Shown here one piece after another: positions 1 to 64,000 of a DNA stretch of 64,000 bases. Where the stretch lies: assembly GCA_005116955.1 (NCBI GenBank), contig SWDI01000002.1, forward strand, positions 63,315 to 127,314, given 5' to 3'. The first letter of the stretch is position 1; every line of letters starts with the position of its first letter. The notes beneath the pieces are model-generated. The model ran no database searches, was not told the origin of the DNA, and saw only the letters and a program-made list of their open reading frames with translations. Both the position numbers and the translations under genes were made by a program. The stretch is from Nitrospira sp. (GTDB lineage Bacteria; Nitrospirota; Nitrospiria; Nitrospirales; Nitrospiraceae).

Positions 1-1
1 T

Positions 2-469
2 AGTCAGCCTCGCCAGGCGGCAGACTACATGGCTCGTGCTGCCGGAGCTCGCGGGATGCTCCATGAAAGTCTTCCGCCTCCGTATATTCCAAGACTTGCG
101 TCACGCCTCTATGCACAAGGGAAGAGCCCCGATGTGGCTATCGAGTTTCTCGAGGCGATGTTGTTACAGGCTACTGATCCATTAATTCGAGATCAGTTGC
201 ATCGCCGGATCAGACGGGTTGGGTTGGAGCGGGATCTGCAGATAATCGAACGAGCTGTTCAGCAGTATGAAAAGGCAAGGCAAAGAAAGCCTATGGCGCT
301 AAACGACCTTGTTTCCAGTGGCATGCTGAAGACAATCCCAGAGGAGCCCTACGGTGGGTCCTATGTCTTCGATCCCAAGACTGGTGAAGTCTCCAGTAGT
401 ACTCACAACGAGCGGATGCGCGCATATCGGGCATCGGATTCGATGGTTAGAAAGGGAGATGTGGAGTAG
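2..469 (+). CDS. TPR-type protein, C-terminal part (5' truncated by window edge)
   Basis: The frame is open from base 2, upstream of the first ATG at 29, so this is the 3' part of a longer gene. The visible protein is mostly helical (LASRLYAQGKSPDVAIEFLE resembles a TPR hairpin) and ends in a segment with PEEPYGGSYVFDPKTGEV. That ending is typical of TPR proteins encoded beside ABC-2 exporters; this is recalled family knowledge. The stop lies six bases before the ATG of the ATPase gene, so the three genes probably form one operon. Its exact function is unknown. Confidence 0.6.
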   Translation, partial: SQPRQAADYMARAAGARGMLHESLPPPYIPRLASRLYAQGKSPDVAIEFLEAMLLQATDPLIRDQLHRRIRRVGLERDLQIIERAVQQYEKARQRKPMALNDLVSSGMLKTIPEEPYGGSYVFDPKTGEVSSSTHNERMRAYRASDSMVRKGDVE

Positions 470-475
470 GTGCTT

Positions 476-1441
476 ATGTCTACGATAGGCAACTCGATAC
501 TCAAGGCCGAAGGGCTCAGTAAGACTTTCAAAGTTGGGTTTTTGGGCCGATCGGTCACGGCAGTTCATGGTCTTGATCTTGACGTTCGTAAAGGGGAAGT
601 CTTTGGATTTCTCGGGCCTAATGGGGCCGGCAAGACGACGACGATCAAGATGCTGATGGGATTAATCTATCCCACGAGCGGGCAGGCCTGGCTCTTCGGT
701 CGCCCCATAGGGGATCAGGAGTCGAAGGCTCGGCTTGGGTTTTTGCCGGAATCTCCGTACTTTTATGATTATCTTACCGGCATTGAATTTCTCCAATTCT
801 ATGGTCATCTCTTCGGACTTCGTGGCGCGGCCTTAGGGAAACGTATTGATGAGTTGTTGGATCTCGTCGGGATGTCTCATGCCAGCCATCTGCAATTGCG
901 AAAGTTTTCCAAAGGGATGCTGCAGCGGGTGGGAATTGCCCAGGCACTCATCAACGACCCAGAATTGGTGGTATTGGATGAGCCGATGTCAGGTCTTGAT
1001 CCGATTGGGCGCAAAGAGATCAGGGACTTGATCCTGCGCCTGAAAGAAGCAGGGAAGACGATCTTTTTCAGTTCCCACATCCTGCATGATGCAGAACTGT
1101 TGTGCGATCGGGTTGCCATTATTCTTAAAGGTCGACAGGTGGCGTGCGGCCGTGTCAGCGACCTGATTGATGAAGGTGCGACTCACTCGGTCGAAGTTGT
1201 GATCGATGGGCTTGGTTCTGAGGGCCTGGTGCGTCTGCGTCAACTGGCTGATCGCGTCATTATTCAAGGCCCTCAGGTTTTGGCTGTGCTGCCAAGCCGC
1301 CAGCAAGTGGGGCAGGTTCTTGAGATCATCAGAGGAGCCAAAGCGACATTGGTTTCACTGACTCCACAGAAAGGATCACTTGAAGATTTGTTCATCCGAG
1401 AGGTCAAGAGCAAACAGCCGGAGTTGAGGGAAGCCGTATGA
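476..1441 (+). CDS. ABC transporter ATP-binding protein (ABC-2 exporter type)
   Basis: This is the ATPase subunit of an exporter. Walker A (GPNGAGKTT) lies near residue 47, the signature FSKGMLQRV near 142 and Walker B LVVLDEP near 163, followed by an H-loop FFSSHIL. A C-terminal domain of about 100 residues follows the nucleotide-binding domain, as in CcmA/NosF/GldA-type ATPases. The ORF track starts at GTG 470, directly after the upstream stop, but ATG 476 has GGAG about nine bases upstream and is preferred. The stop overlaps the permease start (ATGA). The substrate cannot be read from the sequence. Confidence 0.9.
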   Translation: MSTIGNSILKAEGLSKTFKVGFLGRSVTAVHGLDLDVRKGEVFGFLGPNGAGKTTTIKMLMGLIYPTSGQAWLFGRPIGDQESKARLGFLPESPYFYDYLTGIEFLQFYGHLFGLRGAALGKRIDELLDLVGMSHASHLQLRKFSKGMLQRVGIAQALINDPELVVLDEPMSGLDPIGRKEIRDLILRLKEAGKTIFFSSHILHDAELLCDRVAIILKGRQVACGRVSDLIDEGATHSVEVVIDGLGSEGLVRLRQLADRVIIQGPQVLAVLPSRQQVGQVLEIIRGAKATLVSLTPQKGSLEDLFIREVKSKQPELREAV

Positions 1442-2199
1442 GAATTCTTTCTATCGCATTCAATACTTTTCGCGAAAACCTTCGCGAAAAACTGCTGTAC
1501 AATTTATTATTTTTTGCCTTGCTCATGATCGGGAGTTCGATCCTCCTCTCCAGAATCACGCTGGGTGATCACCATCGTCTGATTTTGGATCTTGGATTGG
1601 CCAGCATCAATCTGTTTGGCGTGCTCATCGCGATTTTCGTCGGGATTGGGCTTGTCAGCAAGGAAGTCGATCGAAAGACAATCTATACGATCGTGTCGAA
1701 GCCTATTCCTCGATATGAGTTCCTACTGGGCAAGTACTGTGGGTTAGTCATTACATTACTGGCAAATACAGTAGTGATGGTGGTTGGATTATTGATTGTG
1801 TTGCAGGTCATGGATGTGCCGGTCACCGGTTTGGTGTTTAAATCCCTGGCCCTCATCTTTTTGGAGTTGATGGTCATCACCGCCGTCGCCGTTCTCTTCT
1901 CGACGTTTACGAGTGCGACGTTGAGTGCCATTTTTACCCTGGCCGTATATGTGATCGGGCACTTGTCTGGTGACCTCAAGGAATTTGCGAAGAAACTAGA
2001 CGAAGTTAGCCAGATGGCCGTCAATGCCATTTACTATACGCTTCCGAATCTTGAGCGATTTAACCTCAAGGGGCATGTCATTCATCATCTTGATTTCGGT
2101 TTGACGGATATGGCTCTCACCTTGGCGTATGGGTTGACCTATGCGGCGTTTCTGCTCCTTCTGGCGAGTGTGATCTTCCAACGACGGGATTTTCAGTAA
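1438..2199 (+). CDS. ABC-2 type permease
   Basis: This 253-residue membrane protein has about six hydrophobic segments: one near residues 20-45, a long cluster at 55-75 and 100-190, and one at the C-terminus. A conserved-looking loop, SKEVDRKTIYTIVSKPIPR, is common in NosY-like permeases. It overlaps the ATPase gene by four bases (ATGA), so the two are translationally coupled and probably make a two-component exporter. A perfect 11-bp inverted repeat follows the stop. Confidence 0.88.
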   Translation: MRILSIAFNTFRENLREKLLYNLLFFALLMIGSSILLSRITLGDHHRLILDLGLASINLFGVLIAIFVGIGLVSKEVDRKTIYTIVSKPIPRYEFLLGKYCGLVITLLANTVVMVVGLLIVLQVMDVPVTGLVFKSLALIFLELMVITAVAVLFSTFTSATLSAIFTLAVYVIGHLSGDLKEFAKKLDEVSQMAVNAIYYTLPNLERFNLKGHVIHHLDFGLTDMALTLAYGLTYAAFLLLLASVIFQRRDFQ

Positions 2200-2210
2200 C
2201 AGATCGAGAG

Positions 2211-2253
2211 GCCCTTCCTCATCGGGTACGTGCATGATGACGTGAGGAAGGGC
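2211..2253. terminator. Hairpin between convergent genes
   Basis: GCCCTTCCTCA at 2211-2221 pairs perfectly with TGAGGAAGGGC at 2243-2253 across a 21-base loop. It lies between the convergent permease and ilvD stops, so it may terminate transcription in both directions. Neither strand has a clear T-run, so it is not a classical intrinsic terminator. Confidence 0.5.
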
Positions 2254-2298
2254 GAAGACTATCTTCTAAAGGTCAGATGAAGATGGATTCGATTAACC

Positions 2299-3990
2299 CT
2301 AGCTCGTGATGGCACCTTCCGAGGCGGACGAGACATGCCTAGCATATTTCCCCATCACACCCGAGGTGTAGCGTGGCACCGGTGGTTTGACCTTCTTCAG
2401 CCGAGAGGTGATTTCTTTCTGCGAGAGGGCCACATCCAAACGGCGTTTGGGAATATCGAAGGTAATCGTGTCGCCGTTCTTGACGGCTGCGATGGGCCCG
2501 CCCTTCGCCGCTTCAGGGGCGACATGGCCGGCCATCAATCCATGGGTGGCGCCTGAGAATCGGCCATCGGTGAGCAGGGCCACGGAATCGCCGAGGCCGG
2601 CGCCCACGATGGCAGCCGTCACGCCCAACATCTCGCGCATGCCTGGCCCTCCAGACGGACCTTCATACCGAATGACGACGACATCACCAGGCTTGATCTG
2701 CCCCGCCTTGACTGCCACGAAGGCATCCTCCTCCCGCTCATAGACCTTCGCCCGTCCCTGGAACTTGGTCATCGAATGGCCGGCAACCTTGACGACACAA
2801 CCTTCCGGCGCCAAATTACCCTTCAGAATGACCAGACCGCCTGTCGGTTTGATGGGGGAGGCGAGGGGACGCAAGACTTGTTGTCCTGGCGTTTCACGAG
2901 CGTTCACTGCTTCTTCACCGATCGTTCGACCGGTGACGGTGGGCTGATTCCCATGAAGGAGCCCGGCCTCCAGCAATCGTTTGGCCACCAGAGTTGTGCC
3001 ACCTGCTGCGTAGAGATCGGCGGCAGCAAATCGGCCCCCTGGTTTGAGGTCGGCCAGCAGAGGGACCTTGCGATTGATCTTGTCGAAGTCGTCGATACTC
3101 AGCTTGATCCCGGACTCGCGGGCAATGGCGAGGAGATGCAGGACGGCGTTCGTCGAGCCTCCGGTCGTGGCGACGGCGGCGATGGCATTCTCCAATGACT
3201 TTCTGGTGATAATCTGGCGAGGGCGCAGATTCTGCTTCACGAGCTCCATCACCATCTTGCCGCATTCAAAGGCGACATCATCTTTCCGTCCGTCCATGGC
3301 GGGCACTCCATTGAGGCCCATCGGTGAAATACCAAGGAATTCAAACGCAATGGCCATCGTATTGGCGGTGAATTGACCCCCACACGCTCCAGGCCCCGGG
3401 CACGCGTGATCTTCCAAGTCTTTCAGCTCGGCGTCGGTCATCTTTCCTGACGCATGTTTGCCGACTGCTTCAAAGACATCCTGAATGGTCACATCATGTC
3501 CTTGAAACTGTCCCGGCATGATCGAGCCGCCATACAGCATGAGCGACGGCAGGTTCAACCGAGCGAGAGCCATGACGGTTCCGGGAATTGTCTTATCGCA
3601 TCCGGATAGGGCAACGACGGCATCGAACAAATGTCCACGTGCCACGAGCTCGATCGAATCCGCGATAACCTCGCGGCTGATCAGCGACGCCTTCATCCCT
3701 TCTGTTCCCATCGAGATCCCATCGGATACCGCAATCGTGTTGTACTCGATTGGAGTCCCGCCGGCGGCTCGAATTCCCGCTTTCACTCGCTCGGAAAGCC
3801 GTCGCAAGTGAAAATTGCAGGGCATGACCTCGATCCAGGTATTGGCCACGCCAACGAGGGGTTTCGACAGGTCATCGTCCGTAAAACCCACGGCTTTTAA
3901 CATGGCCCTCGCCGGCGCGCGGCCGGCTCCAACGAGGAGATCATGACTCTGGAGCTTCATTGCTTTTTTCATCGGTCTTTGTGGCTCCAT
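2299..3990 (-). CDS. ilvD: Dihydroxy-acid dehydratase
   Basis: IlvD dehydrates 2,3-dihydroxy-isovalerate or 3-methylvalerate to the keto acids that precede valine, isoleucine and leucine. The cluster ligands GCDKTIPG and [17 protein letters not shown] are present, and the ending [13 protein letters not shown] region is typical. At 563 residues the length is normal. The ATG at 3990 shares one base with the stop of the upstream Spy-like gene (TAATG) but lacks a Shine-Dalgarno. Internal ATGs at 3972 and 3960 are alternatives, with GGAG about 12 bases before 3972. No other branched-chain gene lies nearby. Confidence 0.95.
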
Positions 3991-4619
3991 TACTGTACAG
4001 ACATATTGCTTGGTGGTGCAGGGGCTGCCTCATGGGGGTTCTTGCCGTGGGGAGTGGCACCATGGGGATTCGTACCGTAGGGCATCACGCCTCCATGTGG
4101 AGTGCCATGGCCCTTGGGCAGGTCCATCATCTTGGCGTGCTCGGACTGTTCCTTCGCCCGTTGTTCCGGAGTCAGCAAGCCCATCACATCGCGGCGTGTC
4201 TTGATGGAGGTCATCCGTAACCCGATTTGCAGATCTTCGCTTTGTCTCAGCTTGGTTTCGATCGCGGCGAGGTCGGACTGGTCATTGTCGGTCAGCGCCT
4301 TCAGCTCGCGCTCCGCGATTTGGATGTCGGCTTCGGCCTTGATCCGTGCTTTGTCAAGAGTGAGCTGGATGTCTTTCAGCTTGGCGACCTGATCCGCTGT
4401 AAGCCCGATATTTTTTTCGTGTTTCAAAAGATGTCGGAGCAGGTGGCCGGTGCCGCTATGCATTGTTCCCTTGCCATAGCCATGGGCACTCCCGCCGCCG
4501 TGCCCCCCTCCGGCATGACCATAACTCGGATCATTGGCCCACAGACTTGGTGTGTTCACCATGAACAGACATGCCGACGCGACGACAACAGCCACTGTCG
4601 TCTTTGTGAGAGAGATCAT
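3990..4619 (-). CDS. Spy/CpxP-like periplasmic protein, His/Gly-rich
   Basis: The true start is the ATG at 4619, with AAGGAGG six bases upstream, not the longer ORF from 4727. The 209-residue product begins with a signal peptide ([22 protein letters not shown]). It contains two LTxxQ-type motifs, [13 protein letters not shown] and LTPEQRA, framing a helical region. These mark the Spy/CpxP family of periplasmic chaperones and metal-stress proteins. Both ends are rich in His and Gly ([10 protein letters not shown]; several PHG units near the C-terminus), which suggests metal binding. Its stop overlaps the ilvD start. Confidence 0.8.
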
Positions 4620-4723
4620 GAATTCCTCCTTGGTTGAGAGGCCCTGGAGTCGAAGATTGCCATAGCAGTCCGCGTAACGCAAGCGAGGGGCTTGCCGTTG
4701 CCGAGGTCGATCACGTTTCAGAT

Positions 4724-5782
4724 TCAACGCCGTCGGGCGCTCGCGAGAAGTTCCGTGCGCGGGTCCGAATGTTGCTGTTTGCTCAATCGTTCGTACAATA
4801 CCCGTTCGTCTTCGCTGATCCCGGACGGCATGACAATTTGCAACGTCAGGAACAGATCGCCATGCCCGCCTGTGGCCGAGGGAAGCCCCTTCCCCTTGAG
4901 TCGGAGTTTCCCGTCGGCCTTGCTGCCCGGTGGAACCTTGACCTTCACCGGTTCCACTAAGGTTGGCGCAGTCACCTCAGCCCCGAGCATGGCTTCCCAA
5001 GGATAGACGGGCAGGGTGACATGCAAATCCGAGCCTTGCCGGCGAAAGATAGGATCGGAGGGAATGACCACATGCAGATATAAGTCCCCGCGTTTTCCGC
5101 CATGAGCTCCAGGCTGGCCTTTTCCGGCAACCCGAACTCGTGTTCCGTCTTGCACGCCAGCCGGGATCCGCACTTCAATGGTCTTGGATTCGGTTGTCAC
5201 CCCGGTACCCTGACAGCTTATGCACGATCGGCTACGCACGGTGCCGCTTCCTTGACAGGTCGAGCATGTCCGAGGCTCACGCAGATTCACGCGCCGAGTG
5301 ACACCGGTGAGCACCTCGCGCAGTCCCAACTGGACGTCGGTTTCGAGGTCCTCTCCCGGCATTCCAGCTCCACTGCGTCCGGCTCCTTCGCGGCCGCGGT
5401 TCCCAAAGAGGTTTTCGAAAAAATCGGAGAATTGCTCGCTCCCGGCTCCGCCGCTTCCTGGACGGCTGGAGCCTCCATCGGAGCCCCATGGTCCGCCAAA
5501 CCCTTGTCCTCCGCTCTGCTGACGAGCTTTCTCGAATGCTTGCGCTTGTTCCCAGTCGGCTCCGTACTGGTCATACTTCTTCCGCTTCTCCGGATCGGTC
5601 AGGACTTCCTGCGCCTCATTGAGCTCTTTAAATTTCTTTTCCATCTCGGCCTTCTTCGCCCCGGCATGGAGATCGGGATGGTACTGGCGGGCGAGCCGGC
5701 GATAGGCTTTCTTGATGTCGTCGGGCGAAGCCGTGCGCGGGAGGCCGAGCACCTGATAGTAGTCGCGTGGGGTCGTTGCCAT
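4724..5782 (-). CDS. DnaJ-like co-chaperone with a two-motif zinc finger
   Basis: The protein (352 residues) has an N-terminal J domain ([15 protein letters not shown] in QYHPDL), a Gly/Phe-rich linker and the C-terminal substrate-binding domains. The cysteine region holds only two CxxCxGxG-type motifs (CSTCQGSG and CISCQGTG) where canonical DnaJ has four, so it could bind at most one zinc. It is an accessory J protein, distinct from the complete dnaJ at 24.3 kb. It probably stimulates DnaK ATPase on particular clients. It lies 104 bp upstream of the Spy-like gene in the same orientation. Confidence 0.88.
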
Positions 5783-5920
5783 ACGTGATTTTAGAAGATG
5801 AGAAACATTATCTTGTTCAGCTTACGGAGTGTAGATCTGGTTTGCAAGGGCCGAACGGATCAGCAAGAAGTCGAAGTTTTCTCCCGTGCCATGAGCCTAG
5901 ATTGAGTGCAGATTTCGCAT

Positions 5921-6006
5921 CCTCACCACGGCAGCGCAGCAGGCCCTCATGGCCCTGGCACGAGCCAATATCCTGGCCCTCAGCCCGACTTAGCCGGAGA
6001 TTAGGG
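5921..6006 (+). repeat. 86-bp transposon-derived repeat, copy A
   Basis: This stretch is identical to the reverse complement of 16072-16157. It ends in ACTTAGCCGGAGATTAGGG, the terminal inverted repeat of the MITE-like element at 16 kb. In one frame it encodes LTTAAQQALMALARANILAL followed by SPT and a stop, like the C-terminal tail of a transposase. The opposite end of the element is not seen upstream, so this copy is a fragment. Confidence 0.85.
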
Positions 6007-6007
6007 G

Positions 6008-6496
6008 CCCGGCTATGGACTTGCCATTGCTGCCGCCACCATGGTGGGCCAAAGCATTGGAGCCGGCAAGTATACGAGGGCGAAACTCGAAAACTGGGAA
6101 GCCAATCGGCTGGCCATTATGATCATGACCGGTATGGGAATCCTCTTTTTCTTCTTTCCATACACGTTGCTTCGTGCGTTCACAACCGATGACGCGGTGA
6201 TCGAGCTCGGAACGACGTTTTTAAAGATTGTTGCCTTACTGCAAGTGCCGCTAGCCCTTACCATGGTGTTAGCTGGGTCGCTGCGGGGCGCCGGCGACAC
6301 CCGCTTCATCATGGGTGCCACGATGATTGGTATGTGGGGTGTCCGCGTGCCCTTGGCACTGGTCGCGGCCCTCTGGCTCCGCCAGTCCGTCTCATTCATC
6401 TGGGCAGCAATGATCGCGGACTGGACTGTGCGGATGGGGCTCTTACTTTGGCGCTATCAGTCCGAGCGCTGGCGGCAGATTCAGGTGATTCGATGA
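6008..6496 (+). pseudogene. MATE-family efflux protein, C-terminal remnant
   Basis: The frame reads GYGLAIAAATMVGQSIGAGK, continues through several membrane segments and contains LRGAGDTR, a hallmark of the second half of MATE multidrug/Na+ antiporters. About 160 residues remain of the usual 440-460. The coding similarity starts immediately after the terminal repeat of the mobile element (5921-6006), and the reading frame hits a TAG inside that repeat. The 5' two thirds of the gene have therefore been lost at the insertion boundary. An ATG at 6041 could start a short product, but function is unlikely. Confidence 0.85.
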
Positions 6497-6602
6497 GGAG
6501 CACGTCGCGAGCAAGTATTTCTGTTTCGGGAGAGTGCACGACTGCCATCTCTACCGGTGCGATTCCTGTTCTCGGCCTCGACTGTGACCGGCGAGCTATG
6601 GA

Positions 6603-7493
6603 CTATTTCCCAGTTTGAGTGAGTGTTTCTGGAACTTGCCCTGGCTGTCCCCAAGAAATCGTCCGATGGGGAAAGGGAATCTCAATGCCTTTGGCATCGA
6701 ACGTCTTCTTGATCCGCCGGTTCATTTCCCGTCCAATCCGCCATTGTTGACTGGGTTGGGTCTTGAGACGGCACCGGATGATCACGGCGGACTCATCGAA
6801 GCGATCGACCCCGAGCATTTCCAGCGGTTCCAGGATGTCCGGGGCGTACAACGGATCGGTCTGCAAATCCTCTGCGATTTCGATGAGGACAGCCATGACG
6901 CGATCTACGTCTTCCCGATAGGCCACGCCGACGTCAAGGACGGAATAGGAGTAGCCTTTCGTCATGTTCTTCACTCGGTCCACGATCCCATTCGGCACGA
7001 TGTGCACATTGCCGGACACGTCGCGCAGCGTGATGGTGCGTAGCTTGATCTCTTCGACCACGCCACTCACGCCGGCCACCTCGACGATATCCCCCACGCT
7101 GATGGAATCCTCCAGTAGGATGAAGAACCCCGAGATCACGTCTTTCACCAAACTCTGAGCGCCGAAGCCGATTGCTAATCCGCCTAAACCGGCGGCAGCC
7201 AGCAGTGGTTTGAGGTCGATCCCGATCTCGGATAAGATCATCATGGTTCCTACAGCCAGAATGAACACGCGCGCCACGTCGCGCAGCACATGTGTGAGCG
7301 TGTCGGCCCGTCGACGCTGTGCCGGACTCGGCAAAGTGCCTTCGTACAGATTTCGCAGACGCTTCAGAACCTGTTTTGTAATCACGAGCAGGAGCACCAT
7401 GGTCACACCGACGAGCAACACACGAATCCCCGACCCCATCCCCCACTCAATGAATCGTTCCATCAACCGCGTCACCCATCGCTCTTGCATCAT
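6603..7493 (-). CDS. MscS-family mechanosensitive channel
   Basis: The start is placed at ATG 7493, preceded by GGAGGAGGG, rather than at the ORF-track start 7541. The 296-residue product has three membrane segments. The pore-lining third helix is recognisable (AAAGLGGLAIGFGAQSLVKD), followed by the beta domain (GDIVEVAGVSGVVEEIKLR) and a C-terminal alpha/beta domain. Small MscS channels release solutes on hypo-osmotic shock. The last ~40 residues are typical of the family (EIPFPHRTI). Confidence 0.92.
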   Translation of the reverse strand: MMQERWVTRLMERFIEWGMGSGIRVLLVGVTMVLLLVITKQVLKRLRNLYEGTLPSPAQRRRADTLTHVLRDVARVFILAVGTMMILSEIGIDLKPLLAAAGLGGLAIGFGAQSLVKDVISGFFILLEDSISVGDIVEVAGVSGVVEEIKLRTITLRDVSGNVHIVPNGIVDRVKNMTKGYSYSVLDVGVAYREDVDRVMAVLIEIAEDLQTDPLYAPDILEPLEMLGVDRFDESAVIIRCRLKTQPSQQWRIGREMNRRIKKTFDAKGIEIPFPHRTISWGQPGQVPETLTQTGK

Positions 7494-7546
7494 GCGCCCT
7501 CCTCCTCGACGATTCGCTTCGTTCTCATGGATTATGTTCACAGCGC

Positions 7547-8782
7547 TTACGGAGCCTGTGGTCCCTCTCCCAGCACGCGGTTGATCGTCAAGCCCTGCAC
7601 CAGGATCGAGAAGACGACGACAGCATACGTGATCGTTACGAGTGCATCACGCGACGAACCAGGCGGCAGTGAAAGGGCCAGCGCTACGGAAATGCCGCCG
7701 CGCAGGCCGCCCCAGGTTAAAATCCTGATCGTCTTCTCATTGAACTCGCGCACAACACTCAACCCTTTGACTTGGAGCACCACAGTGATCCAGCGTGCCG
7801 CCAGCACCAAGGGAATGGCCACGAGTCCGGCGATCAGATAGGGTTGTTGGAAACTCAGTACAAGCACTTCCAATCCGATCAGCACGAACAAAACTGCATT
7901 CAACAACTCGTCCAACAATTCCCAGAAGTTATCGAGATGCTCCCGTGTCGTTTCCGACATGGCCCATTGCCGCCCATGGTTTCCGATGAGCAGCCCCGCC
8001 ACCACCACGGCGATGGGGCCGGAGGTGTACAACAGATCCGCCAACCCGAAGCTACCCATGACCAGCGCCAGGGTAATGAGAATCTCGACTTGGTAATTAT
8101 CGACCGAGCGGAGCATCCGATACGCGATGTACCCTAAGGCGAGCCCGAGCGCTGCTCCACCGAGCGCTTCCTCCGCGAAGAGTACCAGCACGTCGGTCAC
8201 TCGCACCGTCTCTTTCGGAACGAGATTCAAAACGACCAGAAATATCACGACGCCCACACCATCGTTGAAGAGAGACTCCCCGACGATCTTCATTCCCAGT
8301 GCCTTGGGTAAGCGGGCTTGCCTGAGGACTCCCATGACGGCGATCGGATCGGTTGGCGAAATCAACGCCCCAAACAGCAGGCAATAGAGAAAGGGCAGCG
8401 GTAGGCCGACGAGAGCAAACACCACATAGCTAAGCCCCCCGATCAGCAGGCTCGAGAGGATCGTCCCGATGACCGCCAGAGTGCCGATCACCCATTTGAG
8501 ATCCAGCAGCTCGTCCAGTTTGACATGCAACGCGCCAGCAAACAGCAAGAACCCCAGCATGCCATGCATCAGCGCTTCGTTGAAATCGATGGCGCCGATG
8601 AACCGTTGTGCCTCAGCCTCCACGCCGAATCCCAACTTGCCGAGCGCCAGCAGAATCAGCGAGAACACCAGCGCCACCGCCATCAGCCCGATCGTCATCG
8701 GTAATTTCAGCAGCCGGTGGTTCACATAGCTGAACAGGGCCGCCAAGCAAATGAGGATGGTGAGGGTGTGAATCAGTGTCAC
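7547..8782 (-). CDS. Na+(K+)/H+ antiporter, CPA1 family
   Basis: This 411-residue protein has about twelve membrane segments. The CPA1 core motif [14 protein letters not shown] carries the transport aspartate, and [17 protein letters not shown] is the conserved C-terminal motif. It exchanges Na+ or K+ for protons across the inner membrane. It has no long cytoplasmic tail. It lies 53 bp upstream of the MscS gene in the same direction, which suggests a joint role in ion and osmotic homeostasis. Confidence 0.92.
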
Positions 8783-8976
8783 GAGCAGTCTTCCTTTTCG
8801 ATTTCAGGCTTCCGCATGGTCATCTTGTCTCATCTCGACGGAAACGTCTGCTTTCGGTCTCCGACCGGACATTCTGGTCTGTCGCGGTGATGTCGTAAAC
8901 GACTGGGTGCCCAGCGTCTTCGCAGAACCACGAGAGGGCAAGAGCGAACTTGGGGTTTTCTTGACTACTGACGTGC

Positions 8977-9330
8977 TCAGTTCCGCTTCTGGGATCTCTT
9001 CGGCTTGAACTTTTCTTCTTCCACATCGATGACCGCTCCAGTTTCGGCGTCGATATGGACTTCCATGACTTTTTTCTCAGCCGTGACGACTTCGACTTCC
9101 CAGATCAACCGGTCATGCCTCTGTTCAAGCTCGGCTTCAATGACCGTACCTGACACTTTCTCCCGCGCCGTTGTGACGGCCTCATTGATCAATACTTTTG
9201 CTGCGGCTGCCTTCTCAACTTTATTTGGCTCTCCAAATGCCGAGCCAGCCTCCATCATGAAGCCGGCTGTCAATACGAGTGCGGCCAGCGTGAACCTTGT
9301 ACCAACTTCCTTGCACACGACTTCCTCCAT
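8977..9330 (-). CDS. PepSY-domain exported protein
   Basis: The protein has 117 residues. A hydrophobic N-terminal stretch (FTLAALVLTAGFMMEAGSAFG) acts as a signal peptide. The rest matches a single PepSY domain: a helix with EAVTTAREKVSG, strand LIWEVEVVTAEKKVMEVHID and AETGAVIDVEEE. PepSY proteins are exported and are thought to inhibit peptidases or act in signalling; the specific role here is unknown. It has a highly charged Lys/Arg tail. Confidence 0.8.
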   Translation of the reverse strand: MEEVVCKEVGTRFTLAALVLTAGFMMEAGSAFGEPNKVEKAAAAKVLINEAVTTAREKVSGTVIEAELEQRHDRLIWEVEVVTAEKKVMEVHIDAETGAVIDVEEEKFKPKRSQKRN

Positions 9331-9372
9331 GACGTGACTGTGAAATTCAAGATGATGCAGCTATCACTCTCG

Positions 9373-9567
9373 TTAGAGCCGTCCTCGCAACGTTTGCCTG
9401 GTCCTCTCGATGTAGTCTCGGCGTGTCGTATCAATCTCACTCGGTCTCGTCCTCACGATGCAGCCACACCCAGAATCGGGGCCAATGTACAGTGAGCCGA
9501 GCAGTGGCGCTCGAAAGAATACAAAGTTAGCAATTTCTATTTCGAAGTGCTTCATTCGAAGCAGCAT
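9373..9567 (-). CDS. Possible small protein of unknown function
   Basis: A 64-codon ORF begins MLLRMKHFEIEIANF with GGAGG five bases before its ATG, the main support for it. It has one Cys-Gly-Cys group (GCGCIV) and no membrane segment. No family is recognised. It is the only candidate in the stretch 9331-9686, where nothing else is seen. Confidence 0.35.
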   Translation of the reverse strand: MLLRMKHFEIEIANFVFFRAPLLGSLYIGPDSGCGCIVRTRPSEIDTTRRDYIERTRQTLRGRL

Positions 9568-9686
9568 GGAACCTCCACGACCTTATAGCAAGTTTCACGT
9601 CCCACACATTGTGTGAGTTGTGCAACGGACACACGTGAACGTCTCGTAAAAAAACGTACATTAGCTCGATGGGATGCGAACGAAGG

Positions 9687-9980
9687 CTACCCTTGAGGAG
9701 GGTGAAAGACTGCGCTTAACACAATCGGAAGAGGAGCTGCTGGTTGGAAACTCACCGAGAAACTGGAATGGCTTGGCTGTCCTGGTTTCGGAATGATGGG
9801 AGGAATTGAAAAGTCTTCAGAGAGCGATTCCACCGGCGTATCCGAGATGAGGAGACCCAATAGCGTGACCGGAGCTCCCAGCAGTTGGGACACCACGCAG
9901 AGACAGACGAAGCAGATGAGCACGGCTGTGGCTTTTCCATCAAACACACCGTGACATATCTCTCTATCAGAGGGACGCAT
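9687..9980 (-). CDS. Small membrane-anchored hypothetical protein
   Basis: The ORF track begins at 10070, but ATG 9980 (MRPSDREICHG) gives a compact protein of 98 residues. It has one strong hydrophobic segment (AVLICFVCLCVVSQLLGAPVT) and a Pro/Ser-rich tail. No good ribosome site precedes either start. No family is recognised. It follows the next membrane protein gene in the same direction. Confidence 0.4.
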   Translation of the reverse strand: MRPSDREICHGVFDGKATAVLICFVCLCVVSQLLGAPVTLLGLLISDTPVESLSEDFSIPPIIPKPGQPSHSSFSVSFQPAAPLPIVLSAVFHPPQG

Positions 9981-10079
9981 GGCACGTACTATACTCAAGC
10001 ACGGACTCGTGGGCAAGAGTAGTTCGTAAGGTTCTCTGCGAACTGGATCGGCTGGAGCACCATTCTGCACTCAAGTTAC

Positions 10080-10442
10080 TTATGTCATTCGCTGATCTGA
10101 CCAGGCATAGGTTGCGCCGAAACAGAGCCCAGCCACCGCTGCTTGGATGAAGGCGTCCTCCGTATAAATGGCAATAGACCACCAGACAATGGCAGCTATG
10201 AGACCTGATACTCCTCCAAGTAGAACCTTGCCTCCTGCAAGTTTTAGCCAGTCGGTGAAGGATACCCATGCACTCATGTATACGACGCCAGCGGCAATCG
10301 ATGCCCACAGATACATGAGATCACGATTGAAAAACCAGACTTGGATCGCTCCCGCGATCGTGCCAAGAATGATCCCCGTGATCGCTCTTTTTACTAAGGT
10401 GGAATAGTGAAACGTTGAATCGGACAATCTATCCTCCTTCAT
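10080..10442 (-). CDS. Small integral membrane protein, unknown
   Basis: The ORF encodes 120 residues with about four membrane segments (ITGIILGTIAGAIQVWFF, LWASIAAGVVYMSAWV, VLLGGVSGLIAAIVWW and a C-terminal one). The ATG at 10442 overlaps a strong AAGGAGG that would suit the TTG at codon 6 (10427) better, giving LSDSTFHYSTLV as the N-terminus. No family is recognised. Confidence 0.6.
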   Translation of the reverse strand: MKEDRLSDSTFHYSTLVKRAITGIILGTIAGAIQVWFFNRDLMYLWASIAAGVVYMSAWVSFTDWLKLAGGKVLLGGVSGLIAAIVWWSIAIYTEDAFIQAAVAGLCFGATYAWSDQRMT

Positions 10443-10497
10443 GCATCCAAGCTTCGTTTCATAATATAAGTTCGCCGAGTGCTGGCGTTAGAACCAA

Positions 10498-11262
10498 TTA
10501 ATAGAGCCACACTTGCCCGCCGGATCGTAACGCGACACCTGTCTGGGGCGTGACCTGCTCCATGCCAAACATCCAGCGGCGCTCGGGACGCATGAAGTAC
10601 AATTTCACGCTCTCAATGGTTGATCCACGGCCCGACTTCCCCTCAGGCTGAGTTCCGAGAATCTCCTGCCAGGCTGAACGCCATTGGGAGGGGCGCACGT
10701 GGATAGGATCGAACCCATACCACGCAGGATTAAGCCTGAAGAACCTAGTCCCATACGACGCAGACAGCTGAACCAGCCCTTCGTTCACACGCCCGGCTCT
10801 TTCGATGACCTCAGTGAGGGAAAGGCGACAAGATGGCGATAGTACGGACCGAAATGCCAAAAACTTACTATTCGAGAGGCGCCGGATACTGGCAAGCGGC
10901 AAGTCAGTGAGTACGATGTCGTTTGTGACCGTCCTAAGACGGACGAGTGCCTCCTCGACCCATCCCAACGTTCGCTCGACGGAAAAGCCATACAGGACAT
11001 CATTGCCGACATCTGTCACAAGCCCCCTGGTGGTCATCGGAGGACGAGACGCCAATTCAGTCCATAAGCTCGATTTGAGGATGCTGGGTAATGTCCGAAA
11101 CATAAAGTTGCTCGGAGCTCCATACGATCGTCCATGACCGAGTGCCGCCAGTACTTCGACGTCCGGTCCCCACACCGATCGAGACGTCGAGACGATGGTC
11201 TGGAAACCACGTGTCAGGTTGCTGGCGCCAAGCGCAACGACGCGACCGACCTCAGGAGGCAT
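10498..11262 (-). CDS. SGNH/GDSL-like hydrolase
   Basis: Three blocks of the SGNH fold are visible in the 254 residues: block I as ALGASNLTRG near residue 11 (Ser nucleophile in GASN), a GxND block as DVGNDVLYG near 94, and a C-terminal DPIHVRP with the Asp-x-x-His pair. The order and spacing fit an SGNH esterase or lipase-like enzyme. Block I departs from the usual GDS. No signal peptide is seen, so it is probably cytoplasmic. The substrate is unknown. Confidence 0.65.
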   Translation of the reverse strand: MPPEVGRVVALGASNLTRGFQTIVSTSRSVWGPDVEVLAALGHGRSYGAPSNFMFRTLPSILKSSLWTELASRPPMTTRGLVTDVGNDVLYGFSVERTLGWVEEALVRLRTVTNDIVLTDLPLASIRRLSNSKFLAFRSVLSPSCRLSLTEVIERAGRVNEGLVQLSASYGTRFFRLNPAWYGFDPIHVRPSQWRSAWQEILGTQPEGKSGRGSTIESVKLYFMRPERRWMFGMEQVTPQTGVALRSGGQVWLY

Positions 11263-11308
11263 ACCCAGCCATCAGAGTGTGTGTGACCGTGGGCTGAAGG
11301 CAAGCTCT

Positions 11309-11689
11309 CTAGTCAATATGAACCTGGCCCTGCCCGGTGGCTTCCAACATGACGACAACTGGCACTCCATCGTGGAGACAGCGATATGGCGTGATCATTG
11401 GATCGTTGGTTGTTAGACCAGCACAGCGTGATTCGATGTCCTTCGTGTCTCCAGGCTGAAACCTGAATCGCACCGCGACGATTCCTCCACTGACTCGATG
11501 TGTTTCAAAGATGTCATAGGAGGACTGGGGAATGACGTGTGAGACCCAGCCGTGGCCCATGCTCTCAGACTCTATCAATGCCTGATAGGTCTCGTAGTGA
11601 GACTCAAACGTTCCGATGCCATCAACGAGCCAGACTGCGCCGACAAGAACCGCCCCCACTATGAATAGGCTTGCCCCGATCTTCTTCAT
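11309..11689 (-). CDS. Membrane-anchored hypothetical protein
   Basis: The protein has 126 residues. It has an N-terminal anchor (KKIGASLFIVGAVLVGAVWLVDG) and a soluble domain with two cysteines. The strand VSGGIVAVRFRFQPGDTKDIE and the C-terminal DGVPVVVMLEATG suggest a small beta-rich periplasmic domain. No family is recognised. It lies downstream of the PanE-type gene in the same orientation. Confidence 0.5.
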   Translation of the reverse strand: MKKIGASLFIVGAVLVGAVWLVDGIGTFESHYETYQALIESESMGHGWVSHVIPQSSYDIFETHRVSGGIVAVRFRFQPGDTKDIESRCAGLTTNDPMITPYRCLHDGVPVVVMLEATGQGQVHID

Positions 11690-11717
11690 ACATCAACGGG
11701 TATTGTCCTCGGAACGG

Positions 11718-13064
11718 TCACGAGACCGGTGGACAGGTGGTTTGCCTCGTATCGCGACCGAGCCCCTTCGTCACTTCAATCCGCGCGACACCTTTTACAT
11801 TGGCGCAGAGATCCCCGAGTCCCGGTGTGACCAGTCGGAACGGACCACCTTTTGTATCAGGCAACGGTGCTCCATCAAGCTCGTACACGAGAACTCCATG
11901 GTCTCTGGCTTGCTGGAGCGTGAGACAGGCTGAGTACTTCCCGTCTGCTGCATGAAATGCGATGTGATCCGCCTCGATTGCCAAAGCCGGAACATCGAGC
12001 AGTCCCTTCAACCGAATCCCCCGTCCTTTCATGCCCGGCATCACGGTGGCAATATCGAGCTGATGTTCTACCGGCAATGCTGCAATGGCGGCATGGTCAA
12101 ATGAGATGGGTTGAACAACGGCGCCTTCGATTCGGACCCGCCCTGAGCCGGTTTGTTCTTTCTCGGTAATCGTCTTGATCATCGCCGTCAGGGCTTCGTT
12201 GACAGGAGTGGGAATGCCTAACTTGCGACCCTGCTCCACAATGAACCCGTTTAAAGTGTCGATCTCCGTCCGCCGCCCCGCCTTCCAATCGTCGTACATA
12301 GACGTATGAATGTCGCGGATCTCTTGGGAGGCCTTGACCACTCGTTCAGGCATATCGAGCGGCAACGGTACCTTCAGCGCAGCCGAGATTGCCGCGCATT
12401 CTCCGACAATCTGTCGGATCACACCCGTCATCTCTGGGTGATCCAACGCTTTTGCCACACGATCATCAATGAGCACCGTGATCGGATTGAAGACGCAGTT
12501 CCAACACATCTTCTCCCACTTACTACGGCGAAGGTCTTTAGAGAGGTGGCAAGGAATGCCTGCTGAGGCAAACAGGTCACGGATGGCGAGAAGTCGTTCG
12601 CTCTCATGACCCATCAGTTCACCGATGGCGACAGCCCCCTTCTTATAATGGTTGATCATGCCCGGCTCGGCGATTTTGGAATAGATGTACGCGACTCCGC
12701 CCACGACGCAATCCCGCTGGATTCGTGCGATGAGCCGGTCTTCGGTATCGATCCCGTTCTGCAATGTCAGTAGCACTGTCTTATCCGTGAGTACGGGTTC
12801 AATCTGGTCCATGACCCCATCGAGGTCGTAGGCTTTCACTCCCAGAACTATGAGGTCTGGCTTCGGCAGCTCTCGAGCATCGGAGGCAACCGGTGGCCGA
12901 ACGGTGAACGAACCACCGGCACTGCGAATCGTCAGCCCATTCCGTTTGACTGCTTCAAGTGTCCTTGGTCTGAGAAGAAAAGAGACATTGGGGTTGTTCT
13001 TCGCCAGATGTGCTCCGAAGAACCCGCCGACCGACCCTGCACCCACGAATAAGATCTGTTTCAT
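11718..13064 (-). CDS. PanE-type 2-dehydropantoate reductase fused to a molybdopterin-oxidoreductase-like domain
   Basis: Residues 1 to about 310 form a ketopantoate reductase: Rossmann motif VGAGSVGGFFGAHLAKN, LQNGIDTED, and the C-terminal helical domain with KWEKMCWNCVFNPI and a conserved MYDDWKAGRRTEID. It would reduce 2-dehydropantoate to pantoate with NADPH for CoA synthesis. Residues 320-440 resemble the sulfite-oxidase/YedY-like fold (GIRLKGLLDVP, then PFRLVTPGLGDLCANVKGVARIE). The cysteine that binds the molybdenum centre in true enzymes is not evident. A total length of 448 confirms the fusion. It is divergent from the sirtuin gene. Confidence 0.8.
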   Translation of the reverse strand: MKQILFVGAGSVGGFFGAHLAKNNPNVSFLLRPRTLEAVKRNGLTIRSAGGSFTVRPPVASDARELPKPDLIVLGVKAYDLDGVMDQIEPVLTDKTVLLTLQNGIDTEDRLIARIQRDCVVGGVAYIYSKIAEPGMINHYKKGAVAIGELMGHESERLLAIRDLFASAGIPCHLSKDLRRSKWEKMCWNCVFNPITVLIDDRVAKALDHPEMTGVIRQIVGECAAISAALKVPLPLDMPERVVKASQEIRDIHTSMYDDWKAGRRTEIDTLNGFIVEQGRKLGIPTPVNEALTAMIKTITEKEQTGSGRVRIEGAVVQPISFDHAAIAALPVEHQLDIATVMPGMKGRGIRLKGLLDVPALAIEADHIAFHAADGKYSACLTLQQARDHGVLVYELDGAPLPDTKGGPFRLVTPGLGDLCANVKGVARIEVTKGLGRDTRQTTCPPVS

Positions 13065-13148
13065 CGCTCATCCTCATCCAGTTGCTTGCGAAGAGGCTGT
13101 ACTATAGCATGCACCTCCACAGAGACACAGCAGCGTACTCACTCACCA

Positions 13149-13889
13149 ATGCCTATGGCTCGTGGATCCAATCTTGGACTCTTGAAAGAAAAGCTGGCTG
13201 CTGCTGAGGCTATCACCGTCCTCACCGGGGCTGGAATTTCTGCCGATAGCGGCGTTCCGACTTTTCGCGGTACGGATGGGCTCTGGCGCAACTATCGCGC
13301 GGAAGAGTTGGCAACCCCTCAGGCCTTTGAACGTGATCCGCGACTTGTGTGGGAGTGGTACAACTGGCGGCGCGAGCTGATTACCACGAAACAGCCGAAC
13401 GATGCACACAAAGCTATCGTCGAACTGGAGCGTCGCTGTCCGGACTTTTGGCTGATGACGCAAAATGTGGACGGGCTGCATCGAGACGCTGGCTCACGGA
13501 AAATCTCGGAGATTCATGGCAATATCTGGAAGGTTCGCTGTACCGGCTGTGGCGTGGTGGAAAACAATCGCGATGTGCCGATTGCCATTCTTCCGTCCTG
13601 TCCCCGCTGTGGATCGCTGCTCAGGCCCCATATTGTTTGGTTCGGAGAATCCTTATCTCCTGACGATCTCGACGACTGCTCCAGGGCACTTAAGCACTGC
13701 GACGTCTTGCTCGTCATTGGCACATCCGGCGTTGTCTATCCGGCTGCAGGGTTTGCATCCGTTGCCAAAGAAGTTGGCGCATTCGTCGCCGAAATCAATC
13801 TCGACCCAACCCCACAGTCAGCACCGGTCGACCTCTCATTGCATGGCCGTGCAAAAGATCTTGTGCCGCTACTCCTCGAACCGCTCTAG
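13149..13889 (+). CDS. cobB: Sirtuin, NAD-dependent protein deacylase (class III type)
   Basis: The NAD site TGAGISADSGVPTFRG, the catalytic TQNVDGLH...EIHGN and four zinc cysteines (CTGC, CPRC) are all present, then LLVIGTSGVVYPAA. The helix WEWYNWRRE supplies the Tyr-x-x-Arg pair that in class III sirtuins binds succinyl or malonyl groups, so it may be a desuccinylase as well as a deacetylase. The start at ATG 13149 is preferred to 13086 because the extra residues do not resemble the family. The 3' end overlaps the convergent HAD gene by 21 bp. Confidence 0.93.
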   Translation: MPMARGSNLGLLKEKLAAAEAITVLTGAGISADSGVPTFRGTDGLWRNYRAEELATPQAFERDPRLVWEWYNWRRELITTKQPNDAHKAIVELERRCPDFWLMTQNVDGLHRDAGSRKISEIHGNIWKVRCTGCGVVENNRDVPIAILPSCPRCGSLLRPHIVWFGESLSPDDLDDCSRALKHCDVLLVIGTSGVVYPAAGFASVAKEVGAFVAEINLDPTPQSAPVDLSLHGRAKDLVPLLLEPL

Positions 13890-14594
13890 AAGCGGGAATA
13901 ACTCCTCCAAGCTTTTGACAGTTTGAACGCCTGCTGCCTGCTGCCTTCCGTCACGGTCCAACAGAACGGTGTGAAGGCCGGCTTTTTTAGAACCCTCCAC
14001 GTCGTCTCGCAGACTATCGCCGATATGCAGGGCCTCATCCGGATCGACGGCATGTTTCTCCAGCGCGAGATGAAAGATCTGGGGAGCAGGTTTTGCGGCT
14101 TGGGCCAAACTCGAGATGGTGACTGTGTCAAATGCCTCGGCGATCCCGAGTCCACGCAGCACGGTAAACAGACGAGAATCAAAATTCGAGATGATACCGA
14201 GCTCCAGATTCCGTTCTTTGAGCCGAGTCAATGTGGAAACCGTTTCAGGAAACAGACGCCATGATCGATGGTCCTCAAATACACGAAACACATGATCGAA
14301 GAACTCGTCGAATCGTTCGAACATGCCCACGCGATAAAAGACGTGGTGCACGATATCGAACCACCACAGCCGCTCACTCCGTTTGATTCGCGTCGGGTCG
14401 GTTACGGCAAAGATCGGCGGCGGGGCTTCGTGGAAGGCTCGGCTGAACGCGTGTTTAATCGCGACTAACGAGTCTGGTTTCTGGGGAAAGCCGAATTCAA
14501 CCGCATGGTGAAGGTAGATCTCAGCAACCGATCCGTGCACGTGAAAGAGGGTATCGGCTGCATCGAAAAACACAACTCGTATCGACGAACTCAT
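13869..14594 (-). CDS. HAD-superfamily hydrolase
   Basis: The start is placed at MSSSIRVVFFD (14594), giving 241 residues. Motif I reads FFDAADTLF: the first Asp is the nucleophile, and the usual second Asp is Ala, as in HDHD3-like members (FDAxGTL). Motif II (LGIISNFDSR), the motif III lysine (AAKPAPQIFHLAL) and motif IV (HIGDSLRDDVEGSKKAG) are present. It is a small-molecule phosphatase-like enzyme of unknown substrate. Its 3' end overlaps that of the sirtuin gene. Confidence 0.88.
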   Translation of the reverse strand: MSSSIRVVFFDAADTLFHVHGSVAEIYLHHAVEFGFPQKPDSLVAIKHAFSRAFHEAPPPIFAVTDPTRIKRSERLWWFDIVHHVFYRVGMFERFDEFFDHVFRVFEDHRSWRLFPETVSTLTRLKERNLELGIISNFDSRLFTVLRGLGIAEAFDTVTISSLAQAAKPAPQIFHLALEKHAVDPDEALHIGDSLRDDVEGSKKAGLHTVLLDRDGRQQAAGVQTVKSLEELFPLLERFEE

Positions 14595-14736
14595 GATGGG
14601 TTTACCGTGATCGCATTCGATTGCCTGGCCACGTACAGAAATACTTCGTGAATCCAATCACCTATCGATGGTTTTCTTGACAAAGCATACCCCCCTTGCT
14701 AGCTTCGAAGAAACTAAAAAGTGGGGAGCGTTGTTC

Positions 14737-15882
14737 ATGGCTTTGCCGATCTTTGTGGTGGACAGCAGCCCAGCAGTGAGACGGATGGTGGAACAGATCT
14801 CGACCCCGGAAGGGTTTGAGGTTGTTGGGTTTCAAGATGGACCGACTGCGCTTGAGGCCGCTCGGCGAAACTCGCCCTCGCTGATCATCGCGGACTATCA
14901 TCTCGACAATATGACCTTCTCAGGGTTTTGCAAAGAGATCAACAAGCTGGACAATCTGACGGAAACCTATCTCATTTCGTTGGTGAATCCGGCTGATCGG
15001 CCAGACGAAAACCTCCTTCGCACGTTGGGTGTCAAGGCCTTCATAAAGAAACCGTTTCAATCTGAGGATTTGCTTGATGTGCTGAAGGCTCTGCAACAGA
15101 AAACGGCTGCTACCTCGAACGTCAAAGGTATGAAACGGCGCGTCTGGCCGCCAACGTCGACTTCAACCGACTCTGATGATGAGGCGATCGACCATCTGTC
15201 AGGTGGCGATAGCCAGGAGGAGCCTATGAACCAGCCTGGCAGCCCGTCCACTACATCACCGGCACCATCGGTTGAGCATGCGGCTCCCGAAGATACCATG
15301 AGGGGGCTCTTTGACCAACTCTTGCAATCGATGACGAAACGAAGCGAGCTGAGCCTTGCCGAGCTGCTCCCTCGCGTGATTGAGGAGAAACTGGGAACCC
15401 ATGTCCGACCAATAGTTCAAAAAGAGTTGAACGCACAGCTAGGGAACATCCTCTCTCAGGAGTACCTCACCACGATCATTTACCCTCTGGTCTCTCAGGC
15501 ATTGCCTGCTCTCATCAAAAAGGAGCTCGAGGCCAGCGAGCCCATCGTCCGACAAACCGCGTCCGATGTGGCCAGAGCTTCTCTCGGAGAGAGCGTCGAT
15601 CGGCTGGTCAAGGATCAGGTCGAATCCGGAGTCCAGCAATACTTACCCGCAGCCGTGCGGGAACAGGTGGGAATAGTCGATCAGCTGGTCAAAGATGAGA
15701 TTCAACGTGCTGTACAGAAGCAGGCCCCGCTCCTGGCAGACGACATGGTGAAGGCCGCAGTTGGACAAACCGTCGAACAGGCCGTACAGAGAATCGTGCC
15801 TGATATTGCCGAGCAGCACATCAAGGCTGAACTCAAACGTCTGATCGAGACTGAAGAAGCGTCACACCCCTCTAAGATTTAG
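14737..15882 (+). CDS. Receiver-domain protein with long helical C-terminal region
   Basis: The start at ATG 14737 has GGGGAG eight bases upstream. Residues 1-115 form a response-regulator receiver (FVVDSSPAVRRM; phospho-acceptor in LIIADYHL; lysine in IKKPFQ). The acidic pair is reduced to VDSS. After a Pro/Ser-rich linker, residues 200-381 are a regular amphipathic helical array with recurring units such as VDRLVKDQVESGVQQYLP. No DNA-binding domain is present. The protein probably works by protein or surface contacts. No histidine kinase is adjacent. Confidence 0.75.
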   Translation: MALPIFVVDSSPAVRRMVEQISTPEGFEVVGFQDGPTALEAARRNSPSLIIADYHLDNMTFSGFCKEINKLDNLTETYLISLVNPADRPDENLLRTLGVKAFIKKPFQSEDLLDVLKALQQKTAATSNVKGMKRRVWPPTSTSTDSDDEAIDHLSGGDSQEEPMNQPGSPSTTSPAPSVEHAAPEDTMRGLFDQLLQSMTKRSELSLAELLPRVIEEKLGTHVRPIVQKELNAQLGNILSQEYLTTIIYPLVSQALPALIKKELEASEPIVRQTASDVARASLGESVDRLVKDQVESGVQQYLPAAVREQVGIVDQLVKDEIQRAVQKQAPLLADDMVKAAVGQTVEQAVQRIVPDIAEQHIKAELKRLIETEEASHPSKI

Positions 15883-15991
15883 CCTTCTTGCTTCGCTTCC
15901 CTCGTCCAGCCTTGACCAGGGCCTTCACCCGCTTGACATTCTTCTGATGTTTCTTTCGTGTCTTCCGATCCTTCTCACGACCTCGTGCCAT
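15872..15991 (-). CDS. Unlisted 39-residue highly basic protein
   Basis: A short ORF absent from the supplied track starts at ATG 15991 behind AGGAGG with three bases spacing. It encodes MARGREKDRKTRKKHQKN followed by a Lys/Arg-rich remainder ending KRSKKAKS. About half of its residues are Lys or Arg, as in small ribosome- or nucleic-acid-binding peptides. Its stop overlaps the 3' end of the receiver gene by 11 bp. The strong ribosome site and clean boundaries make it plausible. No family is recognised. Confidence 0.65.
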   Translation of the reverse strand: MARGREKDRKTRKKHQKNVKRVKALVKAGRGKRSKKAKS

Positions 15992-16071
15992 GATCCTCCT
16001 ACTGGAAAGTGGGTGATGCGTTCTTTATGGCCGATTGTATAGCACATGCCTCGCTAGGTCACAAGCTGAGA

Positions 16072-16157
16072 CCCTAATCTCCGGCTAAGTCGGGCTGAGG
16101 GCCAGGATATTGGCTCGTGCCAGGGCCATGAGGGCCTGCTGCGCTGCCGTGGTGAGG
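16072..16157 (-). repeat. 86-bp transposon-derived repeat, copy B
   Basis: This is the left part of the MITE-like element and is identical, in inverted orientation, to 5921-6006. The two copies bracket about 10 kb. Confidence 0.88.
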
Positions 16158-16266
16158 CGTAACAGCGTACGATCAAGCAATGTGGATGCCATGCCGGTTC
16201 CCGCTCCGCATACGATCGGACACCATCGTGGACGTTGCCAGTCCCGTACTTAGCCGGAGAATAGGG
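16072..16266. mobile_element. 195-bp MITE-like element with TIRs and 6-bp target duplication
   Basis: The ends CCCTAATCTCCGGCTAAGT (16072) and the reverse complement of ACTTAGCCGGAGAATAGGG (to 16266) match at 18 of 19 positions. CTGAGA occurs directly on both sides (16066-16071 and 16267-16272), as expected for a target-site duplication. On the minus strand the interior encodes a short C-terminal peptide ending LARANILALSPT. It therefore looks like an internally deleted insertion sequence mobilised in trans. The family is not identified. It ends 77 bp before valS. Confidence 0.82.
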
Positions 16267-16301
16267 CTGAGAGCACATCCATTTTCTGCATCGTATAGAC
16301 A

Positions 16302-16310
16302 TGCTAAGAT
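16302..16310 (+). promoter_or_regulatory. Candidate extended -10 for valS
   Basis: TGCTAAGAT fits an extended -10 (TGn plus TAAGAT) 33 bases before the valS ATG. No convincing -35 is seen. It lies 35 bp beyond the MITE end. Confidence 0.3.
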
Positions 16311-16342
16311 GCGCACCTTGTTTTTTAGAGGACCTTACAGCA

Positions 16343-19087
16343 ATGACCACACGTCAACTCGATAAAACGTATGACCCAAAAGCCGTTGAAGACCGTTGGT
16401 CCCGCGAGTGGATCGCCCGGGGGTATTTCCGTGCTGACGCGAAGAACCATCCAGGCCAACCCTACAGCGTTGTCATTCCTCCTCCAAATGTGACCGGCTC
16501 CCTCCATGTCGGCCATGCGCTCAACCATTCACTCCAAGACATTTTGATTCGGTGGCGGCGTATGCAGGGGCGTAACACGCTCTGGCTCCCCGGAACCGAC
16601 CATGCCGGCATCGCCACGCAAAACGTGGTGGAAAAACAGCTGATGGCTGAAGGGCTGTCACGAGAGTCGCTGGGACGGGAGCGCTTCGTCGAACAGGTGT
16701 GGCAATGGAAAGCAACGTCGGGCAACACGATCGTCAATCAACAGAAGCAGCTCGGTGAATCCTGCGACTGGGACCGTTTGCGATTCACGATGGATGAAGG
16801 CTTGTCTAAAGCCGTCATCGAGGTCTTCGTGCGTCTATATGAAGACGGGTTGATCTACCGTGGCGAGCGACTCATCAATTGGTGTCCACGCTGCCTGACC
16901 GCCCTTTCTGACATCGAAGTGGAACATGAAGAGGTGAAAGGTAAACTGTATCACCTCCGCTATCCGTTGGCGGACGATCCGAACACCGGTTTGATCGTGG
17001 CCACAACACGACCTGAAACGATGCTGGGCGACACGGCTGTTGCCGTGCATCCGGATGATCCTCGCTATCGCCATCTGATCGGCAAGAAGGTTCGTCTGCC
17101 GCTGACGACGCGTGAGATTCCGATCGTAGGAGATCGGATCCTGGTCGATCTGGAATTCGGCACCGGTGCCGTCAAGATCACGCCGGCTCACGACTTCAAC
17201 GACTACGAAGCGGGAGAGCGGCACGGACTCTCTCGTCTTGCCGTGCTGGATCATGCCGCATTGCTTGATGCTGCCGGGATGCAACAGGCAGGAGTCGAAT
17301 CATCGGTCGTCGAGCTGCTCCGTGGTCTTCCCGTCTCCAAAGCCCGTCCCAAGGTCGACACGCTGCTGCGCGAGCAAGGAATCCTGGAGAAAACCGAAGA
17401 CCATAAGATGGCCATCGGGAAATGCTATCGCTGCAAGACGGTCGTTGAGCCGTATCTGTCTCCCCAGTGGTTCGTCAAGATTCAACCTCTTGCCGATCCC
17501 GCTATCAAGGCAGTTGAAGAGGGACGGATCCGGATTATCCCCGAAGGCTGGGTGAACAATTATCTCGGCTGGATGCGGGACATCAAGGATTGGTGCATCT
17601 CACGGCAAATTTGGTGGGGGCATCAAATCCCTGCTTGGTACTGTCTGGCCTGTAATAGTCGTCAGATCGTCACGACAGATGGTCGGATCACCATTCTACA
17701 AGGCGCCGTACCAATTATCTCCAGATTGACTCCCGCTGGATGTCCGACCTGTCATGGCCAACAATTGCTCCGCGATCCGGACGTACTCGATACCTGGTTT
17801 TCCTCCGCCCTCTGGCCGTTCACAACACTCGGGTGGCCGGATCAGACGCCTGAACTCAAGACCTATTACCCGACCGCCACATTGGTCACCGGCCTCGACA
17901 TTCTGTTCTTCTGGGTGGCTCGCATGATCATGATGGGGCTCAAGTTCATGGGAGATGTGCCCTTCAAAGACGTCTATATCCATGCCTTGGTCCGCGACGC
18001 AGAAGGCCAGAAGATGAGCAAGTCCAAGGGCAATGTGATTGACCCGCTGCACGTCATGAATCAATTCGGCACCGACGCCCTTCGGTTCACTCTGGCCTCG
18101 ATGGCCTCGCCGGGACGCGATATCAAGCTGGCAGAAGAACGGATCGAAGGCTACCGCAATTTCGCCAATAAGATTTGGAATGCCGCCCGATTTGGGTTGA
18201 TGTATCTCGATGGACCACGTACCGCCCTGCCGCCGGCACAACGGACATTGCCTGACCGGTGGATCCTGAGCCGTCTCGCCCACACGATCCACATCGTCAC
18301 GACGGAGTTGGAGTCCTACCGCTTCGATCGTGCCGCGACAGCCCTCTATCAGTTCATCTGGCATGAGTACTGCGACTGGTATCTGGAATTGATTAAACCG
18401 GTCCTACAAACGCCAGAACACCCGGATGGAGCCAGCACAAGGCACACGCTTGTGGAGACACTGGAAACGACCATGCGGCTGCTGCATCCCTTCATGCCGT
18501 TTATCACAGAAGAAATTTGGCAGACCATTCCCCATCAGGGAGATAGCATCGTTGTGCAGACCTATCCGGACTCGGACCAGGCATGGGCCGCGCCTGATGC
18601 GGAACAACTGTTCGCATTATTGGAACAGACGGTGGGACTTGTCCGAACCAGCCGAGTCCTGTTGAATTACTCGCCGGGGCAGCAGATTCCGTTTCATGTC
18701 GGGCACGACGACCTGGACAGACAGCACCAGCTCCATCAGGTCCAACGACACCTGGCCCACCTCAGTCGCGGCACTGCCGATGTGAGCCCGCCGCAAGATT
18801 GGCCAGCGGCGAGATTGTTGCGGCTGGTCACGGAAGGTCTTTCTGTGGGTATTGCTGTCGCCGATGACGTCGACCTGAAGAAAGCGATTGAGCGTCTGGC
18901 TAAGCAAATCACGGAGACCGACAAGGAATTGCAACGGGTTGATGGGAAGCTGAAGAACGCCGAGTTTGTGTCGAAAGCTCCACCGGACGTGATTACCGAG
19001 CACCAGGAGCGGGTGCGGACCCTGTCCCGCGATCGTGCCTTACTGGACAACAGCGAACAGCAGCTTCGCACGATGTTGGGATCCTGA
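16343..19087 (+). CDS. valS: Valyl-tRNA synthetase
   Basis: ValS charges tRNA-Val with valine. The class I signature PNVTGSLHVGHAL and KMSKSKGNVIDPL are intact. The CP1 editing domain (ATTRPETMLGDTAVAV) and the WCISRQIWWGHQIPAWYC segment are present. A C-terminal coiled-coil arm (LAKQITETDKELQRVDGKL) completes the bacterial form. The start at ATG 16343 gives 914 residues, preferred to 16301. The gene begins a tight run with nadC, birA and coaX. Confidence 0.97.
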   Translation: MTTRQLDKTYDPKAVEDRWSREWIARGYFRADAKNHPGQPYSVVIPPPNVTGSLHVGHALNHSLQDILIRWRRMQGRNTLWLPGTDHAGIATQNVVEKQLMAEGLSRESLGRERFVEQVWQWKATSGNTIVNQQKQLGESCDWDRLRFTMDEGLSKAVIEVFVRLYEDGLIYRGERLINWCPRCLTALSDIEVEHEEVKGKLYHLRYPLADDPNTGLIVATTRPETMLGDTAVAVHPDDPRYRHLIGKKVRLPLTTREIPIVGDRILVDLEFGTGAVKITPAHDFNDYEAGERHGLSRLAVLDHAALLDAAGMQQAGVESSVVELLRGLPVSKARPKVDTLLREQGILEKTEDHKMAIGKCYRCKTVVEPYLSPQWFVKIQPLADPAIKAVEEGRIRIIPEGWVNNYLGWMRDIKDWCISRQIWWGHQIPAWYCLACNSRQIVTTDGRITILQGAVPIISRLTPAGCPTCHGQQLLRDPDVLDTWFSSALWPFTTLGWPDQTPELKTYYPTATLVTGLDILFFWVARMIMMGLKFMGDVPFKDVYIHALVRDAEGQKMSKSKGNVIDPLHVMNQFGTDALRFTLASMASPGRDIKLAEERIEGYRNFANKIWNAARFGLMYLDGPRTALPPAQRTLPDRWILSRLAHTIHIVTTELESYRFDRAATALYQFIWHEYCDWYLELIKPVLQTPEHPDGASTRHTLVETLETTMRLLHPFMPFITEEIWQTIPHQGDSIVVQTYPDSDQAWAAPDAEQLFALLEQTVGLVRTSRVLLNYSPGQQIPFHVGHDDLDRQHQLHQVQRHLAHLSRGTADVSPPQDWPAARLLRLVTEGLSVGIAVADDVDLKKAIERLAKQITETDKELQRVDGKLKNAEFVSKAPPDVITEHQERVRTLSRDRALLDNSEQQLRTMLGS

Positions 19088-19090
19088 AAT

Positions 19091-19972
19091 ATGGCCACTC
19101 TCCCCGCTGCAGAGATCCGCCGCGCCGTGCGTCAAGGGCTCGAAGAAGATCTGGCTCAGGGAGATGCCACGACCGCATCAATCTTTCCATCTCCGGTGCC
19201 GGCTTGTGCCGAGATCATCGCGCAACAGCTGTTGGTTGTGGCTGGCATGGCCGCAGCGGTTCAAACCTTTCTCATGGTCGATCCTTCGCTGCGGTTGTTA
19301 GTTTCCAAACGAGATGGCGACCGAGCGAAGAATGGAGAGTCGCTTCTTCAGATCGAGGGTGATGGGCGGTCCATCTTGCAGGCCGAGCGAGTTGCCTTGA
19401 ACTTTCTTCAACATCTGTCCGGGATCGCCACTGTGACGCAACGGTTCTGCCACGCCGTGCGCGGCTACCCCGCCAGTATTCTAGATACCAGAAAAACGCT
19501 TCCCGGCTGGCGTGCGCTTCAGAAGTGGGCTGTCTCGCTTGGCGGAGGGATCAACCACCGATACTCACTGAGTGACGGGATTCTGATCAAAGACAACCAT
19601 CTGGCCCTTCTTCAACGCACTCGACGACCGGTCGAACGGGCCTGTCGATTGGCACTTGCCCGTCGCTCGGACGCGCTCCCGATTATTGTCGAGGTCGAAT
19701 CCCTCTCTGAGGTCCGGCAGGCGCTCGCAGGAAAGCCTGATATTATTCTGCTGGATAACATGGCTCCGAACCTGGTCCAACGTGCCGTAGCCTTGATCAA
19801 GAAGCAGGCCCTGGTAGAAGTGTCGGGCGGCATCACACTCAAGAATGTTCGCGCCATGGCAGCCGCCGGTGCCGATCGTATCTCCATTGGAGCGCTCACT
19901 CATTCTGCCCCAGCAGCAACAGTCAGCCTTGTCATGACGCTGACTCGGCCTTCACGTCGCCGGCGTTCGTAG
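19091..19972 (+). CDS. nadC: Quinolinate phosphoribosyltransferase (decarboxylating)
   Basis: NadC joins quinolinate and PRPP to give nicotinate mononucleotide in de novo NAD synthesis. The family motif TRKTLPGWRALQKWAV, GGGINHRYSLSDGILIKDNH and the late GGITLKNVRAMAAAGAD are clear. At 293 residues the length is normal. It starts three bases after the valS stop and ends directly before birA, so the genes are cotranscribed. nadA and nadB are not in this window. Confidence 0.95.
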   Translation: MATLPAAEIRRAVRQGLEEDLAQGDATTASIFPSPVPACAEIIAQQLLVVAGMAAAVQTFLMVDPSLRLLVSKRDGDRAKNGESLLQIEGDGRSILQAERVALNFLQHLSGIATVTQRFCHAVRGYPASILDTRKTLPGWRALQKWAVSLGGGINHRYSLSDGILIKDNHLALLQRTRRPVERACRLALARRSDALPIIVEVESLSEVRQALAGKPDIILLDNMAPNLVQRAVALIKKQALVEVSGGITLKNVRAMAAAGADRISIGALTHSAPAATVSLVMTLTRPSRRRRS

Positions 19973-20815
19973 TTGATGTCGTCCTCCGCCCCACTCAGCC
20001 TCGATCGTATTCGCAGCACCCTGGCGACCGAGTCACTTGGGCAGATCGTGTATCTGCACCACGATCTCCCCTCGACCAACACGGAGGCAGCTGCTCTGGC
20101 GCGAGCGGGTGCACGGCACGGCACCGTCGTGATTGCTGAACGCCAGTCAAGCGGCTACGGTCGACATGGGCGCGCCTGGTTCTCTCCGCCGGGGTTGAAC
20201 ATCTATTGCTCCATCATTGTACGTGGGATGGGTAACAACCTATCGCTTGCACAATGGTTATCCTGGGTGCCGCTTGTCAGCGCACTTGCCGTTACCGAGG
20301 CGATTCAACAGACGGCGGCTGTGTCCCTTTTGCTGAAGTGGCCGAACGACCTGCTTCTCCATGAACGCAAAGTCGGCGGGATTCTCTGCGAGAGCAGTGT
20401 GGCTACCATCAATGATCCGGTCGTGGTGATTGGCATTGGCCTCAATGTGAATGTCCCTCCGCTATCTTTCCCTGAAGAATTGCAGCCCATTGCGGCCTCA
20501 TTAGTGGAAGCCTCGCGACAACCGATCGACCGCAATCGGCTCATTGCGCAACTGCTTCTGGAGCTTGAACAGTGTCTTGGCGAGCTTCGATCTTCTGGAT
20601 CTGTCCGCTTGCGACAGGCCTATATGGCTCGCTGTGCCACGTTGGGGCGCCACGTTCGTGTCCTGTTCACGAATGATCATCCGATCGTCGGCATCGCAGA
20701 GGCCCTTTCTGCCGATGGTGCGCTACAAGTGAGAACGGTGTCGCCGCACCCTCGTTCACAACCGATGCCGCTTGTCGATGTCCGTGCAGCCGATGTCATC
20801 CATCTGAGAGAGTAG
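19973..20815 (+). CDS. birA: Biotin--[acetyl-CoA-carboxylase] ligase, monofunctional
   Basis: The ligase makes biotinyl-AMP and attaches biotin to carboxylase carrier domains. Visible motifs are STNTEAAALA, the adenylate-binding GRHGRAWFSPPG, KWPNDLLLHERKVGGILCES and IGIGLNVN, plus a C-terminal SH3-like domain. It lacks the N-terminal helix-turn-helix of E. coli BirA, so it cannot act as a repressor. The track begins at TTG 19973, directly after the nadC stop; ATG 19976 is the likelier start. Confidence 0.93.
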   Translation: MMSSSAPLSLDRIRSTLATESLGQIVYLHHDLPSTNTEAAALARAGARHGTVVIAERQSSGYGRHGRAWFSPPGLNIYCSIIVRGMGNNLSLAQWLSWVPLVSALAVTEAIQQTAAVSLLLKWPNDLLLHERKVGGILCESSVATINDPVVVIGIGLNVNVPPLSFPEELQPIAASLVEASRQPIDRNRLIAQLLLELEQCLGELRSSGSVRLRQAYMARCATLGRHVRVLFTNDHPIVGIAEALSADGALQVRTVSPHPRSQPMPLVDVRAADVIHLRE

Positions 20816-20839
20816 CGAAAATACAGTAGGCCGGGTAGA

Positions 20840-21637
20840 ATGAGTGCGATGCTCTTAGCGATCGACATCGGGAACACCAACGTGGTCGCAGGGATCTTCG
20901 ACGGATCAACTCTGCTGACCCATTGGCGGTTGGCGACCGATCCCAAGACCACGGCCGATGAATATGGCGTCCTGTGCCTTAGCCTCATGGCCCGAGACGG
21001 ACGCCTCCCAGCGCACATCACCGGCTCGATCATCTCCAGTGTCGTTCCCGCCCTCACGGAGACGTTTGAGTCGATGGTTGAAACGTCCTTTGGCTCCACC
21101 CCGATCACCGTTTCTCCCGATATGGATACGGGTCTCACGCTGAAATATTCAAATCCGAAAGAGATCGGAAGCGACCGTATTGTGAATGCGGCGGCGGCTT
21201 ATGAGAAGTTTCACCGTGATCTCATCATCGTCGATTTCGGCACCGCGACGACGTTTTGTGCCGTCAACCGAGATGGAGAGTATCTCGGAGGGGTGATCGC
21301 ACCGGGTCTGACCATTTCCGCGGAGGCGTTGTTTACCAGGGCGGCGAAGTTGAGCAAAGTTGAGCTCGCCCGGCCTAAGACCGTCATTGGAACCGATACC
21401 ACCAGCAGTATTCAGTCTGGGCTCATCTTCGGCTATGCCGGTCTCGTGGACACGCTTGTTCAGCGGATGGAAAGGGAAATGGGGCGCACGTCCTATGTGA
21501 TTGCCACGGGTGGATTGGCCTCAGTGATCGCGCCGGAGGCGCGATCGATTCAACATCTGGAACCGTTTTTGACCCTTCATGGGCTGGAACTCCTCTATCG
21601 TCGTGCCCGAGGCGCGAGTCTGACGCAGTGGGTTTAG
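20840..21637 (+). CDS. coaX: Type III pantothenate kinase
   Basis: CoaX phosphorylates pantothenate, the first step of CoA synthesis, and is insensitive to CoA feedback. The ASKHA-fold motifs are visible: LLAIDIGNTNVVAGIFDG (phosphate), SDRIVNAAAAY, VDFGTATTFCAVN and ATGGLASVI. At 265 residues the length is typical. It follows birA by 24 bp, the frequent birA-coaX pairing. The PanE-type fusion at 12 kb acts in the same pathway. Confidence 0.95.
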   Translation: MSAMLLAIDIGNTNVVAGIFDGSTLLTHWRLATDPKTTADEYGVLCLSLMARDGRLPAHITGSIISSVVPALTETFESMVETSFGSTPITVSPDMDTGLTLKYSNPKEIGSDRIVNAAAAYEKFHRDLIIVDFGTATTFCAVNRDGEYLGGVIAPGLTISAEALFTRAAKLSKVELARPKTVIGTDTTSSIQSGLIFGYAGLVDTLVQRMEREMGRTSYVIATGGLASVIAPEARSIQHLEPFLTLHGLELLYRRARGASLTQWV

Positions 21638-21726
21638 TCCTCTTCGTGCCCACGTCATTTTATTTTCCCCTTACCCGTTGACTTCTCTCCTCCTATGGAT
21701 ATCTCCACGCTTGTAGAGGTATCAGG

Positions 21727-22311
21727 ATGAGTAACGATCAAGAACAGAAAAAACCAAACGCTAATACAATCGATAACTTAGAGGAAACTGTTCCGGTTAT
21801 GGACGCAACAGGCTCCTCAGTTCAAGATGGACTGGCCAGTAAGACTGAAGAGTGTACAGCGCTCAATGATAAGTACCTCCGGCTGGCTGCGGAATTTGAA
21901 AACTACAAACGGCTGATACAGCGCGACCAGCGTGAGCAGATTCGATTTGGGAATGAACAGATTCTCAAAGAGCTGCTGCCGGTGGTTGATAACATGGAGC
22001 GGGCGATCAAAGCGGCTCGCACAAGCGGAGGCGATTCATCGCTCGTGCAGGGTGTGGAACTGACGCTCAAACAACTCTCCGGAACCCTGACTAAGTTCGG
22101 CGTGCAGGCGATCGAAGCGACCGGCCAGGAGTTCGATCCAAGCGCCCATCAAGCCGTCTCGTACGGACCATCGAACGACGTGCCCGCCAATAACGTATTG
22201 GACGAGTTTCAAAAAGGGTATCGGTTGCATGACCGGATTCTACGAGCGGCCATGGTTAGTGTGTCATCAGGGCCGGCCAATCCAAGCGAACATGACTCAA
22301 CGACGCATTGA
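21727..22311 (+). CDS. grpE: Nucleotide exchange factor GrpE
   Basis: GrpE releases ADP from DnaK. A charged N-terminal tail precedes the long dimer helix (LAAEFENYKRLIQRDQREQ), the four-helix bundle (LLPVVDNMERAI) and the beta wing (GVQAIEATGQEFDPSAHQAV, then YRLHDRILRAAMVSVS). It has 194 residues. It opens a grpE-dnaK-dnaJ cluster. No hrcA gene or CIRCE-like repeat is seen upstream. Confidence 0.95.
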   Translation: MSNDQEQKKPNANTIDNLEETVPVMDATGSSVQDGLASKTEECTALNDKYLRLAAEFENYKRLIQRDQREQIRFGNEQILKELLPVVDNMERAIKAARTSGGDSSLVQGVELTLKQLSGTLTKFGVQAIEATGQEFDPSAHQAVSYGPSNDVPANNVLDEFQKGYRLHDRILRAAMVSVSSGPANPSEHDSTTH

Positions 22312-22352
22312 CCTGATTCGGTCGTCGTTGTCGAGAAGGAAGGAGTTCACCA

Positions 22353-24272
22353 ATGGGTAAAGTCATCGGTATCGATCTCGGGACCACCAATTCTTGTGTG
22401 GCGATTATGAGCGGCGGAGACCCCGTCGTGATCGCCAACGCCGAAGGGAGCCGGACTACTCCTTCCGTCGTCGGCATCACCGATAAAACCGAACGGTTAG
22501 TTGGGCAAATTGCGAAACGGCAAGCCATCACCAATCCCGAGAACACCATTTACTCCGTGAAGCGCTTGATGGGACGCAAGTTCAAGAGTCGCGAAGTTCA
22601 AGAAGCCATGAAGCGGCTTCCGTACAAGGTGGTTGAGGCCGATAACGGTGATGCCCATGTAGAGTTGCGCGGTAAACGCTATAGCCCACCAGAAGTCTCC
22701 GCCATGATTCTGCAGAAAATGCGGCAGACGGCTGAAGACTATCTCGGTGAAAAGGTCACTGAGGCCGTGGTGACCGTCCCTGCGTATTTTGACGATAGCC
22801 AGCGCCAGGCGACCAAAGATGCCGGCCAGATTGCTGGGCTGAATGTCCTGCGTATCATCAATGAGCCGACAGCGGCCTCCCTTGCCTACGGTCTGGACAA
22901 GAAGAAAGACGAGCGAATCGCCGTGTACGACTTGGGCGGCGGCACCTTTGACGTTTCCGTTCTTGAAATCGGTGAAGGCGTCTTCGAGGTGAAATCCACC
23001 AATGGCGACACGTACCTCGGCGGTGATGACTTTGATCTCCGCGTGATGGATTGGCTGGTCGACGAGTTCAAGAAAGACCAGGGCATCGATTTGCGGAAAG
23101 ACCGGATGGCGCTCCAACGCCTGAAGGAATCGGCGGAACGGGCCAAGATCGAGCTGTCTTCGTCTCAAGAAACTGAGATTAATCTGCCGTTCATCACCGC
23201 CGATGCCAGCGGTCCCAAGCATATGGTCACCAAGCTCACACGGGCCAAGCTGGAACAGTTGGTCGATGATCTCATTCAGCGCACCATTGAACCCTGCCGC
23301 AAGGCCTTGTCCGATGCGAGCGTCACGGCCAAGGATATTCAAGAAATCGTCTTGGTCGGTGGTATGACCCGCATGCCCAAAGTGATTCAGGTCGTGAAGG
23401 AATTCTTTGGAAAAGAACCGCACCGTGGGGTGAATCCAGACGAAGTCGTTGCCATCGGAGCCGGCGTTCAAGGCGGAGTCCTCAAGGGCGAAGTCAAAGA
23501 CGTGCTGCTGCTCGATGTCACTCCATTATCGCTGGGCATTGAGACGCTGGGCGGCGTCTTCACCAAGCTCATTGAGCGCAACACGACTGTTCCAACCAAA
23601 AAGAGCCAAGTGTTCTCGACGGCGGCTGATAGTCAAACAGCCGTCACGATCCGCGTGTTTCAAGGTGAACGGGACATGGCCAATGACAACAAACTGCTTG
23701 GGCAGTTCGACTTGGTCGGTATTCCTCCAGCGCCGCGGGGCATGCCACAGATTGAAGTGACGTTCGATATTGATGCCAACGGCATTGTGCATGTGTCGGC
23801 AAAAGATCTCGCCACACAGAAAGAACAATCCATCAAGATCACGGCGTCCAGCGGGTTGAGTAAGGAAGAAGTTGAGAAGTTCGTTCGGGATGCGCAGTCG
23901 CATACAGAAGACGATAAGAAACGCCGCAAGCTGGCGGAAGCCAAGAACCAGGCGGATAATCTCGTCTATCAAACCGAAAAAAATATCACGGAATACGGTG
24001 ACAAAGTCTCCGACGAGGAAAAAACAAAAATCCAGGATGCCGTCGCCGCCGTCAAAAAGGCACTCGAAAGCACCGATGCCGAGGCGATTGAATCGGCGAC
24101 GCAGACACTTATGACGGCGTCGCACAAGCTTGCCGAAGAGATGTACAAGAAAGCCGCCGCATCTCCTGGCCCGCAACCAGATGCCTCGTCTTCCGGCAGC
24201 GCTGGTGAGACCAAGACCGACGAGAAAGTTGTGGACGCAGAGTTTGAAGAAGTAGACAAAGACAAGAAATAG
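22353..24272 (+). CDS. dnaK: Chaperone DnaK (Hsp70)
   Basis: The ATPase domain begins [18 protein letters not shown] and contains [34 protein letters not shown] and [10 protein letters not shown]. The substrate domain ([16 protein letters not shown]) and a helical lid follow, ending in the EEVDK-like tail. It has 639 residues, the usual bacterial length. An AAGGAAGGAG ribosome site precedes the ATG. A strong intrinsic terminator follows the stop. Confidence 0.98.
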
Positions 24273-24293
24273 CATAGAATAACGCTTCAGAGT

Positions 24294-24334
24294 GTCCGAG
24301 TTCTCGGTGTAATCGGGAACTCGGACGGTTTTTT
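24294..24334 (+). terminator. Intrinsic terminator between dnaK and dnaJ
   Basis: GTCCGAGTTC (24294-24303) pairs perfectly with GAACTCGGAC (24317-24326), followed by GG and six T. This is a textbook rho-independent terminator, only 12 bp before the dnaJ start. Confidence 0.9.
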
Positions 24335-24346
24335 ACTTCCTACGCA

Positions 24347-25480
24347 ATGGCGGCCGTGTCAAAACGCGACTACTACGAAACTCTCGGCGTCGATAGAAAC
24401 GTATCCGACGACGAGCTAAAAAAAGCCTATCGCAAGCTCGCGCGCCAGCACCATCCAGACCTCCATATCGGCGACCAGCAGAAAAAAACAGCCGAAGAGA
24501 AGTTTAAAGAAATCAACGAAGCCTATGAAACGCTGAGCGATCAGGACAAGCGGAAACGCTACGACACGTTCGGTCATGCTGGGGCACAACAGGGTGGGCC
24601 TGGTTTTGATGGGTTTGATTTCAACCGTGGCGGATTCGGAGAGGTGTTCAACGATATCTTCGAGGATTTTTTTGGCCAAGCCCGAGGAGGCGGGGCACCT
24701 CGCGCCGAACGTGGCAACGATCTCCAGTACAACCTCGAGGTTGATTTCGAAGAGGCTGTGTACGGGAAAGAGGCCAAGCTCAAAATCCCACGTTGGGAAA
24801 TCTGCGTCGATTGCAAAGGAACGGGTGCCAAGTCAGCGGCGTCCATCAAGACATGCGCCAGCTGCAAAGGTGCTGGTCAAATTCGATTTCAGCAAGGGTT
24901 CTTCAGCGTCAGCCGTCCATGCGGTCAATGTGAAGGCGCCGGTCACTTTGTCACAGAACCCTGCTCGACCTGCCAGGGACGTCAACGGGTTTACAAAGAA
25001 CGCACTATCGCCGTCCATATTCCAGCCGGTATTGAGACCGGCATGCGACTTCGTCTTTCTAATGAAGGAGAGCATGGTCCCAATGGTGGCCATCCCGGCG
25101 ACCTCTACGTGGCAGTTACTGTCAGGCCCCATAAAATTTTTCATCGCAAGGGGCTCGATATTGCCTGTGACGTGCCGGTCAATCTCGTCACGGCCACGCT
25201 CGGCGGAAAAGTGGAAGTCCCGACTCTCACGGGGGCAACCGTCATCAAGGTGCCGCCAGGCACACAACATGACAAGGTGCTTCGGATTAAAGGGATAGGG
25301 GTTCCAAGCCTGAAGGGTGGATCAACAGGCGATCAGGTCTATACGATCAAAGTTCAAATCCCTACCAAATTAACGGTCCGACAGAAAGAACTTCTGATGG
25401 AGTATGCGAAAGAAAGTGGCATGACTATGGAAGCCAACGGCGACGGCTTCTTCGATAAGATGAAAACCTTCTTCGAGTAG
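24347..25480 (+). CDS. dnaJ: Chaperone DnaJ (Hsp40)
   Basis: The protein has the full DnaJ architecture in 377 residues: J domain with HPD (RQHHPDLH), Gly/Phe region (FDGFDFNRGGFG), four CxxCxGxG zinc motifs (CVDCKGTG, CASCKGAG, CGQCEGAG, CSTCQGRQ with the last glycine changed) and the C-terminal beta domains. It stimulates DnaK and presents clients. The ATG at 24347 lies just after the dnaK terminator, so readthrough or a separate promoter must feed it. Confidence 0.96.
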   Translation: MAAVSKRDYYETLGVDRNVSDDELKKAYRKLARQHHPDLHIGDQQKKTAEEKFKEINEAYETLSDQDKRKRYDTFGHAGAQQGGPGFDGFDFNRGGFGEVFNDIFEDFFGQARGGGAPRAERGNDLQYNLEVDFEEAVYGKEAKLKIPRWEICVDCKGTGAKSAASIKTCASCKGAGQIRFQQGFFSVSRPCGQCEGAGHFVTEPCSTCQGRQRVYKERTIAVHIPAGIETGMRLRLSNEGEHGPNGGHPGDLYVAVTVRPHKIFHRKGLDIACDVPVNLVTATLGGKVEVPTLTGATVIKVPPGTQHDKVLRIKGIGVPSLKGGSTGDQVYTIKVQIPTKLTVRQKELLMEYAKESGMTMEANGDGFFDKMKTFFE

Positions 25481-25519
25481 TCTCCCCTACCCATCTGGGT
25501 TAATCCCTCTGAGTCCCTC

Positions 25520-26260
25520 ATGCCTGTGTTATTTGTTTCCCCTGAGTGCATCGATCAGCAGACCATCGTGGTTACCGGAGATGTGCTCGTGCATCTCCGA
25601 GACAGTTTGCGCATCACAGTCGGCGAGACGCTGTGGCTCAACAGTGGACAGGGAACCAAGTTTCGCGTTGACATCACTGATGTGTCCAAACGAGCGGTCA
25701 CTGCAGATATTCTCGAAACGATCCAGGAACCACCTCGCCAGACACCTCGCCTGATCCTCGGCCAATCGCTGCTTAAGGGGGAGAAGATGGACTGGGTGAT
25801 TCAGAAGGCGACTGAACTCGGCGTGAGCGAGATCGTGCCGATTGAAAGCCAGCACAGTGTGGTACAACTGAAAGCCGACCGCGTGGATCACCAGCTCGCC
25901 CGGTGGCAACGAATTGCCTTAGAGGCCGCCCAGCAATCCGAACAGTGGCGTATCCCCACTGTCGCGATGCCGCAATCTCTTTCAGCGCTTCTGACCAGCC
26001 TGGCGACCGGCACGCTCACACTCATGCTGGCCGAGCGGCGTGAGGGAAAGAGTTTGCAAACGGTTAACCTACCGCAAGATGCGACCGGCTCCATTCTGGT
26101 CTTGATCGGGCCGGAAGGTGGCTGGAGCCAAGAGGAAGCGCAGATTGCCGAGCATGCAGGAATCCAGCCCATTACCCTTGGTGAGCACATCCTGCGAGCA
26201 GAAACAGCCGCCATTGCTGCCATAAGTATTCTTCAATCGCGCCTTGGCACACTGAGCTGA
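25520..26260 (+). CDS. rsmE: 16S rRNA m3U1498 methyltransferase
   Basis: RsmE methylates U1498 of 16S rRNA using SAM. The 246-residue protein has a PUA-like N-terminus and a SPOUT knot with LIGPEGGWSQEEAQIAEHAG and LGEHILRAETAAIAAI. The motif QKATELGVSEIVPIESQHSV is also typical. It follows dnaJ by 39 bp, a widespread gene order. Confidence 0.94.
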   Translation: MPVLFVSPECIDQQTIVVTGDVLVHLRDSLRITVGETLWLNSGQGTKFRVDITDVSKRAVTADILETIQEPPRQTPRLILGQSLLKGEKMDWVIQKATELGVSEIVPIESQHSVVQLKADRVDHQLARWQRIALEAAQQSEQWRIPTVAMPQSLSALLTSLATGTLTLMLAERREGKSLQTVNLPQDATGSILVLIGPEGGWSQEEAQIAEHAGIQPITLGEHILRAETAAIAAISILQSRLGTLS

Positions 26261-26622
26261 ACGGGAATGGCGGCATTGACTAGCGAACAATGTGGCTCTG
26301 TGATTGTGCCTCGTTCTCGTCATCGCCTTGCTCCTCTCGTACATCTCTCTCAGTGTCGTGGATGCAGCCAGATTCCCACCGATCATACTGTCCGAAATTT
26401 CGAGGTCTCCTCTATGATCGTGGCGCTGCGGGTTCTGTATCCCCCATCGAGTATCGGGCTGTTGATTTCGGAGCGATTAGTCAGTGATGATGAATCGAAC
26501 AGGCGCTTGCACGCGATAGGCTGGTGGATAGCCTGTGAGGCTTGTGCCATTGACGGGAGCGAGCGTGGGGACGCTGCTTTCAATCCCGGGTCTGGCTGGT
26601 TACTAGAGGGGTGGACATTCGC
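26261..26622. other. Intergenic stretch without supported gene
   Basis: ORFs on both strands lack ribosome sites and recognisable composition. I looked for a yybP-ykoY manganese riboswitch, often found before TerC genes, and saw no matching conserved segments. Confidence 0.5.
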
Positions 26623-27396
26623 ATGTTCGATTGGTTGACTCAATCAGAGATGTGGATCGCGCTGGGCACGCTGACGGCTCTCGAAATTGTCCTCGGGATC
26701 GACAATATCATCTTTATCTCCGTCCTCGTGAGCCGGCTCCCTCAGCACCAGCGAAACCTAGCACGCCGTCTTGGGCTAGGCCTGGCGATGATCGCACGAC
26801 TGGGATTGTTATTCTCGATTTCGCTTGTGATGGAGCTGACGGCTCCCTTATTCACGATACTAAGTCAAGCAATCTCAGGGCGAGATCTGATTCTCATCAT
26901 TGGTGGACTGTTTCTCCTCGCGAAAGCCACTCACGAAATTCATGAAAGCGTAGAGGGCGAGGATGACCAAGCAGCCTCGTCGGTTCCAGCCAATTTCGGT
27001 ATGATGTTGTTGCAGATCACTGTGCTAGATCTCGTCTTCTCGTTAGATTCCGTCATCACGGCCGTCGGTCTCGTGGATGACGTCTCCGTCATGGCGACGG
27101 CGATTATCATAGCCGTGCTCGTCATGTTGTTCGCCGCCCGTTCGATCGGTGAATTCGTCGATGCCCATCCAACGATCAAGATACTCGCGCTATCGTTCCT
27201 AATCCTTGTCGGAGTGACTCTGATGGTGGAGGGGTTCGATGTCCACGTCCCGAAGGGGTATATCTACTTCGCGATGGCCTTCTCAGTTGCCGTAGAGATG
27301 ATCAACCTGCGAATCCGCGCACGTACTAACCCACCCCGTAAACTGCACAACCGTTACGCGAGCGGCAAGACAGAAGGTCCAGCCCAAGACCACTGA
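26623..27396 (+). CDS. TerC-family integral membrane protein
   Basis: The product starts MFDWLTQSEMWIALGTLTAL at ATG 26623 (the track uses GTG 26611). Seven or so membrane helices carry the family motifs LEIVLGIDNIIFISVL and VLDLVFSLDSVITAVGL, whose acidic residues lie in the membrane. TerC relatives are linked to tellurite resistance and, more recently, to Mn2+ export during protein secretion. It has 257 residues. No other ter gene is present, so metal-ion handling is the likelier role. Confidence 0.93.
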   Translation: MFDWLTQSEMWIALGTLTALEIVLGIDNIIFISVLVSRLPQHQRNLARRLGLGLAMIARLGLLFSISLVMELTAPLFTILSQAISGRDLILIIGGLFLLAKATHEIHESVEGEDDQAASSVPANFGMMLLQITVLDLVFSLDSVITAVGLVDDVSVMATAIIIAVLVMLFAARSIGEFVDAHPTIKILALSFLILVGVTLMVEGFDVHVPKGYIYFAMAFSVAVEMINLRIRARTNPPRKLHNRYASGKTEGPAQDH

Positions 27397-27461
27397 CATC
27401 GACCTCACGGCAACCATACAAGCCGATCATCTTGCTCCTTGGAAATAGTGTAAACAGATGG

Positions 27462-28922
27462 TCAGGCAGACTGAGTTGGGTGTCTGGGAGAAGGTCGTGA
27501 TGATAGAGGTGCAGCCAATTGTTCGAGCGACTGCCCTTCCGCATTGATTCCCAACCACAGTTCAATCGCCGCGCCGAGCAGCATCATGCCTCCGCCCAGC
27601 AGATATCCATAGAAAACGCTCGTCATCGATGTTTCGATGAGCTTCCCGTAGAGCCACGGCGCCGCCACACCGGCCCCTTGTGCCACGATAAAGAAAAAGG
27701 CGATGGCCATGGCTCGGATCTCCATCGGAAATATTTCGCTCACCGTCAAATAAGCGGCACTGGCCCCGGCCGATGCAAAAAAGAAGATCAGCGACCAGAG
27801 CATCATATGCTGAGTGAGCGTCAAGGAGCCTATCCAAAACAGATATCCAGCAAACCCCAAAAGGAGCCCAGCTAGGCCGTAGGTCAAGCTGATCATGGGT
27901 TTGCGGCCGACCGTGTCGAATAGTCGACCTAATAGCAGCGGACCCAAGAAATTGCCGAGTGCGAAAGGCAAGATGTAGAGTCCGATGGTGCTGCTGAGCA
28001 CGCCATAATATTTCGTCAGCAGTAACGGATAGGTGAACGACACTGCGTTATACATGAACGATTGTGTGACCATGAGTCCGATGCCCAAAACCGTCCGCCG
28101 TGGATATGATTGGAAGAGTTCTCGGGCTACGGTCGCGATCGTTGCGTGGGGGCGGGTATGGACCGTGATCGTGCCTTGGGGGGCCGCTAGCGATGTGCCT
28201 TGATCGTACGCCACGTCCCGTTCGATCTGTGACACAATGGCTTCCGCGTCGTGAACCCGACCGTGGGTCATCAGCCAACGTGGGCTTTCCGGAATGACAC
28301 GTCGAACAATGATAATGGCCACTCCCAGGACGGCACCAAACACAAAGCACAGTCGCCAGCCGATAGATTCAGGAAAGATGGCCGGATTCAGTAACAGCAA
28401 CGTCAACAGGGCGCCAGCCGCCGAGCCGAGCCACCACGTCCCGTTGATTGCTAGATCGGTATGCCCACGGCTTTGAGCGGGAATTAATTCATCGATGGCC
28501 GAATTGATCGCGGCATACTCGCCACCTATCCCGGCGCCGGTCAGAAATCGGAAGAACATGAAGCTCGTCAAGTCCCAAGACAACGCCGTCAGCACTGTCG
28601 CTGTAAGATAGAGCGCCAAGGTGATCATGAACCATTTCTTTCGTCCCTGTCGGTCGGTGAGGTAGGAAAAGACCAGCGCGCCGACAACCGACCCGGCTAA
28701 ATACGCAGAGGCCGTGAGCCCTACTTCTGATTGCGTGAGGTGTAATGCGTCTGGGTGGGTCAGCATCGGACCGAGCGCGGCTACGATGGATACTTCAAGC
28801 CCATCAAGCAACCACGTGATCCCCAGTGCCACGACGACTCGCCAGTGCCAGCGGGCCCAGGGTAACCGATCCATGCGTTGTGGAATGTTGGTGGTGATCG
28901 AGATGCCGGACTCGGCAGACAT
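27462..28922 (-). CDS. Major facilitator superfamily transporter (sugar-porter-like)
   Basis: The protein has 486 residues in twelve membrane segments. MFS motif A is visible as YLTDRQGRKKWF after helix 2, and its second copy as RLFDTVGRKPMISL. The segment RFLTGAGIGGEYAAINSAIDELIP resembles organic-acid and sugar porters of the AAHS/SP type. A long central loop holds about 60 residues. The substrate is not deducible. It is 47 bp downstream of zwf on the same strand. Confidence 0.88.
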   Translation of the reverse strand: MSAESGISITTNIPQRMDRLPWARWHWRVVVALGITWLLDGLEVSIVAALGPMLTHPDALHLTQSEVGLTASAYLAGSVVGALVFSYLTDRQGRKKWFMITLALYLTATVLTALSWDLTSFMFFRFLTGAGIGGEYAAINSAIDELIPAQSRGHTDLAINGTWWLGSAAGALLTLLLLNPAIFPESIGWRLCFVFGAVLGVAIIIVRRVIPESPRWLMTHGRVHDAEAIVSQIERDVAYDQGTSLAAPQGTITVHTRPHATIATVARELFQSYPRRTVLGIGLMVTQSFMYNAVSFTYPLLLTKYYGVLSSTIGLYILPFALGNFLGPLLLGRLFDTVGRKPMISLTYGLAGLLLGFAGYLFWIGSLTLTQHMMLWSLIFFFASAGASAAYLTVSEIFPMEIRAMAIAFFFIVAQGAGVAAPWLYGKLIETSMTSVFYGYLLGGGMMLLGAAIELWLGINAEGQSLEQLAAPLSSRPSPRHPTQSA

Positions 28923-28969
28923 TCACCCTCGTAGCATAACGACGTGGCAGAAGACTCGTGCGGGAATCC

Positions 28970-30436
28970 CTACCATCCCAATTGCCAGCTCAGACCGTTT
29001 TGTTCCACAAGCGCGTCGGCTTCCTGTGGACCCCACGATCCAGCCGTGTAGACATGCATCGGTCGGGGGCTGAGCAAGAGCGGGTCGTAGAGTCGCCAGG
29101 CGGTTTCTGTAAAGTCCGAGGTCACGAACAACGTTTGGTCGCCGATCATGACGTCTCGCAACAGTGTTTCATAGGCTTCCGGCAGTTCCCCGCCGAAGGC
29201 ATGGCCATAGTCGAACCTCAATGCGCGATCGGCAAATTTGAAGGGCCTCCCGGGCATTTTCACGGAGAAGCAGAGAGAAAATCCTTCACTCGGCTGCAGC
29301 GTGATCAGTAACTTGTTGGGATTGAGGCTGCCTGGTTCCAAGGATCGAAAGACTTGAATGGGAGCCGAGCGGAAGGTGACGGCCACCTGGGTGATCTTGC
29401 GCGGAAGCCGTTTGCCGGTTCTTAAATAAAAGGGCACTCCCCTCCAGCGCCAGTTGTGGATCTCTAATTTCAACGCTACGTAGGTTTCAGTCTTGGAGTC
29501 TGGCGGCACACCTCGTTCTTCCAGATAGCCTGGAATTCGCTGGCCGGCGATGTCCCATGCCGAATATTGGCCGAAGATCACGTCCTGAGGGCGAATGGCT
29601 GAAATCGAGCGCAATACTTTCATTTTTTCCGCTTGAATCTCGGACGCTTCAAAGGAAGTTGGCACTTCCATGCCAACGACGGTCAGGAGTTGCGTCAAAT
29701 GGTTCTGGACCATGTCTCGCAAGGCGCCGGCCCCCTGGTAGTAAGCCCCGCGGTGTTCAACACCGAGGTCTTCGGCAACCGTAATTTCCACACTCTCCAC
29801 CGTATCGCGATTCCACAACGATTCAAAAATTGGGTTCGCAAAGCGAAAGGCCAATAGATTCTGTACGGTCTCTTTGCCCAAATAGTGATCGATGCGATAG
29901 ATCTGAGACTCTTCGAGATAGCGATGTAAGAGGGTATTGAGCGCGCGGGCCGAGTGAAAATCATGACCGAACGGCTTTTCAAAGACCACTCGCACCCACC
30001 CATGGCTCTTGAGCAATCCGGTTTGATCGAGCAGCTCCAGGGTTTCAGGGACAATCGTCGGCGGAAGCGCCAGGTAGAAAATTCGGTTTTGAGGCAGATT
30101 CCTCGCCACTTCAAACTGAGCGATATATTTGGCGAGTGCTTCGTAGTCCGTCAACTTGCCTTCGCGTAGAGGTTGATAATACACATGATCGTCACACCAT
30201 TGGCGGAGGTCGCTCGTATTACGCGACCCGGAACTGCCCAGGCCCTCGTACGCCCATAACCGGAAGGCTTCTTGACTAAGCTCCGGTAATGCAGCGCCGA
30301 CAATGAGGGTGTTCTGTTTTTCCAGTTCGCCGTAGGTGCGCAAGTGAAAGAGTGCGGGTAGGAGTTTTCGCCGGGTCAGATCACCGGTTGCTCCGAGAAT
30401 AATGAAGAGATGCGGCTCAACGCTTTGTTCTTTCAT
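28970..30436 (-). CDS. zwf: Glucose-6-phosphate 1-dehydrogenase
   Basis: Zwf oxidises glucose 6-phosphate to 6-phosphogluconolactone with NADP+. The coenzyme motif GATGDLTRRKLLPALFHL lies at the N-terminus, and the catalytic RIDHYLGKETVQNLLAFRFAN is intact. The start at ATG 30436 (MKEQSVEP) gives 488 residues, the family norm. The 51 extra codons of the ORF track read as non-coding and overlap the neighbouring small gene. No other pentose-phosphate gene is adjacent. Confidence 0.96.
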   Translation of the reverse strand: MKEQSVEPHLFIILGATGDLTRRKLLPALFHLRTYGELEKQNTLIVGAALPELSQEAFRLWAYEGLGSSGSRNTSDLRQWCDDHVYYQPLREGKLTDYEALAKYIAQFEVARNLPQNRIFYLALPPTIVPETLELLDQTGLLKSHGWVRVVFEKPFGHDFHSARALNTLLHRYLEESQIYRIDHYLGKETVQNLLAFRFANPIFESLWNRDTVESVEITVAEDLGVEHRGAYYQGAGALRDMVQNHLTQLLTVVGMEVPTSFEASEIQAEKMKVLRSISAIRPQDVIFGQYSAWDIAGQRIPGYLEERGVPPDSKTETYVALKLEIHNWRWRGVPFYLRTGKRLPRKITQVAVTFRSAPIQVFRSLEPGSLNPNKLLITLQPSEGFSLCFSVKMPGRPFKFADRALRFDYGHAFGGELPEAYETLLRDVMIGDQTLFVTSDFTETAWRLYDPLLLSPRPMHVYTAGSWGPQEADALVEQNGLSWQLGW

Positions 30437-30461
30437 GTTCTTCTGGTGAAACCTGGTCGCG

Positions 30462-30659
30462 TTATTCGTCCGGCTCCTCGATCGGGCCAGCCCATTCACC
30501 TTTGGCCAGCGTGACTTCCTGAAACCCGCCGTCCGGCCATTGGAACTGTCCGGCCTCATCGACAAGCACGATAAAGGGATCGACCTCATGCGCTTGTCCC
30601 CGGAACCAGTACCAGCCTGGTTGAGTCGGCCCGTTCGTGCTCCAACGATAGGTCGGCAT
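30462..30659 (-). CDS. Small hypothetical protein
   Basis: The start at ATG 30659 (MPTYRWSTNG) has AGGGG seven bases upstream, giving 65 residues. The protein is rich in Trp and Pro (PGWYWFRG; FQWPDGGF) and ends in an acidic tail. It looks like a compact soluble domain. It lies immediately upstream of zwf in the same direction. No family is recognised. Confidence 0.65.
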   Translation of the reverse strand: MPTYRWSTNGPTQPGWYWFRGQAHEVDPFIVLVDEAGQFQWPDGGFQEVTLAKGEWAGPIEEPDE

Positions 30660-30753
30660 CAGTTTCCCCTGAACGCTCCGTGATTGCGGCATTCCTTCTT
30701 CTCGTCACTTTTTGGTACAGTCTGTTCCATCACCTGTACGAACCTATCACGTC

Positions 30754-33273
30754 ATGTCCACACTTCCAATAGAAGATGTCCTGCCATCAATCCGTGAAGC
30801 GTTGAGCGCCGGTCCCAATGTGCTGCTCACAGCCCCTCCCGGCGCCGGGAAAACTACTCACATTCCACTCGCACTCCTCGAGTCGCCGTGGTCATCGAAC
30901 AGGAAACTTCTGATGTTGGAGCCACGGCGGCTTGCTGCACGAGCTGCTGCTCACCGGATGGCGGACCAGCTGCACGAGCCTGTCGGGGAAACCATCGGCT
31001 ATCGGATGCGATTTGACACGAAGATCGGGCCGAGGACGAAGCTTGAGGTTGTCACCGAGGGAGTACTGACGCGGCTGCTCCAAGAGGACCCATCATTGGA
31101 TGCCTACGGCATGGTGGTCTTCGATGAATTTCATGAACGAAGTCTGCAAGCCGACCTGGGACTTGCCCTCTGTCTTGAAGCTCAACGTCTCTTTCGCCCT
31201 GACCTTCGCCTCTTGGTGATGTCGGCGACCCTCAACTGCGGTCCGGTCAGCGAACTGATGGGTCATGCACCGCTCATTACCTGTGAAGGTCGGCTGTTTC
31301 CCGTTGAAACCCGATATCTGGACCAGCCCCTGACAGGGAGACTTGATCTTGCTGTGGTGCAACACATCCGACGGTCACTGGCGCACGATGACGGCAGCTT
31401 GTTGGTTTTTCTTCCCGGAATGGCTGATATCCGCCGGGTCGAGCGGACGTTGTTGGAGTCCAAACTGGGATCCTCAATACAGATCGCACCGTTGCACGGT
31501 GAGCTTCCGCAAGACATGCAAGACGCGGCGATTCGACCAGCCGCTCCTGGATCACGAAAAATCGTGCTCGCCACGTCGATTGCCGAAACCAGCTTGACCA
31601 TCGAGGGGGTGCGCGTGGTTATCGACGGAGGCTGGCTCCGCATTCCTCGGTTCGATCCTCGCTCCGGTCTGACTCGGTTGGAGACCATTCGCGTCACTCG
31701 AGATTCTGCTGAGCAACGCCGTGGCAGAGCGGGGCGTCTTGAACCAGGTATCTGTTACCGACTGTGGACCGAAAAGGAGCAGGTCTCACTTGCAGTCCAT
31801 CGTCCACCGGAAATTCTCGAGGCAGACTTAGCCCCGCTGCTGTTGGATCTTGCCCAGTGGGGCGCGCAGAGTCCGGATGAATTCTCCTGGCTCACCCCAC
31901 CGCCGCCTGGTGCGGTCGCCCAAGCCAAAGACTTGCTCATCCAGCTCGGCGCCTTCTCAACGGACGAGCGCCTGACAGATCATGGACGGCAAATGGCCGA
32001 ACTTCCGCTGCATCCCCGCTTGGCGCATATGCTGATTAGTGCCATTTCACTGGGGCTTGCCGATCAAGCATGCGACGTGGCGGCGCTGTTGAGTGAACGT
32101 GACGTCCTGCACGGACCGTCGGCAGGTCAGAATGCAGATGTGCGTGTCAGGCTGGATGTGCTTCAGGGCGAAGGTGATTTCAGCAGCCAGGCAGTCAATC
32201 GAACCGCACTCGAACGCGTGAGGCGAACAGCGCAACTCTGGCGACGACAGCTTAAGAGGCTGCCGAGGAAGCCCAACGGCGACGGACATGACCACCCGCA
32301 TGTGGCTGGTCTTTTGCTCGCACTGGCCTACCCTGATCGGATCGCGCAGCGACAACCTGCTGAGACTGCCAGCTACCGACTGGTGAATGGGCGCGGTGCG
32401 CGGTTCAGAAGACCTGATCCCATCGCGACGGAACCCTTCCTTGTCATCGCGGACTTAGATGGAGGAGGCCAGTGGGCCGATATTAACCTCGCAGCTCCGA
32501 TCACGTGTGAGGCCATCGAGTCGTTGTACCAGGAGCAGGTAATCGAAGAAGAATTGGTTGTCTGGGATGAGCGTATTGGTGCTGTTCGAGCCTCATGCCG
32601 TCGCAGCCTCGGATCCGTCATTCTTTCAGATGTCGCCCTTTCAAAACCAGATGAGCAGTCCTTAGTTCATGCGCTCTTACAGGGAGTAGGCAAAGTAGGG
32701 GTTCATATATTAAATATTCCGCCTGAGCTTCAACAGTGGCGATCTCGAGTCATGTGGGTTCACCGCATCGAAGCTCCTCACTCAGACTGGCCCGATCTTT
32801 CCGACAAGGCGCTACTGACGACATTGGATCAGTGGTTAGGGCCTTACGTCGCCGGAATCACGACACTCGATCGTGTGAAGCGGTTGGATTTGACCGTGCC
32901 ATTGCATGCCTTGCTTACGCGCGAACAGCAACGGCATCTCGACAGGATGGCCCCAACTCATATCACTGTACCGAGCGGCTCTCATCTCCGCATCGACTAT
33001 GATCAGCCAGACCTTCCGGTTCTCGCCGTACGACTACAAGAGATGTTCGGTTGTCAGGAGACGCCACGGGTGGCGGATGGAAAGATTGCCGTGATGCTGC
33101 ACCTCCTCTCTCCCGCCAAGCGCCCAGTGCAGCTCACACAAGACTTAGGCGGCTTCTGGAAGCGAGCGTATCAAGATGTCAGGAAGGAACTACGTGGTCG
33201 GTATCCAAAGCACCACTGGCCTGAAGATCCGCTGAATGCCGTGCCGACGGCAAAGGCAAAGCGGCGCAGTTAG
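30754..33273 (+). CDS. hrpB: ATP-dependent helicase HrpB
   Basis: This is a DEAH/RHA-type helicase. Motif I is TAPPGAGKTTHIPLALL, motif II DEFHERS, motif III VMSATLN and motif VI EQRRGRAGRLEPG. The RecA domains are followed by HA2/OB regions and the HrpB-specific C-terminal domain (LSPAKRPVQLTQDLGGFWKRAY). It has 839 residues from ATG 30754. HrpB takes part in mRNA processing in E. coli; the exact role is not well fixed. Confidence 0.94.
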   Translation: MSTLPIEDVLPSIREALSAGPNVLLTAPPGAGKTTHIPLALLESPWSSNRKLLMLEPRRLAARAAAHRMADQLHEPVGETIGYRMRFDTKIGPRTKLEVVTEGVLTRLLQEDPSLDAYGMVVFDEFHERSLQADLGLALCLEAQRLFRPDLRLLVMSATLNCGPVSELMGHAPLITCEGRLFPVETRYLDQPLTGRLDLAVVQHIRRSLAHDDGSLLVFLPGMADIRRVERTLLESKLGSSIQIAPLHGELPQDMQDAAIRPAAPGSRKIVLATSIAETSLTIEGVRVVIDGGWLRIPRFDPRSGLTRLETIRVTRDSAEQRRGRAGRLEPGICYRLWTEKEQVSLAVHRPPEILEADLAPLLLDLAQWGAQSPDEFSWLTPPPPGAVAQAKDLLIQLGAFSTDERLTDHGRQMAELPLHPRLAHMLISAISLGLADQACDVAALLSERDVLHGPSAGQNADVRVRLDVLQGEGDFSSQAVNRTALERVRRTAQLWRRQLKRLPRKPNGDGHDHPHVAGLLLALAYPDRIAQRQPAETASYRLVNGRGARFRRPDPIATEPFLVIADLDGGGQWADINLAAPITCEAIESLYQEQVIEEELVVWDERIGAVRASCRRSLGSVILSDVALSKPDEQSLVHALLQGVGKVGVHILNIPPELQQWRSRVMWVHRIEAPHSDWPDLSDKALLTTLDQWLGPYVAGITTLDRVKRLDLTVPLHALLTREQQRHLDRMAPTHITVPSGSHLRIDYDQPDLPVLAVRLQEMFGCQETPRVADGKIAVMLHLLSPAKRPVQLTQDLGGFWKRAYQDVRKELRGRYPKHHWPEDPLNAVPTAKAKRRS

Positions 33274-33368
33274 TTTAAGCGCAGTGTCATTCAACAATCA
33301 CTTGAGATCTTACTGCAAGAGATCTCATAAACAAAGCATTCCATCGACTCACAGTTCTGTCAGTGTGC

Positions 33369-33680
33369 TCACCCATTCCCGCGTCGCTCCTCCCAGATTC
33401 GAAATGCCACAAGGTCCTGTGCGAGGCTATGGAGCAGTAGCGCCAATACCGCCGCATCATCGATGAATCCAACACCAGGGATAAAGTCTGGTATCAAGTC
33501 CACCGGGCTCACAACGTAGAGCAGGGCTCCCGCAAGCGAGGCAAGTGTGCGCACGGAGAGCCCCCGGTAGCTACCATCCTTCCAAGCCTTGAGAAGACGA
33601 CCCAACAGAGGAAGGTCAGACCGGAGACGCCCGATCGTGCGAAGCATCTCAAAGAACCTCGTGGACATTTTCATCTTCAC
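33369..33680 (-). CDS. DUF1232 (YkvA-like) membrane protein
   Basis: The conserved DUF1232 core YVVSPVDLIPDFIPGVGFIDDAAVL is evident in this 103-residue protein and forms a hydrophobic segment with a central aspartate and proline pattern. The N-terminal half is basic and helical. The function of the family is not established. Confidence 0.88.
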   Translation of the reverse strand: MKMKMSTRFFEMLRTIGRLRSDLPLLGRLLKAWKDGSYRGLSVRTLASLAGALLYVVSPVDLIPDFIPGVGFIDDAAVLALLLHSLAQDLVAFRIWEERRGNG

Positions 33681-33789
33681 CTCCAGAACGACCGGTTTTC
33701 TTGTTCTTCATGAGAGAACACATTGCAGACATTGTCGTAAAGCATACCAAAGACAGAGAATGTTTTGAAGCCATACCAGAACAACGGTA

Positions 33790-34926
33790 TTAGAACGACT
33801 CGGTCAGCGCTCGATGCAACACATTCATCGCTGCTACAATATTTTCCGGGTTCTGCTGCATACGGCTTCCTAAGACAAAGATGGCATCTCGACCTAAGAC
33901 CGAACCCAGTTGCACTATGCGCTCAATCCCGATGCGCCCACCGATTGCCGGCATTATCGGTTTGATAGACCCCCAAGCCTGCCGACACTGGTCCGCCACC
34001 GAAACGCACTCCTGTTGCGACATCGGATAACCAGAACCGAACGCTGGATAGATGCTGAGGTCTGAGCCGACCAATCGAGTCAGAAGCCCATAGACGACAG
34101 GAGCAGCGAGCCCACCCCTGCCTTGATCAACCAAGGTGCCAAGCATGGACGGATGGCTTGCAATCGGCAGAGCAATCTCATCGTCTGACCGAAGCGTTCT
34201 CATGGCGTCGAAGCCGGTCAAGCCAGGCGCGACCAAGAGACCTGATGCACCCAGGGTCTTCGCCAACGTTGCTCGCCGACGCATTGTATCCAACGAACCA
34301 CTGATATGCGCAAAATACAGGCAAGGTCTTCCGCGCCGAATGCTTGCTCGCACAATGGTTTCGGCACAACGGGCCACGCGTTCTTCAAAGGGACACCATC
34401 GTTGATCGACTAGACTCTGGTCGTCCTTGATCATATCGACGCCGCCTTCGACAAATTGAATAGCCAACTCGGCAAGCTCCTGAGGAGTGCGGCCTAACGG
34501 CTTCAGTACCGCGCAGAGGAGTGGGCGATGGGACCGAACGACTGCTTGTCTGAGTCCATCAATCCCAAATCGTGGCCCCGGCCACGAAGAGAGCAGCCCG
34601 TTTGTCATTGCGAACGACAGCAACCTGATGTCACCACGAAGACTGCTTGTCCCAAACAAGACATTGAGCAAATCGCTGCACTCGCCACTGAGCAGGTCGC
34701 CGCGGAAGCGGATGGTGGCGTGATATCGACCTCCGACAGTTGCCCGCAGATCTTCCAGTTGTCCTAGAATCGTGGATTGGAGCGAAAGCGGAAGAAGATT
34801 GCTCTCGGCTTCAATGGTCTGATCAATACAGATACGCTCCGCCGTGCGTCGAGCGGATGACTCAGGTCCATTGATCTCATAAATCGCTGTGAGCCACTCC
34901 GAAGAATCATGGACAGTGAGACTCAT
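33790..34926 (-). CDS. RuBisCO-like protein (form IV)
   Basis: The fold of the RuBisCO large subunit is recognisable in 378 residues. CAVLKPLGRTP corresponds to the loop with Lys175, but the following Lys177 is replaced. GGVDMIKDDQS corresponds to the carbamylation site: Lys201 and Asp203 are kept, while Glu204 becomes Gln. ASHPSM and IGGRIG mark later active-site loops. These changes argue against CO2 fixation and for an enolase- or isomerase-type reaction, as in other RuBisCO-like proteins. No methionine-salvage or Calvin-cycle gene is adjacent. Confidence 0.88.
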   Translation of the reverse strand: MSLTVHDSSEWLTAIYEINGPESSARRTAERICIDQTIEAESNLLPLSLQSTILGQLEDLRATVGGRYHATIRFRGDLLSGECSDLLNVLFGTSSLRGDIRLLSFAMTNGLLSSWPGPRFGIDGLRQAVVRSHRPLLCAVLKPLGRTPQELAELAIQFVEGGVDMIKDDQSLVDQRWCPFEERVARCAETIVRASIRRGRPCLYFAHISGSLDTMRRRATLAKTLGASGLLVAPGLTGFDAMRTLRSDDEIALPIASHPSMLGTLVDQGRGGLAAPVVYGLLTRLVGSDLSIYPAFGSGYPMSQQECVSVADQCRQAWGSIKPIMPAIGGRIGIERIVQLGSVLGRDAIFVLGSRMQQNPENIVAAMNVLHRALTESF

Positions 34927-35079
34927 AGAGGGCGCCTCACGCTATCAGTGATTCTGCGGCGGCACGTCGAAAATTAGTCGCCGAAAAAACTCAGTAGCAG
35001 ATAGATCTCGAGTGCCATGGCAAGCCCGAGTAACTGCTAGTCAACCTTCAGACCAATACCCGATCAACTTGACCGGAAA

Positions 35080-35355
35080 TTATTCCGTCTTGGCCTTTAG
35101 TTCCTTCACTTTACCCTTGGCTCGTTCACCGGCGGCCTTGATATTGCCTTTGGCCCGTTCACCCATGGCTTTCATTTTATTGCCCTGGGCTTCTTCTACC
35201 TTGGCCTTGGCTTCTCCCTTTGCTTCCTCGACGGTGGCTTTGGCTTCCCCCTTCACCGCTTCCATGGTTGCAGCGGTCTCGCCTGCATGCGTGAACGACG
35301 GGGTAAGAAACAGAATCGCACCCAACGATAGCACTGTTAGAAATGACAAGCGCAT
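35080..35355 (-). CDS. Exported LEA-like repeat protein
   Basis: The start at ATG 35355 (MRLSFLTVLSLG) has AAGGAGAG seven bases upstream. A signal peptide (to FTHA) precedes about 65 residues built of Gly-starting units near eleven residues long: GEAKATVEEAK, GEAKAKVEEAQ, GNIKAAGERAK, GKVKELKAK. This Lys/Glu/Ala-rich pattern resembles group 3 LEA proteins, which form helices on drying and protect membranes. That role is inferred from composition only. Confidence 0.7.
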   Translation of the reverse strand: MRLSFLTVLSLGAILFLTPSFTHAGETAATMEAVKGEAKATVEEAKGEAKAKVEEAQGNKMKAMGERAKGNIKAAGERAKGKVKELKAKTE

Positions 35356-35506
35356 AAGGACTCTCCTTTGCAATAAGGTGAATGAACGCCAGAACCTGGC
35401 CTATTTATGAGCGATCTCAAGTTTCGATGGAAATTCTGAATCTGCTTCGAGTTTGAGTACTTTCATCTGGGTTAATGTGAATAGCAGCTAGGAGCGACTA
35501 TGGCGA

Positions 35507-37252
35507 TTAACGAAACAGTCGTACAGGCACTTTCCGTCCTTTGATCCGAGCGCGGCCAAGCTGGTCGACAATACGAGCAGCGAGGGATTCCGGGACATCG
35601 ACGATGGAAAACCGATCTTCGATTTCGATCGCGCCGATGACGTTGGAGTTAACCTTCACCTCGTTAGCGATTGCGCCCACGAGGTCGCCTGGCCTGATAC
35701 CGGCTTCGTGTCCAGCGCCGATGTACACCCGTGCCATGCCGGTCTCCCGCTGTCCACCTTGACGAGGCGGCCCAGTCGGCCGACGCTCAGGTCGGGAGGA
35801 TGTGCTGCGGGATCGGTCGTCATAGCGACCGGCCTGCCGAACCGGCCTGCCGAATTCTGGCTGTCTGGCAGACACACCGTGAATCTCTTGTTCTGGACGT
35901 TCCCCACCCTGCGCCCGAACTAGCAGTTTGATCGCGGCTGCTGCCACATCGGTCGCTGAATGGGAGGCGGCCAGCCGATCAACAAGGGGTGTGAATCCAT
36001 CCAGCTTCCCATCGCGCAAGACCTCTGCCATCGTCGCGTGGATCCGCTCCAACTGTTTGGCTCGAAGATCGGCGACGCTGGGCACCGGCAAGACGGTGAC
36101 CTGAGCTTTTGTGTGTTGCTCAATCGTTCGCAGTAGACGTTGTTCTCGAGGATCAAGGATCGTGATAGCCACGCCTTCTCGACCAGCTCGGCCAGTCCGA
36201 CCGATCCGATGCACATAGACTTCAGCTGACGACGGGAGATCATAGTTGATCACGTGTGATACTTGGGGGATATCCAAGCCACGCGCAGCCACATCGGTTG
36301 CCACCAGCAACTCAGTTTGCCCGCCTTTGAATGCCTGCATCACACGGTCACGCTGCCCCTGGTTCATACCGCCATGAATCGCTTCGGCTCGATGGCCACG
36401 ACCTGTCAGCATTGCCGTCACTTCATCGACTTCTAGTCTGGTTCGACAGAAGACCAGTGCGGACTTCGCACCGGACACGTCGATCACACGGGCAAGCGCC
36501 GCCCCTCGATGCGGTCTCGTGACAATATAGGCCACTTGCTGGACGCGGGGGGCCGTGCCGGCTTTGACCGGTTCTTTTGCAATCGTAATCTCGACGGGAT
36601 TGTGGAGATGCCGGTGGGCGATCGAGCGAATCCGTGGAGGCATCGTCGCGGAGAACAAGGCGGTCTGTTTGGTCTTTGGCGTTCCGGTCAGGATCGCGTC
36701 CAGGTCATCCGCAAACCCCATGTCAAGCATTTCATCTGCCTCGTCCAATACGACGATCTTCACTTCCTGCAGCTTCAGCGTGCCACGGCGGATATGATCC
36801 AAGGCTCGGCCCGGTGTGGCGACGATCACGTCGACTCCCCGCTTGAGCGCATGCAACTGCGGACCGATGGCTTGCCCACCATAGACCGCTAATACCGTCA
36901 TGCGTAATTCCTTGCCGTACCGCTGCATCGCCTCTCCGACCTGAATCGCCAACTCGCGGGTCGGGACGAGCACAAGCGCTGATGGGCGAGCCTTGACTTC
37001 ATGACCGATTCGCTGCAGCAACGGCAACGCAAATGCCGCGGTCTTGCCGGTTCCGGTCGCCGCCTGTCCGAGCAAATCTCGGCCTGCAAGGAGCGGCGGA
37101 ATCGCTTCGCGTTGGATGGGGGTGGGTTCTTCGTAGCCCAACGTTTCCAATGTCGTGAGAAGCGGTGCTTCAAGTCCCAAGGAAACGAATCCTGGTGAAA
37201 ATCCTGTTGCGGTCGGGCTGGTGGACCCCGAAGGGTGACTCTGTTTCGTCAC
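35507..37252 (-). CDS. deaD: DEAD-box RNA helicase with DbpA-type RNA-binding domain
   Basis: The two RecA domains carry motif Q, ATGTGKTAAFALPLL (I), PTRELAIQV (Ia), VLDEADEMLDMG (II), FSATMPP (III) and HRIGRTGRAGREG (VI). After an Arg-rich linker, the last 75 residues (RVYIGAGHEAGIRPGDLVGAI to the end) match the DbpA/CsdA RNA-binding fold. At 581 residues it fits DeaD/CsdA, which unwinds rRNA in ribosome assembly, notably in the cold. About 340 bp of non-coding DNA precede it, consistent with a regulated leader. Confidence 0.92.
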   Translation of the reverse strand: MTKQSHPSGSTSPTATGFSPGFVSLGLEAPLLTTLETLGYEEPTPIQREAIPPLLAGRDLLGQAATGTGKTAAFALPLLQRIGHEVKARPSALVLVPTRELAIQVGEAMQRYGKELRMTVLAVYGGQAIGPQLHALKRGVDVIVATPGRALDHIRRGTLKLQEVKIVVLDEADEMLDMGFADDLDAILTGTPKTKQTALFSATMPPRIRSIAHRHLHNPVEITIAKEPVKAGTAPRVQQVAYIVTRPHRGAALARVIDVSGAKSALVFCRTRLEVDEVTAMLTGRGHRAEAIHGGMNQGQRDRVMQAFKGGQTELLVATDVAARGLDIPQVSHVINYDLPSSAEVYVHRIGRTGRAGREGVAITILDPREQRLLRTIEQHTKAQVTVLPVPSVADLRAKQLERIHATMAEVLRDGKLDGFTPLVDRLAASHSATDVAAAAIKLLVRAQGGERPEQEIHGVSARQPEFGRPVRQAGRYDDRSRSTSSRPERRPTGPPRQGGQRETGMARVYIGAGHEAGIRPGDLVGAIANEVKVNSNVIGAIEIEDRFSIVDVPESLAARIVDQLGRARIKGRKVPVRLFR

Positions 37253-37596
37253 GGAAACCGTTACCTTTCTGCCGATGATGGTCGTGGAATCGTGGAGAGT
37301 AAGGAACGACGACTCACAGCAAGCGTGATGTTACGTTGGAATGGGATGATAGCGCAAGACCAGGAGCAGCCTGTTTTTAAAAATCGTCACCAGGCAGGTC
37401 GCGAAGCACCAAAGGCTCAAGCCGAGCCTCGGAACAGGATCGATTCACCGTGCGTCGGGTTCGCATCATGTTGTCCGAGGGGGATGGCTCTCACAAGCTG
37501 GGCGGACAGGACAGTACCTGTCCGCCCACACAGGGTCACCAGCTGATATGAGACATCCTCTGTCCGGCAAAGCAATCCGGGGAGAAGCCTGCCGCC
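37253..37596. other. Leader/intergenic region upstream of the DEAD-box helicase
   Basis: No ORF here is convincing. It holds a perfect hairpin (37500-37527) and could contain the 5' leader of the helicase mRNA. Confidence 0.5.
37500..37527 (-). terminator. GC-rich hairpin, possible terminator
   Basis: GGGCGGACAGG (37500-37510) pairs perfectly with CCTGTCCGCCC (37517-37527) over a six-base loop. It lies after the stop of the 106-residue gene and before the helicase. No T-run follows on either strand, so an RNA-structure or protein-binding role is also possible. Confidence 0.5.
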
Positions 37597-37917
37597 TTAT
37601 GGCTTCGGTAGAGCCAACGCACGCACAGGAACCAACCGATCTTCTGTCGGGATCAGGAACATCATTTGTGCAAGGGCTCGGTATCTCGCTTCCAATTCAC
37701 GGCATCGATTCACGAATCGGCTGGCGGATATTCGAGGGAAATAGTCGCGGTGCTGCTCGTAAAAGAGCGCCCGGCGTCCCCAACGCTCCGCCTTGAAGAT
37801 GCACAACCGGGTAACCAATTCAAAAAGATGCTTTGGTGACAACGGTGTGGGTCTCCGTTTCATTGGTGCGGGGATAACAGATGTGGAGAGGGTGAGTCCT
37901 TTTGTCACATTCTTCAT
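37597..37917 (-). CDS. Hypothetical basic protein
   Basis: The start at ATG 37917 (MKNVTKGLTLSTSV) has AAGGAGG seven bases upstream, so the longer track ORF is not used. The 106-residue protein is Arg-rich and helical, with KHLFELVTRLCIFKAERWGRRALF and a segment ASRFVNRCRELEARYRALAQM. No membrane segment or known motif is seen. Confidence 0.6.
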   Translation of the reverse strand: MKNVTKGLTLSTSVIPAPMKRRPTPLSPKHLFELVTRLCIFKAERWGRRALFYEQHRDYFPRISASRFVNRCRELEARYRALAQMMFLIPTEDRLVPVRALALPKP

Positions 37918-38144
37918 AGCGCGTCCTCCTTGTGCTATGTGCCTGAACGATCGTCTTGAGCATCGCGACGTAAGCGCCTTGCGCGCCCACAGCTTCGGCT
38001 CATCCTTAGATGACGTTATAATCCCAGAAGATGAAGAGAGCATTAGGAGAAGATGAAAACTTCTTCATAAATGGCGAGAAGTTATGCCTCCCCCACAATC
38101 CTGCATGGCGTGAGAGGAGGGAACAGGCAAGACGACGAGGTTGG

Positions 38145-38642
38145 CTATTCGACGCAGGTGCAGCCTGGGAGGATTTCGGTCGCAATGTAGGTCAGGTTGT
38201 TCGTGTAGGACATAAAACCCTTCCGGCGTCCAAAGAGGGTCAGCACACAGTCTGCTCCCTTGTGGTTGATAAAAAACCGGTAGTCAGTGCCAGATGGAGC
38301 GGCAATGGCGAAGGGGCGTGGTCCGAGATCGTAGGTCGTGAGGGTGGAGATGGTCTTGTGTGCAAGGGCATCCGCAATCTCAGACTTTTCACCCTCCTGA
38401 GTGAGCATGTTCGACAGGTGGTGAGTAAACGACGTGCGGCAGGATTCCTCCGAGAGATTCGTTACCTTGGCCACCGAGGCACAGCCTGATGCTGTCAGGG
38501 CCACCGCCAGGGAGAACGCGCATACTCGGTGGGCTGGGTACGCCAGCCATGCCATATGACGCAGCCTGGCCATGGAGCGGAAGTGTAGCCTCCCCCTGTC
38601 CGTTTGCATAACCTGATCCTTCTTATCGCTCAGGGGGCACAA
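38145..38642 (-). CDS. Putative lipoprotein
   Basis: The product has a hydrophobic segment ending in a lipobox-like LTASGCAS, so it is probably a lipoprotein. The true start is probably an internal Met (MARLRHMAW or MAWLAYPAH) because the first residues are not signal-like. The mature part has several Cys (CRTSF, CVL, CTC), contains TTYDLGPRPFAIAAPSGTDYRFFI and ends CTCVE. Its 5' end overlaps the upstream membrane-protein gene by 20 bp. No family is recognised. Confidence 0.55.
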   Translation of the reverse strand: MCPLSDKKDQVMQTDRGRLHFRSMARLRHMAWLAYPAHRVCAFSLAVALTASGCASVAKVTNLSEESCRTSFTHHLSNMLTQEGEKSEIADALAHKTISTLTTYDLGPRPFAIAAPSGTDYRFFINHKGADCVLTLFGRRKGFMSYTNNLTYIATEILPGCTCVE

Positions 38643-39402
38643 AGCTGACGTTGGCGAGGGCCGTGGTTTTGACTGGCGGATAGGTTCCCTCGAATCTGGC
38701 CGGAAACACGTACAGGCGCTCCCTCACTGAGAACAGCAGCCGATACTCTTGTTCTGCATCACTGCGCAGATATAGCGTGAGCAGCGAGGAGGTTGATTGT
38801 TTATCGACCCGAGCCCAGTTCAGTCCGAGTTGCGTAGGAACCACATAGAGGCCCGCGATAATCATGGCGAATGCGATATACGCCATCGACAGATCAATGA
38901 GCCCGCCCATTGTTTTGAACCGCGCCACGAGCAGTTCGAGTGCCGAGCTCGATAAGAGCAGAATTGCAACAACACCGATCGTGGACAGAACAATAGCCGA
39001 TGTGACATAGCCGAATGTGCTTAGGACGAGGGTCATCACCAAGAGCGCGAACAAGAACCATGGCCCAGACTGAACCACGGCCTGGGAGCGCTTGAACTGA
39101 GCGCTCCCAGTCAAATCGTCCTGATCGGCGATCACTGCGAGGTTCGTTGTAGCCAGATACCCGAGGTAGAGCAGGAGTAACAGCGGCACCCAGCTTTGGC
39201 TGAAATAGGTTGCCGTCGGAACTTCCTCTAAGATCCACGAGGCTCCGAATTCTGAAAAATAGGCTTTCGTATAAAACGATCCCGAGAGATACGCCACCCC
39301 ACTCAGGGCAGCCAACCCGGCTAACGCCTTCGGCGCCTGCTCGATGAGTCGTCGAGCCCCAGCTCGAGCAGATTCAGTCTTGTTTGGGGCGTCGCGGGGC
39401 AT
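38623..39402 (-). CDS. Polytopic membrane protein, unknown
   Basis: Five or so membrane segments are visible in 259 residues (AGLAALSGVAYLSG; WVPLLLLLYLGYLATTN; WFLFALLVMTLVLSTFG; IVLSTIGVVAILLL; MAYIAFAMIIAGLYVV), followed by a soluble C-terminal domain of about 60 residues. It overlaps the putative lipoprotein gene, so the two products may work together in the envelope. No family is recognised. Confidence 0.65.
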   Translation of the reverse strand: MPRDAPNKTESARAGARRLIEQAPKALAGLAALSGVAYLSGSFYTKAYFSEFGASWILEEVPTATYFSQSWVPLLLLLYLGYLATTNLAVIADQDDLTGSAQFKRSQAVVQSGPWFLFALLVMTLVLSTFGYVTSAIVLSTIGVVAILLLSSSALELLVARFKTMGGLIDLSMAYIAFAMIIAGLYVVPTQLGLNWARVDKQSTSSLLTLYLRSDAEQEYRLLFSVRERLYVFPARFEGTYPPVKTTALANVSFVPPER

Positions 39403-39429
39403 GGGGCACGATGGAGAACACGGAAATGG

Positions 39430-39813
39430 CTAGCTCGTAAAGGCGGCGGCAGCCTCTTCTTCCGTGTTGCACAATTGAATACTTTCTCCATACACCCGGT
39501 TCAGCAGGTCAAAGCCGCTGGCTTGAAGAGCTTCTTTGACCATTCCCTTCGCAGCAGCAATCTTCATCTGCCCTTGAACATTGTTGAGCTGCTTGCAGGC
39601 CAGTATCAGGACTCGGATCCCTCCGCTGCTGATATAGTCGATATCAGCCAGATTGAGGATGACCTTTTTCGCACCCGCATCCACGATCTTTTTCATGTCC
39701 TGGTTTCCCTGTTCCGCGGTGGTGGCGGAGAGGCTGCCCTGCATCTTGACGAAAGTAATCCCGGCATTCTGGCGAGAGGTCACCGTCAATGCGTGTCTGG
39801 TTCCTTGATCCAT
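39430..39813 (-). CDS. STAS-domain anti-sigma factor antagonist (RsbV-like)
   Basis: A single STAS domain of 127 residues carries the conserved DYISSGGIRVL, in which the serine after Ile is the site phosphorylated by RsbW-type kinases. It would bind an anti-sigma factor when unphosphorylated. It lies 176 bp downstream of the large MHYT-PP2C-HATPase-STAS gene in the same direction and is a natural substrate for that protein's phosphatase and kinase domains. Confidence 0.9.
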   Translation of the reverse strand: MDQGTRHALTVTSRQNAGITFVKMQGSLSATTAEQGNQDMKKIVDAGAKKVILNLADIDYISSGGIRVLILACKQLNNVQGQMKIAAAKGMVKEALQASGFDLLNRVYGESIQLCNTEEEAAAAFTS

Positions 39814-39989
39814 AATTATGTCCCTTTCCGATTAGGAGAAGATCGGCATTCTATCCTAGCAGGCTCATAAAAAACCAATTCGATCAGTCGGTGTCGTCCG
39901 ATACGATCAACGATACATTCTTGCACAGCACTCGCTGCAATCGACGACCCCACCTTTGAAGAATCAGCCAATGTTCCGCCTACACCTCG

Positions 39990-42764
39990 TCAACGTGCCG
40001 CTTGGACCTTTGACAAGGCTTCCTCCAGCGTAGAGGCATGGAGGCTCATCATTAAAGCCCCACTCAATTGCAATACTGTGCGAACGTGCTCATTCCCGCC
40101 GGAGAGCACAACTTTTCCGTCGGTTTGGGTCATCGCCATGACGGCTTTCAGGATCACCCGCAGCCCGATCGAGGAGATGTACGAAATGCGGGAGAGATCC
40201 AGTACAATCTTCCGTTCCCCCTGCTCGATATGGTCCATAAGGCTGCGCTCAACCTCTGGCGCACTGTTCGTGTCGAAGCGAGCCTGCGGAGTGACGATCA
40301 TCACGGTACCGTTTCGGTATGATTCAACGCGTGTCCTGAGATTCTTTGGGTCTCGGCGTGATGATGGCAGCGCTCCGACTTTGAACGAGCCGATCTCGGT
40401 CTTGTCAGGAGCCTTCGTGGTCGTGGACGTTTTAGATACCAACTGTTTTTTCACTGTCAAGACGTTGCGCCCCACAGTGCGATGGTACGACACCTCATCA
40501 AACATGGAGCGCACCAAGTGAATTCCCAGACCACCGATCTCGCGTTCATGAAGTAGTAGCGACAGATCAGGAGGCGCGACCGTTAACGGGTTGAAGGGAA
40601 TACCATCATCCGTAATGGTGAAGATGACGCAGGTATCACGCACTTCGCCCTCGACCTCAATGTGATGCTCCGTCGGGTCGTTGGGGAAGGCATATTGCAC
40701 CACATTATTGAGCAGATCATCCAGCGCCATATTGAGGGTCGGAATGAGCGGCTTGGCTGTTTCCCATTGTGCCACATACTGCTCAAAGTCCATCTGGAGG
40801 TCTGGAATGGCTATCAATTGATTGGGCATCGTTCGGCGGAAGACCCGAGCTGCCACGTCGGACGGGGCGACCCCGTGATACCGCAGTCCCAGCATGGTGA
40901 TATCGTCCGCCTGCGGGACTTCGCCCGCAAAGGTTCTCACTGCCTGCATGACTTCACCGAGGCGATCGACCACTGAGACGGCTTGGGATTTGGCGAGGAT
41001 TGTTTTTAGCCGGTCGTTACCGAACAGTTCGCGCCGCCGATTATCCGCTTCGGTAACCCCATCGGTGTACAAAAAGAGCTCATCTCCCGGACCCAATTGG
41101 ATGGTCGTCTCCTTGAAGGCGATGCCCGCCATGGGACCGACCATGGGGCCGTTGATGCCCGTCAGCCACTCAAACTGTCCATCCTGCCGTTTCAGCAGCG
41201 GAGGATTATGGCCGGCGTTCGTCGTGACGAGCGAGCCATTGCGGAGATTCAAGATACCGAGATACAAGGTCACAAACATGCAGGAATCGTTGTCCGCACT
41301 CAGCGCATCGTTGACATGCGTGACGATACTGGCAGGTGAGGGATCGGAGGCTGCCAGTGTCTTCACCATAATCTTGGTCATGGCCATGAAGAGCGCGGCT
41401 GGGACACCGTTGCCCGATACATCACCAATTACGAAACAGAGCCGATGCTCATCGACCAGGAAGAAATCATAGAGGTCGCCACCGACCTCCAGAGCCGGTT
41501 CGAGCACCGCGTAGAGTTCGATCTCTCTCCGATCCGGGAAAGCCGGGAATACGCGTGGGAGCATACTCCGTTGAATGTCCCGACCGACATTCAGTTCTTC
41601 CTGCATGCGGGCCTTCGCAGCCTCCATGACCGCCAACGAATCCGCGAGCCGCGCATTGGCATCTTCGGCAGCCTGTTCGGCGTGTTTCAATGCCGTAATG
41701 TCGGTCGCGATAAAGACAATCCCGCCATCATGCGTCTTCCGCTCATTGATTTGAAGCCACTCTCCACTGGACCGGTATTGAATGTAGGGTGTGACAGGAT
41801 TTCGATGCACATCGAGACGCCAGTGCATCCAGGGTTCGAGATTCCCGATCGCCGCTGGAATATCACCGCGTTCGGCGGTCCGGCGAACGATCGATTCGAA
41901 CGCGTCGCCTGCGTGAACTTCAGGCCCAGTCCCAGACATGACTTTGCGATATTTTCGATTACAGATGACCAGACGGTCGTCCACATCGAAGAGAGCAAAC
42001 CATTGGGGGACGCTTTCGATGGCTTCGATCAGTCGAGCATGGCTATCGCGTGCCAGGCTTGATGCCGCCGTCACTTGCCGATCAATGATGGCCAGGAGGG
42101 TCGAGAGTGAGACGGCGACCACCGCGAGGAGATCAACCTCGATTCCAGGCGGTGGAGCACTGGACGCGATGCCGGACATACCGTACGTCGGAATCATCCC
42201 GATGAAGTGGGACCCAGATAGCGCAAGTCCCATGGCGCTCGCCTTTTCTGTCACTCGCCAGTTTCTGTGCGTGATATTCCACGATCCGATCACGATGCCG
42301 ATAATGCTGAGCGCCACGATCCCAACCGTCGACAGCACAAAGAGCAACAAATCATTCTGGAGATCGATCGGCTGGTGGACCGCCATCATACTGGCGAAAT
42401 GAGTCAGGGTCATACAGCCACCCATCAGCATGCCCCCAGAGATGAGACGCATCCGACTGTCGATATGGCTGCTGATCAGGTATACAGCGACGGCTCCTGT
42501 CGCCCCGGCGGAGAGAAATGAAAGCACGGCAAGCCCTGAATCCTGTGCTGCTGAGACCGAGGGACAGAATGCCAGATTGCCGATATAGTGAATCGCCCAG
42601 ATTTCAAGACCCGCGGCGACGGCACCGATCGTCAGCCATCGGAACCTGACGGGGCCTTGGTCGGGAGCGCGCATCCGTTCGGCGATACTGAGGATGACAT
42701 AGGCAGCCGAGCCACCCAGCAGCAAAGAGGACACACCTAGCAAGGGATCGCACATTCCGAGCAA
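39990..42764 (-). CDS. MHYT-PAS-PP2C-HATPase-STAS signalling protein
   Basis: This 924-residue protein joins a sensor with a full partner switch. Residues 1-235 are seven membrane helices with MHYT-type motifs (AIHYIG, LTHFASM, GSHFIGM). A PAS domain follows (FDVDDRLVICNRKY), then a SpoIIE-type PP2C phosphatase (RDIQRSMLPRVFP; LEVGGDLYDFF; IGDVSGNGVPAALF). Next is an RsbW-like HATPase (ALDDLLNNVVQYAFP; GLGIHLVRSMF). The C-terminal STAS domain carries SYISSIGLRVIL. MHYT domains are proposed to sense O2, CO or NO through copper. Confidence 0.9.
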   Translation of the reverse strand: MLGMCDPLLGVSSLLLGGSAAYVILSIAERMRAPDQGPVRFRWLTIGAVAAGLEIWAIHYIGNLAFCPSVSAAQDSGLAVLSFLSAGATGAVAVYLISSHIDSRMRLISGGMLMGGCMTLTHFASMMAVHQPIDLQNDLLLFVLSTVGIVALSIIGIVIGSWNITHRNWRVTEKASAMGLALSGSHFIGMIPTYGMSGIASSAPPPGIEVDLLAVVAVSLSTLLAIIDRQVTAASSLARDSHARLIEAIESVPQWFALFDVDDRLVICNRKYRKVMSGTGPEVHAGDAFESIVRRTAERGDIPAAIGNLEPWMHWRLDVHRNPVTPYIQYRSSGEWLQINERKTHDGGIVFIATDITALKHAEQAAEDANARLADSLAVMEAAKARMQEELNVGRDIQRSMLPRVFPAFPDRREIELYAVLEPALEVGGDLYDFFLVDEHRLCFVIGDVSGNGVPAALFMAMTKIMVKTLAASDPSPASIVTHVNDALSADNDSCMFVTLYLGILNLRNGSLVTTNAGHNPPLLKRQDGQFEWLTGINGPMVGPMAGIAFKETTIQLGPGDELFLYTDGVTEADNRRRELFGNDRLKTILAKSQAVSVVDRLGEVMQAVRTFAGEVPQADDITMLGLRYHGVAPSDVAARVFRRTMPNQLIAIPDLQMDFEQYVAQWETAKPLIPTLNMALDDLLNNVVQYAFPNDPTEHHIEVEGEVRDTCVIFTITDDGIPFNPLTVAPPDLSLLLHEREIGGLGIHLVRSMFDEVSYHRTVGRNVLTVKKQLVSKTSTTTKAPDKTEIGSFKVGALPSSRRDPKNLRTRVESYRNGTVMIVTPQARFDTNSAPEVERSLMDHIEQGERKIVLDLSRISYISSIGLRVILKAVMAMTQTDGKVVLSGGNEHVRTVLQLSGALMMSLHASTLEEALSKVQAAR

Positions 42765-42960
42765 CGGTGAAGCTCCTGTCAGGACGTTCGTTCCATGCGC
42801 GGATCAGCAATTATGACACGCGCGTTCGAATCGTCGGCGGTTGCGCCAAGGCGGAGGAGAGGATCCCCCGAACCTGGCCGTATCACCTACCATGAGAAGT
42901 CGCAGCTCGCAAGCAAGAGGGCGCCACGGTACTTCTTCACAGGCTGTATCACAACTGCCG

Positions 42961-43968
42961 CTACTGCACCGGTTGATTGAGGCGGTCCCAACGTGGAGTC
43001 CTCGAGCCGAGATCAACAGACCAATAGATACACATCGCTTGCCCTAGAATGTGCTCCTTGCTGATCGGTCCCAAAAATCGGCTATCCAGACTCTCCTCCC
43101 GATTGTCACCCAAGACGAAATAGCTGTCGGGAGGTACGGTGACTGGCCCAAGGTTATCACGGACGTTTCCAGACAGGCTCGATGTGTCGGTATGTTCCAC
43201 ATAGGGCTCGGTCAAGGCTTCATCGTTCACCGAGACCACCTGATTGTGAACTTCGATCCGATCGCCAGGAACCCCGATCACGCGATGGAGAAAAAGTGTC
43301 CCATTGCTGTCTGGATAGCGATAGACGACGACTTCGCCGCGTTGAGGTTCTGCAGCATGATACGCAGCCCTATGCGCGATCACATGGTCTCCCGGCAAGA
43401 GCGCCGGGACCATCGCCTCATGTGAGATCTGGAACCGATGTGACCAGGCCCGCACCGCAGGCAACAGGTCCGGCAGACGGTCCGTCACGAAATTCCAGCG
43501 GAGTTCTTGCATTCTGGACGTCGGGCTGAGAACTTCGTTGTCATACCCCTCGACCAATCGCTGGGCTTCTGGAACCGACAACATTGAAGCATAGTATTGC
43601 GCGAGATGGTGCTCCCAGAATTGTTCCGGGGCCAGATCGAACAGCATGACTTTGAGTGAGCGCACAAATGACTGCGCGATGCGTTCCTTCTCGGATGGCG
43701 TGAATGGACTGGTCAGATCAGACTCGATCTCTAGCTGATGGCTGAATCCCGCCACATCGGCTTGGTCCGCAATAGACTGGTACAAACGATCCGATAACAC
43801 CTCCAGGCTGGCCAACTGGTGAAAGACAGCCTGTGACTCGGTGGTACTGTCAGTGGGAGGCACAGGAGCCGTGCTGCATCCAGCCCAGAGGCCACTCCAT
43901 GCGATAAGCAGGCAGAGAGCAACGTGATTCGAAGATCGTACAAGGGGGTGGGACAGGTAGGAGAGCAT
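42961..43968 (-). CDS. Signal peptidase I-like lipoprotein lacking the catalytic dyad
   Basis: The N-terminus ends in a lipobox (GLWAGCST), so this is probably a lipoprotein rather than a membrane-anchored peptidase. About 150 residues of helical sequence precede the S26 fold. There FQISHEAMVPALLPGDHV aligns with LepB FQIPSGSMMPTLLIGDF, putting Ala where the serine nucleophile should be. RGEVVVYRYP aligns with RGDIVVFKYP, putting Arg where the general-base lysine should be. GDNREESLDSRFLGPI is intact. It probably binds but does not cleave signal peptides. Confidence 0.85.
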   Translation of the reverse strand: MLSYLSHPLVRSSNHVALCLLIAWSGLWAGCSTAPVPPTDSTTESQAVFHQLASLEVLSDRLYQSIADQADVAGFSHQLEIESDLTSPFTPSEKERIAQSFVRSLKVMLFDLAPEQFWEHHLAQYYASMLSVPEAQRLVEGYDNEVLSPTSRMQELRWNFVTDRLPDLLPAVRAWSHRFQISHEAMVPALLPGDHVIAHRAAYHAAEPQRGEVVVYRYPDSNGTLFLHRVIGVPGDRIEVHNQVVSVNDEALTEPYVEHTDTSSLSGNVRDNLGPVTVPPDSYFVLGDNREESLDSRFLGPISKEHILGQAMCIYWSVDLGSRTPRWDRLNQPVQ

Positions 43969-44010
43969 TGGGAGGCTCAGTCAACGCTCCTCTCGTTCGT
44001 GAATCGCAGG

Positions 44011-44041
44011 AGGATACCGCACTGGGGCCTGATAGGAAAGG
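44011..44041 (-). repeat. 31-bp imperfect direct repeat, copy 1
   Basis: This stretch matches 46337-46367 at 26 of 31 positions. It lies 43 bp upstream of the signal-peptidase-like gene. On the minus strand it reads CCTTTCCTATCAGG...GCGGTATCCT and may be a promoter or operator. Confidence 0.45.
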
Positions 44042-44149
44042 GTATTCAGTGAGTGGGGGGATGCCAACCCCGTCCCTCATTGAAACGGGGGACGTTCAGG
44101 GAATAAACCTCGTCGGCTCTGAGCAGGCCCAGCACCGAGCCATATCCGG

Positions 44150-44902
44150 CTATGTTCCCCGTTCGCCCAACCGACGGTGAAATAGCTCCAACACCATGTC
44201 GTAGCAGATCCGGGCCGCTGCCGGATCATAGCGAGGACCTTCGTCACGCATGAATGCATGCACGGCGTTGAACTCGTGCCACTGGAAATGCACGTCGGCA
44301 TCGCTCAGTGCGTTGTAGATAAGCGCCCGCCCTTCGCGGGGAATGTGCGGGTCCTGTCGGCCCCAGATCATCAACAATTCCCCTGTAATCTTGCCGATTC
44401 GATCTAAACTGTCGTCATGCGTACCCTGCCCCAGGCTGCGTTTGTGGATGTCCGTGGCGTAGAAACAGGCAGCGGCCAGCACATGGGGCTGCATCGCCGC
44501 GCGAAATGCCAAATGTCCTCCGATGCAAATCCCGATCACGCCCAACCTTCCCGTGCAGTGCGGTGACGATGCCAGATAGTCCAGTGCCGCGCGCGCATCG
44601 CCGTCGTAGCTCGACAAGGTCTTCGTGATCTTATATTGATTGCCGCGAGCCGCGCCCGCTTCGTCATAGGCTAATACCGTCCCGGCAGGCTCCAGCTCGT
44701 GGTAAATTTCAGGCACGGCCACCACAAATCCATGGCTCGCCAGCATGGCCGCCGTACGCCGGATCGGTCCCGTGACCTGGAAAATCTCCGAGTACAGGAC
44801 AAGCCCCGGATAGCGTCCCTCCGCCACAGGGCGAACGAGATAGGTCCGCATCGGCCCTGTCGGAGTCGTGAGATCAACCGAGTCAATGTCGGTAATAATC
44901 AT
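44150..44902 (-). CDS. Dienelactone-hydrolase-family protein
   Basis: The alpha/beta hydrolase has the family nucleophile motif GICIGGH, with Cys in place of Ser, and the late VHAFMRDEGPRYDPAAA segment with the catalytic His. At 250 residues it is a normal length. Characterised relatives open dienelactone, but many act on other esters or lactones; the substrate here is unknown. It is cytoplasmic, without a signal peptide. Confidence 0.9.
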   Translation of the reverse strand: MIITDIDSVDLTTPTGPMRTYLVRPVAEGRYPGLVLYSEIFQVTGPIRRTAAMLASHGFVVAVPEIYHELEPAGTVLAYDEAGAARGNQYKITKTLSSYDGDARAALDYLASSPHCTGRLGVIGICIGGHLAFRAAMQPHVLAAACFYATDIHKRSLGQGTHDDSLDRIGKITGELLMIWGRQDPHIPREGRALIYNALSDADVHFQWHEFNAVHAFMRDEGPRYDPAAARICYDMVLELFHRRLGERGT

Positions 44903-45034
44903 TGGCTACTCCAATGACAATGAGCTGTCAGCCCACGCACTTCTTAAGTACGATGCGGCATGAATCGAGTATAGATCAACTCCGGCAAACACCGTATGAA
45001 CAACAGAAAATCTTCCACTGCCAAATCTGCTCTC

Positions 45035-46228
45035 TTACGTCTGACCATCGCGTGGCCAAGCCGAGCAGTACCCCGAGCGTTTGAACCTGTGCGGTGTCAG
45101 AATCTTGAGAAGGGTGTGGGGTGTGAATGCCAAATCTCGATAGGTTCGCTTCCCGATCATGACGTCCGTCACCACTTCACAGAGGCGTTGACCCTGTTGA
45201 GAAAACGCCCACGATCGGATGCGTGGAAAGTCGTACAGCAGTCGAGCCAGCCATCGTCCTGCTCGTAGTTCAGGAAGGATCGTCTCAGTGAGTGAGCGGG
45301 TGTACTCACTTCGGACGGACTCCTCTTCAAACCGCCCATCAATCAACGATTGTGCGGCCATCAGACCACTGCGAATGGCGAACGAAATCCCTTCCCCTGT
45401 GACGGGATCGGCGAAGCCTGCGGCATCACCGACCAACAGGATTCGTTTGTCGACGAATGGTCCTCGTCGCGGTCGAAGGGGAATGAGAAAGCCATGTTGC
45501 TCAACCCGCGTGACAGATCCGCAGCCGAGCACATCGAGATAGCGCACCATCGAGGATTTGAGATCACTCCCCCGCTGCCTCGTCGACAGAACACCGATCG
45601 AGAGATGCCGTCGCTTGGGAAAAGCCCAGGCATACCCATGAGGCAGCAGATCAAAATCAAATCTCGCTGTGTTCTGAAATCTGTCCAGCTGGTCAGGAGG
45701 CACCGTCACTTCATATTCAAGCGCCGGAATAAGGACACGTCCATCGGCCATTCCCATGGATCGGGCAACCGTGCTGAGCGCCCCGTCGGCTGCGATGACG
45801 AACTTGGCCTTCATCGAGCCCCTGTTTGTCGCAACGGTGACGAAATCACCGTGGAACGACACCGTCTCGACGGCACATTGTTGGTGGACGACTGCTCCGG
45901 CTGTTTGCCCAGCGGAAAGAAGGGCATAATCAAACTGATCGCGCATCGTCATGGAGACGATCGGAGTCAGTCGATGCGTGGTGAAGGATAATCCGGCAGG
46001 AAGAAAATTGAGCTGTGCCGTATGGCAATCTTGTTCGACGACGTGACGCACATCCACGGGCAGCGCTTGCATGGCCCGTCCCACGAGCCCACCACCGCAC
46101 GTTTTGTACCGTGGTAGGGTAGCCTTTTCGATGACGGCGACCGCCACACCCGCTTTGGCCAGACCCCATGCCGCGCAAGCTCCGGCCGGCCCACTGCCGA
46201 CCACAATGACGTCATACGTGATGGACAT
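45035..46228 (-). CDS. FAD-dependent geranylgeranyl-reductase-family oxidoreductase
   Basis: The Rossmann motif YDVIVVGSGPAGACAAWGLAKAG opens the protein. The family signature PRYKTCGGGLV and the second FAD motif LLVGDAAGFADPVTGEGISFAIRSG follow. It has 397 residues. Relatives reduce the double bonds of geranylgeranyl or menaquinone side chains. In this organism it could act on isoprenoid lipids or quinones; the substrate is an inference. Confidence 0.88.
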   Translation of the reverse strand: MSITYDVIVVGSGPAGACAAWGLAKAGVAVAVIEKATLPRYKTCGGGLVGRAMQALPVDVRHVVEQDCHTAQLNFLPAGLSFTTHRLTPIVSMTMRDQFDYALLSAGQTAGAVVHQQCAVETVSFHGDFVTVATNRGSMKAKFVIAADGALSTVARSMGMADGRVLIPALEYEVTVPPDQLDRFQNTARFDFDLLPHGYAWAFPKRRHLSIGVLSTRQRGSDLKSSMVRYLDVLGCGSVTRVEQHGFLIPLRPRRGPFVDKRILLVGDAAGFADPVTGEGISFAIRSGLMAAQSLIDGRFEEESVRSEYTRSLTETILPELRAGRWLARLLYDFPRIRSWAFSQQGQRLCEVVTDVMIGKRTYRDLAFTPHTLLKILTPHRFKRSGYCSAWPRDGQT

Positions 46229-46577
46229 AGTTCAAGTCTGTGTCTATTGCGATGAGGCATGCCCCCTGCTGTACCTGGTGCGACACAGATGTGATTGCAC
46301 GCTTCACGAGACACCTCTTTGGTCTTGGGTTGCCGTAGGATACCGCACCAGGCGCTGATGGGAAAGGTAATCTCATCACGACCGGGATGGCCATTCATTC
46401 AGCTGAGCAGCCGAGAATCGCTCGGCGTGGTGTCTCGATGAAAGGTCAGGCCATCTTCTGTCTTCAAATGTGGTAGCCTGTGGAGAGGGAAAACCGTCCC
46501 ACACCTGCGTGTGGCAATCACGTTGGTTGACTCCCTCACCCGCCACGCTTGGTGGGGAATTGGGATGCTGGGAATAT
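46229..46577. other. Divergent intergenic region
   Basis: The space between the flavoprotein gene (minus) and the YugP-type gene (plus) holds no convincing ORF. It includes the second copy of the 31-bp repeat and should contain both promoters. Confidence 0.5.
46337..46367 (-). repeat. 31-bp imperfect direct repeat, copy 2
   Basis: This copy lies 109 bp upstream of the flavoprotein gene and matches 44011-44041 at 26 of 31 positions in the same orientation. Confidence 0.45.
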
Positions 46578-47264
46578 ATGGCAGGTTTCATTCTGCTCGT
46601 GATCATCGTCGGTCTGGTGATTCTCGGGCCACAATTCTGGACCAAGCGGGTCTTTGCCAAGCATAGCGCCCCTCGTCCTGACTATCCGGGAACCGGGGCA
46701 GAATTGGCTCGGCATCTGCTCAATCGGTTTGACATGCAGCACATCACTGTTGAACCGACCGAGACGGGTGACCACTATGATCCGGTCAGTAAAGCAGTCC
46801 GTCTGACGCCCGCGATCTTCGAGGGAAAATCCCTCACGGCGATTACGATTGCCGCCCACGAAGTCGGGCATGCCATTCAAGACCATCAGGGGTATCAGCC
46901 GCTGGCGGAACGCACCAAACTCGTGCGAATCGCGCAGGGCGCGGAGAAGGTCGGAGCGGTCCTGATGATGGGGATTCCCATCGCAGCCGCAGTCGCACGC
47001 ACCCCGGCTGCGAGTGTCATTGTTCTGATGGCTGGACTGGCGACGATGGGGATTTCCACGCTGGTCCACCTCGTCACGCTACCCGTCGAGTGGGACGCGA
47101 GCTTCCGGCGTGCCCTGCCCGTCCTCCGACAGGGCCAGTACCTAACGCCTGACGATGAACGGGGGGCTCGTAGCATTCTGACCGCCGCCGCCCTGACCTA
47201 CGTGGCGGCCTCGCTCGCCAGTCTGCTCAACCTATGGCGCTGGATCGCCTTCCTACGGCGCTAA
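46578..47264 (+). CDS. Zinc metallopeptidase, YugP family
   Basis: The start at ATG 46578 begins an N-terminal membrane anchor (FILLVIIVGLVILGPQFW). The zinc motif AAHEVGHAIQDHQGY lies near residue 98, and three further hydrophobic segments follow. At 228 residues it fits the YugP family of membrane zinc proteases, a group without a well-defined substrate. The typical family sequence YDPVSKAVRLTPAIFEGKSL is present. Confidence 0.9.
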   Translation: MAGFILLVIIVGLVILGPQFWTKRVFAKHSAPRPDYPGTGAELARHLLNRFDMQHITVEPTETGDHYDPVSKAVRLTPAIFEGKSLTAITIAAHEVGHAIQDHQGYQPLAERTKLVRIAQGAEKVGAVLMMGIPIAAAVARTPAASVIVLMAGLATMGISTLVHLVTLPVEWDASFRRALPVLRQGQYLTPDDERGARSILTAAALTYVAASLASLLNLWRWIAFLRR

Positions 47265-47413
47265 GCCGGGCCCGGCACACAGGCTCGCCCATCATCAGAT
47301 CTGGTCCAACCTGCGTCGAGAGCCGTGGTGAAGGCGGGCAGCCACAATCGCAACTCGACCCGTTGTTCAGCTCAAGAGACTGCATTTAGGCGGTTGCTGG
47401 GGAGGACTGCGTC

Positions 47414-48802
47414 TCATTGCAAGAGCTTTTGCTTGATCGCCGTCAGGTTCTCAGGGGTCGATCGCACGCGAATCGTGAGTCCCTCGGCATCGTAGTCTTC
47501 GGACAGGATCCGCATCCGAGTGCGGATCTCTGCCAGGATCTTTTGAGCTGTAAACGGAATATGCAATTCTTCGTCGATCATCTCGCTCTCAAAGTACTGC
47601 ATGATGCGCTCACGCAACATCTTCAGATCGTCCTGGCTCCTCGTGGACAGACACACGGCATCGGGATATTCAGACTTCAGCAAGGCGATTGCGTCCGAGC
47701 CGAGCCGATCTTGCTTATTGAGCACCAAGAGACTGGGACTATCCGTGGCGCCAACTTCGGCTAACACCTTCTGCGTCACCTCAAGTTGAGACCGGAAGGA
47801 CGGATCTGAGGCATCGACGACAAACAACACCAATGAGGCACAGGCCGCTTCATCCAGCGTCGACTTGAACGAGGCCACCAGGTCATGCGGGAGTTTTTTG
47901 ATGAATCCCACCGTATCGCTCATGAGCACTTTGGGACGTGTTTCGGGATAGAGTGGACGGATCGTGGTATCGAGTGTGGCGAACAACTTGTCGGCCACCA
48001 GCACATCGCTGCCCGTCATCGCTCGCATCAACGAAGATTTGCCAGCATTGGTGTACCCGACAAGCGCGACGGTCAATTCATTGTCCCGTCTCGCGCGACG
48101 CGTGAGATGCTCGTCCCCGATGGCCGCTAATTCGGTTCTGAGCTCTTTTAGGCGATCACGAATTCTTCGCTTGTCGAGCTCAAGACTCGTCTCGCCTGCC
48201 CCTTTGCCGCCGACCCCCCCGCCCTGCCGCTCGCTCCCACCACCGGATTCACGCACTCGTGGTGCCAGATAATTGAGCCTTGCGATTTCCACTTGGAGTC
48301 GGGCTGCTCTGGTTCGAGCATGTCGACTAAAAATCTCAATGATGACCCCGGTGCGATCGAGCACCGGCACGCCGGCGGCACGTTCGAGATTCTTCAATTG
48401 CGACGGCGACAGATCACAGTCCACGATGACCATCTGCGCCTGTTCGCGTGGGATGGGTACGGTCTCGCTCGGTTCATCCGATTCGCTTTCTTCTGACTCC
48501 TCTGCTTGGTCTGATACAGCAGCCTCGTGCTTCAAGGCCGCTTTGTGCATCGGTTTCCCAAATGACGCCGCGATGGTTCCCGGCCCACCGGTCCATCGTG
48601 CTAATTCGGTGAGTTTGCCCTGCCCGAGGACCGTCGCAAATGTATCGGAACTCCGCTTTTGAGTCAGCTGGCCGACAACTTGGTACCCGAGGGTTTTTAC
48701 CAGACGTGTGAGCTCGTGCAGCGAGCTCTCCAGCTCCTCCCTCGTCACACGAGGGGTCTGAATCGCCACCAGCACGGCACGGGATTGTGAGGGAGTCGTC
48801 AT
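47414..48802 (-). CDS. hflX: GTPase HflX
   Basis: HflX is a ribosome-splitting GTPase active after stress. The N-terminal HflX domain (KRSSDTFATVLGQGKLTEL) precedes a coiled coil and a Gly-rich linker (ESGGGSERQGGGVGGKG). The G domain has G1 GYTNAGKSSL, G3 SDTVGF and G4 NKQD. A C-terminal extension follows. It has 462 residues and an internal acidic insert (SDQAEESEESESDEP) not usual in E. coli HflX. Confidence 0.95.
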   Translation of the reverse strand: MTTPSQSRAVLVAIQTPRVTREELESSLHELTRLVKTLGYQVVGQLTQKRSSDTFATVLGQGKLTELARWTGGPGTIAASFGKPMHKAALKHEAAVSDQAEESEESESDEPSETVPIPREQAQMVIVDCDLSPSQLKNLERAAGVPVLDRTGVIIEIFSRHARTRAARLQVEIARLNYLAPRVRESGGGSERQGGGVGGKGAGETSLELDKRRIRDRLKELRTELAAIGDEHLTRRARRDNELTVALVGYTNAGKSSLMRAMTGSDVLVADKLFATLDTTIRPLYPETRPKVLMSDTVGFIKKLPHDLVASFKSTLDEAACASLVLFVVDASDPSFRSQLEVTQKVLAEVGATDSPSLLVLNKQDRLGSDAIALLKSEYPDAVCLSTRSQDDLKMLRERIMQYFESEMIDEELHIPFTAQKILAEIRTRMRILSEDYDAEGLTIRVRSTPENLTAIKQKLLQ

Positions 48803-48887
48803 CGTGTCCTATTCCTGGGCTACATTGTGGGTGAAAGGGGTCTGATCTTAACAGGGAATTTCGTGTTTAGGGCAGCTCATGTCGCGG

Positions 48888-50033
48888 TTATGTATCGAGA
48901 ACGTCTTTCACAACGAAGTGCGGGACGAAGCGGCTCTGATTCCCGTGAATCAAACCACGATCTTCCCGAATCCCCATTCCCGCCGGCTCGTCCCCGACCA
49001 CCCAGGATCCGATCACCGGATGCCATCCCTCAAACACCGGCAACGGCATGTACTGCTGATAGACTGAGAGCTGCGTATCGTAGGGTCCGGCGGTCGTCAG
49101 TACCTGATCCCCGTTCACGATCGAGATATTGGCGCCTTCGCGTGACCAAAATGGCTTCTTGACATAGGCCGCACAGTCCCCCGGTCCAGAAAAGAAGGCG
49201 GGCAATAGGTTCGGGTGATCGGGATACCACTCCCACAGCAACGCCAGCAGACCTTTGTGGCTCAGCACCTGCTTCCAGGCCGGCTCCAGCACCATCATCG
49301 AAGACCGAGGCAGCTTCGCCGCAAATGCGTCCTGACACATCCATTCCCAGGGATAGAGCTTGAAGAGCGAGGAAATCGGCTCGTTCCGGTGATCCACAAA
49401 CCGCCGCAGCTCCGGCTCCCACCCGATCTGTTCGATCGGCAAGGTCTGCACGCGCCACCCGGCCTGGTTTGCTGTATCGGCCAGATAGGTCACCGTCTGC
49501 CGGTCCTCGTCGCTTCCATCCAAACAGGCCAAATGCAGCAGATCGTTCGAGGATTGCCGACGGATCGTGCGCCACTGCCCGATCAACCGCTCATGCAGAC
49601 TGTTGAATTGATCCGCCTCCGGACAGGTCTCTCGCAGCCATCCCCATTGTCCGACTGCGGCTTCCAGCAACGAGGTAGGCGTATCGGCGTTGTACTCGAG
49701 TAATTTCGGCGAACCGATCCCGTCATACCAGAAATCAAACCGTCCATAGAGCGACGGCTCCTGCCGCTCATACGAATCGATGATCCGGGGCCGCCACTGT
49801 TCGAGAATGTGGAGATCGGCAAACCGATCCTCGCGGATGATCCGCTCGACGGCCTCGACACAGAGCCGATGCAGCGAGCCCGTGGCCGATGCGAGACCGT
49901 CGACCTGCGTCTCGCTCAACTCATAGGCGACATCTTCTCGCCAATAGCCGCCGTCCAGACTGTGATAGGTGACACCGACTTGGTCGAGTTGCGCGGGCCA
50001 ATCAGCGCGCGGTTGCCTCACACGACGATGCAT
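48888..50033 (-). CDS. Glutathionylspermidine-synthase-like ATP-grasp protein
   Basis: The protein (381 residues) matches the synthetase domain of glutathionylspermidine synthase and its YjfC/YgiC relatives: YGRFDFWYDGIGSPKLLEYNADTPTSLLEA, PYEWMCQDAFA-like and KPFWSREGANISIV near the C-terminus. It would form an amide bond at ATP cost; relatives lacking the amidase domain have unknown products. A purine-rich GAGGGGG precedes the ATG, and the 100-residue gene upstream ends two bases before it. Confidence 0.88.
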   Translation of the reverse strand: MHRRVRQPRADWPAQLDQVGVTYHSLDGGYWREDVAYELSETQVDGLASATGSLHRLCVEAVERIIREDRFADLHILEQWRPRIIDSYERQEPSLYGRFDFWYDGIGSPKLLEYNADTPTSLLEAAVGQWGWLRETCPEADQFNSLHERLIGQWRTIRRQSSNDLLHLACLDGSDEDRQTVTYLADTANQAGWRVQTLPIEQIGWEPELRRFVDHRNEPISSLFKLYPWEWMCQDAFAAKLPRSSMMVLEPAWKQVLSHKGLLALLWEWYPDHPNLLPAFFSGPGDCAAYVKKPFWSREGANISIVNGDQVLTTAGPYDTQLSVYQQYMPLPVFEGWHPVIGSWVVGDEPAGMGIREDRGLIHGNQSRFVPHFVVKDVLDT

Positions 50034-50035
50034 GG

Positions 50036-50341
50036 CTATGCCCCCTCTTCCGGCTTATAGAATTGGCCGCCAGTCTTGCCGAAGCCGCCGCGTTGGCATA
50101 CGACCGTGAGATCATCGCCTGATGGAACGTCGAATCTCGGTATGGCAGGAACGACCAACTCCAGGTTGGTCATCTGATCGCCTCGCACAGACCGTCTATC
50201 TGATCCCTGCCCGACCGCGATCCACACCATCGCTCCTAAGCCATCCGCCGCCTCGGCCAGACTCACCCGCACCTCGGGTGAATACCGCAGATGAGAAGGC
50301 ACCGGACTGGGCACAGGCCCATCCGGCCTTTTCTTGTCCAT
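50036..50341 (-). CDS. Small hypothetical protein coupled to the ATP-grasp gene
   Basis: ATG 50341 (MDKKRPDGP) is preferred to the track start at 50401. The 101-codon product has a Pro-rich N-terminus, then a compact domain (EVRVSLAEAADGLGAMVWIAVGQG). It ends next to the ATP-grasp gene start, so the two are likely cotranscribed. No family is recognised. Confidence 0.55.
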   Translation of the reverse strand: MDKKRPDGPVPSPVPSHLRYSPEVRVSLAEAADGLGAMVWIAVGQGSDRRSVRGDQMTNLELVVPAIPRFDVPSGDDLTVVCQRGGFGKTGGQFYKPEEGA

Positions 50342-50633
50342 GGGAACCTTTCGCTCAAAACAGTAGACCTGGGAAGGAACAGGGAGATGGGCTGCGCTCA
50401 CGGCCAGCCGTGACAGGCACGTGCAGACATCTTACACGGATTGAGGGCTCGCTGGGTGAGTCAACTGCGGGCACATCATGATACCGGCTGTTGATGCTCA
50501 AGCGCACACCGTCAGAGAGGTGCCTGCACGGCTCAAGATCCGTCTCCTCCATATCTTTGCGACTTCAATGGGCCATTGCTGCTAACATGTCTCGCGCCGC
50601 AGAATCTCGCAACGATGACCACAAGGAGCGACC

Positions 50634-51449
50634 GTGAACCGAATGCCCCTCCTCGCCGCCTCCATTCTGTTGTCACTGACTGGCCTTCTTTCCGCCTCTG
50701 CGGCCCAGGCAGAAAATGGCTCTCTCAATAGCGGCTCTAGCTCGTCGCGGAACGCAGCGATCCAAAAGACCAGCAGCACTGACGAATCGCCAGCTGGTCG
50801 CACACAGACAAACGAAGCCGATGGGCCGTCCCCAGAGGCCGCTCATATCAGCAAGACTCTGGAACCCGTGGGCGTTCTCTTGCTCCTGCTGTTCCTGGGA
50901 GCGGCGACAATTTTCTACTACCTCAAAATACAGCGCCCCTCCCTCCCCGACTTTTCCGGACTCCCCGGGCGCGACCCCGCCCTTGACAACCGGTCAGAAA
51001 CGCCGTCTCGCACACACAAACGAAACCTGTCGATTGACCAGGTCACCTCCGCGGATAAAGCCACCTTCCAGCAACTGCTGACCGACGTCCATGCAGCCTG
51101 GAGCAGGCAGGACCTGGCAGGATTGGGGCAATTCGTGACACCGGACATGCTGAACTACTTCAGCGCCACCCTGGCCGATCACACCAAACGGGACATCCAG
51201 AACCATGTGGAAGATGTGACCTTGCTCCAGGCCGAAGTCCTGGAAGCCTGGATGGAAGGCACCGCGTACTATGTGTCGGCAGGGCTCCGCTGGAGCGCCC
51301 GTGACTACAACCTGTCCCTGACCAAGCAGCGCGGAGAGCCAGGATATGTCGTCACAGGCAGCGAAGAGACGCCAACTGAGTCACGCGAAATTTGGACCTT
51401 CGTGCGCGATCAAGATGGCACATGGCTGCTCTCAGCGATTCAGCACTAA
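50634..51449 (+). CDS. Tim44-like domain membrane protein
   Basis: The GTG start has AAGGAG five bases upstream. A signal peptide (LLAASILLSLTGLLSASAAQA) is followed by a Ser/Thr-rich stretch, one membrane helix (VGVLLLLLFLGAATIFYYL) and a C-terminal Tim44-like domain of about 130 residues. That domain is marked by LGQFVTPDMLNYFSATLAD and EIWTFVRDQDGTWLLSAIQ. Bacterial Tim44-like proteins are membrane-associated and of unsettled function. Confidence 0.85.
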   Translation: MNRMPLLAASILLSLTGLLSASAAQAENGSLNSGSSSSRNAAIQKTSSTDESPAGRTQTNEADGPSPEAAHISKTLEPVGVLLLLLFLGAATIFYYLKIQRPSLPDFSGLPGRDPALDNRSETPSRTHKRNLSIDQVTSADKATFQQLLTDVHAAWSRQDLAGLGQFVTPDMLNYFSATLADHTKRDIQNHVEDVTLLQAEVLEAWMEGTAYYVSAGLRWSARDYNLSLTKQRGEPGYVVTGSEETPTESREIWTFVRDQDGTWLLSAIQH

Positions 51450-51561
51450 GAAAAGCGGGACGTGCGGAACCGGCGGGATCAGACGTGAAATGTGAACGGT
51501 GAAACGAGCCAAGAGAGGGGGTTGTCTGGTCAACCAATCGCCCCCCTGCCAGAGAAACCAG

Positions 51562-51593
51562 AGCCCATTCATTCACCACTGTATGAATGGGCT
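51562..51593. terminator. Hairpin between convergent genes
   Basis: AGCCCATTCAT pairs perfectly with ATGAATGGGCT over a ten-base loop, between the Tim44-like and Sel1 gene ends. No T-run follows on either strand. Confidence 0.5.
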
Positions 51594-51694
51594 TAGAGCC
51601 GCTGCAGTGACTGGCCACGCAATTAGATTCCGGCCCACGCGTGCTGCGTCTGTATCACGAAGGCTGAGGTACCCCCGTCCTCATGCTCGTACTC

Positions 51695-52276
51695 TCACTG
51701 GCCTTCCGGTTTCCACTCACTCGCCAATTTCTTGGCCTTGGCAATTTGAGCCTCCGTCATCCCTTTGGCCAGGATATCACGCAGCATGGGCGCGGACTTA
51801 TCTCCGTTCGTCGCGGCCAGACTGACCCACTTATACCCCTGGACTTTATCTTGCGGCACACCTTCCCCGTCATCGTACATAATCCCGAGTTTCGTTTGAG
51901 CGAGCGCGTCTCCTCGGTTGGCCCCGAGACGGAACCATCGTAGGGCTTGCTGATAGTCCTTCGGACCGCCTTCGCCATTAAAATACAAGGTACCCAGGCT
52001 GAACTGCGCCCTGGCATGTCCCTGCGTCGCCGCTTTGGCATACCACTTTCTGGCTTCTGCATCATCCTGCGGTACCCCCCGGCCCTTGTGATACAGCATC
52101 CCCACGTGATACTGCGCCATGGCATCGCCCTGCTCCGCCAGCGGCTGCCATTCACGCATAGCAGTAGCGTAGTCTTCAGCGTCATGGGCCGTCATGCCAG
52201 CCTGAAAATCGGCCCATGCCGGCACAGCAAGACAGAAGATCGACAACACAAGGGTACTCGCGAATCGAAACGTCAT
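51695..52276 (-). CDS. Sel1-repeat periplasmic protein
   Basis: The start at ATG 52276 has AGGAG upstream. A signal peptide (STLVLSIFCLAVPAWA) precedes four Sel1-like repeats, seen as AMAQYHVGMLYHKGRGVPQD, ARAQFSLGTLYFNGEGGPKD and ALAQTKLGIMYDDGEGVPQD. Such solenoids bind partner proteins. It has 193 residues. No secretion or signalling partner is adjacent. Confidence 0.9.
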   Translation of the reverse strand: MTFRFASTLVLSIFCLAVPAWADFQAGMTAHDAEDYATAMREWQPLAEQGDAMAQYHVGMLYHKGRGVPQDDAEARKWYAKAATQGHARAQFSLGTLYFNGEGGPKDYQQALRWFRLGANRGDALAQTKLGIMYDDGEGVPQDKVQGYKWVSLAATNGDKSAPMLRDILAKGMTEAQIAKAKKLASEWKPEGQ

Positions 52277-52619
52277 AGGCTCCTCATGAAAATGGCGCAT
52301 TTTAAAAGAATCGCGTTGGGAGGTGCAAGGTCAACCATGAGGCAGTCAGCGGCCACACATGCGCCAGAGTGGGGGCACTAGAGAATAGGTGGCTACGGAC
52401 AGCACGACACCAACCAGCGATCCCAGCAGGTCTGTGACAGAACGACCAGCAACAGGAGCAGAAACAGGGTGAGCATCATCAGTACCGTGAGAGACCGATG
52501 TCGTTCGAAGAACGTGCGGGGGTGGTGATCGGCGAAGGACTCGGCAAAAGATCAAACCGATTTCTTCTTCGGGCCGCTCAATTCTTTCTACCAAAGACTC
52601 CCACCCTCTTGGTGTCAGC
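52277..52619. other. Intergenic stretch without supported gene
   Basis: Only shadow ORFs are seen. A 28-codon reading frame on the minus strand (MMLTLFLLLLLVV) would be one membrane helix but lacks a ribosome site. Confidence 0.4.
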
Positions 52620-53009
52620 CTATCTGCTCCGGTACTTCTCAGACAGGTGTGTGACCGCTTGTCCGGCATGTTTCGTCGCCACGTCCGCATGACCGGCTTT
52701 CCCATGCTCAATGGCCTGTTTGAGTTCCTTGATCCCTGCATCCACATGCGGAGTCTCGCCGGCCTTCAGGGCAGACTGGAGCGCTGCTTCCGCACTGGTC
52801 AGGAGTGCACCCACATGACCCTGTTGGCCATGGTCCGCCGCTTCTGTGGCAAGCATGATGGCATCCTGGCGGTGCTGCTCCTCCGCACGCACTACATCCC
52901 GCCTGGCCCCGCCTTCACCAAAGACCGGTTGCAACGGCAGCACTGTGGCCGTGGCGAGGATGAACACTGTGCCCAGCATCACAGCAAGTCGTGTCGTATA
53001 TCGTCTCAT
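52620..53009 (-). CDS. smbP: SmbP-like small metal-binding protein
   Basis: The start at ATG 53009 has AAAGGAG at a proper distance; the ATG six bases earlier is too close to it. A signal peptide (LAVMLGTVFILATATVLPLQPVFG) is followed by about 95 residues of helix-loop repeats with regularly spaced His and Ala (EAADHGQQGHVGALLTSAEAA; KAGHADVATKHAGQAVTHL). This is the pattern of SmbP, a periplasmic copper-binding protein first described in Nitrosomonas europaea. It probably buffers copper. Confidence 0.75.
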   Translation of the reverse strand: MRRYTTRLAVMLGTVFILATATVLPLQPVFGEGGARRDVVRAEEQHRQDAIMLATEAADHGQQGHVGALLTSAEAALQSALKAGETPHVDAGIKELKQAIEHGKAGHADVATKHAGQAVTHLSEKYRSR

Positions 53010-53227
53010 TGGCATGCTCCTTTCTCTAAAAGGTGGACCACCCTCCGAAAAACCGTCTTCTTGAAGGAACGGACACTGGATGGCACCTTCCAGCTTTTGC
53101 TGAAGGTACTGTACCATGCATCACTCTGGAGTTTCCCCAAGGCCAGTTGCCAGCAAACAACACCATCAATCTTGGCGTCGAACCGGCTAAAACCCTCGCG
53201 CGGGTCCTGTAGTGCCATCCAGCCGTC

Positions 53228-53377
53228 CTAGTCTTTCCCAACTGGGACGTGGCCAAGCCGTCCACAACCTAACTGCGATGACTCTCTGGACGAATCAAGG
53301 GCGACAGCATGAAAGCCCTTCTTGGGCCTACCGACATCCACACCGATGACGATGGAACTGGGCTCGTGTTGATTCAT
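53228..53377 (-). pseudogene. DUF429 protein, N-terminal remnant
   Basis: From ATG 53377 the frame reads MNQHEPSSIVIGVDVGRPKK followed by GFHAVALD, the typical N-terminus of DUF429 proteins (RNase H-like fold), then stops at TAG after 49 codons. In frame beyond the stop the sequence continues open for about 70 codons (FDAKIDGVVCWQLALGKL), which may be a decayed C-terminal part. DUF429 proteins are normally around 250 residues, so this is a deleted copy. Confidence 0.5.
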
Positions 53378-53457
53378 GTCGATTCAAGAGCTGGACAAGA
53401 CGCCCGGTACATTTCTTTATTCTCTGTTTCCGCACGATATCCAATCTCAGCCCATGC

Positions 53458-53463
53458 TATACT
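53458..53463 (+). promoter_or_regulatory. Extended -10 for a leaderless small gene
   Basis: TGCTATACT (extended -10, TGn-TATACT) ends seven bases before ATG 53470, so transcription would start at or very near the ATG. No good -35 is seen. Confidence 0.4.
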
Positions 53464-53469
53464 ATGCCC

Positions 53470-53670
53470 ATGCTCAAACGAACTCTGAATAAGACGAATC
53501 CGTACCTCGCCGACCCTGCTAGACGCCGCACTATGTTTCAGATGACTGTCTACACTTCTACGGACATTGAGGGCGTCAAACTCACTTCGTCCGACTTAAA
53601 TGGTATGATCAAGCCCTCCCGCCGAATTACTCCCCATGAATCTGCAAAGTCCTCTCGATCACGACGCTGA
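53470..53670 (+). CDS. Small protein with an SxxxEG motif, convergent to fic
   Basis: The 66-residue product begins MLKRTLNKTNPYLADPARRR and contains TSTDIEGV, which fits the S/T-x-x-x-E-G/N motif of the helix that blocks the ATP site of Fic enzymes. An extended -10 suggests a leaderless mRNA. The 3' end overlaps the end of the convergent fic gene by 44 bp. It may be an antitoxin-like partner of Fic, but no match to a known antitoxin family can be tested here. Confidence 0.5.
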   Translation: MLKRTLNKTNPYLADPARRRTMFQMTVYTSTDIEGVKLTSSDLNGMIKPSRRITPHESAKSSRSRR

Positions 53671-54286
53671 ATAACTTCTCCATCGGGCCGTAATTTCGAT
53701 CAAGACCAGCTCTCACCGCCGCAAAGTACTCCTCTCTTTTTTGACCCGAGAACTTGTCGAAATACAGAGCTGGCAGTCCTGCCTGAAGTCCCATGAGAAC
53801 AGCCAGGATGCGAGCCACACGACCGTTACCTTCCCGGAATGGATGAATCAGCACCAGCTCGACATGCACCTCTGCCAAAGCCGCGGCAAGATGCTCAACT
53901 TCGGCAGGACGGCAAGGGGTGTGACGTGCCAGCGGGCCTTGCTCGAACTCTACCAGCAGCTTTGGAATGTGTGCCGCAGCAGCAAACGCAACCTCCCCTT
54001 TCCTCACATTCACCTGCCGATAGTGACCCGCCCACGAATAGATTCGCCCTAGCCAGATCTTGTGAATGCGACAAACATCGGCACCTGTAAACCGGTGATC
54101 CTTGTCGTAAGCCGCCGCCAGTTCTTCGAGCGCGCGGACCTGTTCGCGCCCTTCAAGGCGATCCATCTCCCGTTTACTGGTGATATGCAGGAGATTCTTG
54201 AGGACGCGCCGATGAGAACCAGGCTCGAATTGATCCTCGTCAAAGTCAGCAGTGTCGTAGCGATCTTTCTTGCGCATACCCATCAA
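53627..54286 (-). CDS. fic: Fic-domain protein
   Basis: The Fic core motif HPFREGNGRVAR is intact, so AMP-transfer (or related nucleotidyl transfer) is possible. The segment GEVAFAAAAHIPKLLVEFE forms the target-binding flap. The N-terminus (LKNLLHITSKREMDRLEGREQ) is typical of Fic proteins found beside type I restriction genes. No S/TxxxE(G/N) inhibitory motif is seen in the protein itself. It follows hsdM with a TGATG overlap; the track starts at TTG 54286 and ATG 54283 is the alternative. Confidence 0.9.
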   Translation of the reverse strand: MMGMRKKDRYDTADFDEDQFEPGSHRRVLKNLLHITSKREMDRLEGREQVRALEELAAAYDKDHRFTGADVCRIHKIWLGRIYSWAGHYRQVNVRKGEVAFAAAAHIPKLLVEFEQGPLARHTPCRPAEVEHLAAALAEVHVELVLIHPFREGNGRVARILAVLMGLQAGLPALYFDKFSGQKREEYFAAVRAGLDRNYGPMEKLFSVVIERTLQIHGE

Positions 54287-55815
54287 GCTGATGTAGCTGA
54301 AGGCTCGCCACCTAAATCATTTGCGATCAGTCGGAACTGTTCGAGCGCAGCTTCGAGGTCGTCGACGATTTCCTGAGCGATAACGTCTGGATCAGGAAGA
54401 TTTGCGGAGTCCTCTAGGCTATCGTCTTTGAGCCAGAAGATGTCGAGGCTGGCTTTGTCGCGAGCGACTAACTCGTCGTAATCGTACGACCGCCAGCGGC
54501 CGTCTGGTTTCTTGTCGGACCAAGTGGATTTCCGGGTGTGGCGATTGCCTCCGGCCTGCTTGTCAGGCCGGTCGAGATTGCCGTTGTAGCATTTCACGAA
54601 CTCATCGAGGTCCTCACGCTTGAGCGGATCGGTCTTGAGCGTGAAGTGTTTGTTGGTGCGGAGGTCGTAGATCCAAAGCTTTTGGGTCCAAGGCGTCTCG
54701 CTCGCGGGTTTTTTGTCGAAGAAGAGGACGTTGGCTTTCACCCCCTGCGCGTAAAAGAGGCCCGTCGGCAGACGGAGGAGCGTGTGGACATCGCACTCGT
54801 GCAAGAGCTTGCGCCTGACAGTCTCCCCTGCCCCGCCTTCGAAGAGGACGTTGTCAGGCACCACGACCCCGGCGCGGCCATTCTGCTTCAGCAACGTTTT
54901 GACATGCTGGACAAAATTGAGTTGCTTGTTGGAGGTCGTGGCCCAGAAGTCGTCACGCTCGACGATGTCCCGTTCCTTGGAGACTTGGCCCTCTTCGCCG
55001 ACGATGGTCGTGCTGCTCTTCTTCCCGAACGGGGGATTGGTCATCACAATGTTGAACCGATCCCCAGGATCAGCAGCCAAGGAATCGACTCCTGCCGCGA
55101 TCGGGAGTTCTTTGTCGCTCCCAATCCCATGGAGCATCAGGTTCATCGCACAGAGCCTGGCCGTACTCTGAACCAATTCCCATCCCTTGAACGTGCCTTG
55201 TCGAAGAGCAATCTTTTCAGCCTTGGTCAGGTTGGGATTGTGCTTCACAATGTAGTCGTGTGCGGCCAGGAAAAATCCGCCGGTCCCGCAGGCTGGATCA
55301 CAGATGGTCTCATCGGGCTTGGGAGCAATCACTTCAATCATCACCGCAATCAGCGGTCGTGGAGTGAAGTACTGGCCCGCACCGGACTTGGTATCTTGCG
55401 CGTTTTTCTCCAGCAAGCCCTCGTAGGCGTCCCCTTTCACGTCTGCGCTCATCGTGGACCAGTCTTCTTTGTCGATGAGATCCACAATCAGCCGCCTCAG
55501 CTTGACCGGGTCCTGGAACTTATTCTGGGCCTTCGTAAAGATCAGGCCGAGCATGCCCTTCCCTTTGCCGAGTTCTTCCAGGAGATGACGGTAGTGATCG
55601 AACAGATCGTCGCCATCCTTCTTCAGCAGGCTGGGCCAACTGTACTTGTCAGGGATCTGGCTGGGCTGGTTGTACGGTGGCTTCGTGCGCTCGTCGGCCA
55701 TCTTGAGGAACAGCAAATATGTCAACTGCTCGACGTAGTCGCCATAGCTCATCCCGTCGTCGCGGAGAACGTTGCAGTAGTTCCAGAGCTTTTGGACGAT
55801 GGCAGAGGGGCTCAT
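54283..55815 (-). CDS. hsdM: Type I restriction-modification methyltransferase subunit
   Basis: HsdM methylates adenine-N6 in the HsdS-defined site. The N-terminal helical domain (LWNYCNVLRDDGMSYGDYVEQLTYLLFL) precedes the SAM motif DPACGTGGFFLAAHDYI and the catalytic NPPF (IVMTNPPFGKK). It has 510 residues, a normal length. The frame is intact. Downstream it overlaps fic; upstream 91 bp separate it from the YgiT-type gene. Confidence 0.96.
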   Translation of the reverse strand: MSPSAIVQKLWNYCNVLRDDGMSYGDYVEQLTYLLFLKMADERTKPPYNQPSQIPDKYSWPSLLKKDGDDLFDHYRHLLEELGKGKGMLGLIFTKAQNKFQDPVKLRRLIVDLIDKEDWSTMSADVKGDAYEGLLEKNAQDTKSGAGQYFTPRPLIAVMIEVIAPKPDETICDPACGTGGFFLAAHDYIVKHNPNLTKAEKIALRQGTFKGWELVQSTARLCAMNLMLHGIGSDKELPIAAGVDSLAADPGDRFNIVMTNPPFGKKSSTTIVGEEGQVSKERDIVERDDFWATTSNKQLNFVQHVKTLLKQNGRAGVVVPDNVLFEGGAGETVRRKLLHECDVHTLLRLPTGLFYAQGVKANVLFFDKKPASETPWTQKLWIYDLRTNKHFTLKTDPLKREDLDEFVKCYNGNLDRPDKQAGGNRHTRKSTWSDKKPDGRWRSYDYDELVARDKASLDIFWLKDDSLEDSANLPDPDVIAQEIVDDLEAALEQFRLIANDLGGEPSATSA

Positions 55816-55906
55816 GAAACGCGAACGGGGCTAGTGGATCTGAGAGAATGGAGAGGATTGGGGCTTACTGGAAGACTCATTGGACGCCACCTTTCACTGC
55901 GGCCCG

Positions 55907-56137
55907 TTATGACTTGGATGTCGGTGGCCCCGCTGCAACCAGCGCGGAACTTTCACGGTCGAGGCCGGCCAAGGCTTTCTGAATCAGCTCAACTTCCCGA
56001 GACTCAAAGTAGGGCTCGCCACATTGAGTGCAAACCCAGGCGGGCACCGCATCCCAAGACACGTGATAACCTTTTCGGTCCAGGCTGAAGGGAGCGTTCC
56101 CTTTCATCATCCGACCCTTGCAATGGATACATTCCAT
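55907..56137 (-). CDS. YgiT-type zinc-finger antitoxin-like protein
   Basis: The start at ATG 56137 has AAGGAGG nine bases upstream. Two CxxC pairs (MECIHCKGRM and WVCTQCGEPYF) form the N-terminal zinc domain of MqsA/YgiT antitoxins. The helix-turn-helix found in E. coli MqsA is absent, since the protein has only 76 residues. It lies directly after the DUF4258 gene and is its likely antitoxin. Confidence 0.82.
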   Translation of the reverse strand: MECIHCKGRMMKGNAPFSLDRKGYHVSWDAVPAWVCTQCGEPYFESREVELIQKALAGLDRESSALVAAGPPTSKS

Positions 56138-56139
56138 GG

Positions 56140-56451
56140 CTATCGCCTCCTTCGATAATCGGACGACCACTGTTCGGTATCAGGGAGATAGGCAGTAATC
56201 ACGGCCAAGTAATCCGTCTTCGGGGAGCACACCACATGGATCGCACGGTTCGCATCACCGAATCCTAAAAGCAAACAGCTGTGGCCTCGACTGTCGTGGG
56301 GATAGTCTTCCACAAGTTCACCCGTCATGACAACTCTTTCCACCTCTTCCGGCGTAATCATTCGTTCAGGCCGCGACATCTGGCGGATGGCATGCGGCAA
56401 GAACAATAGCTTCTTTTCTGCGGTCTGTTTCACAGCCTCCACGATCGTCAT
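56140..56451 (-). CDS. DUF4258 toxin-like protein
   Basis: The protein (103 residues) has the DUF4258 pattern: FLPHAIRQMSRPERMITPEEVERVV, then GELVEDYPHD, and a strand AIHVVCSPKTDYLAVITAY. The fold is RelE/MqsR-like, so it is a probable ribonuclease toxin. It overlaps the hsdS stop (ATGA) and is followed at once by the YgiT-type antitoxin gene. Toxin-first order is usual for MqsR/MqsA-type pairs. Confidence 0.8.
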   Translation of the reverse strand: MTIVEAVKQTAEKKLLFLPHAIRQMSRPERMITPEEVERVVMTGELVEDYPHDSRGHSCLLLGFGDANRAIHVVCSPKTDYLAVITAYLPDTEQWSSDYRRRR

Positions 56452-57782
56452 CGGGTGACTCCATAGGGAGAAGAGGATTCCGCCGCGAGAGGAAGTTCAT
56501 GATATGAATCGGATCGTTGTGGTTGCTTGGTCGGAATTAACTTCCCCTCAAAGGCACGTTTAAGTATCGACTGCCGCAGGCGGTCGGCGCGAGCAAGACT
56601 GGCTTCGACAGAACCTTGGAGTTCCTCGATAACAGACAGCCGGAGCTCGACTTCGGCAACCATCATGCCTTGTTCCGCAAGGGAAGGGCAAAGGATGGAG
56701 AAAACTTTAATATCGCTCAGGCTAACATTGGCTCTTGCAACATCGACCTTCTCAGTGTGAATCGCTGCTTGTGTTCCAGGTGAAAGAAGATTGAGCATCA
56801 AGTATTTTGGGAGCATCCGTTCCTTATTCAGGCGAATCACCGCGACTGCCTGATTCACATTGCCTCCTTCAATTTCTGGAGTCGCGACTGCGGCCCTTCC
56901 GATAGATGCACCCACAATGTTCAAAAGCACATCGCCAGTTCTTAGTACCGATTTCCTCTCCTTTTCATTAAAGGCGGGAGGCAGGTGCGCGATGTCAGAG
57001 AGGTCGAGATTGCCCCATCCAACATTCTGGCTTCGCACGAACACAACTCCGCTATCTGCATACGTAAATCCTTGCCAGTTTGGGGACGAGCCCTTAGTGA
57101 CAAGGTCGGCAACTTCACCTATCTTCGTAGTTTGTCGGTTCTTGATCGGAACGAGGGCGCCTTCGACGGCGGCTTTGAGGACGGAAGCTTTGTAGCGCTT
57201 GAGATTGGCTTTGACGCGCTTGAGGTTTGCGACGGCTTCGTCGAGGCGGGAGAATTGCTTTTCGATCTCCGCGACGATCTCCTGTTGCTCATGAAAAGGT
57301 GGAACTGGGACATCCCAGTCAAGAACCATGGCCTTCGTCAATGCCTGCCGGGTAGCTCCTACCTGGACATTCATGACACGTGCCTGCTCATTCGGCGAGG
57401 CCAGGAAAAACGACAAAAATGATGATGACAGTTCTTCCTTCGGGCGTATTATGCAGACATGCTGGTTTACTCTGGCACCTGCCAGCGCATTAGGAGCAGT
57501 GGTTACTCGCCCAATCGACGCCCCTGTTATATTGAGCAAGACATCACTCGGCTGAACGATTACATGATCAAGTTTTCTGGCCTCGTCAGCATCGATAAAC
57601 GCAAGACCATCCGACTTAAAGCCTGAAGAATGAACATTCATCGAACGAATAAGAGGAACTCCCGAATCCTGATAAACAGATTCCCCCCCGCGCGGTGTTG
57701 AGCCACTGCCAACTTTGGTCGTGACCTCACTAATTTTTCTGTAATTCCAGAGGCTAGGGATCACTTCTCGACCATTCGTCAC
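56448..57782 (-). CDS. hsdS: Type I restriction specificity subunit
   Basis: HsdS recognises the split DNA target. Two target-recognition domains are visible, each ending in conserved helices: VPVPPFHEQQEIVAEIEKQFSRLDEAVANLKRVKANLKRYKASVLKAA in the middle and CPSLAEQGMMVAEVELRLSVIEELQGSV followed by SLARADRLRQSILKRAFEGKLI at the end. It has 444 residues. The GTG start at 57782 overlaps the stop of the hsdR remnant (GTGA). The 3' end overlaps the DUF4258 gene. Confidence 0.95.
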   Translation of the reverse strand: MTNGREVIPSLWNYRKISEVTTKVGSGSTPRGGESVYQDSGVPLIRSMNVHSSGFKSDGLAFIDADEARKLDHVIVQPSDVLLNITGASIGRVTTAPNALAGARVNQHVCIIRPKEELSSSFLSFFLASPNEQARVMNVQVGATRQALTKAMVLDWDVPVPPFHEQQEIVAEIEKQFSRLDEAVANLKRVKANLKRYKASVLKAAVEGALVPIKNRQTTKIGEVADLVTKGSSPNWQGFTYADSGVVFVRSQNVGWGNLDLSDIAHLPPAFNEKERKSVLRTGDVLLNIVGASIGRAAVATPEIEGGNVNQAVAVIRLNKERMLPKYLMLNLLSPGTQAAIHTEKVDVARANVSLSDIKVFSILCPSLAEQGMMVAEVELRLSVIEELQGSVEASLARADRLRQSILKRAFEGKLIPTKQPQRSDSYHELPLAAESSSPYGVTR

Positions 57783-57928
57783 GCGGCTAGCGCCCCGTTT
57801 AGTTCTTCAATGAGCCTGTTCAGCTCTTTACCGAACAGTTGATGCACTTTCCCAAGCCCACCTTCTTGCGCAAAGGGCACGTATTCAAAGTCGTCCGGTT
57901 CAACGACAAGGTGGGCCGCGACGTGGTC
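57779..57928 (-). pseudogene. hsdR C-terminal remnant, distinct from the intact hsdR
   Basis: On the minus strand 49 codons plus TGA read DHVAAHLVVEPDDFEYVPF and on to NGALAA. They align without gaps to the last 49 residues of the intact HsdR (DHIAANMGVESDDFEYAPF...) with 29 identities. An in-frame TGA precedes the first codon, so no longer frame exists. The TGA end overlaps the hsdS GTG by four bases, as in a working hsdR-hsdS junction. It is therefore the stump of an older hsdR allele. Confidence 0.85.
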
Positions 57929-57959
57929 TCACCCAGACAGACACACAAGAGGCGCAGAC

Positions 57960-58256
57960 TTAGCCTGACCTCGCCTTCCAGTACCCTGGTTCTCGTTTGA
58001 GGTGCATGACCGCGAGAATTTCGACTGCCTCAGGTTTTGTCCGATAGATGACGCCGTATGGAAAGCGGGGGAGCCTGCACTTATGGATATCGCCCTCGAC
58101 CTTGGGATACATATGCGGGCGACGGCTAATTCTATGGAGGGCATCTTCCAGAAGGTCGAGGAAACGACGATCAAGTCCTGGTTGTCTTGCCCCGTAAAAG
58201 CTTGCCGCTTCGTCCGTTTCAATTCGAGCTTCCCGATGCCACAAGATTCGCATCAA
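57960..58256 (-). CDS. ParE/RelE-type toxin
   Basis: A compact 98-residue protein with the RelE/ParE fold: FYGARQPGLDRRFLDLLEDALHRISRRPHMYP, CRLPRFPYGVIYRTKPEAVEILAVMHLKREPGYW. It would inhibit translation or gyrase. It overlaps the upstream antitoxin gene (TGATG), so the two are coupled; the track starts at TTG 58256 and ATG 58253 is the alternative. Confidence 0.9.
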   Translation of the reverse strand: MMRILWHREARIETDEAASFYGARQPGLDRRFLDLLEDALHRISRRPHMYPKVEGDIHKCRLPRFPYGVIYRTKPEAVEILAVMHLKREPGYWKARSG

Positions 58257-58483
58257 GCGTGCTTCTTCCGAAGTTCAGCCATGACTGTATCGGAGTCGGT
58301 CAACTCGACTTCCCCACGATCGATCTGCTCGCAGCGACGTTGAATCTCCTCCCGCCACGTCTGTGACACCTTAAAATCCTCCTCGAAGTCGAGGCTTTCC
58401 AAGAGCGTTTCAGCAATCATGGCACGGGAGCCCGGCTCTAGCTGCATGGCCTCTTCCAGAACTTTCTTTGCATTTACTTTCAT
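58253..58483 (-). CDS. Addiction-module antitoxin
   Basis: The protein (76 residues) matches the antitoxin family that begins with a helical segment and a conserved LEPGSRAMIAETLLESLD. The C-terminal EIQRRCEQIDRGEVELTDSD lies before the toxin-binding tail. It precedes the ParE/RelE-type toxin gene and overlaps it, the usual antitoxin-first arrangement. Confidence 0.88.
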   Translation of the reverse strand: MKVNAKKVLEEAMQLEPGSRAMIAETLLESLDFEEDFKVSQTWREEIQRRCEQIDRGEVELTDSDTVMAELRKKHA

Positions 58484-58513
58484 AGTGTCAACCCCTCCTC
58501 CAGATCGCCTGGC

Positions 58514-58714
58514 TTACACGCCATTCCAGACCTCGTCGTCCTGGTTGTCCCACACATGGCGCATGGCCGGTTCCTGCGCCTGCTTCAATTCTTCGGTATG
58601 ACGGTCTCTCAGGCCGTGCTTGATTTCGATGTACTCGATGAAATCCAACACCTCCTGCGCGAGTGTGTCCGGAAGTTTCTGCGCCTCCTTGAAGATTCGT
58701 TCGGCTGTCGACAT
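58514..58714 (-). CDS. Lone DUF2281/VapB-like antitoxin
   Basis: The 66-residue protein begins MSTAERIFKEAQKLPDTLAQEVLDFIEYIE, the DUF2281 antitoxin-like pattern. No toxin gene (PIN or RelE) of its own is visible; the next genes form a separate antitoxin/toxin pair. It lies 12 bp after the hsdR stop. Confidence 0.75.
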   Translation of the reverse strand: MSTAERIFKEAQKLPDTLAQEVLDFIEYIEIKHGLRDRHTEELKQAQEPAMRHVWDNQDDEVWNGV

Positions 58715-58726
58715 ATATCCTCCGTT

Positions 58727-61534
58727 TTAGGCCACCAGGGCCATATTCAGGCTTTCTATTATGGTCTGAAGGCCGTCCGGAAACAATCGATAGGCTTTTC
58801 CCAACCCACCGGCCTGGGAAAAGGGTGCGTACTCGAAGTCGTCTGATTCAACCCCCATGTTTGCCGCAATATGGTCTCTAATCATGCTGAGCCACTGCCT
58901 CTGTTCATCGGTAAACTTCTTGCCTCCACCCTCCTGCTCTCCAAGCCAGGCGTTGAAGTTGGCATTGACCTTCTCGGGAAATGGCACTAGCTCGTTGTCC
59001 TGATGCGTGGCAAAGCGGACAAGGGAAACCAAGTCGGTGAGAATGCGCTTGCCGCTCGTGCCTTTGACCTTCGATTTCTCCAGCGCGGCGTAGGCCTGCC
59101 AGAGCTGGGATTCGTTCCAGAGGTAGGGCGGCTTTTCGATAGCGTTGGCCAGATCCTTGATGTCCTCGAACTTCAGCCGCTGCTTGTACGGCTTGCTGTA
59201 GAGGACTTGCAGGGCGGTGATCTCGTCCTTGTGCTGTGTGATGAACTGTTCGAACGATTGCACGATGGTACGAGCGCGCGCTAACGCGTCTGCACTGAAG
59301 CCTGCTTCGATGACCTGGTCCTGGCTGACATGGTCAATGGTCAGTTCGTTCTTCTTTTTGATCTCGACCAAGAGTTCGCGGAGCTTCGGATCGTGAAACG
59401 GTTTGGCCGCTGCTTGAATCAACTTGGTGGCCACCTGCTGAATCTGCTGCTCAGTCGGCTTTGTTGTGCCGAATTGCTGCGTGGCTCGTTCTTCCTGCCG
59501 ATCAGGATTAACCGCTTCCACGAGACCCCGGCTGAGATCCTTGAGCGAGAGGCCGCCGCTGGCTTTGCTGATGGCCTGTTCATCGGCCTTCGTGACGCGG
59601 TGCTCCATGCGGGCCAGCCGTCCGGCGATGCTGGTGAGCACATCCTCTTCCATATTCCCTAGAGCGACGGCTTGGAGCAGCTTCTCAAAGGCCACGCTGG
59701 GCTTTTTCTCCATTGGCCGGGCGTCAGTCTTGTCCTGCTCGCAGACGCCGACGGTATCGACGATAACAAAGTGGTCTTTGCTCGTGGCGTCGGGTGTGAC
59801 GGCCTTGAGATCGTCCGGCTTGATAACGCGGACGCCCCGGCCCTTCATCTGCTCGAAGAAGGTACGGGATTTGACCGCGCGCATGAAGACGACGATTTCG
59901 ACGGGCTTGATGTCGGTGCCGGTGGCAATCATGTCCACCGTGACGGCGATACGAGGATGGTAGCTGTTCCGGAAGCTCTTGATGAGGGTTTTAGGATCGA
60001 CCCCGGTGGTGCGATAGGTGATCTTCTGGGCGAATTCGTTGCCCTTACCGAATTCCTCGCGGAGTATTTCGACGATGTTTTCCGCGTGGGCGTCGTCCTT
60101 GGCGAAGATAAGTGTCTTGGGCACTTCGGTTCGGCCTGGAAAGATGTCAGTGAAGAGCTTGTCCCTGAAGGCTTTGACGATGGTGCGAATCTGGTCCGGA
60201 GCGACCACGTCGCGGTCAAGCTGGTCGGGATCGTAGGCGAAGTCGTCGTCGAGTCTTTCCCACCGCTTCGTCCGTGTCTCCCGATTCATCAACTGCACGC
60301 TATACCCGGCCTCGACCGTGGAGCCTGCCTGCGTAATAGCGGTGCGGATGCGGTACACGTCGTAGTTGACGTTGACGCCGTCAGCCACGGCCTGCTCGTG
60401 GTTGTATTCCATAACCAGGTTTTGGTTGAAGAAACCGAAGGTCTGTTTGTTGGGCGTGGCGGTGAGGCCGATGAGGTGGGCATCGAAGTATTCCAACACC
60501 TGCGCCCAGAGATTGTAGATGGACCGGTGGCATTCGTCGGTGACGATGACATCGAAGGTTTCGATCGGAATGGCCGGATTGTAGTCGATGGGCTCCGGTT
60601 GTTTGAAGAGCCGTTCGAGGCCTGAGACGGAGGCTTCCTCGTCTTCGTCCGACAGTTCCCGCCCTTTGATCATGGAGTACATGCGCTGGATGGTGCTGAT
60701 GCAGACCCGCGCGGTGGTATCCAGGGTATTGCCCGCCAGCCGCTGGACGATGAACTCTTCGGTGAACTTGAAGTTGTTGTAGGGTGAGACGTACTGCTGA
60801 AATTCTTTCAATGTCTGGTCGCCCAGGTTGCCGCGATCGACGAGGAACAGCACGCGCTTGGCTCCGGCGAACTTGATCAGCCGATAGATGAAGTTGATAG
60901 CCGTGAAGGTCTTGCCGCTGCCGGTGGCCATTTGGATTAAGGAACGCGGACGATCCTGGGCCAGCGACTTTTCAAGATTATTGATAGCCGTAACCTGCGC
61001 GGGCCAAAGGCCGGCGGTGCTGAGTGATGGCAGCGTTCTCAGTCGCCCACGGAGCGTCGGTGCTGCTTCCGCTGCGAGGGATGCGCCATGCAGATCTCTG
61101 GGAGCATCGCTATGCTTCGGGATGAAGGCCGCGAGCGCATCGGGTCGGTGAAAGCTAAACACTGGGCGGCTGCGAGGCTGGGGATCGAGGCCGTTCGTGA
61201 ATCGCATTTCCACGCCGGTGCTCTGATACAAAAATGGTAATGGCCGGATATGGGCAGGCAAATCGGCAGGGAGGCCTTTACTGTATTTCTCAGCTTGGAC
61301 TTCCACGCCGACGAGCGGAAACCCTTCCTTCTTCGCCTCAATGACTCCGGCGGCTTTTCTATCTATATACAGGAGATAGTCCGCAAAGCCGTGCCCGCTC
61401 ACGAGGGGGAAATTTCTGAGGGCGACTCCCCGACCGGCATGAAGATTGGCGCTCTTGTAGTCTTGGACTTTCCAGCCCGCCTGCACCAGCGCTTGGTCGA
61501 TATGCTCGCGGGCTTGATCTTCAGGAGTGGCCAT
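58727..61534 (-). CDS. hsdR: Type I restriction endonuclease subunit R
   Basis: HsdR translocates DNA and cuts it. The N-terminal nuclease core is DYLLYIDRKAAGVIEAKKEG (D...ExK). The helicase part has MATGSGKTFTAINFIYRL (I), TDECHRSIYN (DEAD-like II), TATPNKQTFGFF and MKGRGVRV (VI). A C-terminal EcoEI_R-type region follows. It has 935 residues and appears intact. It is the first gene of the minus-strand locus. Confidence 0.95.
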   Translation of the reverse strand: MATPEDQAREHIDQALVQAGWKVQDYKSANLHAGRGVALRNFPLVSGHGFADYLLYIDRKAAGVIEAKKEGFPLVGVEVQAEKYSKGLPADLPAHIRPLPFLYQSTGVEMRFTNGLDPQPRSRPVFSFHRPDALAAFIPKHSDAPRDLHGASLAAEAAPTLRGRLRTLPSLSTAGLWPAQVTAINNLEKSLAQDRPRSLIQMATGSGKTFTAINFIYRLIKFAGAKRVLFLVDRGNLGDQTLKEFQQYVSPYNNFKFTEEFIVQRLAGNTLDTTARVCISTIQRMYSMIKGRELSDEDEEASVSGLERLFKQPEPIDYNPAIPIETFDVIVTDECHRSIYNLWAQVLEYFDAHLIGLTATPNKQTFGFFNQNLVMEYNHEQAVADGVNVNYDVYRIRTAITQAGSTVEAGYSVQLMNRETRTKRWERLDDDFAYDPDQLDRDVVAPDQIRTIVKAFRDKLFTDIFPGRTEVPKTLIFAKDDAHAENIVEILREEFGKGNEFAQKITYRTTGVDPKTLIKSFRNSYHPRIAVTVDMIATGTDIKPVEIVVFMRAVKSRTFFEQMKGRGVRVIKPDDLKAVTPDATSKDHFVIVDTVGVCEQDKTDARPMEKKPSVAFEKLLQAVALGNMEEDVLTSIAGRLARMEHRVTKADEQAISKASGGLSLKDLSRGLVEAVNPDRQEERATQQFGTTKPTEQQIQQVATKLIQAAAKPFHDPKLRELLVEIKKKNELTIDHVSQDQVIEAGFSADALARARTIVQSFEQFITQHKDEITALQVLYSKPYKQRLKFEDIKDLANAIEKPPYLWNESQLWQAYAALEKSKVKGTSGKRILTDLVSLVRFATHQDNELVPFPEKVNANFNAWLGEQEGGGKKFTDEQRQWLSMIRDHIAANMGVESDDFEYAPFSQAGGLGKAYRLFPDGLQTIIESLNMALVA

Positions 61535-62000
61535 GGGCGCTAAGGATACCTTGTTATCAGCGAGAAATCACGCCCCTCTCTGAGAAGTGCTGAGGACTGC
61601 CGGATAGGGCTGAGGTATGAGGACTGAGGACTGAGCGAGGGGAAAGAGCTGATGGCTGGAAATGGGACAGGGAGCTTATGGCGTATGGCTGATAGCAGAT
61701 GGCTTATGGCAAAACCCAGCAACGGCTCGGGAATCTTGTTCTGACACCTTCGGGACGATATCCGACCAGCCTCACGCTGTGAGGACCCATTTCCCGACTC
61801 GACGGCGGGGTGTGTGCTCCACTCCCCTCGCTGCTCACGATTTCAATACCCTGCTCCGCCACGCCGTAGACTGGCATACTTCGACAACATAGAATAGCCT
61901 GTCTTCTTTATCCGGCCGGGACTGTTGCGGTTCGGAGCCTCCTCGCTTGTGCTGACGGGGGCACTCCCCACGTTTGAATGGTGAGGCATTCCCGCAGGCC
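61535..62000. repeat. Gene-free region with degenerate short repeats
   Basis: The part nearest hsdR holds GAGGACTGAGGACTGAG-type repeats (61590-61640) and a stretch in which GATGGCT and CTTATGGC recur (61645-61710). No ORF here is convincing. A similar GGACTGAG-rich run lies at 63000-63075 beyond the next gene. Confidence 0.55.
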
Positions 62001-62996
62001 ATGAACTACGTCGTTGGATGTGTCGTCACTCTGCTGGCTCTGTCAGGATGGGTGTATGCGCGATATGAGTCCGATCGTGCCGAGGTCACCGCACGGCTGG
62101 TCAGAGACAGCCACGTTGCAACCACGGCCTGCGGCCCCATCGAGTATTCGGAGGTCGGATCGGGCCCGGCCGTGCTCGCTATCCATGGAGCCGGTGGTGG
62201 CTATCCGCAAATGGCGGACTTTGGCGATACGCTGGCTCCTGCCGGATTTCGTGTGGTCGCTGTCTCCCGGTTTGGCTATCTCCGGACACCATCGCCCATT
62301 CATGCCGGTGTGAAAGAGCAGGCGTCGGCCCATGCGTGCCTGTTGGATAGCTTGGGGATCACGACTGCCGCCGTGTTTGGGGTGTCCGCCGGCGCGCCAT
62401 CATCCATACAGTTCTGCCTGGACTTTCCGGCCCGTTGCTCCGCCTTAGTCCTGCTCGTCCCAGCGGCCTTTCCCCCCGGTACAACCACGAAGGACACTAC
62501 CCCTCCATCCCCCTACATGTCATTTGTGCTCGACCATGTGCTGGGGTCAGACTTCTTGATCTGGACACTGACGCGAGTGGCTCCGCGCATGCTGATTGAA
62601 ACGGTCCTGGCGACACCGACCGAGGTGTATCGGAATGCCGATTCCAGCGAACAGGCACGAGCCCTCCGCATCATCCAAGACATCTTTCCGGTTAGCCGGA
62701 GGATTGAAGGCTTACGCATCGATGCCCGGATGGCCGCCCCCCTGATACCGGAGGAACTCCGTACGATCTCGGCGCCAACGCTTGCCATGAGCTGTGCAGA
62801 CGATCTGTACCGGACGCTGGCGGGAGCTTCGTATGCCGCTATGCACATTCCGGGTGCTCGCTTGGTCACGTTTCAGAGCGGCGGTCACGGCTGGCTTGGC
62901 CACAATGCGGAGGTGAATCGTGAGATCGCACAATTTCTTCAAGCGGTGACGTCGTCCAACGTAACAGGCAAGGGGCGGAACCGCACGAAAGACTGA
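62001..62996 (+). CDS. Membrane-anchored alpha/beta hydrolase
   Basis: From ATG 62001 a membrane anchor (VVGCVVTLLALSGWVYARY) leads into an alpha/beta hydrolase fold. The oxyanion motif is IHGAGGGYPQ, the nucleophile GVSAGAPSS, and the likely His lies in GGHGWLGHN. It has 331 residues. Characterised relatives include esterases and haloperoxidase-like enzymes; the substrate is unknown. The track start at TTG 61974 adds nine non-typical residues. Confidence 0.85.
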   Translation: MNYVVGCVVTLLALSGWVYARYESDRAEVTARLVRDSHVATTACGPIEYSEVGSGPAVLAIHGAGGGYPQMADFGDTLAPAGFRVVAVSRFGYLRTPSPIHAGVKEQASAHACLLDSLGITTAAVFGVSAGAPSSIQFCLDFPARCSALVLLVPAAFPPGTTTKDTTPPSPYMSFVLDHVLGSDFLIWTLTRVAPRMLIETVLATPTEVYRNADSSEQARALRIIQDIFPVSRRIEGLRIDARMAAPLIPEELRTISAPTLAMSCADDLYRTLAGASYAAMHIPGARLVTFQSGGHGWLGHNAEVNREIAQFLQAVTSSNVTGKGRNRTKD

Positions 62997-63128
62997 GTTG
63001 TGAGGGCTGAGTCTGCGGGGAAATGGTTGAGAACTGAGGACCAAGGACTGAGTGCTAAATCCTCAGTCTGAATGCTGGGCGGAGTGGCCCGAGTTGACAG
63101 GTGTCATGCACCACATTACACTTAGGCC

Positions 63129-63410
63129 GTGATCAAGACCTTTGCCGACAAGCGTACAAGGGATCTGTACGAGAGCGGCAAATCTAAGCGGTTTCCACCT
63201 GATATGTAGGAGCGGGCCTTACGTAAGCTGGAATATCTTGATCTGGCGACCAGCGTGGCGGACTTAAAGATCCCTCCGAGTAACCGACTCCATAAGCTGG
63301 AGCGCGACCGGATGGGTCAGCACTCGATTTCCATTAATGACCAATGGCGTATCTGCTTTTGCTTGAAGAACGGAGATGCGTACGATGTGGAGATTACAGA
63401 TTATCATTGA
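63129..63410 (+). pseudogene. higB: higB toxin gene with premature amber codon
   Basis: From GTG 63129 the frame reads VIKTFADKRTRDLYESGKSK, RFPPDM, a TAG at 63207-63209, then ERALRKLEYLDLATSVADLK and a complete RelE/HigB C-terminus ending DVEITDYH. One base change (TAG from CAG or similar) has interrupted an otherwise full-length toxin of 93 residues. The downstream higA is intact. Confidence 0.85.
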
Positions 63411-63422
63411 GCGAGGTGGCTA

Positions 63423-63737
63423 ATGAGTCTCCCCAATAAACGCGTGCGAAACGTTCGGCCAACTCATCCGGGTGTGATGCTGCGAGAGGACTTCCTGCCT
63501 GAATATGGATTGACGGTGTCCGGTTTTGCCAGATCGCTCCGGGTGTCCAGGCAAACCGTCAACGACCTGCTGCGGGAACGACGCGCGGTCAGTCCTGAGA
63601 TGGCGTTGCGGCTCTCGCGGTTATTTGGAAACAGCCCCGAATTCTGGTTGAATGCCCAGCGTGCAGTTGATTTGTGGGAAGCCGCACGGACTATCAAGAA
63701 GACGATCAATCATATCGCTCCGCTGCCTGCCGCCTAG
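63423..63737 (+). CDS. higA: HigA-type antitoxin
   Basis: The protein (104 residues) has the HigA form: RPTHPGVMLREDFLPEYGLTVSGFARSL, an HTH (VSRQTVNDLLRERRAVSPEMALRLSRLFG) and PEFWLNAQRAVDLWEA. It binds its own promoter and the HigB toxin. Here its toxin gene is broken, so it would be a lone antitoxin and repressor. It starts 12 bases after the higB stop. Confidence 0.92.
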   Translation: MSLPNKRVRNVRPTHPGVMLREDFLPEYGLTVSGFARSLRVSRQTVNDLLRERRAVSPEMALRLSRLFGNSPEFWLNAQRAVDLWEAARTIKKTINHIAPLPAA

Positions 63738-63790
63738 GGTTGCTTATGGGCGCAGAAGAGTCAGAGGCTCCCGACGATCGCGATCTTCCC

Positions 63791-64000
63791 TCATAGGGCG
63801 ACGGCAATCTTCAACACATCTTTTCGAGCCAGTCGACGGAGCCCACGCTCGGAGGCAACATCCACCCGTCGCTTCAGCAGTCGCTCCAAGTCAAGGACTA
63901 GCGCCGCATGGTCGAGCAAGCTCCGGCCCTCCTCCATGTCGACCAGAAAATCGATATCAATGTTCCGACGAGCGGTGCCGCGCGCGACCGATCCGAACAC
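63791..64000 (-). CDS. MNT-type nucleotidyltransferase (5' end outside window)
   Basis: The visible 69 residues contain FGSVARGTARRNIDIDFLVD, the catalytic G-S...D-x-D motif of minimal nucleotidyltransferases (MNT/MntA). The usual first 20-30 residues lie beyond base 64000. Such proteins usually pair with a HEPN protein as antitoxin; the partner is not in view. Confidence 0.85.
   Translation of the reverse strand: MFGSVARGTARRNIDIDFLVDMEEGRSLLDHAALVLDLERLLKRRVDVASERGLRRLARKDVLKIAVAL

Follow-up and report, generated by a model that had tools for sequence, protein, structure and literature searches.

The apparent 195-bp miniature element upstream of valS in this Nitrospira sp. is, with very little doubt, an end-to-end join of the stubs of an ordinary, complete IS1380-family insertion sequence (IS) shortened by assembly. 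The mini-element itself is almost certainly not a real feature, and the IS1380-family insertion upstream of valS is real. In the window, the whole 64,000-nucleotide stretch analysed here, CCCTAATCTCCGGCTAAGT occurs at 16072-16090 (+) and again, with one mismatch, at 16248-16266 (−). These inverted ends of 19 bp agree at 18 positions, as the initial annotation had stated, and form the sole inverted repeat reported in 15900-16400. With up to three mismatches allowed, CCCTAATCTCCGGCTAAGT matches the window three times against 0.01 expected, a number reached by none of 100 shuffles; the third match (5988-6006, −) was absent from the initial annotation. The element (16072-16266) consists of a left arm of 97 bp (16072-16168, −), which comprises one IS end and the last transposase codons, and a right arm of 98 bp (16169-16266, −), which comprises the other IS end and precedes the start of the transposase gene. 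Read on its minus strand, the left arm encodes LTTAAQQALMALARANILALSPT followed by a stop codon, the C-terminus of an IS1380-type transposase, so the transposase-like tail recognised previously is indeed present. The two arms meet at 16168/16169 in what we interpret as an artificial junction, since elsewhere in the assembly 100 N or unrelated sequence begins at the same base. We infer that the assembly has lost approximately 1.3 kb of IS interior here, a segment that would be intact in the source genome.

CTGAGA flanks the element on both sides (16066-16071 and 16267-16272, both +). Fusing the flanks over a single CTGAGA reproduces the uninterrupted site of relatives: the insertion site is empty in all 11 aligned relatives (77-96% identity), with the hexamer in single copy in 10 of them and replaced by CAGAGA in the most distant one. 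The insertion upstream of valS is thus real, and the interpretation of CTGAGA as a 6-bp target duplication holds. The start codon of valS (16343-19087, +) was set by conservation with relatives. GACATGCTAAGATG, which is nearly invariant in the 11 relatives, is located on the side of the insertion that faces valS, and TGCTAAGAT (16302-16310, +), which is invariant in all of them and resembles an extended −10 element, lies intact between the insertion and the start codon as a putative promoter motif. The simplest reading of this sequence conservation is that the valS promoter would be intact, with the IS inserted just upstream of it. A promoter scan of the region returned two sites against 0.6 expected, among them a single weak outward site at 16235-16262 (9 of 12 positions). 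This site is unconvincing beside the conserved downstream motif, and an IS-borne promoter for valS was therefore rejected as a candidate; the proposal that the insertion could carry or alter the valS promoter found no support.

We searched the source assembly (8 contigs, 3.65 Mb) for other copies at the DNA level. This search revealed four joined copies, three of 195 bp and one of 196 bp, together with many one-arm matches, nearly all of which stopped at the same query position. A pattern search located 14 left ends and 12 right ends, and further copies with the same ends, which the initial annotation had proposed to look for, thus exist. We then read 19 sites. The arms are joined directly at four of them, separated by exactly 100 N at three, and represented by a single arm against 100 N followed by something else at three more; at one site the right arm constitutes the first bases of scaffold C2, and at the remaining eight the arm passes directly into unrelated sequence. 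Left arms measure 97-98 bp (one of 86 bp) and right arms 95-98 bp, nearly every arm in the assembly breaking off at the same base ±3. No constant short internal sequence is shared by all copies: the four joined copies display three different junctions (AGCGT/ACGATC twice, AGCGTC/CGATC and AGCGTC/ACGATC, where the slash marks the joint), and the other 15 sites differ from these. All seven in-place pairs of arms are bordered by a target duplication, of 5 bp in six cases and 6 bp at the valS site, indicating that their flanks are correctly paired and that only the interior is missing. A search of plasmids for copies of the element found none, and among GTDB genome contigs the sole close relative was LNDU01000039.1 (Nitrospira sp. 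Ga0074138), with a left end 94% identical.

Repeats unrelated to the element are cut in the same way. The N run at locus L068 of scaffold C5 is bordered, opposite the IS arm, by a second repeat, the last 97-98 bp of which are present at seven places; it is cut at the same base at all seven (one with a single extra base), six of them continuing into 100 N and one being a scaffold end. This repeat (GAGTTATAACC...GGATACGCC) has at least seven copies (L123-L129, on scaffolds C1, C2, C3, C4 and C5), and its full form is missing there. A third repeat, at the edge of locus L067, has 99 bp in common with C1:479508, a site likewise next to an N run, and the same 99 bp are found with 91% identity at C4:3272. 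A cut at 97-99 bp in three unrelated repeats, at gaps and scaffold ends alike, shows that the arm length was set by the assembly and not by any element. Multi-copy ISs are known to collapse into one contig and to leave stubs at the contig edges of draft assemblies, the length of the stub often being about half a read with Velvet or SPAdes (ISseeker, PMC5343135). The classification of the 195-bp form as a MITE is consequently not sustained, given a junction that falls at assembly breaks and varies by one base, and unrelated repeats that are cut alike.

A full-length relative of the element was found in the genus. Matches to the element are present in 24 of 79 Nitrospira genomes, including the source genome. 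In genome G033 (locus L101), both ends belong to one 1535-bp element with 23-bp inverted repeats and one transposase, which scores 268 bits against the IS1380 equivalog model NF033539 (cut-off 180) and also matches Pfam DDE_Tnp_1_4. Genome G024 (L102) carries a 1121-bp version of the element. Sequence comparison identified the left-arm frame as the C-terminus of an L101-type transposase, whose gene runs from the right arm towards the left arm and hence, in the window, away from valS. Used as a query against the source genome, the L101 transposase hit 13 left arms, through their C-terminal stub, but no close full-length copy, a result to be anticipated had the contig of the collapsed repeat been omitted from the assembly. 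The search for a full-length parent proposed initially thus succeeded in a relative and failed in the source assembly. Scaffold C6 contains another IS1380-type transposase gene, a divergent one whose 471-codon frame is intact (C6:110677-111912, L110); it was rejected as the parent, its product sharing 34% identity with the L101 transposase. In genome G055, an IS21-like gene pair, judged by eye to be an integrase-type transposase and its ATPase helper, starts shortly inside a related IS1380-type left end at two loci (L097:561-2884 and L098:620-2943), an arrangement that looks like one IS inserted in another.

We therefore propose that a complete IS1380-family IS of about 1.5 kb, with its transposase directed leftward, inserted upstream of valS, where it duplicated its target, in a genome that holds at least 14 copies of the IS. 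From each flank, the assembler would have reached no further than about 97 bp into the repeat, a distance that would correspond to the length of its k-mers or overlaps. The joining of contigs would then have made neighbours of the two stubs, separated by 100 N at some sites and end to end at the valS site. The two arms, the constant point at which they are cut, the 100-N gaps found there at other sites, the like treatment of unrelated repeats, the full-length relative and the empty site all point to this artefact. Two observations speak against it: the flanks at the valS site are joined without N, which taken alone is also compatible with a real short element, and the assembly contains no full-length copy of this subfamily, so the parent interior is seen only in relatives.

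The main alternative is that the 195-bp form is a true MITE, derived from an IS1380 element by internal deletion and mobilised in trans by the transposase that full-length copies encode. MITEs are often deletion derivatives that keep both IS ends, and the four joined copies, which differ little in length, retain their ends intact and lie at different sites between 5- to 6-bp duplications, have the appearance of such a family. However, the deletion point would need to coincide, at both ends, with the cut length of an unrelated repeat, the junction varies between copies, and elsewhere the arm gives way, at the same base, to 100 N or a scaffold end. Moreover, no contiguous match to both arms was found in the 78 other Nitrospira genomes, among the best ten candidates scored per genome. 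We consider this explanation, by which a mini-element would move in trans in one Nitrospira species and have one copy upstream of valS, very improbable. The abstract of the single paper returned by a literature search on MITEs in Nitrospira deals with a different topic. Least probable of all is a real IS1380 IS whose interior, absent from the assembly and thus not readable, holds more than a plain transposase, such as passenger genes, since both arms align to the ends of the 1535-bp L101 element, which holds only a transposase, and the left arm continues the transposase frame.

The stubs of the proposed IS also expose doubtful joins. Matching 5-bp duplications link two pairs of orphan arms, and one of these pairs splits a MATE-family gene. 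The window contains the C-terminal part of this gene (5921-6500), in which lies the 86-bp left-arm stub (5921-6006, −), and the rest is found on the same scaffold at a distance of about 615 kb, beside a right arm (C2:684275-684642, L065); the two parts carry the matching duplications GCCCG/CGGGC. When the halves are joined, they form a single 443-residue open frame with a match to Pfam MatE, and the gene is uninterrupted over the whole query in genomes G006, G030, G010 and G076. In G030, the MATE gene lies on the valS contig, about 5 kb from valS, and a different contig carries the dnaJ-like gene, which in the window is next to the stub. The join on the dnaJ side, at about 5920, is thus doubtful and is probably a misjoin, or else the product of a rearrangement between IS copies. 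Two arms on scaffold C5 (160957-161055, L067, and 219263-219358, L068) belong to one IS copy with the duplication GACGA but lie on either side of 58 kb of sequence with a 100-N gap at each border, an arrangement that suggests contig misplacement during scaffolding. A 100-N gap close to the beginning of scaffold C2 (L020:1215-1314) interrupts an apparent coding region with no IS copy beside it.

A collapsed repeat can therefore mimic a perfect mini-transposon, inverted ends and target duplication included, and MITE catalogues built from draft genomes should compare the length of the arms with the cut length of other repeats in that assembly. The sites retain their value as a map of at least 14 real IS insertions and as flags of doubtful joins in the source assembly, one of them inside the window.

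Compared with known systems, the element at the valS site resembles the IS1380 family (NCBIfam NF033539, Pfam PF13701) in the similar length of its inverted ends (18 of 19 positions matching, 23 bp in L101), in the matching transposase C-terminus of its left arm, which is consistent with the DDE transposase of the full-length relative, and in its short target duplication. IS1247, a member of this family, is 1672 bp long and duplicates 5 bp of its target (PMC3281130), like six of the seven in-place pairs described here, whereas the valS site differs with 6 bp; unlike members of the family, the copies in the source assembly lack their interior. IS-derived MITEs are likewise short, bounded by two inverted repeats and a target duplication, and present in several copies, but the internal junction at the valS site is variable and coincides with assembly breaks. 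A further parallel is provided by the IS stubs at draft contig edges described with ISseeker (PMC5343135), where, as here, a multi-copy IS collapses, the assembly breaks at each copy and a stub of constant length remains; in our case, however, the stubs were later joined, some without any N, leaving a scar that mimics a small complete element.
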